The notes under the pieces are model-generated. The model did not search any database. It saw only the letters and a list, made by a program, of their open reading frames with translations, and had not been told where the DNA came from. A DNA stretch of 33,114 bases from NCBI RefSeq assembly GCF_018305005.1, contig NZ_JAGQEG010000066.1, positions 1 through 33,114 of the forward strand. Reading direction: 5' to 3'. Positions 1-33,114 of this stretch are shown here, one piece after another; within the stretch, counting starts at the first letter, position 1, and each line of letters opens with the position of its first letter. Source of the DNA: Collimonas silvisoli (GTDB lineage: Bacteria; Pseudomonadota; Gammaproteobacteria; Burkholderiales; Burkholderiaceae_D). Made by a program: the position numbers and the translations under genes.

Positions 1-131
1 ATTCCTTGAATTTTGGGGGCGTGCGGTTTGTGAGGGCTTTGTTTCGTAGTTCGGCTGAATAGTTTCATTTTTTTGCTTCATTTTTTACGCTTTAATTGCT
101 ACGTTTTAATTCATATCTATCAAGGAAAACA
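1..131. other. Upstream region of prpD, no gene seen
   Basis: No coding frame can be supported here. The stretch is T-rich and carries two imperfect direct copies of a TACG-T-TTAATT motif beginning at 86 and 100. A Shine-Dalgarno-like AAGGA at 122-126 serves prpD. In related bacteria prpC often lies just upstream, so this may be a prpC-prpD intergenic gap, but the window starts too late to show it. Confidence 0.5.
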
Positions 132-1583
132 ATGTCCGCTCACATCTCCAACGTCCGCCCAAAATACGACAAAGTGCTGGTCGATATCGTCGACTACGTG
201 ACCAAATACAAGATCACCTCCAAGCTGGCCTACGACACCGCGCGCAACTGTCTGATCGATACCTTGGGCTGCGGCCTGGAAGCGTTGGAGTATCCGGCCT
301 GTAAAAAACTGATGGGACCGATTGTGCCGGGCACCGTGGTGCCTAACGGCGCCAAAGTGCCGGGCACGCAATTCCAGCTCGATCCGATCCAGGCGGCGTT
401 CAACATCGGCGCCATGATCCGCTGGCTGGATTTCAACGATACCTGGCTGGCAGCGGAATGGGGTCATCCGTCCGACAACCTGGGCGGCATCCTGGCCACC
501 GCCGACTGGCTTTCGCGCAACGCCATCGCCGCCGGCAAGAAGCCGTTGAAGATGAAGGACGTGCTGACCGCGATGATCAAGGCGTACGAAATCCAAGGTT
601 GCATTGCGCTCGAAAATTCCTTCAACAAGGTGGGCCTGGATCACGTGGTGCTGGTCAAGGTAGCGTCGACCGCGGTGGTGGCGGAAATGATGGGCCTGAC
701 GCGTGAAGAGATTCTCAATGCGGTATCGCTGGCATGGGTCGACGGCCAGTCCTTGCGTACCTATCGCCATGCACCGAATACCGGTTCGCGCAAATCCTGG
801 GCTGCCGGCGACGCTACTTCGCGCGCAGTGCGCCTGGCCTTGATCGCCAAGAGCGGCGAAATGGGTTATCCATCGGTGCTGACCGCCAAGACCTGGGGTT
901 TTTACGATGTGCTGTTCAAAGGCCAGCCATTCAAATTCCAGCGCAAGTACGAATCGTATGTGATGGAAAACGTGCTGTTCAAGATTTCCTTCCCGGCCGA
1001 ATTCCATTCGCAAACCGCGGTCGAAGCCGCCATGGCCTTGCACGCGGAATTGGCCAAGGCCGGCAAGTCGGTGGACGATATCAAGAAGATCACCATCCGC
1101 ACCCACGAAGCCTGCATCCGCATCATCGACAAGAAGGGGCCGCTGAACAATCCGGCCGACCGCGATCACTGCATCCAGTACATGGTCGCCGTGCCGCTGA
1201 TTTTCGGCCGCCTGACCGCCGGCGATTATGAAGACAAGGTGGCTTCGGACAAGCGCATCGATGTCCTGCGCGACAAGATCGTTTGCGTTGAAGACAAGGC
1301 CTTCACCAAGGATTACCATGATCCGAAGAAGCGCTCGATTGCGAACGCCCTGACGGTTGAATTCAAGGATGGCAAGAAATTCAAGGAAATCGTGGTCGAA
1401 TATCCGATCGGCCATGCGCGCCGCCGCAAGGATGGCATCCCGTTGCTGGAAGCCAAGTTCAAGATCAACCTGGCGCGCCAGTTGTCGCTCAAGCAGCAGC
1501 AGAAAATCCTGGATGTCTCGCTGGACCAGAAAAAACTGGAAGACATGGCAGTCAACGAGTATGTTGATTTGTATGTGATCTAA
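132..1583 (+). CDS. prpD: 2-methylcitrate dehydratase PrpD
   Basis: Dehydrates 2-methylcitrate to 2-methylaconitate in the cytoplasmic methylcitrate cycle, which oxidises propionyl-CoA to pyruvate and succinate. The 483-residue product is the usual full length for PrpD and is of the MmgE/PrpD fold type. The family's conserved segment RWLDFNDTW...EWGHPSDN is present at about residues 97-116. The ATG at 132 was chosen over an in-frame start at 96 because AAGGA lies just upstream and the N-terminus MSAHISNVRP matches the family. It is followed by prpE on the same strand, consistent with a prp operon whose earlier genes (prpB, prpC, a PrpR-type regulator) would lie outside the window. This is the iron-independent PrpD type, not the AcnD/PrpF pair. 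Confidence 0.95.
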   Translation: MSAHISNVRPKYDKVLVDIVDYVTKYKITSKLAYDTARNCLIDTLGCGLEALEYPACKKLMGPIVPGTVVPNGAKVPGTQFQLDPIQAAFNIGAMIRWLDFNDTWLAAEWGHPSDNLGGILATADWLSRNAIAAGKKPLKMKDVLTAMIKAYEIQGCIALENSFNKVGLDHVVLVKVASTAVVAEMMGLTREEILNAVSLAWVDGQSLRTYRHAPNTGSRKSWAAGDATSRAVRLALIAKSGEMGYPSVLTAKTWGFYDVLFKGQPFKFQRKYESYVMENVLFKISFPAEFHSQTAVEAAMALHAELAKAGKSVDDIKKITIRTHEACIRIIDKKGPLNNPADRDHCIQYMVAVPLIFGRLTAGDYEDKVASDKRIDVLRDKIVCVEDKAFTKDYHDPKKRSIANALTVEFKDGKKFKEIVVEYPIGHARRRKDGIPLLEAKFKINLARQLSLKQQQKILDVSLDQKKLEDMAVNEYVDLYVI

Positions 1584-1590
1584 CAAAAAA

Positions 1591-1616
1591 TTGCGCCCCG
1601 CCTTGACGGGGCGCAA
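1591..1616. terminator. Perfect 10-bp hairpin between prpD and prpE
   Basis: TTGCGCCCCG at 1591-1600 pairs perfectly with CGGGGCGCAA at 1607-1616 around a 6-nt loop. On the plus strand no T-run follows. The A-run just upstream (1585-1590) would give a T-run on the minus strand, so as an intrinsic terminator it points the wrong way for prp. It may instead stabilise the prpD transcript 3' end or tune prpE expression. Confidence 0.6.
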
Positions 1617-1698
1617 TTGCGATAGGTGCTGGAAACATGCCACAGAAGCATGTGTACCTTTGCACCCTGTGGTTCTTTATAAGAAGCAAGGAGACAGC

Positions 1699-3591
1699 AT
1701 GAGTTTCGCCACCTTTTACCAACGCTCGATCAGCGATCCATCCGCATTCTGGACCGAGCAAGCCAGGCGGATCGACTGGCACCATCCGTTCTCGCAAGTG
1801 CTCGATGACAGCCGGCCGCCGTTTGCCAGATGGTTCGTCGGCGGCACTACCAACTTGTGCCACAACGCGGTGGACCGCTGGGTCGCAACACGCGGCGAGC
1901 AGCCGGCCCTGATCGCGATTTCTACTGAAACCAATACTGAAAAAAACTATTCCTTCCGCGAGCTGCATACAGAAGTCAATCGCACTGCCGCCATCATGCA
2001 AGCGCTGGGCGTGGGGCGTGGCGACCGTGTCTTGATCTACATGCCGATGATCGCCGAGGCGACCTTTGCCATGCTGGCTTGCGCCCGCATCGGCGCCATC
2101 CATTCGGTGGTGTTCGGCGGCTTTGCCTCGAATAGCCTGGCGAGCCGGATCGACGATGCGACGCCCAAGCTGATCGTCTCCGCCGACGCCGGCTCGCGCG
2201 GCGGTAAAGTGTTGCCCTACAAGGGGTTGCTGGACGACGCGATCAAGCTGGCGCAGCACAAGCCGGCGCATGTGCTGCTGGTCAATCGCGGACTGGCTGC
2301 GATGGACATGGTGGCGGAGCGTGATGTCGACTATGCTGAGCAGCGCCAGCGCTATATAGACGCCAAGGTGCCGGTAGCCTGGCTGGAGTCGAACGAGGCT
2401 TCCTATATCCTGTACACCTCCGGCACCACCGGCAAGCCCAAGGGCGTGCAGCGCGATGTCGGCGGTTACGCGGTGGCGCTGGCGACCTCGATGGACGCCA
2501 TCTTTTGCAGCAAGCCCGGTGGCACTTTTTTCTGTACCTCCGACATCGGCTGGGTGGTCGGGCACTCCTACATCGTCTACGGTCCCTTGATTGCTGGCAT
2601 GGCGACGGTGTTGTACGAAGGTCTGCCGATCAGGCCGGATGGCGGCGTCTGGTGGAGCATCGTCGAGAAATACCGGGTGACGCGCATGTTCTCCGCACCG
2701 ACCTCGATCCGGGTGCTCAAAAAGCAGCCGCCGGAGCTGATGCGGAAATACGATCTGTCGTCCTTGCAGGCGCTATATCTGGCCGGCGAGCCGCTGGATG
2801 AGACTACATCGAGCTGGATTTCCTCCGCGCTCGGCGTGCCTGTTGTCGACAACTATTGGCAGACCGAATCCGGCTGGCCGATCATGACCATCGCCAAGAA
2901 CATCGAGAACAAGCCGAGCAAGCTAGGCAGCCCCGGCGTGCCGATGTACGGCTACAAAGTACAGTTGCTGAACGAGGCCACCGGCGAGTTATGCGGCGCC
3001 AATGAAAAAGGCGTGGTGGTGATCGAATGGCCATTGCCGCCGGGTTGCATGCAAACCATCTATGGCGACGACCAGCGTTGTGTCGATACCTACTGGGCCA
3101 CGCATATGCCCGATTCCGGACGCCCGGCCTATTCGACCTTCGATTGGGGCATCCGCGATGACGACGGTTATTATTTTATTCTCGGGCGCACCGACGATGT
3201 CATCAATGTTGCCGGCCATCGGCTAGGCACGCGTGAAATAGAGGAGAGTATTTCCAGCCATCCGAATGTGTCGGAAGTGGCCGTGGTCGGCGTCGAAGAC
3301 AAGCTGAAAGGGCAGGTGGCCGTGGCTTTTGTGATTCCCAAGGTGGCCGACAATACGGCACAGGGGCGAGCCACGCTGGAGGCGGAGGTCATGCGCGTGG
3401 TCGACCAGCGGATCGGCAGCGTCGGCCGGCCGGCGCGGGTGTATGTGGTCGGCCTGCTGCCGAAAACCCGTTCCGGCAAGTTGCTGCGGCGTTCCATCCA
3501 GGCCATTTGCGAGGGACGCGATCCAGGCGACTTGACCACCATCGAAGACCCGTCTTCCTTGCAACAGATCAAGGACGCCTTGCTCGGCTGA
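1699..3591 (+). CDS. prpE: Propionyl-CoA synthetase PrpE
   Basis: Activates propionate with ATP and CoA to propionyl-CoA, the entry step for the methylcitrate cycle. The 630-residue protein has the adenylate-forming enzyme layout. The acyl-CoA synthetase N-terminal domain comes first, the AMP-binding motif YTSGTTGKPKGV is at about residues 239-250, and the C-terminal domain carries TRSGK. Its lysine, near residue 594, is the catalytic lysine that is subject to acetylation in this family. The ATG at 1699 has a strong AAGGAG about 5 nt upstream, so the in-frame codons from 1591 are treated as untranslated. It follows prpD after a 115-nt gap holding a hairpin. An acetyl-CoA synthetase is the closest alternative, but the prpD context and the length favour PrpE. 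Confidence 0.93.
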   Translation: MSFATFYQRSISDPSAFWTEQARRIDWHHPFSQVLDDSRPPFARWFVGGTTNLCHNAVDRWVATRGEQPALIAISTETNTEKNYSFRELHTEVNRTAAIMQALGVGRGDRVLIYMPMIAEATFAMLACARIGAIHSVVFGGFASNSLASRIDDATPKLIVSADAGSRGGKVLPYKGLLDDAIKLAQHKPAHVLLVNRGLAAMDMVAERDVDYAEQRQRYIDAKVPVAWLESNEASYILYTSGTTGKPKGVQRDVGGYAVALATSMDAIFCSKPGGTFFCTSDIGWVVGHSYIVYGPLIAGMATVLYEGLPIRPDGGVWWSIVEKYRVTRMFSAPTSIRVLKKQPPELMRKYDLSSLQALYLAGEPLDETTSSWISSALGVPVVDNYWQTESGWPIMTIAKNIENKPSKLGSPGVPMYGYKVQLLNEATGELCGANEKGVVVIEWPLPPGCMQTIYGDDQRCVDTYWATHMPDSGRPAYSTFDWGIRDDDGYYFILGRTDDVINVAGHRLGTREIEESISSHPNVSEVAVVGVEDKLKGQVAVAFVIPKVADNTAQGRATLEAEVMRVVDQRIGSVGRPARVYVVGLLPKTRSGKLLRRSIQAICEGRDPGDLTTIEDPSSLQQIKDALLG

Positions 3592-3609
3592 TCTGGCATA
3601 GGATGAAGG

Positions 3610-3621
3610 CGGCGTACGCCG
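3610..3621. terminator. 12-bp palindrome after prpE, possible weak terminator
   Basis: CGGCGTACGCCG is a perfect palindrome 18 bases after the prpE stop and is followed by ATTTTGG. As RNA it would give a short 4-bp stem with a GTAC loop and a poor U-run, so termination is only a guess. Confidence 0.25.
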
Positions 3622-3698
3622 ATTTTGGCAGTCGCCGCCAGACACAGGCGATTGCACGGTATGATTGTGCATTCGCCCGTGTAACTTGACCTTTCGCC

Positions 3699-4190
3699 AT
3701 GACCCACATCATTCGCCCGGCAACCATCGCCGATGCAGCCGCCATTTGCGACATTTACAATCCCTATATCCGCGACACCTTCATCAGTTTCGAAACCGAG
3801 CCGGTGACGCCGGAACAGATGGGCCATCGCATCATCGATATCACGGCCAATTTCCCTTGGCTGGTATGTGTCGAGAACGAGCAAATAGTAGGCTATGCCT
3901 ATGTCACCAAATGGCGCGCGCGCGCAGCTTACCAGCATGCGGTGGAGAGTTCGGTCTATCTGTCCGAGGCAGCGGCAGGCAAGGGATTCGGCAGTGCGCT
4001 GTACCGCGCCTTGATCGAAGAACTGAAGAAACTGCCGGTGCACGTGGTGATCGGCGGCATCGCCTTGCCGAACGCCGCCAGTGTCGCGCTGCACGAAAAG
4101 ATGGGCTATGAAAAGGTAGCCCACTTTGCCCAGGTCGGTAGAAAATTCGAACGCTGGATCGACGTCGGGTATTGGCAACGGGTGTTGTGA
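3699..4190 (+). CDS. GNAT acetyltransferase, phosphinothricin-acetyltransferase-like
   Basis: Predicted cytoplasmic acetyl-CoA-dependent N-acetyltransferase of 163 residues. The N-terminus, with IRPATIADA and YNPYIRDT followed by FETEPVTPEQM at residues 31-41, is the pattern of the Pat/Bar/MnaT branch, which acetylates phosphinothricin-like compounds, methionine sulfoximine or similar amino acid analogues. The acetyl-CoA loop AAGKGFG lies at residues 92-98. The start lacks a clear Shine-Dalgarno, but it fits the family N-terminus. The stop overlaps the next gene's ATG by one base (TGATG), so the two are probably translationally coupled. The natural substrate cannot be read from sequence. Confidence 0.85.
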   Translation: MTHIIRPATIADAAAICDIYNPYIRDTFISFETEPVTPEQMGHRIIDITANFPWLVCVENEQIVGYAYVTKWRARAAYQHAVESSVYLSEAAAGKGFGSALYRALIEELKKLPVHVVIGGIALPNAASVALHEKMGYEKVAHFAQVGRKFERWIDVGYWQRVL

Positions 4191-5077
4191 TGGCACTGCC
4201 ACCGCTGCCGATTGTCGATGGCGTCGCACCCAGCTATCTATGGCTGCCGGCGGGCGATTGGCCGAATCTGCTGGAATTTCTGGTGCAACGTTTCCCGGCC
4301 GTTGACAGTGTTGACTGGGTGGCGCGCATGGCGCGCGGCGAAGTGGTCGATGGCAATGGCTTGCGCCTGGCGCCGGACAGCCCGTACCGGCGCGGCACTT
4401 GCATTTTTTACTACCGTGAGCTGCCGGCCGAGACGCCGATTCCATTTGAAGAAACTATCCTGTATCAGGACGAGCGGATACTGGTGGCCGACAAGCCGCA
4501 TTTTCTGCCAGTGATTCCGACCGGGCGTTTTCTGCGCGAAACCTTGCTGGTCCGGCTCAAGAAAAAAACCGGCCTGGCCTATCTGACGCCGATTCACCGG
4601 CTGGACCGGGAAACCGCAGGCGTGATAGTTTTTTCCCACGACCTGGCCAGCCGCGGCGCTTATCAATCGTTGTTCCAGCAGCGGCTGGTCGAGAAGACCT
4701 ACGAGGCGTTGGCGCCGACTGCGCCGGATCTGGTGTTGCCCTTGGTGTACCGCAGCCGCATGGTGGACGGCACGCCGTTTTTCCGCATGCAGGAAGTGGC
4801 AGGCGAGCCGAATTCCGAGACCCGCATCGAATTGATCGAACGGCGCGAGACATGCAGCCGCTACCGGCTGCAGCCGCTGACCGGCAGGAAGCATCAACTG
4901 CGCGTACATTTGGCAGCATTAGGGATACCGATTATCAACGATACGTTTTATCCCGATGTGTATCCCTGCAAAGGTGACGATCTGTCGGCGCCCTTGAAGC
5001 TGCTGGCGCGGGAAATCGCCTTCATCGATCCGCTGGACGGGCGGCAGCGCCGTTTTGCAAGCCAGCGCGAACTTTAA
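4190..5077 (+). CDS. RluA-family pseudouridine synthase
   Basis: Predicted to isomerise uridine to pseudouridine in rRNA or tRNA. The 295-residue product has an N-terminal stretch of about 75 residues with S4-like features and then a pseudouridine synthase domain. The signature HRLDRETAG is at residues 136-144, and the catalytic aspartate is Asp139. A later LTGRKHQLRVHL segment fits the RluA catalytic fold. The start at 4190 was chosen because it overlaps the upstream stop as TGATG; an in-frame start at 4172 would lie inside the acetyltransferase gene. It is not a clear RluC, RluD or TruC by eye, so no symbol is given and the target RNA is unknown. Confidence 0.88.
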   Translation: MALPPLPIVDGVAPSYLWLPAGDWPNLLEFLVQRFPAVDSVDWVARMARGEVVDGNGLRLAPDSPYRRGTCIFYYRELPAETPIPFEETILYQDERILVADKPHFLPVIPTGRFLRETLLVRLKKKTGLAYLTPIHRLDRETAGVIVFSHDLASRGAYQSLFQQRLVEKTYEALAPTAPDLVLPLVYRSRMVDGTPFFRMQEVAGEPNSETRIELIERRETCSRYRLQPLTGRKHQLRVHLAALGIPIINDTFYPDVYPCKGDDLSAPLKLLAREIAFIDPLDGRQRRFASQREL

Positions 5078-5115
5078 ATAATCGTGGAACAGATGGAAAA
5101 TATCAGGAGAGCGCA

Positions 5116-5373
5116 ATGAGATCAACCCGAGCCACAGCGGCAGTCGAACGTCTCAATGCCCGTAGCAGCGCTGTGCGGTATTCGATGGTAAGGACTGCGG
5201 ATGAGCTGTTTTACCTGACGCAGAACGCCGGCTTTGATGCGCCGATCCGCCTCAGCGAGGCGCTTGAGCTGGATGCTTTCGTCAGGTTTGTCAATGCCTA
5301 CGGCCCGCAAAAACCGAAGCGCATCAGCAAGCTGGACGTGGCATTTGAAAAGCAGCTGCAGAAAAAAGATTAA
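5116..5373 (+). CDS. Hypothetical 85-aa protein
   Basis: Not recognised. The reading frame has a good ribosome site (AGGAGAG about 5-10 nt before the ATG) and sits 38 nt after the pseudouridine synthase and 8 nt before the hydrolase, so it is probably part of the same transcript. The product is charged and basic near both ends (an Arg-rich first 20 residues and a KPKRISK segment late), with no membrane segment, signal peptide or cysteine pair. The middle (DAPIRLSEALELDAFVRF) looks helical. No function is inferred. Confidence 0.7.
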   Translation: MRSTRATAAVERLNARSSAVRYSMVRTADELFYLTQNAGFDAPIRLSEALELDAFVRFVNAYGPQKPKRISKLDVAFEKQLQKKD

Positions 5374-5381
5374 GCAGCACC

Positions 5382-6014
5382 ATGAACGATCAACGGCCCG
5401 AGAGTGCAAACGTACACGCCATCCTGGTGCATGGCATGGGGCGCACGCCGCTGTCGATGCTGCTGCTCGCCAAACGCTTGCGGGCGGCAGGAATCACTAC
5501 CCATCTGTTTGCCTATTCGGCTGCGTTTGAACGCTGGTTGCCTTGCGTCGAACGCCTGCGTAAATTTATCACGGCGCGCATCGGCGGCCAGCGCTTCATC
5601 ATCGTCGGCCATTCGCTTGGCTGCGTGTTGACGCGGGCGGTATTGCCGCAGTTGGCGCGGGCGCCGGAGCTCGGCGTATTCCTGGCGCCGCCGACCAAGG
5701 CCTCCAGCTATGCCATCAAACTGGCGCAGTGGCGTTTGTTCCGCCTGATTACCGGCGAAATGGGCCAGTTGCTGGCACGCCAGGATTTCATGGATAGCTT
5801 GCCGATCCCGGATATCCCGTTGCTGGTGTACGCCGGCACCAAAGGTCCGCGCGGCAGCTGGACGCCGTTTGGCGATGAACCGAACGACGGTATCCTGTCG
5901 GTGAAAGAAGTGCAGCTGGGCGCGATACCGGTACAATTGCTGCCGACCATCCATACCATCATCATGAATTCGCGGCAGGTGGCCAGCGATATCGTGGCCA
6001 CCGTGAAGTTATAG
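5382..6014 (+). CDS. Alpha/beta hydrolase, lipase-like
   Basis: Predicted serine hydrolase of 210 residues without a signal peptide, so probably cytoplasmic. The oxyanion strand AILVHGMGR is at residues 13-21 and the nucleophile elbow GHSLG at 76-80, with Ser78 as nucleophile. Asp in NDG and His in TIHTI near the C-terminus are plausible triad partners. The arrangement, with a short cap, resembles the lipase class 2/PGAP1-like group of hydrolases. It starts 8 nt after the small unknown gene, suggesting co-transcription. The substrate is unknown. It converges with the MFS gene on the other strand across a 28-nt gap in which no terminator is visible. Confidence 0.8.
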   Translation: MNDQRPESANVHAILVHGMGRTPLSMLLLAKRLRAAGITTHLFAYSAAFERWLPCVERLRKFITARIGGQRFIIVGHSLGCVLTRAVLPQLARAPELGVFLAPPTKASSYAIKLAQWRLFRLITGEMGQLLARQDFMDSLPIPDIPLLVYAGTKGPRGSWTPFGDEPNDGILSVKEVQLGAIPVQLLPTIHTIIMNSRQVASDIVATVKL

Positions 6015-6042
6015 GCACAGCTATAAGCAGAATTATCGCCGC

Positions 6043-7350
6043 TCAGCGATTCAGTACCGGAGTGGCGGCTATCAGATCGCCGCCGGCATGATGGCCTTTG
6101 ATCCGCAACACCATCACCGCAGCGACGATGCAAGCCGCGCCCATCAGCATCGACGACAACGTATAACTGCCCAGGCTGTTACGCAGCGAGCCGGCCAGCA
6201 TGGTGGCGCTGGCGGCGCCCAACTGGTGGCCGGCGACAATCCAGCCAAACACGATAGGCGCGGCCAGCCGGCCGAACACATCGTTGGCCAGGCGCACGGT
6301 TGGCGGCACGGTGGCGATCCAGTCGAGCCCATAGAACAGCGCAAAGACCGGCAAACCGAAGTAACTGAGGCCGAATGCATGCGGCAGGAAAATCAGTGCA
6401 ACGCCGCGCAAACCGTAATACCAGAACAACAGCACGCGGGCATTGAAACGATCCGACAGCCAGCCGGACATGGTGGTGCCAAACAGATCGAGCAGGCCCA
6501 TGGTGGCAAGAATGCTGGCGCCGCCGACTGCGGAAATGCCATAGTCGCCGCACATGGCGATGAAGTGCGAGCCGATGTAGCCGTTGGTGCTCATGCCGCA
6601 AATGAAGAAGCTGAAGAACAGCAACCAGAAATCGCGGATTTTTACCGCTTTTCCCAAGGCTTCGAAAGCGATGCTCAACGGGTTTTTTGATTTGCCGGCG
6701 GCTTCCGGCGGCAGTTCTTCGAACTGGCCGTAGCGTTTCATGCCGATATCTTGCGGCCGTTCCGGCAAGAAGATCGCCACCAAGGGGATCGCCAATGCGG
6801 CGACGCTGGCCACCAGGATAGCCACCGAACGCCAGCCGAAATGTTCGACCATATAAGCCATCAAAGGCAGGAACACCATCTGGCCGGTGGCCGAACTGGC
6901 GGTCAATAAGCCCATCGCCAGACCGCGCCGGGTTTCGAACCAGCGGCTGACGATGGTGGCAGCCAGCGTATTGGCGGCGACGCCGCTACCGGCTCCCACC
7001 AGAATGCCCCAGGCCAGCACCATGTGCCACGGCATCGTCATGAAGGTGCTGATGAAAGTGCCGACTGCCAGCAGCACCAGCGCCCCGAGCACGATCGGCC
7101 GGATGCCGTAGCGCTGCATGGCGGCTGCCGAGAACGGCCCGATCAAACCGTATAGCGCGATGTTGACTGAGATGACGAAGGAGATGGTGGTGACGCTCCA
7201 GCCGAATTCATGCTCCAGCGGCAGGATCATCACCGATGGCGTGGCGCGGATGCCGGCGGCGCTCAGCAGCACCAGGAAAGTGACGCCGACGATGATCCAC
7301 ACGTAGCTGAAACGTGTGCGCGACATGATGGCTTGTATGGTCTTATTCAT
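6043..7350 (-). CDS. MFS transporter
   Basis: A 435-residue inner-membrane protein with about 12 hydrophobic segments, typical of the major facilitator superfamily. The N-terminal half has the RxGxRP-type loop after helix 2 (MQRYGIRPIV) and a SRWFETRRGLAMGL segment seen in the oxalate:formate/monocarboxylate-like branch. The C-terminal half has GWLSDRFNAR, the repeat of the MFS loop motif. Its ATG overlaps the stop of the MarR gene as ATGA, so the two form a translationally coupled operon and the regulator probably responds to a transported or related compound. The substrate is not evident; a small carboxylate or an aromatic acid is possible. Confidence 0.88.
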   Translation of the reverse strand: MNKTIQAIMSRTRFSYVWIIVGVTFLVLLSAAGIRATPSVMILPLEHEFGWSVTTISFVISVNIALYGLIGPFSAAAMQRYGIRPIVLGALVLLAVGTFISTFMTMPWHMVLAWGILVGAGSGVAANTLAATIVSRWFETRRGLAMGLLTASSATGQMVFLPLMAYMVEHFGWRSVAILVASVAALAIPLVAIFLPERPQDIGMKRYGQFEELPPEAAGKSKNPLSIAFEALGKAVKIRDFWLLFFSFFICGMSTNGYIGSHFIAMCGDYGISAVGGASILATMGLLDLFGTTMSGWLSDRFNARVLLFWYYGLRGVALIFLPHAFGLSYFGLPVFALFYGLDWIATVPPTVRLANDVFGRLAAPIVFGWIVAGHQLGAASATMLAGSLRNSLGSYTLSSMLMGAACIVAAVMVLRIKGHHAGGDLIAATPVLNR

Positions 7351-7796
7351 AAAATGGCATTTTCGCTTTGTTCAAATTTTGCGTTTGCGTCATCGACCAG
7401 GCTCATCAGGGCGTGATGGGTCTGGTCGCCCAATATCGTATTGATTGATTCTTGTGCTTTGCGCCAGTTAGGCTTGGATTGCTTCCACTTGCGCTGTCCG
7501 TCGCTGGTCAGGCTGACGCCGAAGGAGCGCTTGTCGGTCAGCATTTCCAGCGGCAGATCGACGGTTTGAATCCAGCCCGCGCTGATCAGGGGCTTGAGCG
7601 TGCGGCTCATGGTGCTGCGATCCATGCCCATGCTGTGCGCCAGCGGAATCACCCCGATCGGACCGTATTTGCCGATCCTTGCCAGCAAGGAATACTGGCT
7701 GATGGTGAGTTCGTCGGCGGCAAGATAGTGATCGTAGATATTGGTCATCTTGCGCGTCAGCTGTCGCAGCGTCGAGCAACTGCATTGGCTTTCCAT
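7347..7796 (-). CDS. MarR-family transcriptional regulator
   Basis: A 149-residue winged-helix regulator. A recognition region around residues 41-75 (LARIGKYGPIGVIPLAHSM then MDRSTMSRTLKPL) and the wing with TDKRSFGVSLTSDG are typical MarR features, where a ligand usually releases the dimer from DNA. The start at 7796 is chosen because AAGGAAG precedes it by about 5 nt; an in-frame ATG ten codons further upstream lies inside the candidate operator. It overlaps the MFS gene by 4 nt. The promoter and inverted repeat just upstream suggest autoregulation of the two-gene operon. Confidence 0.9.
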   Translation of the reverse strand: MESQCSCSTLRQLTRKMTNIYDHYLAADELTISQYSLLARIGKYGPIGVIPLAHSMGMDRSTMSRTLKPLISAGWIQTVDLPLEMLTDKRSFGVSLTSDGQRKWKQSKPNWRKAQESINTILGDQTHHALMSLVDDANAKFEQSENAIL

Positions 7797-7815
7797 TTTG
7801 CTTCCTTTTTGTGCA

Positions 7816-7837
7816 TATGCATCCATGTATATGCATA
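7816..7837. promoter_or_regulatory. Candidate MarR operator
   Basis: TATGCAT at 7816-7822 and ATGCATA at 7831-7837 form a perfect 7-bp inverted repeat with an 8-bp spacer. The adjoining ATGCATATGCAT-like sequence adds a second half-site. The repeat begins at the -10 element and covers the expected transcription start, where a bound MarR dimer would block RNA polymerase. Confidence 0.6.
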
Positions 7838-7864
7838 CTATAGGCGGAATCTGAAGGATGTCAA
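7837..7864 (-). promoter_or_regulatory. Sigma-70 promoter for marR-MFS operon
   Basis: On the minus strand a perfect TTGACA (-35, 7859-7864) is followed after 16 bp by TATAGT (-10, 7837-7842). The predicted start falls inside the inverted repeat, about 40 nt before the MarR ATG. Confidence 0.7.
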
Positions 7865-7908
7865 CTTGCTTGTTGTAATTTGATCGCGGGACGAGATGGG
7901 GGGGGATT

Positions 7909-7950
7909 ATCTGGACGATTTCAACTTACCATGAGACTTATCGTCCAGAT
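7909..7950. repeat. 11-bp perfect inverted repeat downstream of NHL gene
   Basis: ATCTGGACGAT at 7909-7919 and ATCGTCCAGAT at 7940-7950 are perfect complements with a 20-nt spacer. It starts 13 nt past the NHL gene stop. No T-run follows on the minus strand (a C-run does), so it could be a weak 3' stem or a regulator site rather than a standard terminator. Confidence 0.5.
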
Positions 7951-7963
7951 GAGGCAGGCGTGT

Positions 7964-9094
7964 TTAGAATTTGAAAAGACATAAGCACGATGAGGAGTCG
8001 CCGCTTCTTAACAAGCTGCTGACCTGTCCATCGGGCGTCACCTTGCGAATCAGGTTGTTGCCGGTATCGGCGACATATATATTGTTCGCGGTATCGGTAG
8101 CAATGCCCATGGGCTGGTTGAATCTGGCGTGATTGCCGCTGCCGTCAGTATCGCCCGTAATTCCCGCCGCGCCCGCCAGGGTGCTGACCACTCCGGTCAG
8201 GGATACATTGCGAATCAGCTGATTGCCGGTATCGCTGACGCGGATATTGCCGGCGCTGTCGATCGCAACGCCATGCGGTTGACTAAAACGGGCGCGCTGG
8301 CCGCTGCCGTCATTGCTGCCGGCGGCGCCTGCAGTTCCTGCCAAGGTAGTTACATCGCCGCTCTGGCCAAGCTTGCGGATCGTATTGTTATTGGTATCGG
8401 CGATATACAGATTTGCCGCGCTGTCGATCGCGATACCACGCGGAAAATTGAATTGCGCGCGGGCGCCGCCGCCGTCTGCATTTCCCGGGTTGCCTGCAGC
8501 CCCCGCCAGTGTCGTCACCACGCCCGCCGCTGTTATCTTGCGCACTGCATCGTTACCGCTATCGGTCACATAGAGATTGCCGGCAGAGTCGCGCGTCACT
8601 CCCCAAGGTTGATTGAACCGGGCATTCGCTGCTGTGCCGTCAGCCTGGCCGGCCTGTCCGGCGCTCCCTGCCAAGGTTGACACCGCACCAGCGGCGGTCA
8701 CCTTGCGGATTGTATGGTTCAGGGTATCGGCCAGATACAGGTTGCCGGCGGCATCGATAGCGACGCCGCCGGGCTGGCTAAACCGCGCTTGCGGCCCGCT
8801 GCCGTCCGCGTTGCCCGCATTGCCGGCCAGAGTGCTGACGACACCGGCGGCAGTGATTTTACGGATGGTGTTGTTAGCCGTGTCGGTCACAAACAGATTG
8901 CCGCCAGCGTCAACCGCGATGGCGTTGGGCTGGTTAAAGCGTGCATTGCTGGCGCTGCCGTCGCTGCTGCCTGCGTCGGTTTTGGAGGTGGTTGCGCAGG
9001 TCGTCTGATCTGTCCGGCAGCACGCCGTCAACAGCAGGCCGAAGAGGCAAAGGGAGAGTCTGGCAGGTAGTTTGTTAGCTCGCATGAAATCCAT
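7964..9094 (-). CDS. NHL-repeat (beta-propeller) lipoprotein
   Basis: A 376-residue predicted lipoprotein. The N-terminus has basic residues, a hydrophobic run LSLCLFGLL and a lipobox LTAC ending at Cys25, so lipid attachment and an envelope location are expected. After a Ser/Thr/Asp-rich linker, six repeats of about 55 residues follow from residue 51. Each has the form ARFNQP-GIA-D-GNLYVADT-NN-IRKI-G-V-TLAG, the NHL pattern, which folds into a six-bladed propeller usually used for binding. The start is 9094, with 9085 equally possible since neither has a strong Shine-Dalgarno. The C-terminal tail (SSSCLCLFKF) departs from the repeat. No enzyme residues are recognised. Confidence 0.85.
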   Translation of the reverse strand: MDFMRANKLPARLSLCLFGLLLTACCRTDQTTCATTSKTDAGSSDGSASNARFNQPNAIAVDAGGNLFVTDTANNTIRKITAAGVVSTLAGNAGNADGSGPQARFSQPGGVAIDAAGNLYLADTLNHTIRKVTAAGAVSTLAGSAGQAGQADGTAANARFNQPWGVTRDSAGNLYVTDSGNDAVRKITAAGVVTTLAGAAGNPGNADGGGARAQFNFPRGIAIDSAANLYIADTNNNTIRKLGQSGDVTTLAGTAGAAGSNDGSGQRARFSQPHGVAIDSAGNIRVSDTGNQLIRNVSLTGVVSTLAGAAGITGDTDGSGNHARFNQPMGIATDTANNIYVADTGNNLIRKVTPDGQVSSLLRSGDSSSCLCLFKF

Positions 9095-9337
9095 GATAAG
9101 TGAGCCCAGGTAAGTTGGATTGCGAAGGGACAAAGGCGGCGTTAGGCATGGCTCATGGTGAATTGATATGAGAATACTACCGGATTCTGGGGATTCCTCG
9201 GAAGCAAAGTTGGCGCAAGCCGAGATGATCGTGACTCTTTGTGATGGTTGCACAGGGCGTTGGTGGCGGAGAACAGCAGCTGCTTGTAGTAAAGTGCGGG
9301 ATATGCGTGACTCCCTAATATTTTGAAGAAACCGAAT

Positions 9338-10105
9338 ATGCAGAAATTAGCAACCTGGAACGTCAACTCACTCAAGGTCCGTTTGCCGCAAGTGCTGCAA
9401 TGGCTGACGGATAATCCGGTGGATGTATTAGCCTTGCAGGAAACCAAGCTGACCGACGACAAATTCCCGGCGGCGGAAATCGAGGCGGCCGGTTATCACG
9501 TGGTGTTCAGCGGCCAGAAAACCTATAACGGCGTGGCCATCCTGTCGCGCCATCCGATCACCGATGTGGTCAAGAACAACCCGCTGTATGAAGACCTGCA
9601 GCAGCGGATTATCGCCGCCACCATCGACGGCATGCGCATCGTCTGCGCTTATATTCCCAACGGCCAGTCGCCCGATTCGGAGAAGTACCAATACAAGCTG
9701 AAGTGGCTGGACGCCTTGCATGATTGGCTGCAGGAGGAGTGCAAGCAGCATCCGAAGCTGGCCTTGATGGGCGACTACAATATTGCGCCGGAAGACCGCG
9801 ACGTCCATGATCCCGCTGCCTGGGTAGGGCAGAACCTGGTGTCGCCGCCCGAGCGCGCTGCGTTCGCGCGCTTGCAAGGTCTGGAGCTGACCGATGCCTT
9901 CCGCATGTTTGAACAGCCGGAAAAATTGTTTAGCTGGTGGGATTACCGGCAGATGGGATTCCGCCTGAACCGCGGCATGCGGATCGACCATATCCTGTTG
10001 TCGCCGCCGCTGGCAGCGCAGTGCAGCGCTTGCGTGATCGATAAAGTGCCGCGTAAATGGGAGCAGCCATCGGATCATGCGCCGGTGATTGCTACGCTGG
10101 GCTGA
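9338..10105 (+). CDS. xthA: Exodeoxyribonuclease III
   Basis: A 255-residue metal-dependent nuclease for base excision repair, cutting at abasic sites and degrading 3' ends of duplex DNA. The family motifs appear in order: TWNVNSL at residues 6-12, LQETKL with Glu35 as metal ligand, NGVAILSR, GDYNIAP and the C-terminal SDHAPV with the catalytic Asp-His pair. The ATG at 9338 gives the standard N-terminus and GAAGAAA lies upstream; a TTG start at 9323 is less likely. It faces pepA across a shared bidirectional terminator and is divergent from the NHL lipoprotein gene. Confidence 0.94.
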   Translation: MQKLATWNVNSLKVRLPQVLQWLTDNPVDVLALQETKLTDDKFPAAEIEAAGYHVVFSGQKTYNGVAILSRHPITDVVKNNPLYEDLQQRIIAATIDGMRIVCAYIPNGQSPDSEKYQYKLKWLDALHDWLQEECKQHPKLALMGDYNIAPEDRDVHDPAAWVGQNLVSPPERAAFARLQGLELTDAFRMFEQPEKLFSWWDYRQMGFRLNRGMRIDHILLSPPLAAQCSACVIDKVPRKWEQPSDHAPVIATLG

Positions 10106-10138
10106 GTAACTGAATAAGCCAGGCGTTGAAATAAAAAT

Positions 10139-10173
10139 GGGGCGCCGGCAGTAATGCCGGCACCCCGTTTTTT
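10139..10173. terminator. Bidirectional intrinsic terminator of xthA and pepA
   Basis: GGGG-C-GCCGGCA (10139-10150) pairs with TGCCGGC-A-CCCC (10155-10166) around GTAA, with a single C/A mismatch. It is followed by six T at 10168-10173 for xthA. On the minus strand the same stem is followed by CCATTTTTATTTC, serving pepA. Confidence 0.9.
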
Positions 10174-10187
10174 CTTGCCGATACTGA

Positions 10188-11699
10188 TTACTTGGCTGCG
10201 GCAGCGCGATTCATCAGGAAGGTGGTCAGCAAAGCCACCGGCCGTCCGGTTGCGCCCTTGGCTGCGCCGCTCTTCCATGCGGTGCCGGCGATGTCCAGAT
10301 GGGCCCAGGTGTATTTCTTGGTGTAGCGCTCCAGGAAACAGGCTGCGGTAATGCTGCCGCCGGCCGGGCCGCCGATATTCGCCATGTCGGCAAAATTCGA
10401 CTTCAGCTGTTCCTGATAACTGTCTTCGATCGGCATGCGCCAGGCGGTATCGCCGGTCGCCTTGCCGGCACTGAGCAACTCGTTCGCCAGCGCATCATGC
10501 GCGCTGTCGTGACGAGTAAACAGTCCGGAGTTGTGGTGGCCGAGCGAAGTGACGCAAGCACCGGTCAGTGTCGCGATATCGACCACGGCAGCCGGTTTGA
10601 AGCGCTCCACATAAGTCAGTGCATCGCACAGCACCAGGCGGCCTTCGGCGTCGGTGTTCAAGACCTCGATGGTCTGGCCCGACATGGAAGTGACGATGTC
10701 GCCAGGCTTGGTAGCCGTACCGGACGGCATATTCTCGGTGGCCGGAATCACGCCGATCACGTTCAGCTTCAGCTTCAGTTCGGCGATGGCGCGCATGGTG
10801 CCGAGCACTGAACCGGCGCCGCACATGTCGTACTTCATTTCATCCATGCCGGAGCCGCCCTTGAGCGAGATGCCGCCGGTGTCAAAGGTGATGCCCTTGC
10901 CGACCAATACCGTCGGCGCGTCTTTGGCTTTGCCGCCCTGATGCTTGATGATGATGAACTTCGGCGCTTCGCCGCCGCCGCGCGCAACGGAGAGGAAACT
11001 GCCCATCTTCAAGGCTTCCAGCTGTTTGCGGTCGAGTATTTCGATTGCCAGCTTGAATTCCTTGGCCAGTTTCTTGGCGGTGTTGGCGAGGTAGGTCGGG
11101 GTGCAGATATTGCCCGGCAGGTTGCCCAGTTCCTTGGTCAGGTCGATGCCGTTGGCCAGCGCCAGACCTTGCGCCACGGCTTCCTTGGCGGCTGCGGCTT
11201 TTGCGGCAGCGACCAGGAAGGCAATCTTTTTGACGCCGGATAATGTTGTCTCTTTTTTACTTTTCAAGGTGTCCGAGCGATAGCAGTTTTCGCGCAACAC
11301 CAGGATGCTGCTACGGATCGCCCATGCCAGATCACGTTCCTTGATACTGTCAAACGGCAGCGCCAGCAAGGCGTCGTTACCGCCCAGAGTCGACAGCGCG
11401 CGCGCCACGCACAGAGCCGCCGTCGACATGACCTTGTCGTTCAGTTCGCCGTCCGGGCCGAGGCCGATCAACAGGACGCGCTCAGCGGCGACGCCTGCAA
11501 CTTTACGCAGCAGCAGGCTGGAGCCTGGCTTACCGGAAATATCTCCGGACTTTAATGCAGCAGTGATTTCACCAGATTTGTCAAGAGCTTGCGCTTGTGG
11601 CGAGAGTTTCTTGTTTTCATAGATCCCGACTGCGATACAGCCGGCTTTCAGAGAGGCAATTGAGGTTTTTGCGTCATTGGTTTTTATGCTAAAGTCCAT
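10188..11699 (-). CDS. pepA: Leucyl aminopeptidase PepA
   Basis: A cytoplasmic two-metal aminopeptidase of 503 residues (M17 family) releasing N-terminal amino acids from peptides; family members can also bind DNA. The metal and active-site residues are visible: Lys268 in GKGITF, Asp273 in DTGG, Lys280, Asp291, and Asp350 and Glu352 in the signature NTDAEGRL (348-355). The ATG at 11699 has AAGGAG six bases upstream; a GTG one codon earlier is too close to it. It is divergent from lptF with only 37 bp between the starts, so the two promoters must overlap or sit inside the coding ends. Confidence 0.96.
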
Positions 11700-11736
11700 C
11701 ACTTACTCCTTTTTTGATCCGCAATTATATTCCCCA

Positions 11737-12876
11737 ATGATCTTTCAGCGCGCACTCCGACGCGAATTAATTAGCACCGCCGGTGCGGTCTTTACTACGC
11801 TCTTCACAATTATCATCACGGTGATGCTGATCAAGATTCTGGGACAAGCAGCCGGAGGACAGATTGCGTCCCAGGACGTGGTCGCGCTGATCGGTTTCCA
11901 ATCCTTGAACTACATGCCGATCCTGCTGATCCTGACCGGCTATATATCCGTGCTGCTGGTGGTCACGCGCAGTTACCAGGACTCGGAAATGGTGGTCTGG
12001 TTTGCTTCCGGCCAGAGCCTGGTGCGATGGATTCAGCCGGTGCTGTGGTTCGGTTTGCCGATCATTGTCCTGACCATCATCCTGAGTTTTGTAGCGACGC
12101 CGTGGGCCAACAGCCAGAGCGCGCAATACCGCGAGCGCTTCGAGAAACGTGAAGACATCTCCAGGGTTTCGCCCGGCAAGTTTCAAGAGTCGGCGGCGGC
12201 TAACCGGATCTTCTTTGTGGAAGGACTTTCCGGCGACAGCAGCAAGGTGAAAAATGTCTTCGTGAATACCCAGCAAGACGGCAAGAACAGCATCGTGGTG
12301 GCCAAGGAAGGCAATATCGAACTGGACAAGAATGGCGATAAATTCCTGATTTTGTCGAAAGGGCGGCGCTATGACGTGCTGTCCAGCCAGAACGAATTCC
12401 GGCTCATGGAGTTCGAGCGTTATGGCGTGCTGGTGGCCAGTAATTCGCAAGCGGTGAGTGGCGATAAATCGGCGCGCGCTTTGCCCACCGCCGATCTGTT
12501 AAAAGACCGCAACGGCTTCAATATGGGCGAGTTGTTGTGGCGCTTGTCGCTGCCGCTGATGGCGCTGTGCCTGATGTTGCTGGCGATACCGCTGGGTTTT
12601 GTCAATCCGCGGGTAGGGCGTTCAGGCAGCTTGGTGATCGCGCTTTTGCTGTATATCACCTATAGCAATGTGGTCAGTATTTTCCAGGCGTCGGTGGTGC
12701 AGGGCCGGACCTCGTTCGGGCTTGCCTGGTGGCCTATGCATCTGGCGGTGCTGATCATCATCGGCTTGCTGTTCATGTGGCGTCTGAATGTGAATAGCCG
12801 CTACCACCCGCTGGTCATGTGGTCCGCTGTCAAGCATGCGCGTCTGATTAAAATTAAAAAAACGGCGGCAACATGA
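11737..12876 (+). CDS. lptF: LPS export ABC transporter permease LptF
   Basis: One of two inner-membrane permease subunits of LptB2FG, which extracts lipopolysaccharide from the inner membrane and passes it to the LptC-LptA bridge. The 379-residue product opens with FQRALRRELISTAGAVF and a membrane segment. Further helices follow up to about residue 120, then a periplasmic beta-rich domain (about 130-260) and three C-terminal helices (LPLMALCLMLLAIPLGFVNPR onward). The start at 11737 gives the usual N-terminus, although no strong ribosome site precedes it. Its stop overlaps the lptG ATG as ATGA. Confidence 0.94.
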   Translation: MIFQRALRRELISTAGAVFTTLFTIIITVMLIKILGQAAGGQIASQDVVALIGFQSLNYMPILLILTGYISVLLVVTRSYQDSEMVVWFASGQSLVRWIQPVLWFGLPIIVLTIILSFVATPWANSQSAQYRERFEKREDISRVSPGKFQESAAANRIFFVEGLSGDSSKVKNVFVNTQQDGKNSIVVAKEGNIELDKNGDKFLILSKGRRYDVLSSQNEFRLMEFERYGVLVASNSQAVSGDKSARALPTADLLKDRNGFNMGELLWRLSLPLMALCLMLLAIPLGFVNPRVGRSGSLVIALLLYITYSNVVSIFQASVVQGRTSFGLAWWPMHLAVLIIIGLLFMWRLNVNSRYHPLVMWSAVKHARLIKIKKTAAT

Positions 12877-14006
12877 AGGTCCTGCAGCGTTATTTCACCT
12901 CCGAGATCGTTCGCTCAGTCTTGTTTACGCTGGCGGCATTTCTGGCGCTGTTCGCATTCTTTGATTTGACGACCGAGCTGCCGTCGGTCGGTCACGGCGG
13001 CTATAAATTGCAGCATGCCTTCTTTTTTGTCTTGCTGGGCTTGCCGAGCTATGCCTATGAACTGATGCCGATCGCGGCCTTGATCGGCACGATTTACACC
13101 TTGTCGCAATTCGCCGCGCGTTCCGAATTTACCATCATGCGCGTCTCCAGCATGTCGACCATGATGACCGCCAAGATTCTGTTCAAGATCGGTTTGCTGT
13201 TTGTGGTGGCCACGGTTTTGATCGGCGAGTTCGTTGCTCCCAAAAGCGCTGAATTTGCCGAGAAGGTGAAATTGCAAGCCAAGGGAGCTTCGATTTCGCA
13301 GAAATTCAAGACCGGCTTGTGGAGCAAGGACGTGATCCGGGCCGACGGCGCCAGCGGTGAAATCGTTGGCTCGCGCTTTATCAATATCGGCGAAATCCGC
13401 CCGAACGGCCAACTGGTCGGCGTCAAATTATACGAATTCGATCGCAACATGCACATGTCGGCGATGATTCTGGCCAGCCATGCCGACTATCAAGGCAAGC
13501 ATACCTGGCGCATGGATGATGTGGTGCAGACCGATTTCGTCAACGGCACTTCGACGGCAGACATCACCGGCTCGATCGCCACCAAGAAATTTCCAAGCAA
13601 AGACCTGGTTTCGGAAATTACGCCGGAGATCCTGTCGGTCCTGTTTGCCGATCCGGATCATATGTCGGCATACAATTTATGGGCCTATTCCCAGCATCTG
13701 GCGGAGAACAACCAGCATACCGAGCGCTACGATATCGCGCTCTGGAAAAAGCTGGTTTACCCCTTGTCTGTATTCGTGATGATGGCGCTGGCCCTGCCGT
13801 TTGCCTATCTGCATTTCCGTACCGGCGGCGTCAGCCTGAAGATATTTACCGGTATCATGATCGGTGTCAGCTTTCAATTGGTCAACACGCTGTTTTCGCA
13901 TCTGGGCTTGCTCAATACCTGGCCGCCTTTTTTCACCGCGGCCTTGCCGAGCACCATCTTCCTGCTGATCGCCATCGGCGCCTTATGGAAGATTGAGCGA
14001 CACTAG
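12873..14006 (+). CDS. lptG: LPS export ABC transporter permease LptG
   Basis: Partner permease of LptF in the LPS exporter. The 377-residue protein has the family N-terminus MKVLQRYFTSEIVRSVLFTL, six predicted helices split around a periplasmic jellyroll-type domain, and a C-terminal helix pair ending LLIAIGALWKIER. The segment GLPSYAYELMPIAALIGTIYTLSQFA is a conserved LptG region. It overlaps lptF by 4 nt, so the subunits are made together. The ATPase LptB is not in this window, as is usual. Confidence 0.95.
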   Translation: MKVLQRYFTSEIVRSVLFTLAAFLALFAFFDLTTELPSVGHGGYKLQHAFFFVLLGLPSYAYELMPIAALIGTIYTLSQFAARSEFTIMRVSSMSTMMTAKILFKIGLLFVVATVLIGEFVAPKSAEFAEKVKLQAKGASISQKFKTGLWSKDVIRADGASGEIVGSRFINIGEIRPNGQLVGVKLYEFDRNMHMSAMILASHADYQGKHTWRMDDVVQTDFVNGTSTADITGSIATKKFPSKDLVSEITPEILSVLFADPDHMSAYNLWAYSQHLAENNQHTERYDIALWKKLVYPLSVFVMMALALPFAYLHFRTGGVSLKIFTGIMIGVSFQLVNTLFSHLGLLNTWPPFFTAALPSTIFLLIAIGALWKIERH

Positions 14007-14042
14007 CGTCACATCACGCGTTGTTTGAAGGTCAGGTGGTCT

Positions 14043-14444
14043 ATGCCTCAATCTCAGTCTGAGTTTTTACCGCAGCAAGCGCTTATCTTGTTTGCTCACG
14101 GCGCACGCGATCCAAGCTGGGCGGCGCCGTTCGAGTCTTTGCAACAGTTGATCCAGCGGCAGCGGCCGCAGTTGCTGGTCAAGCTGGCTTTCCTGGAGCT
14201 GATGCAGCCGGATTTGCCGCAGCTGCTGCAGCAGCTGGCAGCCGCCGGCGTCAGCGAGGTCAGCGTGGTGCCGGTGTTCCTCGGGCAGGGCGGCCACGTA
14301 CGGCGCGATCTGCCGGGATTGATCGCGCAGGCTCAGCAGCAACATCCGCAACTGGCGATCACGGTGGCGCAGGCGGTTGGCGAGCAGCCGGATGTGCTGA
14401 ATGCCATCGCCGGATACTGCCTGTCTACGCTGCCCCATTCCTGA
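14043..14444 (+). CDS. cbiX: CbiX-type sirohydrochlorin chelatase, short form
   Basis: A 133-residue protein of the small single-domain CbiX class, expected to insert Fe2+ (siroheme) or Co2+ into sirohydrochlorin. The N-terminal LILFAHGARDPSW carries the metal-binding His, and VVPVFLGQGGHVRRDLP supplies the second conserved His. Short CbiX proteins act as homodimers. The ATG at 14043 has AGGTGG close upstream; a TTG at 14025 is less likely. It follows lptG by 36 nt. The cobA gene, whose product provides the substrate precursor, lies about 3 kb away on the other strand, so a siroheme role is likely but the two are not in one operon. Its last 20 nt overlap the convergent LysR gene. Confidence 0.85.
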   Translation: MPQSQSEFLPQQALILFAHGARDPSWAAPFESLQQLIQRQRPQLLVKLAFLELMQPDLPQLLQQLAAAGVSEVSVVPVFLGQGGHVRRDLPGLIAQAQQQHPQLAITVAQAVGEQPDVLNAIAGYCLSTLPHS

Positions 14445-15336
14445 TGCTTGCGGAAGTCTGCTTGCCCTTCGCTTGCAGCCATGCGATAAAGTTGGCCAGT
14501 ACCGGGTCTTGATGACTGGGCCGAAACAGCAAGTGAAATCCCTTATCCTGCAAGCGCAAGTCCGGAAACAGCGGCAGCAAGGCGCCATGCGCAAGATCGT
14601 CTTCGATCAAGGCCAGCGAACCCATGGCAACCCCAAGATCGGTCAGCGCCGCCTGCAAACTTAAAAAGAAATGTTCGTAGATCTGGCCGGGCAACTGGCC
14701 TTTGATCGGCACACCGGCTTCGCCAAACCAGCGGGTCCACGTTTCCGAGCGGCTCGACAGATGCAGCAAGGATGCCTGCAACAATGCGGCCGGGCTGTCG
14801 AATCGATGTTGCTGCAGGTAACGCGGCGACGCCACCGGGGTCAGCACATCATCCAGGAAGCGTATGCATTCGTACTCGGCGCGATGCATGGGACTGCGCC
14901 GTATCAGTACGTCGAACGGCTCCTTGATGGCGTCGACCGCAACCGTCGAGGTGGTGACGCGAATCTCGACGCGCGGATTTTCTATCTGAAACGACGACAG
15001 CCGGGGAATCAGCCAGCGCATCGCCATCGACGGCGTGCAACTGACGCGGATGATGCGTACCTGGCCGGTATTGAGTAGCTGTTCTGCCGCCAGCGAGATG
15101 CGATCCAGCCCGGCTTTGACGTCGGCAAAAAATATCCGCGCCGCCGCAGTCGGCTCGACGCCGCGCTGCCCTCTGACAAACAAAGTCTGATCGAAATGCT
15201 GTTCCAGCAACTTGATTTGCTGGCTCACCGCGCTATGCGTCAGGTGCAGCTCGGCCGCGGCCAGCGTCAGGCTGCCGGTACGCACCACGGCTTCGAATAC
15301 GCGTAGCGGCTTGAGGGGTGGCAAACGTGTTTTCAT
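14425..15336 (-). CDS. LysR-family regulator, GcvA-like
   Basis: A 303-residue LysR-type activator/repressor. The helix-turn-helix is at about residues 6-65 (LKPLRVFEAVVRTGSLTLAA then SAVSQQIKLLE), and the C-terminal effector-binding domain follows from about residue 90. The opening RLPPLKPLRVFEAV is typical of the GcvA subgroup. No clear ribosome site precedes the ATG. It is divergent from a small DUF3563-like gene and convergent with cbiX, overlapping it by 20 nt. The target is unknown. The A/T-rich stretch 15340-15368 just upstream is a reasonable place for its binding site. Confidence 0.88.
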   Translation of the reverse strand: MKTRLPPLKPLRVFEAVVRTGSLTLAAAELHLTHSAVSQQIKLLEQHFDQTLFVRGQRGVEPTAAARIFFADVKAGLDRISLAAEQLLNTGQVRIIRVSCTPSMAMRWLIPRLSSFQIENPRVEIRVTTSTVAVDAIKEPFDVLIRRSPMHRAEYECIRFLDDVLTPVASPRYLQQHRFDSPAALLQASLLHLSSRSETWTRWFGEAGVPIKGQLPGQIYEHFFLSLQAALTDLGVAMGSLALIEDDLAHGALLPLFPDLRLQDKGFHLLFRPSHQDPVLANFIAWLQAKGKQTSASIRNGAA

Positions 15337-15469
15337 GTTAAAAAAACTTATATTTCAAATAGATAATGTGGCTTTAAGAAAAGCCTTGATCCGCCTATTC
15401 TACAGCCACGGTCATCGATAACGTAGCCGGCAAAAACTATTTTGCATGCTCATCAAGCGGGAGTTTGGC

Positions 15470-15694
15470 ATGGCGTTTTCCAATAAATTTTCTAATATCA
15501 AATTACAGACATTGCTACCTTCCGCCTGGTTGCAAAGGGCGGCGGCAAGCTGCATTGGCACGCTGGATGCGGAGCAGGCTTATCTCGCAGCAGCCCTGGA
15601 TCACGAAGATCTGGAGCGGCGTCTGCAGGTATTGGATTGCCGGCACGGATCGGTGCTGCATACATTGCGGGTGATGAAAAACGGTTCTTATTGA
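15470..15694 (+). CDS. Small protein resembling DUF3563
   Basis: A 74-residue predicted protein. The segment LDAEQAYLAAALDHEDLERRLQVLD resembles the core of the DUF3563 small proteins common in Burkholderiales, which have no established function. The start at 15470 was chosen because GGGAG precedes it by 7 nt; another in-frame ATG at 15446 lacks such a site. It has no signal peptide or membrane helix. It is divergent from the LysR gene, so it may be its target. The DUF3563 match is by eye only. Confidence 0.6.
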   Translation: MAFSNKFSNIKLQTLLPSAWLQRAAASCIGTLDAEQAYLAAALDHEDLERRLQVLDCRHGSVLHTLRVMKNGSY

Positions 15695-15782
15695 CGGCGT
15701 TTTATTTTCGCCGCCTGCCATCGCGATATGGACAGTCGGGATCGGTAATACATATTTTTTGGTGAAAGTAAAGCTTTTTTAC

Positions 15783-15811
15783 TTGACAGAATAGCTATCC
15801 GGAAATATAAT
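15783..15811 (+). promoter_or_regulatory. Perfect consensus sigma-70 promoter
   Basis: TTGACA (15783-15788), a 17-bp spacer and TATAAT (15806-15811) match the consensus exactly. Transcription should begin near 15818. The next full-size gene starts at 16158, leaving a leader of about 340 nt. Confidence 0.85.
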
Positions 15812-15842
15812 CCCCGCATTGCATCACATGGAGGTCCATATC

Positions 15843-15902
15843 TTGGACAGTTGTTCTAGTAGTAAGCGTGGATGGGTCCTCAGCCCGGCACATAGCGCAT
15901 AA
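15843..15902 (+). CDS. Putative 19-aa leader peptide with TTG start
   Basis: A perfect GGAGGT at 15830-15835 stands 7 nt before a TTG that opens a 19-codon frame ending at TAA 15900-15902, reading MDSCSSSKRGWVLSPAHSA. An in-frame ATG at 15828 would extend it to 24 residues but overlaps the ribosome site. Translation would run across the 5' strand of the long-range helix at 15870-15876, so it could couple ribosome movement to folding of the leader. No amino acid is obviously over-represented except serine (5 of 19). Confidence 0.45.
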   Translation: MDSCSSSKRGWVLSPAHSA

Positions 15903-16020
15903 CCTTTAGCAGACCTCCCTCCGCTACAGCTTGTGCATTATGCGAGCTGTAGTATCGCGGCAAAATCATCGCGGCAAATTGTTTTACACAATGCCGCAGC
16001 GATACTCCCATCCGTTTTTT
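15870..16020 (+). ncRNA. Structured leader RNA with terminator-like end
   Basis: Several perfect helices nest here. GGATGGG (15870-15876) pairs with CCCATCC (16007-16013) and is followed one base later by six T (16015-16020), like an intrinsic terminator closing a multibranch structure. Inside are CTACAGCT/AGCTGTAG (15924-15931/15945-15952), AGTATCGC/GCGATACT (15951-15958/15999-16006) and GCGGCA+TTGT/ACAA+TGCCGC (15971-15982/15988-15997). With the promoter at 15783 this gives either an attenuated leader or a separate small RNA of about 200 nt. It does not match 6S RNA, the M-box or another riboswitch that I recognise. Confidence 0.45.
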
Positions 16021-16157
16021 GTAAGACCGTTTTTCGCGCTGCCATTGGGCGGATTGCGTTCGGCTGTGTGTTCGCCTCAAGCATCTGAATAGGCCGTACA
16101 CCAGCTGTAGCAATGCGCCTGGCAATCCCGGCTAACGGAAGTGGGAAGGAAATCGCC

Positions 16158-16553
16158 ATGCCATTCAATAAACTATATGCATTTTTTAACAAGCATCGTC
16201 GCGCCGCAGCCAACGATAATCACGCGACAGATTTGCCTTATCGTATCGTGACCACCTGCCGTAATTCGGAAGTGGCCAAGCTCGAAGAGCTGATGCGCAA
16301 GCTGCTGTCGGCCTATAACGTGACTTATCAGGGCAACCAGCCTGCGGTGCAGGCGCATCTGACCAGTATCACGGTGGAAGTGATGTGCTCGGTGCGCGAA
16401 CGCGGCGGACTGGTGCAATTGGTAACCCGTCTGGCACAGGAAATCAGCGTCCGTAGCGTGCGTTGGGAAAGTATCCCCCAGCGTTCGGCACGGGCTGTCC
16501 AGGCCAAGCCCGCATCTCGCGCCGCGCACGCCGCCACGGCGTTGCCGGCATAA
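16158..16553 (+). CDS. Freestanding MgtC C-terminal (ACT-like) domain protein
   Basis: A 131-residue soluble protein. Residues about 27-110 resemble the cytoplasmic C-terminal domain of MgtC, the virulence and low-Mg2+ survival membrane protein. Shared landmarks are YRIVTTC near the start, two hydrophobic helices, a YQG turn, a beta strand SITVEV and the closing VRSVRWE strand. The hydrophobic N-terminal half of MgtC is absent, and no membrane helix or signal is visible. The ATG at 16158 has AAGGAA six bases upstream. The C-terminal tail is Ala-rich and low in complexity. It sits behind a long structured leader and is followed by a small ORF with its own AGGAG three bases after the stop. By analogy it could bind a ligand or modulate a partner protein, but the function is unknown. 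Confidence 0.65.
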   Translation: MPFNKLYAFFNKHRRAAANDNHATDLPYRIVTTCRNSEVAKLEELMRKLLSAYNVTYQGNQPAVQAHLTSITVEVMCSVRERGGLVQLVTRLAQEISVRSVRWESIPQRSARAVQAKPASRAAHAATALPA

Positions 16554-16569
16554 ACAGGAGTTAGTGAAA

Positions 16570-16665
16570 ATGGACTGTTCCAGTTGTCCGAATTATCGGA
16601 TCAGAAAATCAGTATCGAAAAATAGTAAAGCAGTTGTGTGCCTGCATTTGTCTGACCCCGTCTAG
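16570..16665 (+). CDS. Small ORF, 31 aa, CxxC peptide
   Basis: AGGAG at 16556-16560 precedes an ATG at 16570 (or a GTG two codons earlier). The frame encodes 31 residues starting MDCSSCPNYRIRKSV, with a Cys-x-x-Cys pair that could bind metal or be redox active. It begins 16 nt after the MgtC-like gene and would be on the same transcript. Near its end it contains TCTGACCCC (16651-16659), the complement of the core of the palindromic repeat found after cysB, so the 3' part may derive from a repeat. Expression is unproven. Confidence 0.35.
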   Translation: MDCSSCPNYRIRKSVSKNSKAVVCLHLSDPV

Positions 16666-16838
16666 CCATCCTCACTTTTCCGGTGTCGATTGGCCAGGCT
16701 GGACAGCTTGCAATCGACTGGCGGAATCTCTTCGTCGCAGTCGTCCGTGCCATTGCCGGCACGCCGCGCCACCGCTTTACATGTTGAACCTGCTTCGCGC
16801 AAAGCTGCGAACGAAGCACCGCATGAAAAGGTGAAATG

Positions 16839-17066
16839 ATGACCATCAAAACACTACTGGGTATTGCACCCGGCAACCGCAGCAATCGTGGCAGCGGCGG
16901 CACAGGCAACTGGACGTTCGGCTGGACGCCAAGCCAGGCGTCGGCGCTTTCCGGCAATGCGAAGGCAAAAAATATTAAGCGCGATATCAAGCGTGATACT
17001 GGCCGAAACGAGCGCCAAGTCGGCGTGTACGGTGTGCTGGCGACAGGTAGCGTCACCGGCCGCTGA
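16839..17066 (+). CDS. Hypothetical 75-aa Gly/Asn-rich basic protein
   Basis: Not recognised. AAAAGG about 8 nt upstream supports the second of two adjacent ATGs. After a short N-terminal helix-like stretch (MTIKTLLGI), the protein has a Gly/Ser/Asn-rich segment (GNRSNRGSGGTGNWTFGW) and then a very basic stretch (AKAKNIKRDIKRDTGRN), so it may bind nucleic acid or be disordered. A competing frame at 16864-17097 lacks a ribosome site. It is preceded by about 170 nt without a gene that contain a small CTTCG/CGAAG stem near 16795-16820. Confidence 0.45.
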   Translation: MTIKTLLGIAPGNRSNRGSGGTGNWTFGWTPSQASALSGNAKAKNIKRDIKRDTGRNERQVGVYGVLATGSVTGR

Positions 17067-17209
17067 GCGCGATCTTGTCATCGTAATAGTGACTTAAAGG
17101 CTGTCCCTGTCGCCGTTTCCTATGGCGGCAAGGCGCTGGTTATTTGAATGCGATAGTTCTTCGGTTTTACCGCATCAGCGGAGCCGATGTCGCAGGTAAG
17201 GAGTAAAAA

Positions 17210-17386
17210 ATGAAATGGGAATTTTTGAATAAGAGAGTTGCGGTATTTCTGGTATTGACTATGGTTGCTGCCGGCTTGGTCAGCTGGATTAATGTCTTGT
17301 CGCCTGAAGACCATCCGGATCAATCCGCTCCGGTTCTGGAAAAAGCACTGGCGTCACCGGCGCACGTCAAACCGTTCGTGCGCTAA
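17210..17386 (+). CDS. Small single-pass membrane protein, 58 aa
   Basis: A strong AAGGAG at 17198-17203 stands six bases before the ATG. The 58-residue product has a basic N-terminus (MKWEFLNKRV), one hydrophobic helix at about residues 10-30 and a polar, Pro/Ala/Asp-containing tail ending KPFVR, so an inner-membrane protein with an N-in orientation is likely. The tail could be periplasmic. It ends 28 nt before the convergent cobA stop. It is the last of the small genes behind the MgtC-like gene. It is not recognised; the size and topology recall small regulatory membrane peptides, but no homology is claimed. Confidence 0.55.
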   Translation: MKWEFLNKRVAVFLVLTMVAAGLVSWINVLSPEDHPDQSAPVLEKALASPAHVKPFVR

Positions 17387-17414
17387 ACGCATATCTCCGA
17401 CAAGCGGTAAAGAA

Positions 17415-18200
17415 TCAAGCCGCGTTCTGGCTATCGTGCTGCTCGACGACCTCAAGTGGCTGATGCGCACGGCTGGCCAATGCCTCGCCGATCATTACCA
17501 GCACCGGGCCTTCGCACTGCTGCAAGCCGGATTCAAGCTGATCCAGCCGCAAACGCTGGATGCGCTGATTGTCGCGGCTGCAGTTTTCCACCACCACCAC
17601 CGGCGTCGAGGCGGCGCGGCCCTGTGCCAGCAGACGCTGCGCGGTAGCCGCCGCTTCGCGGCCGCCCATGTATTGCACCAGCGTGTCGCAGGATGGGATA
17701 TTGACCTGGTCCGATTCGCCCGGAGCGGTGCTTGACGTAAAGAAAGCAACGCTGCGCGCCACGCCGCGTTTGGTCAAAGGCTGCTGCGAAGTTGCCGCTG
17801 CCGCCAGCGCAGCGCTGATGCCGGGCACTACCTCAGCTTCGATGCCATGCTGCTCCAGTGCCCGCAGTTCTTCATCGGCGCGGCCGAACAGCATCGGGTC
17901 GCCACCTTTCAGACGCACTACCACGGCGTATTTGCGTGCATTGTCGACCATTTGCTTGTTGATGAACTGCTGTGCGGTGGACAGCTTGCCGCAACGCTTG
18001 CCGACGGCGATTTTCAAGGCTTGCGGGCACAGTGCGAGCATTTCTTCAGTGACCAGCGCGTCATGCAAGACGACGTCGGCTTGCGCCAGCAATCTGGCGC
18101 CGCGCACGGTAATCAAATCGGCCGCGCCTGGGCCGGCGCCGATCAGATAGACCTTGCCGCAGGTATTTGCTGATTTACTGCTGGAGTGAGTAGCTTGCAT
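17415..18200 (-). CDS. cobA: Uroporphyrinogen-III C-methyltransferase
   Basis: Uses two S-adenosylmethionines to turn uroporphyrinogen III into precorrin-2, the branch point to siroheme. The 261-residue single-domain SUMT has the family motifs VYLIGAGPGAADLITVRGARLL at 17-38, VVRLKGGDPMLFGR at about 94-107 and VVPGISAALAAAATSQQPLTKRG. The dehydrogenase/chelatase half of a full CysG is missing, so those steps must come from other proteins, perhaps the nearby CbiX. The ATG at 18200 is preferred to a TTG at 18215. It is the last gene of the leftward cys run, 40 nt after cysN, supplying the cofactor for CysI. Confidence 0.94.
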   Translation of the reverse strand: MQATHSSSKSANTCGKVYLIGAGPGAADLITVRGARLLAQADVVLHDALVTEEMLALCPQALKIAVGKRCGKLSTAQQFINKQMVDNARKYAVVVRLKGGDPMLFGRADEELRALEQHGIEAEVVPGISAALAAAATSQQPLTKRGVARSVAFFTSSTAPGESDQVNIPSCDTLVQYMGGREAAATAQRLLAQGRAASTPVVVVENCSRDNQRIQRLRLDQLESGLQQCEGPVLVMIGEALASRAHQPLEVVEQHDSQNAA

Positions 18201-18240
18201 GGCTTGCCTATCCAATCTATTGCTGTCAGTCGAGCCCGGG

Positions 18241-19554
18241 TTATAGCCGAATCATGCCGGCGGCGACGGTCTGGTGGGTTACTTCGTCAATCAGGATGAA
18301 GGCGCCGGTAGCGCGGATCGCATCGTAGGAATCGGCAGCGATGGCTTGCTGCAGATTGAGCGATACACGGGCGATGTCGTTCAGCTTGAGCGACTCAGCC
18401 GGACGCCTTTCCTGGGTGTTGATATCGAGCAGCGTATCCACTTGGGTCACGCGTGCGGCGACTTGCTTGGTGCTGTGCTTCATCCAGTATTTGCGGCGCG
18501 GATCGAGTGCGTCTTCCGACAGCCAGCAAAGATCTGCGCTGACGGTTTTCAGCAAAGCCGGAGCACGTTCGACCGAGGTCAGCATGTCGCCGCGCGAAAT
18601 GTCCAGGTATTCGTCCAGCAGCAAGGTCACGGACTGGCCGACCACGGCCGACGGCAGCGAACCTTCGAGCACCAGGATGTCCTTGACGGTAGCGCTCTGA
18701 CCGCTGGGTTGCACCACCAGCTTGTCGCCCTTGTGGACCTTGCCGGCTTCGATGCGGCCCATGTAGCCGCGGAAATCATTCGCTTCGTGGCCGTTGTGGC
18801 GCGCCACCAGCTGCACCGGAAAGCGGAACGGTTCGTCATGCGATTCGTCGTAGACGCTGAGCGATTCCAGCAACTCGATCAGGGTCGGGCCCTTATTCCA
18901 TGGCATGTTGTCACCGGCCGCCACCACGTTGTCGCCGGCCAGCGCCGACAACGGGATAGGGCGGACGTCGCGCAAGCCAAGTTGCTTGGCAAATTGCTGG
19001 TAGGCGGCAACGATGCGGTCATACACGGTCTGGTCGTAATTCACCAGATCCATCTTGTTGACGGCGACGATCACGTGCTCGATCTGCAGCAGATGAGCAA
19101 TCGTCGAATGGCGCTTGGTCTGGGTCAGCAGCTCAACGCTGCCGTCGTCGCCCAGCTTCACTTTGGAGACGTCGATCAGGATGATGACCGCATCCGCAGT
19201 CGAGGCGCCGGTCACCATATTGCGCGTGTATTGCTCGTGGCCCGGGGTGTCGGCGATGATGAATTTGCGCTTCGGCGTGGCGAAATAACGATAAGCGACG
19301 TCGATTGTGATGCCTTGTTCGCGTTCGGCTTCCAGGCCGTCGGTCAGCAGCGACAGGTCGATCGTGTCACCTACCGTGCGTTTGTGTTTGGCGCGTGAGA
19401 TAGCATCCAGCTGATCGGCAAAAATGCCCTTGCTGTCAAACAGCAGGCGGCCGATCAGCGTGCTTTTGCCATCGTCTACCGAACCGGCGGTAATGAAACG
19501 CAACAGGCCGCGCTCCAGCGGTGCTTCAACAGCTTTTGTTACAACGGCATTCAT
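18241..19554 (-). CDS. cysN: Sulfate adenylyltransferase large subunit (GTPase) CysN
   Basis: GTPase subunit that couples GTP hydrolysis to APS formation by CysD. The 437-residue protein has the P-loop GSVDDGKST at 24-32, DTPGH at 102-106 and NKMD at 166-169, followed by two beta-barrel domains of the elongation-factor type. There is no C-terminal APS-kinase (CysC) extension, in line with a CysH that reduces APS directly. Its ATG overlaps the cysD stop by one base (TAATG), ensuring coupled synthesis of the heterodimer. Confidence 0.96.
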   Translation of the reverse strand: MNAVVTKAVEAPLERGLLRFITAGSVDDGKSTLIGRLLFDSKGIFADQLDAISRAKHKRTVGDTIDLSLLTDGLEAEREQGITIDVAYRYFATPKRKFIIADTPGHEQYTRNMVTGASTADAVIILIDVSKVKLGDDGSVELLTQTKRHSTIAHLLQIEHVIVAVNKMDLVNYDQTVYDRIVAAYQQFAKQLGLRDVRPIPLSALAGDNVVAAGDNMPWNKGPTLIELLESLSVYDESHDEPFRFPVQLVARHNGHEANDFRGYMGRIEAGKVHKGDKLVVQPSGQSATVKDILVLEGSLPSAVVGQSVTLLLDEYLDISRGDMLTSVERAPALLKTVSADLCWLSEDALDPRRKYWMKHSTKQVAARVTQVDTLLDINTQERRPAESLKLNDIARVSLNLQQAIAADSYDAIRATGAFILIDEVTHQTVAAGMIRL

Positions 19555-20489
19555 TAGAAATATCCTTCTTTTTTGCGTTTTTCCATCGAGGCTTCCGAGG
19601 TCTGGTCGTCCATCCGGGTAGCGCCGCGTTCGGTGATCTGGGTCACTGCAGTCTCAGCGATGATGGCTTCGACGGTTGCTGCATCGGACGCCACCGGGCA
19701 GGTGCAGGAAATATCGCCGACGGTACGGAAGCGCACTTCGCGCAGTTCCACGGTCTCGCCTTCTTTCGCCGGCGTCAGGTCGGTCAGCGGCACCAGCAGG
19801 CCGTTGCGCGGGATCACCTGGCGTTGATGGGCGAAATAAATCGGTGGCAGTTCCAGTTTTTCACGGGCGATGTATTGCCAGACATCCAGCTCGGTCCAGT
19901 TGGAAATCGGGAATACCCGCATGTTTTCGCCTGGGTGAACGCGGGTGTTGTACAGATCCCAGAGTTCCGGGCGCTGTGCTTTCGGATTCCATTGGCCGAA
20001 TTCGTCGCGGAACGAAAAGATACGTTCCTTGGCGCGTGCCTTTTCTTCATCGCGACGGGCGCCGCCGATGCAGGCGTCGAATTTGTGTTCAGCGATGGTT
20101 TCCAGCAAGGTCACCGCCTGCGCGGCATTGCGCGAATCGGTTTGCGGGTTGCGCAGCCGCACTGTGCCGCGCTTGATCGAATCCTCGACCGAACCGACGA
20201 TCAGGCGTTCGCCCAGTTCCGCCACGCGCTTGTCGCGGAAAGTGATGACTTCTTCGAAATTGTGGCCGGTGTCGATATGCACCAGCGGGAAAGGGAATTT
20301 GCCCGGGCGGAAAGCTTTTTCTGCAATCCGCAACAGCACCACGGAATCCTTGCCGCCTGAGAACAGCAGTGCAGGATTGCTGCACTCGGCTGCCACTTCA
20401 CGCATGATGTGGATCGCTTCCGATTCCAGCCAGTCCAGATGACGATTGGCGGCTTTGTCCAGGAAAAAAATTTCAACAACTGTGTTCAT
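19554..20489 (-). CDS. cysD: Sulfate adenylyltransferase small subunit CysD
   Basis: Catalytic subunit of ATP sulfurylase, forming adenosine 5'-phosphosulfate from sulfate and ATP. The 311-residue protein has the PP-loop SGGKDS at residues 44-49 and the family opening LDKAANRHLDWLESEAIHIMRE. The C-terminal RFRTVGDISCTCPV segment is also conserved. The ATG at 20489 gives the normal N-terminus; a TTG ten codons upstream is unlikely. It follows cysH after 42 nt and overlaps cysN by one base. Confidence 0.96.
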   Translation of the reverse strand: MNTVVEIFFLDKAANRHLDWLESEAIHIMREVAAECSNPALLFSGGKDSVVLLRIAEKAFRPGKFPFPLVHIDTGHNFEEVITFRDKRVAELGERLIVGSVEDSIKRGTVRLRNPQTDSRNAAQAVTLLETIAEHKFDACIGGARRDEEKARAKERIFSFRDEFGQWNPKAQRPELWDLYNTRVHPGENMRVFPISNWTELDVWQYIAREKLELPPIYFAHQRQVIPRNGLLVPLTDLTPAKEGETVELREVRFRTVGDISCTCPVASDAATVEAIIAETAVTQITERGATRMDDQTSEASMEKRKKEGYF

Positions 20490-20531
20490 ATCAGGTCTTG
20501 TCCGGGTCTTGTTATTCAACGATGCAATACT

Positions 20532-21284
20532 TCAGGCGTTCTGCTGAGGTTCAGCTGCGACCGATTTGATGCGGATCAATTTGCCGTCTACCACGTGCAA
20601 ACCGCATTCTTTCGAATCCGGGTTTTCCCACCACCAGCGGCCGGCGCGTACGTCTTCGCCGGGCTGGATGGCGCGGGTGCATGGTTCGCAGCCGATGGAC
20701 GGATAACCTTTGTCGTGCAGCGGATTGTACGGCACATTATTGCTGCGAATGTACTGCCAGACATCGTCCTCCGACCAGTCGGCCAGCGGATTGAATTTGG
20801 CCATGTCATGCGCTTCGTCCTGTTCCTGCACATGCAGTTCGGCACGTGTCTGCGACTGCGCGCGGCGCTGGCCGGTGATCCATGCTTTATTGCCCGCGAG
20901 AGCACGCTTCAGCGGCTCGATCTTGCGGATGCGGCAGCACTCCTTGCGCATCTCTATGCTGTCGTAAAACGCGTTCAAGCCGTTTTGTTCGACATAGGCA
21001 GCCACTGCCTCGGGTTGCGGACGATATGGCGTGACATCGTAGTGGTAGGTTTCTTTGATGCGATCCAGCATGCCCAGCGTTTCGGCATGCAAGCGCCCGG
21101 TTTCCAGCGTGAAGATGGCAATCCGGTCCTGCAATTTATTGCGCAGGATCAGGTCGGTCAGCACCATGTCTTCGGCCGCCAGGCTGGAAGCGAATACCGC
21201 CGGCGTATAGTCGGCGGCGATTTTTTCCAGCGTTGCCTTGGTGGCGGCAATCAGGTCAGGCAGAGATAAGGTCGGGCTGCTCAT
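20532..21284 (-). CDS. cysH: Adenylyl-sulfate reductase (4Fe-4S type) CysH
   Basis: Reduces APS to sulfite and AMP using thioredoxin. The 250-residue protein has the PAPS/APS reductase fold and, importantly, the iron-sulfur cysteine pattern Cys116-Cys117 and Cys199-x-x-Cys202. The C-terminal ECGLH (226-230) holds the catalytic cysteine. The extra four cysteines distinguish the bacterial APS reductases from the PAPS-specific enterobacterial enzyme, so no APS kinase should be needed. It starts 2 nt after the DUF934 stop. Confidence 0.93.
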   Translation of the reverse strand: MSSPTLSLPDLIAATKATLEKIAADYTPAVFASSLAAEDMVLTDLILRNKLQDRIAIFTLETGRLHAETLGMLDRIKETYHYDVTPYRPQPEAVAAYVEQNGLNAFYDSIEMRKECCRIRKIEPLKRALAGNKAWITGQRRAQSQTRAELHVQEQDEAHDMAKFNPLADWSEDDVWQYIRSNNVPYNPLHDKGYPSIGCEPCTRAIQPGEDVRAGRWWWENPDSKECGLHVVDGKLIRIKSVAAEPQQNA

Positions 21285-21286
21285 AA

Positions 21287-21811
21287 TTAATCCTGGGTGA
21301 CGGCTTGACGTTGCACACGACGGAACAGCGGTGTTTTCTCATCCCACGAAGTCTGGTACTTTTCCGAGAAATCGGTCAGGCCTTTGAGAGCGTCGTTGAT
21401 ATCCTTGTCGGTGCGTACCGCAAAGGCGTCGAAGCCGACTCGCTGCATGTAAAACAACTGGTCGCGCAAGACGTCGCCGATGGCGCGCAGTTCGCCCTTG
21501 TAGCCAAGGCGGGTGCGCAGGTTGTAGGCGATCGAATAACCGCGGCCGTCGGTGAATTTGGGGAAGTCGACCGCGATCAGCGCGAAATGCGCCAGATCGT
21601 CTTTCACCACATCCGCTTGCGCATCGCTGCTCAGCCATACGCCTATTTCTGCACGGTCCTGCAGCTGCGCGCGCTGCGCTGTCCAGACGCTGAACGGCAC
21701 GATCACTTTACCGGCGGGGATGCCGACGCTATCGGCGCTTTCGCCTTCGTTCAGGCGCAGTACGCTCCATTCGTCGGCGACGACCGTGCGATTTTTGATG
21801 ATATTAGACAC
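21287..21811 (-). CDS. DUF934 family protein, sulfite-reduction partner
   Basis: A 174-residue cytoplasmic protein of the DUF934 family, almost always found next to cysI and cysH in beta- and gammaproteobacteria; its biochemical role is not settled. A role in supporting electron transfer to the reductase is a common suggestion. The segment VDFPKFTDGRGYSIAYNLRTRLGYKG-LRAIGDVLRDQLFYMQRVGFDAF is the family core. The start chosen is a GTG at 21811 with GAGAGGA upstream; it overlaps the cysI 3' end by 8 nt. A longer version from 21826 lacks a ribosome site. Confidence 0.85.
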   Translation of the reverse strand: MSNIIKNRTVVADEWSVLRLNEGESADSVGIPAGKVIVPFSVWTAQRAQLQDRAEIGVWLSSDAQADVVKDDLAHFALIAVDFPKFTDGRGYSIAYNLRTRLGYKGELRAIGDVLRDQLFYMQRVGFDAFAVRTDKDINDALKGLTDFSEKYQTSWDEKTPLFRRVQRQAVTQD

Positions 21812-23498
21812 AGGCGTCCTCTCCATGGGTGTAACCCGTCGGGATCGGGCTGGCGTAAACAAATTCCTTGAACGGCGCGATACCCAGGCGCTGTACGGTA
21901 TCGATAAACAATTCTTCCTCGTTGCGTTGCTGCACATAGACTTGCAGCAGACGCTCGATGACAACCGGCATTTGCTGCGACGAGAACGATGGCCCGATGA
22001 TCTTGCCGATGCTGGTGCTGTTGCCTTGCGCGCCGCCGATGGAAACCTGGTACCACTCCGAACCGTCCTTGTCGACGCCGAGGATGCCGATGTTGCCGAC
22101 GTGATGATGACCGCAGGCGTTGATGCAGCCCGAGATATTCAATTCAATATCGCCGATATCGTGCTGGAAATCGAGGTTGTCGAATTTTTCAGCGATGGCT
22201 TGCGCAATCGGGATCGACTTGGCGTTGGCCAGCGAGCAGAAATCGCCGCCGGGGCAGCAGATGATGTCGGTCAGCAGGCCGATGTTCGGCGTCGCCAATC
22301 CCTGCGCCTTGACCGCTTGCCACACCGCGAACAACTCGCTGATCTTGACGTCGGCCAGCACCAGGTTTTGTTCGTGTGTCACACGCACTTCGCCGAAGCT
22401 GTACTGGTCGGCCAGGTCGGCCACGAAATCGAGCTGGGCGGCAGTAATGTCGCCCGGCGGCACGCCGGTCTTTTTCACCGACAGGATGACCGCAGCATAG
22501 CCGCTCACCTTGTGCGCCTTGACGTTGCGTTTGAGCCAGTTGGCGAAGGCCTTGTTGTCGGCTTTCTGTGCTTCGAATCCAGCATCGCTGGCGGCCAGTG
22601 TTTCGTATGGCGGCGGCGTGAAATATTGCGCTATCCGTTGCAGTTCTTCCACCGTCAGCGTGGCAGGACCGTCCTTGATGGCTAGCCACTCGGCTTCCAC
22701 CTGGCGCGCGAACTCTTCGGCGCCCAGCGCTTTCACCAGGATCTTGATGCGCGCCTTGTACTTATTGTCGCGGCGGCCGTGCTGGTTGTAGACGCGCAGG
22801 ACCGCTTCGAGATAGGTCAACGCGTGCTGCCACGGCAGGAATTCGCGGATCACGCTGCCGATGATAGGGGTACGGCCCATGCCGCCGCCGACCAGGAAGC
22901 GGAAGCCGATTTCGCCTTCGGCATTTTTCACCACATGCAGGCCGATGTCGTGCACGGCAGTAGCGGCGCGGTCTTGCTCGGCGCCGCTGATGGCGATCTT
23001 GAACTTGCGCGGCAGGAAGGCGAACTCCGGATGGAAGGTGCTCCATTCACGGATGATTTCGGCGTAGGGACGCGGATCGATCACTTCGTCGGCGGCAACC
23101 CCGGCCAGCTCGTCCGAAGTGGTGTTGCGGATGCAATTGCCGGAAGTCTGGATCGCATGCATTTCGACCGTTGCCAGCTCAGCCAGGATGTCTGGCGACT
23201 GTTCCAGATTGATCCAGTTGAACTGGATGTTCTGGCGCGTGGTCAGGTGGCCGTAGCCGCGGTCATACTTGCGGGCGATGTGGCCGAACATGCGCACCTG
23301 GGCCGACGACAACATGCCGTAAGGCACGGCGACGCGCAGCATGTAGGCATGACGCTGCATGTACAAGCCGTTTTGCAGACGCAGCGGCAGGAATTCTTCT
23401 TCCGTCAGCTCGTCCGACAGGCGGCGTCTTACCTGGTCGCGGTATTGTGCGACCCGTTCCTTGACTATCTGGTGATCGTATTGATCGTAGCGATACAT
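21804..23498 (-). CDS. cysI: Sulfite reductase hemoprotein (nitrite/sulfite reductase family)
   Basis: Six-electron reduction of sulfite to sulfide on a coupled siroheme-[4Fe-4S] centre. The 564-residue protein has two ferredoxin-like plus nitrite/sulfite reductase repeats. The cluster ligands are visible as Cys415-x5-Cys421 (CCPGGDFC) and Cys458-x3-Cys462 (SGCINAC), with the siroheme region around LTTRQNIQFNWI (85-96). The ribosome site AAGGAAG is clear. No CysJ flavoprotein lies nearby, so the electron donor must differ from the E. coli CysJI pair. It begins a tightly packed leftward run with DUF934, cysH, cysD, cysN and cobA. Confidence 0.94.
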   Translation of the reverse strand: MYRYDQYDHQIVKERVAQYRDQVRRRLSDELTEEEFLPLRLQNGLYMQRHAYMLRVAVPYGMLSSAQVRMFGHIARKYDRGYGHLTTRQNIQFNWINLEQSPDILAELATVEMHAIQTSGNCIRNTTSDELAGVAADEVIDPRPYAEIIREWSTFHPEFAFLPRKFKIAISGAEQDRAATAVHDIGLHVVKNAEGEIGFRFLVGGGMGRTPIIGSVIREFLPWQHALTYLEAVLRVYNQHGRRDNKYKARIKILVKALGAEEFARQVEAEWLAIKDGPATLTVEELQRIAQYFTPPPYETLAASDAGFEAQKADNKAFANWLKRNVKAHKVSGYAAVILSVKKTGVPPGDITAAQLDFVADLADQYSFGEVRVTHEQNLVLADVKISELFAVWQAVKAQGLATPNIGLLTDIICCPGGDFCSLANAKSIPIAQAIAEKFDNLDFQHDIGDIELNISGCINACGHHHVGNIGILGVDKDGSEWYQVSIGGAQGNSTSIGKIIGPSFSSQQMPVVIERLLQVYVQQRNEEELFIDTVQRLGIAPFKEFVYASPIPTGYTHGEDACV

Positions 23499-23584
23499 CT
23501 TCGTCTTCCTTATGGGTTGTGGCCAGCGTCGTCACTCATCGTTACTCAATCCGCTCGCCACGCCTTGCTTCAAAACAGGTATCG

Positions 23585-23602
23585 GGCCGCTATCGTGCGG
23601 CC
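23585..23602. terminator. GC hairpin between TauE and cysI
   Basis: GGCCGC at 23585-23590 pairs with GCGGCC at 23597-23602 around a 6-nt loop, 2 nt past the TauE/SafE stop. No T-run follows on the minus strand, so it is at best a partial terminator or an mRNA-stabilising stem separating the transporter from cysI. Confidence 0.4.
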
Positions 23603-23604
23603 TC

Positions 23605-24378
23605 TTAATAAATCAGCTTTACGGCAACGCTGGTCAGGGTCAGGGCCAGCAGAGCGCGTAAAAATTTCTCCGGAACCGCGCGTGCCGCCAGCGAACCGAT
23701 GGTGATGCCGGGTACCGAGCCGAGCAGCAACGCGCCCAGCAAGCTCCAGTCAATCGAGCCCAGCCACCAGTGGCCAAGGGCGGCTATCGCCGTCAGCGGC
23801 ACCGCGTAGGCGATATCGGTGCCGGCAACTTCCGCCGGCGACAGGCGAGGATACAGCAGTACCAGGATAGTAGCGCCAACCGCGCCGGCGCCGATCGACG
23901 ACATGGTGACCAGGGCGCCAAGCACCAGCCCGGCGAAGATGGTCGCCACGGTCAGCTGCCGGCCATGCAAATGTTTTTCCGGGTGAGCATTCAACCAATG
24001 CTGGAGTTTTCCTTTAAACAGCAGGGCGATCACTGTCAATAATACTGAAACTGCGATCGAATAGCGGATGATCTGGCCGATTTCAGCGCTGATGCCGCCC
24101 AGATATTTGAGTATCAAGGCGGTGGCGATGGCGGCCGGCAGGGCGCCCAGCGACAACAGCTTGACGATATCCCAACGCACGGTGCCGCGCGAGCGGTGAG
24201 CGACGGTACCGGCGACCTTGGTCACTGACGCAAACGCGAGGTCAGTGCCAACCGCAACGCTGGGATGGATGCCGAACAGCAGGGTGAGTAGAGGCGTCAT
24301 CAGCGAGCCGCCGCCGACACCAGTCAATCCCACCAATAATCCGACGGCAAAACCGCTCACTACATAAGAAACAGTCAT
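23605..24378 (-). CDS. TauE/SafE family sulfite exporter-like permease
   Basis: A 257-residue inner-membrane protein with about eight hydrophobic segments in two repeats. The paired family motifs are GLTGVGGGSLMTPLL (about 18-32) and MSSIGAGAVGATIL (about 159-172), followed by GTDIAY. TauE/SafE proteins export sulfite, sulfoacetate or related sulfur anions. Placement at the head of the cys run, directly opposite cysB, suggests it relieves sulfite build-up or takes part in sulfur-compound transport. The ribosome site GAGGTGAT is strong. It lies 106 nt upstream of cysI. Confidence 0.88.
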   Translation of the reverse strand: MTVSYVVSGFAVGLLVGLTGVGGGSLMTPLLTLLFGIHPSVAVGTDLAFASVTKVAGTVAHRSRGTVRWDIVKLLSLGALPAAIATALILKYLGGISAEIGQIIRYSIAVSVLLTVIALLFKGKLQHWLNAHPEKHLHGRQLTVATIFAGLVLGALVTMSSIGAGAVGATILVLLYPRLSPAEVAGTDIAYAVPLTAIAALGHWWLGSIDWSLLGALLLGSVPGITIGSLAARAVPEKFLRALLALTLTSVAVKLIY

Positions 24379-24456
24379 ATCACCTCGTACGAAACACCTC
24401 GAATCGTAATAAACTTCACATCTATCTCCAACTACAGACTATTTATTTGCTTATAT

Positions 24457-24490
24457 GCGTATTTGATATATGTAAATACGGCAAATACGC
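24457..24490. promoter_or_regulatory. Inverted repeat in TauE-cysB divergent region
   Basis: GCGTATTTG (24457-24465) and CAAATACGC (24482-24490) are perfect 9-bp complements, with a further GTAAATAC copy of the half-site core at 24472-24479. Its position between the divergent transporter gene and cysB and the repeated half-sites fit a LysR-type (CysB) binding region. The surrounding A/T-rich DNA would hold the promoters for both directions. Confidence 0.5.
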
Positions 24491-24519
24491 TTGCTAGTGA
24501 TTACGCAGGAGGCTGCAAT

Positions 24520-24597
24520 ATGTCGTTGTTTTTTAGTAATACGCCGGGATTTATTGTTTTGTTAAGTTTCCCGGTAGTGCTGAACAGATTCTTATAA
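24520..24597 (+). CDS. Upstream ORF of cysB, 25 aa hydrophobic peptide
   Basis: A perfect AGGAGG (24507-24512) lies 7 nt before an ATG opening a 25-codon frame that stops at TAA 24595-24597, 20 nt before cysB. The peptide, MSLFFSNTPGFIVLLSFPVV then LNRFL, is strongly hydrophobic and could be a membrane peptide or a translated leader. It has no cysteine or methionine run, so simple cysteine-codon attenuation is not indicated. Confidence 0.45.
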   Translation: MSLFFSNTPGFIVLLSFPVVLNRFL

Positions 24598-24617
24598 AGA
24601 AAACCCAAGGAAAATTC

Positions 24618-25559
24618 ATGAATCTCCATCAGTTCCGTTTTGTCCGCGAGGCGGTGCGCCAGAACTACAGCCTGACCGAGGCAGCCAAGGCATTGTATAC
24701 GTCACAGCCGGGCGTCTCCAAGGCGATCATCGAGCTGGAGGAAGAGCTTGGTGTTGATATTTTTACACGCCATGGCAAGCGTATCCGCGGACTGACAGAG
24801 CCGGGGCGGGCGGTATTGAAGTCGGTCGAGCTGATCATGCAGGAAATCGACGGCCTCAAGCGTATCGGCAACGAATACGCTGCGCATGACAGCGGCAGCT
24901 TCACGATTGCCACCACCCACACCCAGGCGCGTTATGCATTGCCTAAAGTGGTGCAGGCATTTACCTTGAAATTTCCCAAGGTCCGCTTGTCTTTATTGCA
25001 AGGCAATCCCAAGCAGGTTGCCGATATGGTGCGTAACGACCAGGCCGATCTGGCCTTGGCGACTGAAGCTATCGTCAATGCCGACGGCCTGGTGACATTG
25101 CCTTGTTATCAATGGGAGCATGTGGTGGTGGTGCCGCCCGATCATCCCTTGCTGCAGTCGAAGGCGATCACGCTGGAAGAAATCGCTGCGTTTCCGCTGA
25201 TTACCTACGATAGCGCGTTCACCGGCCGGACCAAGATCGATCATGCTTTCGCCTTGCGCAACCTGAAGCCGGATGTGTTGCTGGAGGCGATCGACGCCGA
25301 TGTCATCAAGACCTATGTCGAGCTGGGCATGGGGGTGGGGATTATTGCCGGCATGGCGTTCGATGCGGAACGCGATGTCGGTTTGCGCTCGATTTCGGTT
25401 GGGCATCTGTTCGGCACCAATATCTCGCGGGCGGCGGTCAAGCAGGGGGCTTATTTGCGTAGCTATGTGTATACCTTCATCGAGCTGCTGGCGCCGACCA
25501 TGAATCGCAAGCTGATTGAGCAAGTGATGAATGGCGAGAAAGACATGTACGAGCTGTAG
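24618..25559 (+). CDS. cysB: CysB-type LysR regulator of sulfur assimilation
   Basis: A 313-residue LysR-type regulator of the CysB/Cbl branch, which activates sulfate-assimilation genes with O- or N-acetylserine as inducer in well-studied species. The opening MNLHQFRFVREAVRQNYSLTEAAKALYTSQPGVSKAIIELE is the hallmark of this branch, and the effector domain starts at about residue 90 with TIATTHTQARY, a conserved CysB ligand-pocket segment. AAGGAAAA lies just before the ATG. It is divergent from the TauE-cys run it probably controls. A 25-codon ORF precedes it. Confidence 0.93.
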   Translation: MNLHQFRFVREAVRQNYSLTEAAKALYTSQPGVSKAIIELEEELGVDIFTRHGKRIRGLTEPGRAVLKSVELIMQEIDGLKRIGNEYAAHDSGSFTIATTHTQARYALPKVVQAFTLKFPKVRLSLLQGNPKQVADMVRNDQADLALATEAIVNADGLVTLPCYQWEHVVVVPPDHPLLQSKAITLEEIAAFPLITYDSAFTGRTKIDHAFALRNLKPDVLLEAIDADVIKTYVELGMGVGIIAGMAFDAERDVGLRSISVGHLFGTNISRAAVKQGAYLRSYVYTFIELLAPTMNRKLIEQVMNGEKDMYEL

Positions 25560-25625
25560 CAGTCAATTGGGGTCAGAGTTTTTTTCGCGGGTGTTTGCGA
25601 AAATTACTCTGCCTCCAATTGACTG
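25560..25625. repeat. 66-bp imperfect palindrome with GGGGTCAGAG core
   Basis: The 20-bp arms 25560-25579 and 25606-25625 are complementary except at two positions (one a G-U pair in RNA). The stem continues inward as TTTTCGC/GCGAAAA around a short loop. The AATTGGGGTCAGAG core resembles palindromic repeats associated with REP-type (RAYT) transposases in proteobacteria. It begins immediately after the cysB stop, so it probably also ends that transcript. Confidence 0.7.
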
Positions 25626-25684
25626 CCCGCAGAGTGCATGCGCCAGCCCACAATCTGTTTTCTGCTTGGTCGACAAATTACTTA

Positions 25685-25810
25685 TCAGCGATAGTAGTAG
25701 GGATGAGGGGGGCCGTAATACCCATACCCATGCGCCGGAACGATCACGCAACCGCTAACGGCTGTACACAAGGTGATGCCGAGCACCACGAGTCCGATGA
25801 GCTTTTTCAT
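25685..25810 (-). CDS. Small lipoprotein, 41 aa
   Basis: A short frame with AAGAAGG five bases before the ATG. It encodes MKKLIGLVVLGITLCTAVSG followed by Cys21, a clean lipoprotein signal with lipobox VSGC, so the mature part is only 21 residues. That part is Tyr/Gly/Pro-rich (VIVPAHGYGYYGPPHPYYYR). Small lipoproteins with such Tyr/Pro tails are common in Burkholderiales, with unknown roles in the envelope. It is separated from the DHA2 transporter by 132 nt, and the two are on the same strand. Confidence 0.75.
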   Translation of the reverse strand: MKKLIGLVVLGITLCTAVSGCVIVPAHGYGYYGPPHPYYYR

Positions 25811-25942
25811 TTTGACCTTCTTTCCTGTTTGAATTACTACGAGGTCAGAATGCCATCGGGATGGCGATACAGGTGCTTCTATACAGTGTGAGATGTAAGA
25901 GTTTGTGAGGGGCAGTTAAAAACTGACTGAGATGCTCCTTGC

Positions 25943-27538
25943 TTACTCAGAGACAACCGCCGCTTCAGGTTTTGTGCGCAAAGTGATATGCGGTACCTTG
26001 CCGACCAGCCATAGCGCGGTCACGGTAACCGCCACCGCCAGCCCGACTCCCATATGAATCGATCCTATCAGCGCCTCGCGCGCGGCTTCCAGCAGCAACT
26101 GGCCTTGATGGCCGGCGCTTGCCAGTTGCGCCAGCACCGTGGTCTGGGTTTCATGGCTGATCAGGATTTGCGGGTCGGCAAAACTGCTGAACCAGCTGTC
26201 TGCCTTGTCCTCGGTCAGCGCCTGGCGCACGCTGGCTGCGTACATGTGATTAATCAATGTGCCGATGATCGCGGTGCCCAGCATGCTGCCGATCATGCGC
26301 AAGGATTGCATCAGCGCGGTGGCGATGCCCAGGTGTTCACGGCCGGCTTCCTGCTGGATGAAGATGGTCAGGTTCGGCAAGATGAAGCCCAGGCCAAGCC
26401 CGCCTATCAGCATGAAAGCGGCGATCACGCCATGCGGGGTCCAGCGGTTGGATATCACCACGCCGAGGCAGGACAGCGCCAGCAATGTGAAGCCGATGTA
26501 CAGCATCAGGTTCGGATTCTTGATCTTGGTGATGATGCGGCCGTTGGAAATGCTGCCGATCATGATGCAGGCGACCAGCGGCGTGATCAGCAGGCCGGCT
26601 TCCTGCGGCGACAGACCGAAACCGCCCTGATACAGCAAAGGCGCGTAAAACATCAGCGAAAACATGGAAAACCCGCTCAGCACCGATAACAGGAATAAGG
26701 TCGACAGTTTAGGATCGAACAGCAAATCGAACGGCAGGATAGGTTGCGGCGTGTGATGTTCCCATTTCCATAGCGCAATGAAAGACACGATACTGGCAGC
26801 CAGCAGGCCCAGCATGCCTAGCGACAAGCCATGTTTAGGCAGCATTTCAACAAACAATTGCAAACATCCCAGCGAAGCCGTAATTAGCAGCGCGCCCGGC
26901 CAGTCCAGGCGGATCTTGGCGTCCGGATGGGTGTGGCGCAGATGCGGCAGATATTTATAGACAAAGAACAGCGATAGCACGCCGACCGGCAGATTCACAT
27001 AAAACACCCAGCGCCAGCCCCAGTACTGTGTCAGGAAACCGCCCAGCGACGGCCCCACAGCGGTAGCGATGCCGAACGCCGTGCTCATCATCACTTGCCA
27101 GCGCAGGCGCACGTGAGCGCCCGGGAACAGATCGGGAATGCAGGCAAACGCGGTGCCTACCAGCATGCCGCCGCCGACGCCTTGCAAGCCGCGCGCAATC
27201 ACCAGCCATAGCATGCTGTTGGCCATGCCGCACAAGATGGAAGCGGTGGTGAACAACAGGATGGAAACCAGCACGAAGGGCTTGCGGCCGTAGTAATCGC
27301 CGAGCCGGCCGAAGATAGGCACGGTGATCACCGAGGTCAGCAAATAAGACGTAGCGACCCAGGCGTACAGCTCAAAACCTTTTAATTCGGCAACGATAGT
27401 CGGCAACGCGGTGCCGACCACGGTCGAGTCCAGCGCTACCAGCATCACGACAAAGGCAATGCCGAGCATGGCAAGCAAGGATTCACGGAAGGGTAAAACC
27501 TGGTCGCTCGAATGAGCGGAGGCGGAATGGATGGCCAT
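25943..27538 (-). CDS. DHA2-family MFS drug:H+ antiporter-like transporter
   Basis: A 531-residue inner-membrane protein with 14 predicted helices, as in the EmrB/QacA (DHA2) group of proton-coupled exporters. Motif D1 LDSTVVGTALPTIVAEL is at about 36-52, the MFS loop GRLGDYYGRKP follows helix 2, and the antiporter motif C is seen as AVGPSLGGFL near residue 160. The usual EmrB-type WRWVFYVNLPVG follows it. No membrane-fusion partner (EmrA type) is adjacent, so it may act alone. The substrate is unknown. The start lacks a clear ribosome site but fits the family. Confidence 0.88.
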   Translation of the reverse strand: MAIHSASAHSSDQVLPFRESLLAMLGIAFVVMLVALDSTVVGTALPTIVAELKGFELYAWVATSYLLTSVITVPIFGRLGDYYGRKPFVLVSILLFTTASILCGMANSMLWLVIARGLQGVGGGMLVGTAFACIPDLFPGAHVRLRWQVMMSTAFGIATAVGPSLGGFLTQYWGWRWVFYVNLPVGVLSLFFVYKYLPHLRHTHPDAKIRLDWPGALLITASLGCLQLFVEMLPKHGLSLGMLGLLAASIVSFIALWKWEHHTPQPILPFDLLFDPKLSTLFLLSVLSGFSMFSLMFYAPLLYQGGFGLSPQEAGLLITPLVACIMIGSISNGRIITKIKNPNLMLYIGFTLLALSCLGVVISNRWTPHGVIAAFMLIGGLGLGFILPNLTIFIQQEAGREHLGIATALMQSLRMIGSMLGTAIIGTLINHMYAASVRQALTEDKADSWFSSFADPQILISHETQTTVLAQLASAGHQGQLLLEAAREALIGSIHMGVGLAVAVTVTALWLVGKVPHITLRTKPEAAVVSE

Positions 27539-27741
27539 ATTGTGGTTTATCGGCGGCGCCGCCGGTTGAGGAAACAGGGCACTAAATGCAGGAATCGCCT
27601 GTAGCAGGCCATTATTGCAAACACAAGATCATACGCGCCTTGCTGAGATTTTGCTGCGGCCGCTGCATCTTGTCCATGGCCTCCCGGTATAACAGGCGTC
27701 ACGCCAGTATTACGGGAATCGGCCAGCGATAATTTATAATC

Positions 27742-29127
27742 ATGTCTTTGCGCCCAAATTCGATGAGTCCGCTGCCTCTCAGTTTTTCCGATCAGACGCT
27801 GCGTCAGGTGCGACGCGCGTGGCGCAGATATGGGATTTTATGGCTCGGTGCAATACTGGTAGGCTTGATTGCGGTGCTCTATGCCTGGTTGATGGATGTT
27901 GGTTTTGGCATGTTCCGCTCGATGCAGCAGTCGCATTTCTGGCTGCCGCTGTTTATTACGCCGGCGATCGGCGCACTGTGCGTGTGGGCCACGCGGCGTT
28001 ATTTTCCAGGCGCCGAAGGCAGCGGCATTCCGCAAGTGATCGCGACGCTGGAAGAAGACACCAGCAAGCGCGGCCAGTCGCTGCTGTCGCTGAAGATAAT
28101 GGCGGGCAAGATCGGCATTTCCTTTGTCGGCATCCTGGGCGGTTTCACCATCGGCCGTGAAGGCCCTACGGTGCAGGTCGGCGCCGTCTTGATGTTCAAT
28201 CTGCGGCGTCTCTATCCGCGCGCCAGCGCGGCCTTGGAGCGGCGTTTGATACTGGCGGGAGCGGCCGCCGGTTTGTCGGCAGCTTTCAATACGCCGCTGG
28301 CGGGGATCGTGTTTGCGATTGAGGAACTGACGCGCAGCTTTGAAAGCCGCGCCAGCGGTGTCGTGATTACCGTGATTATTTTTGCCGGCGCGGTGGCGCT
28401 GGGCTTGAACGGTAACTACACTTATTTCGGCACCATGCAGATCGACAGTGCACTGACCGACATGCTGGCGCTGGCGGTGCTGGTTACCGGTGTCCTGACC
28501 GGTGTCGCCGGCGGCATGTTTTGCTGGCTGCTATTGAATACCAAACGCTGGAGTCCGGCCCGGGTCCAGCATTTGCGCAGCAGCCGTCCAATCGCCTTCG
28601 GCGCTTTGTGCGGCTTGCTGGTGGCGGTGATCGGCGTGATTGCCGGCGGCGCCACTTTCGGCAGCGGTTATGTCGAAGCCAAGGGCGTACTGGAAGGGCA
28701 GCAGCACTTGTCGGTGTTGTACCCATTCTTGAAGATGGCGTCGATGGTGTCGTCGTATCTGCCCGGCATCCCCGGCGGCATTTTTGCACCATCGTTGTCG
28801 ATCGGCGCCGGTTTCGGCAATTTGCTGCACCAGCTGTTCGATCACACCTCGTTGCCGATGCTGATCGCGCTGGCGATGGTGGGTTACCTGGCGGCTGTGA
28901 CGCAATCGCCGATTACCGCGTTCGTGATCGTGATGGAAATGATTAACGGCCATGCCCTGGTGATCTCGTTGATGGCGACGGCTTTGATCGCCAGCCGGGT
29001 GTCACGGTTTTTTGCACCGCCGTTATATGACGCGCTCTCGGAGCGCTATCGAGTCGCTGCCAATGCAGCATTCGTCAATGTAGAAAAAACCGAAGTTAAG
29101 AAATTAGAAAATGAGTTGGGAAAATGA
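27742..29127 (+). CDS. ClC-family chloride channel, probable H+/Cl- antiporter
   Basis: A 461-residue membrane protein of the ClC family. The selectivity-filter segments GSGIP (93-97) and GREGP (138-142) are present. Glu140 corresponds to the gating glutamate, Glu195 in FNTPLAGIVFAIEE to the internal proton glutamate of E. coli ClcA, and the C-terminal PPLYDALS holds the central tyrosine. All three argue for a proton/chloride antiporter rather than a passive channel. There is no CBS domain. The start is uncertain: TATAAT ends two bases before the ATG at 27742, so the ATG at 27763 is a fair alternative. It overlaps the methyltransferase gene by 4 nt (ATGA). Confidence 0.9.
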   Translation: MSLRPNSMSPLPLSFSDQTLRQVRRAWRRYGILWLGAILVGLIAVLYAWLMDVGFGMFRSMQQSHFWLPLFITPAIGALCVWATRRYFPGAEGSGIPQVIATLEEDTSKRGQSLLSLKIMAGKIGISFVGILGGFTIGREGPTVQVGAVLMFNLRRLYPRASAALERRLILAGAAAGLSAAFNTPLAGIVFAIEELTRSFESRASGVVITVIIFAGAVALGLNGNYTYFGTMQIDSALTDMLALAVLVTGVLTGVAGGMFCWLLLNTKRWSPARVQHLRSSRPIAFGALCGLLVAVIGVIAGGATFGSGYVEAKGVLEGQQHLSVLYPFLKMASMVSSYLPGIPGGIFAPSLSIGAGFGNLLHQLFDHTSLPMLIALAMVGYLAAVTQSPITAFVIVMEMINGHALVISLMATALIASRVSRFFAPPLYDALSERYRVAANAAFVNVEKTEVKKLENELGK

Positions 29128-29771
29128 TTAATACAGATATGGTGGCGTACTACGCCAAACGTGCTTCGACTTATGAAGAGATTTACCAGCGCCCGGAGCG
29201 TCAGGATGATTTGCTGACCTTGCAGGTACGGGTGCAGGAATTGATGGAAGGCCACGACGTGCTGGAGCTGGCTTGCGGCACCGGCTTCTGGACCGAGCAA
29301 ATCGCCGCCTCGGCGAAATCGGTATTCGCCACCGATATCAATCCGGAAATGATCGCCCTGGCAAACGCCAAGAAACTGCCGGCCGGCAAAGCGACTTTTG
29401 CGGTGCAAGACATCAACACCTTCCAGCCGGACCGGCCGTTTACTGCCTGCTTCCTGGGATTCTGGTGGTCGCACGTAGCGCGTCAGGATCAGGTGCGTTT
29501 CATCGCGCAGCTGCGTGAAAAACTGGGCAAGGATATTTTGCTGGTGATGATCGATAACAGCTACGTCGAAGAAAACAGCACGCCCATCGCCCGCACCGAT
29601 GCGGAAGGCAATACTTACCAGTTCCGCACCTTGCCGGACGGTGAGCGTTACGAAGTTATGAAAAATTTCCCGACCGACAGCGGCCTGCGCAAGAAGCTGG
29701 CCCCCATCACGCGCGAACTGCGCATCTTGCGGCTTGAATATTACTGGTTGCTAAGCTGCCGTATCAAATAA
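29124..29771 (+). CDS. Class I SAM-dependent methyltransferase
   Basis: A 215-residue cytoplasmic enzyme with a Rossmann-type methyltransferase fold. Motif I is VLELACGTG at 46-54, the acidic ribose-binding motif II is ATDIN near 69-73, and AVQDINTF is the motif III region. The GFWWSHV segment may lie at the substrate pocket. The substrate cannot be assigned. Its ATG overlaps the ClC stop (ATGA), so it is translated from the same message, an unexplained pairing. It converges with the mechanosensitive channel gene across 7 nt. Confidence 0.85.
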   Translation: MINTDMVAYYAKRASTYEEIYQRPERQDDLLTLQVRVQELMEGHDVLELACGTGFWTEQIAASAKSVFATDINPEMIALANAKKLPAGKATFAVQDINTFQPDRPFTACFLGFWWSHVARQDQVRFIAQLREKLGKDILLVMIDNSYVEENSTPIARTDAEGNTYQFRTLPDGERYEVMKNFPTDSGLRKKLAPITRELRILRLEYYWLLSCRIK

Positions 29772-29778
29772 GGCAGGG

Positions 29779-32022
29779 TTAATTTTTTGCTTCGGCCGCA
29801 GGCGCTGCTGGTGTTGGGCTGCCGGCGGCGGCATCCACCGCGGTCAGCGGGAAATTCGCCCATTCAGTGGCGAAGTGCACCGTCGGATCGTCATCCACCT
29901 TTTTCTTGATGCGCAGATTGAAGCCGCGCGTGACTTCATTCTGGGTTTGCGGTTTAGTACGGATGCCGGCCAGCAGCGCCACGCCGTTCAAATCGAAACT
30001 ATTGACCCCGTAGATCTCGATAGGCTGCAGCAGCAGCCGCCGCAAGCGCCGGTCTTCCAGCATCTCGGCGCCGGTTTCGCGCATCAGGCGCAGCGCCTGG
30101 TCGACATCTGAATCGTGGGTGATGCTCAGCTTGAGCGTGGCGTAAGTGTATTCGCGCGAATCGTTCTTGATTGCCGTGATTTGCGAAAACGGCACGCTAT
30201 GCACCGAGCCGTTGCTATCGCGCAGACGGACCGTGCGGATAGTCAGGTTTTCCACCGTGCCGGCATGGCCGTTGCCGACGTCGACCCAGTCGCCGACCGA
30301 CATCGAATCTTCCATCAGGATGAAGACGCCGGTGATCAGATCCTTGACCAGCGATTGCGAACCAAAACCGAACGCCAGCCCGACTACTCCGGCCGAGGCC
30401 AGCAGCGGCGTGACATTGATGCCGAGGTTGGCCAGCGTGGTGATGACGGTAATGGTCAGGATCAGCAGCATCAATGCATTGCGCAGCAAGGGCAGGATGG
30501 TGCGCATGCGGGTGCTTGGATTCTTGCGCGCGTAACGGCTGCTGCGGGTCGGGTTGATGGCTTCCTGGATGAAGGTGTCGAGCATGATCCAGACCAGCCA
30601 GGCAACCACCAGCGTGACGCCGATCTTGCCAAGGGCGGCGACGATCATCTGGCCGATCAGGGTGGAATCGGCAAATTCCAGCAGCGAGTGTTCCCAGATC
30701 CTGGTCAGAAATTCGAAGAAGCCCATCCACAGGGCCAGCTGCAGCAAGCTGAAGCCGACATTGCTGAGGCGCTGAATGTATGGCGATTGGCGGCGTGCCG
30801 CCACCGGAGACGACTTGCGGTTGCGTACACGCCGCAGCAGCGCGCTGATAAAAAACATCGCGATCAGCAAGGCGGCGCTGCCCAAGGCGTGATTCAGCGC
30901 CGAATTGCTGCTCGACAGATCGAGGATGGTGGCAACGCTGACGCTCAGGCTCAGCAGCAGTACCGGCACGTACCAGAAGGCGGCGATCACCTCCAGTGTT
31001 TCCATGCGCGCCGGATGAGCGTGGCGCACTGCCAGCGGCCGGTTGCGGATGATATGCGCCACCGGCCGCCGGAACCGCAAAGCGAACCAGCCGCCCAGCA
31101 GCGCCGCGATCAGGCTCGACAGCGTTGCTACCGTGTCGGACAGATGGACGCCGATGATCTGGTTGACTTGCGGATTATCCAGCGCATCGCCCAGCCAGCC
31201 GGCGCAGCCGATCACATACAGCAAGCCAAAGGCGCGCTGATACAGGATATGCACGGCGACCCTGCGGTGGCCGCCATGCCACAGCGAAAAAATGATGGCG
31301 CATACCGCCTGAAACAAACGCGCGCCGATCAGGGTATACAGCAGCACGGTGGCCAGCGTCCGTCCGAGCGACGGTCCTTGCGAAGATTCCAGGCTGACCA
31401 CTACCGAGATTTCCAGCACCAGCGCCAGCAGTATCGGTGCAATATGGCGCAGGATATACAGCAGCAATTCCTTGATGCTGGGGTCCGGCGGCAGTTTTGT
31501 GTCGACTTTGAAGTGCTGGTGCACCCGCCTGCCGATATAGTACAAGGCCGTGGCGACCACGCTGAACAAGGCCAGCATTTCGAAGAAGTTGACCAGCACC
31601 TGCAGTCCGCTCTCCGAATCCTGGCGCTCAAGTATGGTCGACAAGTCTTGCCAGGCCAGAGAGAACTGCTGCTTCCAGTATTTTTCCGGCGTGACTACCT
31701 GATGCAAATGTGTCTGGAAGGTGTCGAGGCTGTTGGAAATCAGCCCGATAAAACCCTTTTGCGCCGGCGACGCCTTGCTGTTCTGCTGCTCCGCCTGGAT
31801 CAGGGTGGCCACCAGGCTGCCGGTGGCGGGATTGCTTTGCAGGACCTTGGACAGTGAATCCAGCGCGGATGGCGCCGGCGCAGAAGCCGGCGGGGTGCTG
31901 GCGCTGCTGGCGGCTGCCGCTGCCGCAGTCGCCGCGTAAGCCGAAGAGTTAGCTGCCAACAGCAAGCAAAATAGCAAGCCCATAAGCAAACGCTCCATGG
32001 GCTGAAAAAAGCTGGTCTTCAT
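29779..32022 (-). CDS. Large MscS-family mechanosensitive channel, YbiO-like
   Basis: A 747-residue inner-membrane channel that would open on osmotic downshock. It has an N-terminal signal peptide (LLMGLLFCLLLAANSSAYA) and an Ala/Ser/Pro-rich periplasmic stretch, then about ten extra hydrophobic segments. The C-terminal third is the MscS domain, with the pore-helix region LLASAGVVGLAFGFGSQSLVKDLITG, the beta domain DSMSVGDWVDVGN and the following alpha/beta domain. The size and layout match E. coli YbiO (741 residues). The start at 32022 was chosen because it places the signal peptide at the N-terminus; the upstream in-frame extension has no signal features. The Ala/Pro/Lys tail is short and low in complexity. 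Confidence 0.88.
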   Translation of the reverse strand: MKTSFFQPMERLLMGLLFCLLLAANSSAYAATAAAAAASSASTPPASAPAPSALDSLSKVLQSNPATGSLVATLIQAEQQNSKASPAQKGFIGLISNSLDTFQTHLHQVVTPEKYWKQQFSLAWQDLSTILERQDSESGLQVLVNFFEMLALFSVVATALYYIGRRVHQHFKVDTKLPPDPSIKELLLYILRHIAPILLALVLEISVVVSLESSQGPSLGRTLATVLLYTLIGARLFQAVCAIIFSLWHGGHRRVAVHILYQRAFGLLYVIGCAGWLGDALDNPQVNQIIGVHLSDTVATLSSLIAALLGGWFALRFRRPVAHIIRNRPLAVRHAHPARMETLEVIAAFWYVPVLLLSLSVSVATILDLSSSNSALNHALGSAALLIAMFFISALLRRVRNRKSSPVAARRQSPYIQRLSNVGFSLLQLALWMGFFEFLTRIWEHSLLEFADSTLIGQMIVAALGKIGVTLVVAWLVWIMLDTFIQEAINPTRSSRYARKNPSTRMRTILPLLRNALMLLILTITVITTLANLGINVTPLLASAGVVGLAFGFGSQSLVKDLITGVFILMEDSMSVGDWVDVGNGHAGTVENLTIRTVRLRDSNGSVHSVPFSQITAIKNDSREYTYATLKLSITHDSDVDQALRLMRETGAEMLEDRRLRRLLLQPIEIYGVNSFDLNGVALLAGIRTKPQTQNEVTRGFNLRIKKKVDDDPTVHFATEWANFPLTAVDAAAGSPTPAAPAAEAKN

Positions 32023-32100
32023 GTCGGCTTGGCAAAAGTCATAAAGTGACAATCTTACCGTACCGCTGCCGTATGGTTCACAAGATAAGCACTGGCCGGA

Positions 32101-32119
32101 GCATGTCAAAAAGACATGC
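32101..32119. repeat. Small perfect hairpin upstream of mscS gene
   Basis: GCATGTC and GACATGC are perfect 7-bp complements around AAAAA, lying between the SDR stop and the mscS start. The T-run on the minus strand is in the loop, not after the stem, so it is not a normal terminator; it may affect read-through from the SDR gene. Confidence 0.35.
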
Positions 32120-32157
32120 GGAAGTTCGCCGGCGCATCGCAACTAGCGCTTGCAGGT

Positions 32158-33114
32158 TCAAGCCGCCGGCAAATCGTCCTCGATATAGGCGCGGATAATG
32201 TCATCGAAATCGGCGTCGCCGACGAAACCCAGCGTGGCGGCGCGGCTGGCGTCCCAGGCGCCCGGCCAGCTTGAGATGATGCGGTCGATCAGCGGATCGT
32301 GCGCCCATTCAACCCGTGCCGCGACCCGTTTGCCGGCAACCCGCTCCAGCGCCGCCATCATCTCGCTCACGGTGACCGAGATCCCCGGTAGATTGATGGT
32401 GCGGCTCTTGCCCAATGCCTCGGCCGATAAGATATATCCGTGGATCAGGCTGGCGATCACCTTGCGCGGCGACAGCAGCCACAAACGCACATCCGGCGCT
32501 ACCGGGCAGACGGCGGACTGGCCGTTGAGCGGCTCGCGGATGATGCCGCTGGCAAACGACGAAGCAGCCTGGTTGGGTTTGCCGGGACGCACGCTGATGG
32601 TCGGCAGGCGCAATACGCGGCCGTCGACAAAACCTTTGCGGCTGAAGTCGTTGAGCAGCAATTCGGCAATCGCCTTTTGCGTGCCGTAGGAAGATTGCGG
32701 ATTGAGCGCGGTGTCGTCTTGCACCACGGCCGGCAACACGCCGCCGAATACCGCCACCGAACTGGTGAAAATTACCCGCGGCACGTGCGCGCAGGCGCGG
32801 CAGCGTTCCAGCAACAAGCGCGAGGCATCCAGGTTGATACGCATGCCGAGATCGAAATCGGCTTCAGCCTGGCCGCTGACAATCGCCGCCAGGTGAAAGA
32901 TCGCTGCCGTCTGCGGCGTGATCACGCGTTCCAGCAACGCGCTGTCAGTGATGTCGCCGGTGACTTGCTCGATACGCGCATCGTCGAAACCGTTAGCGGC
33001 GACCACATCGACCAGGAGGATCTTGCTGATGGTTTGCAGCTGGCCGTCACGGTCCGGCAAGCTGCCTTGCTTGAGCAGGCTGCGCGCCAGGCGCTGGCCC
33101 AAAAATCCGGCGCC
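32158..33114 (-). CDS. NAD-dependent epimerase/dehydratase (SDR), DenD-like, 5' end missing
   Basis: An extended short-chain dehydrogenase cut by the window edge; 318 residues are visible. The open frame runs to 33114 and its first residues read GAGFLGQRLA, the end of the Gly-rich NAD-binding motif, so only the first few residues are missing. Other landmarks are the acidic residue after the second strand (LLVDV), DITD, FHLAAIVSG, and the catalytic Ser-Tyr-Lys as TSSVAVFGG and SYGTQKAIAE. The overall pattern resembles D-erythronate dehydrogenase (DenD), which oxidises four-carbon sugar acids. The gene partners that would confirm this are outside the window. Confidence 0.82.
   Translation of the reverse strand, partial: GAGFLGQRLARSLLKQGSLPDRDGQLQTISKILLVDVVAANGFDDARIEQVTGDITDSALLERVITPQTAAIFHLAAIVSGQAEADFDLGMRINLDASRLLLERCRACAHVPRVIFTSSVAVFGGVLPAVVQDDTALNPQSSYGTQKAIAELLLNDFSRKGFVDGRVLRLPTISVRPGKPNQAASSFASGIIREPLNGQSAVCPVAPDVRLWLLSPRKVIASLIHGYILSAEALGKSRTINLPGISVTVSEMMAALERVAGKRVAARVEWAHDPLIDRIISSWPGAWDASRAATLGFVGDADFDDIIRAYIEDDLPAA

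Follow-up and report, generated by a model that had tools for sequence, protein, structure and literature searches.

The M-box and the Mg_sensor are Mg2+-responsive leader RNAs of Rfam. In other leaders, short open reading frames (ORFs) have been described. In the case of MgtL, the 5' end of a Mg2+ transporter mRNA contains a short ORF, and the leader shows alternative folds and premature termination, as set out in the excerpted text of PMC11282234. For mgtC of Salmonella, the excerpts of PMC3641672 report that stop codons before codon 7 of the short ORF mgtM derepress mgtC, that the amino acid sequence of mgtM is not conserved in mgtC homologues, and that mgtP responds to proline-charged tRNA. 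In mgtQ, a very short ORF, early acidic residues abort translation and alter the RNA fold (excerpts of PMC8092293).

The window (the whole analysed stretch of 33,114 nucleotides, contig NZ_JAGQEG010000066.1 of Collimonas silvisoli) holds a leader that can be set beside these systems. The original prediction had pointed to a perfect TTGACA-N17-TATAAT promoter, followed by a leader of about 340 nt and an MgtC-like gene, and had compared the arrangement with the Salmonella mgtC leader. Promoter and leader are present as claimed, with a 12/12 promoter match, and the comparison is apt. The conserved leader is genuine, and its key part is an ORF inside it that had been overlooked. We propose, with moderate confidence, that the leader (15818-16157, forward strand) controls a magnesium-uptake regulon as a leader-peptide attenuator, working like mgtL or mgtM of Salmonella but with a different peptide. 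The presence of an ORF with a Shine-Dalgarno (SD) sequence at the core of the element makes it look more like a leader-peptide attenuator than a riboswitch-like RNA, and since the same peptide start precedes magnesium-uptake genes of relatives, it may be a translated sensor for low magnesium. A separate small RNA had also been suggested, and the sequence gave no pointer towards one.

Although the M-box and Mg_sensor are likewise leaders of Mg2+ transporter genes, the window contained no Rfam match at gathering score, and for ten related loci the leader sequences matched only a tRNA. At E-values up to 10, four Rfam matches were obtained, all far under their gathering scores.

The element resembles MgtL (mgtA of Salmonella and E. 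coli) in that a short ORF with an SD, here presumably translated, lies in a Mg2+ transporter leader with alternative helices. It differs in that the EPDP motif of MgtL is destabilising and its terminator Rho-dependent, whereas the leader peptide of the window type starts with MDSCSS or MGTCSS and lacks EPDP, and the RNA folds differently and, in this copy, carries a T-run. No MgtL-type EPDP or acidic/proline repeat was found at the N terminus in any of 48 leaders, and, because Asp2 is replaced by Gly in the MGTCSS group, MgtL-like destabilisation by acidic residues does not provide a basis shared by all of them. Unlike MgtL, the window-type leader also occurs 5' of MgtC_C, OprB and NRAMP genes. 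According to the excerpts available, mgtQ lies between genes, ahead of mgtB, frees a ribosome-binding site and needs Asp2 and Glu5, whereas the MGTCSS group has Gly2.

As with mgtM and mgtP, the comparison concerns an mgtC leader with short ORFs. In the excerpted account the mgtM sequence is not conserved, whereas in MDSCSS leaders conservation centres on the start of the peptide. The same excerpts ascribe mgtM function to an A-run and ATP and that of mgtP to proline codons, while the window ORF has no A-run and no consecutive Pro codons, its peptide containing a single Pro. The tandem arrangement of an A-run first ORF and a proline-rich second ORF was not found in the window, and in 15903-16157 no further short ORF having an SD-like site was found. 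In Serratia (L097), an MDSCSC ORF with an A-run comes first in the mgtC leader and is followed by a PP-containing, mgtP-like ORF, and an mgtQ-like ORF lies between mgtC and mgtB.

Attenuation by a leader peptide is thus of a known kind. As far as we could find, the novelty lies in the peptide, in its host range and in its repeated use ahead of several gene families. In the open-licence PMC literature no account of an MDSCSS leader was found, and the papers among the listed PMC matches to the letters MDSCSS were, judged by their titles and the beginnings of their abstracts, on cell biology.

The promoter and the leader ORF

The promoter, of the sigma-70 type, spans 15783-15811 on the forward strand, with TTGACA at 15783-15788, a spacer of 17 nt and TATAAT at 15806-15811. 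It is the single 12/12 site among four promoter-like sites in 15300-17400, where shuffled sequence gave a mean of 2.0 sites scoring 9/12 or better. In all 27 intact homologues that were scored, a -35/-10 pair of at least 10/12 ended 30 to 32 nt 5' of the leader start codon. A decayed copy of the leader in a 1.7-Mb Collimonas genome (UBA1456; L014/L109), with a promoter of 8/12 and the ORF extended to 26 codons, was excluded from the alignments. Upstream of the promoter lies a small DUF3563-like ORF (15446-15694), scoring under the family cut-off.

The leader ORF (15843-15902, forward strand) is located between the promoter and the 3' arm of the long helix described below. It opens with the codons TTG GAC AGT TGT TCT AGT, giving the peptide start MDSCSS, and comprises 19 codons (MDSCSSSKRGWVLSPAHSA) followed by TAA. 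Its SD, GGAGGTC with the core GGAGG, is at 15830-15836 and can pair with 15912-15918. Besides this SD, in-frame indels and recurrence across genera suggest translation of the ORF. The start codon and GTGGATGG were 22, 25, 34 or 37 nt apart, which preserves one frame in 27/27 homologues through about three independent indel events, and the distances from SD to start and from stop to hairpin were looser in the same homologues. In all 28 homologues found by DNA or covariance-model search, TTG or GTG occupied the start position.

Codon usage was tabulated for 48 leaders, 44 of them from DNA or model search and four (L170, L173, L174 and L177) from the motif scan, which means that these four favour the motif. 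TTG was the start codon in 28, GTG in 13 and ATG in 7, and residue 2 was Asp in 40, Gly in 7 and Glu in one. Residue 5 was Ser in 44 of the 48 (codons TCT 30, AGT 7 and TCG 7) and Pro in two, and positions 3 to 6 were free of acidic residues throughout.

Alternative RNA structures and termination

A helix between 15870-15876 and 16007-16013, followed by G16014 and six T (16015-16020), had been predicted as the outermost element of the leader; it is there, and forms part of the minimum free energy (MFE) structure. Its 5' arm, GGATGGG, coincides with codons for Gly-Trp-Val of the leader ORF, and its 3' arm, CCCATCC, together with the G and the T6 (16007-16020), makes a possible terminator end. 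This long helix was 100% paired in 27/27 aligned relatives, with one-sided G-U changes in 5 of its 7 pairs and two-sided changes in none. Between its arms lie hairpin P2 (15924-15952, arms CTACAGCTT/AGCTGTAG), with 97.9% of cells paired and two-sided changes in three pairs, and hairpin P3 (15953-16004, outer TATCG/CGATA), with 71.5% of cells paired, again with three such pairs, and an interior whose length is highly variable among relatives. By eye, the length differences of P3 among Collimonas species (A2 columns 215-333) apparently reflect TCGCGGCAAA-like repeats. Taken together, the three helices were 92.8% paired, compared to 31 to 47% when the partners were slid by 1 to 3 columns.

An alternative structure combines P2 with hairpin A and with pairing of the SD to an anti-SD, GACCTCC, just 3' of the leader stop codon (15912-15918). 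Hairpin A (GTGGATGGGT...GCCCGGCAC, 15868-15891, -7.4 kcal/mol) lies within the ORF and excludes the long helix, the GGG of GGATGGG being common to both. In this structure 97.1% of cells were paired, compared to 33 to 48% for slid partners; the SD:anti-SD helix had two-sided changes in four pairs, and the eight pairs of hairpin A (98.6% of cells paired) showed one-sided changes alone. Two mutually exclusive structures are hence both conserved. The suggestion of a new cis-regulatory RNA is partly borne out, in that the leader has copies in relatives, matches no Rfam family and contains helices that covary, the two-sided changes in the aligned relatives falling in SD:anti-SD (4), P2 (3) and P3 (3).

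The MFE of the whole leader was compared with that of shuffled sequences (z = -2.13, 3 of 100 shuffles equally good), so that single-sequence folding is weak support and the comparative evidence carries the structure. The free RNA favours the long-helix state by 6.4 kcal/mol, and with a ribosome modelled on the leader stop codon, hairpin A would have its 3' arm covered. Across 58 non-redundant leaders, many of which are related, pairing of the SD with the post-stop region had a mean of -9.8 kcal/mol, compared to -8.6 kcal/mol after shuffling (0/100 as low) and -8.5 kcal/mol with swapped partners (0/200 as low as observed). Since this pairing goes beyond chance, feedback on leader translation may take part.

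The T-run behind the long helix varies with the type of copy. At least four T within 8 nt after CCCATCC were found in 12/13 MgtC_C-type and 4/5 Glaciimonas-type copies (16/18 MgtC_C/mgtC-type copies), and in 0/7 mgtA-type and 0/2 Undibacterium copies. The proposal that the long helix closes a terminator is plausible at 16020 for this copy, but, as the T-run is missing in all nine mgtA-type and Undibacterium copies, an intrinsic terminator is not the general mechanism; Rho may take its place elsewhere. Among 75 leaders, which include duplicates of the same genomes, terminator-like sites were detected in 12, five of them Serratia loci with a hairpin that looks the same, compared to 1.0 expected, and two of the 75 (L112 and L111) had strong ones. 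In L112, a leader from a Methylophaga MAG (MDSCSCSEIKRINLKS), a textbook terminator of -25.7 kcal/mol with a T-rich tail lies 28 nt past the stop.

Copies of the leader and the genes behind them

The gene downstream of the leader in the window (16158-16553, forward strand, 131 aa) had been described as MgtC-like. Its product matched MgtC_SapB_C with an E-value of 1.7e-5 and 25.7 bits, under the cut-off of 27, and this assignment is backed by an hhalign profile comparison to MgtC proteins over their C-terminal domain (probability 93.9).

By DNA search, the region was found, in full or in part, in 13/14 other genomes of the genus, seven of which had a second homologous copy (L016-L022). The two second copies examined lie 5' of MgtC_C-like and MgtA genes (L080) or of MgtA (L081), and the window's own genome has a further copy, L076, located 5' of mgtC. 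In Glaciimonas, the leader was observed 5' of mgtC (L120) and, as MGTCSS..., 5' of MgtA (L083). Widened to the family, the DNA search gave matches in 23 of 392 genomes; two of these matches (L047 and L048) lacked the leader motif and were rejected. A covariance model at E-values up to 0.01 matched 33/392 family genomes and, across the order, 7/399 genomes, the four outside the family being weak. Behind two divergent Undibacterium leaders (L078 and L082), no Mg2+-linked gene was found within about 2.7 and 7 kb, respectively.

A pattern of SD plus MDSCSS codons was scanned over 84,980 species genomes and gave 54 loci. The first recognised same-strand downstream gene belonged to the Mg2+-linked set in 40 of them (MgtA 9, MgtC 9, MgtC_C-like 6, OprB 15, NRAMP 1), some of the same loci having supplied the search seeds and thus matching themselves. 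In 9 of the 15 OprB loci, NRAMP is next after OprB. About nine named genera carry the peptide start, among them Ralstonia, Cupriavidus, Pandoraea, Herbaspirillum and Serratia. Five loci look like chance matches by taxon, in Ruminococcus (L087), Bdellovibrio (L090), Sporosarcina (L092), Planctomycetota (L106) and Streptomyces (L137), with a Mg2+-linked gene in 0/5; without them, the Mg2+-linked set accounts for 40/49. Five of the other nine have less than 700 nt of sequence downstream, and L089, L091, L100 and L133 have about 4 kb without a Mg2+-linked gene.

With a looser pattern, all three matches in the window's own genome were 5' of such genes, MgtC_C (the window), mgtC (C191) and mgtA (C167). 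Two matches were obtained in 302 other genomes of the class, L201 before an MgtA-type ATPase gene and L202, where a long ORF lies opposite and no Mg2+ gene was seen. A reversed control pattern matched four genomes of the class, and the pattern alone is therefore near chance at class level.

Upstream regions were taken from 60 genes of the order, the best-scoring 30 MgtC and 30 MgtA matches, a few of the regions being shortened; they carried the leader ORF in 6/60 cases on the forward strand compared to 2/60 on the reverse strand. It was not seen in 54 of the 60, and the leader marks a minority of the mgtA and mgtC genes of the order. Similarly, no leader was found at the one close MgtC relative looked at in the class search (L206) or in Caballeronia (L236). 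The MgtA assignment at L094 was a TIGR01524 match of 1377.9 bits. A Cupriavidus plasmid has the gene order porin-mgtA-mgtC, which ties OprB to the gene set; before the C. metallidurans porin, the leader was not seen in the stretch examined. In Pantoea, an ORF with a TTG start, MDTCPTRLQSVPMLR, was found 5' of mgtC.

Proposed mechanism, rival explanations and neighbouring small ORFs

In the attenuator we propose, RNA polymerase would start at the strong promoter near 15818, and a ribosome would load at GGAGG and translate the ORF (15843-15902). On arriving at the stop codon, it would shield the anti-SD in part, together with the 3' arm of hairpin A. With the ORF translated to its end, GGATGGG could then pair with CCCATCC behind P2 and P3, leading in this copy to termination at the T6 near 16020; in other copies, Rho or control of translation could replace termination at a T-run. 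At low Mg2+, the ribosome would be lost or stalled early on MDSCSS, hairpin A would form first, the long helix would be delayed, and transcription would read through into the MgtC_C-like gene. From anatomy and analogy we infer that Mg2+ is the signal, that it is sensed through early abortion by the ribosome and that transcription ends near 16020, as well as the direction of the switch, for which the opposite sign is possible. The derepression of mgtC by stops before codon 7 of mgtM, as given in the excerpts of PMC3641672, fits a switch thrown by early ribosome loss.

More tentatively, MDSCSS (with MGTCSS and MDCSSC) could be a dedicated nascent-chain sensor unlike the EPDP and proline motifs, on which the ribosome aborts or arrests within 6 to 8 codons when Mg2+ or a related divalent ion is scarce. 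It would be reused with different RNA switches before at least five families (MgtA, MgtC, MgtC_C, OprB and NRMT-like NRAMP), in a Mg2+ regulon of Betaproteobacteria reaching Serratia and some other Gammaproteobacteria; we hold this wider reading as possible, though short of probable. Perhaps the scarce ion is bound by the Ser/Cys/Asp-rich nascent chain itself. If true, this would provide a Mg2+ regulon with a readable signature for Betaproteobacteria, for which no description of a Mg2+-responsive leader was found in the open-licence PMC literature, and a new short peptide motif for studying how the ribosome senses ion scarcity within a few codons. A further prediction would then be that Mg2+ uptake also involves the OprB porins and the NRAMP-like transporters that follow this leader.

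NRAMP-type genes often encode Mn2+ transporters. Their presence among the targets, and the A-run of the Serratia ORF at the mgtM position, would suit a signal other than Mg2+, such as manganese, some other divalent ion, or ATP, the signal proposed for mgtM. However, MgtA and MgtC are also among the targets and the window ORF has no A-run. Furthermore, inspection by eye showed that the NRAMP proteins of L093, L072 and L122 have TxxA in place of A/CxxM and so no metal-binding Met, like the NRMT Mg2+ transporters, albeit with DxxA where NRMT has DxxG; L061 has DxxG and TxxS. We consider a non-Mg2+ signal rather unlikely.

The first four to eight codons are rich in Ser and Cys, and amino acid attenuation, with scarce charged tRNA-Ser or tRNA-Cys stalling the ribosome and refolding the RNA, would have a precedent in the response of mgtP to proline-charged tRNA (PMC3641672, as excerpted). 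Against this, the recognised downstream genes belong to ion transport and porin families, not to Ser/Cys metabolism, and both Ser codon families are mixed, which leaves this explanation improbable.

If the leader were instead a riboswitch binding Mg2+ or another ligand, the ORF would be incidental and its conserved letters would reflect RNA structure. The helices do covary and Mg2+-linked genes do lie downstream, and pN/pS gives no support for coding: over 14 distinct 19-codon ORFs it was 1.25, compared to 0.83 and 1.03 in the other frames, so that purifying selection on the whole peptide is not demonstrated. Nevertheless, the Collimonas helix arm GGATGGG was present in 6/49 genome-scan leaders, all of Collimonas/Glaciimonas type, while the peptide start, which all 49 have by construction of the scan, was retained without the arm at 43. 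The start codons, the SD and the in-frame indels, as well as the lack of an Rfam riboswitch match in the window and in the leaders of the ten related loci, likewise speak against a riboswitch, which we regard as distinctly improbable. Duplication of a non-functional promoter and 5' region along with a paralogous gene would account for the DNA-level homology of the Collimonas copies, but is very improbable given that, across about nine named genera, unrelated gene families are preceded by the peptide start and SD.

Apart from the proposed attenuator, two further small ORFs were noted 3' of the MgtC_C-like gene. The first (16570-16665, MDCSSCPNYRIRKSVSKNSKAVVCLHLSDPV) has its own SD and may either encode a small protein or act as another leader ORF; an ORF starting MDCSSCP or MDCPSCP was present in 12/13 Collimonas loci. 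The second (16839-17066), without a Pfam match at E-values up to 1, contains a WTFGW motif, and ORFs with GWIFGW or GWTFGW are present in the mgtA-type operons L080 and L081.
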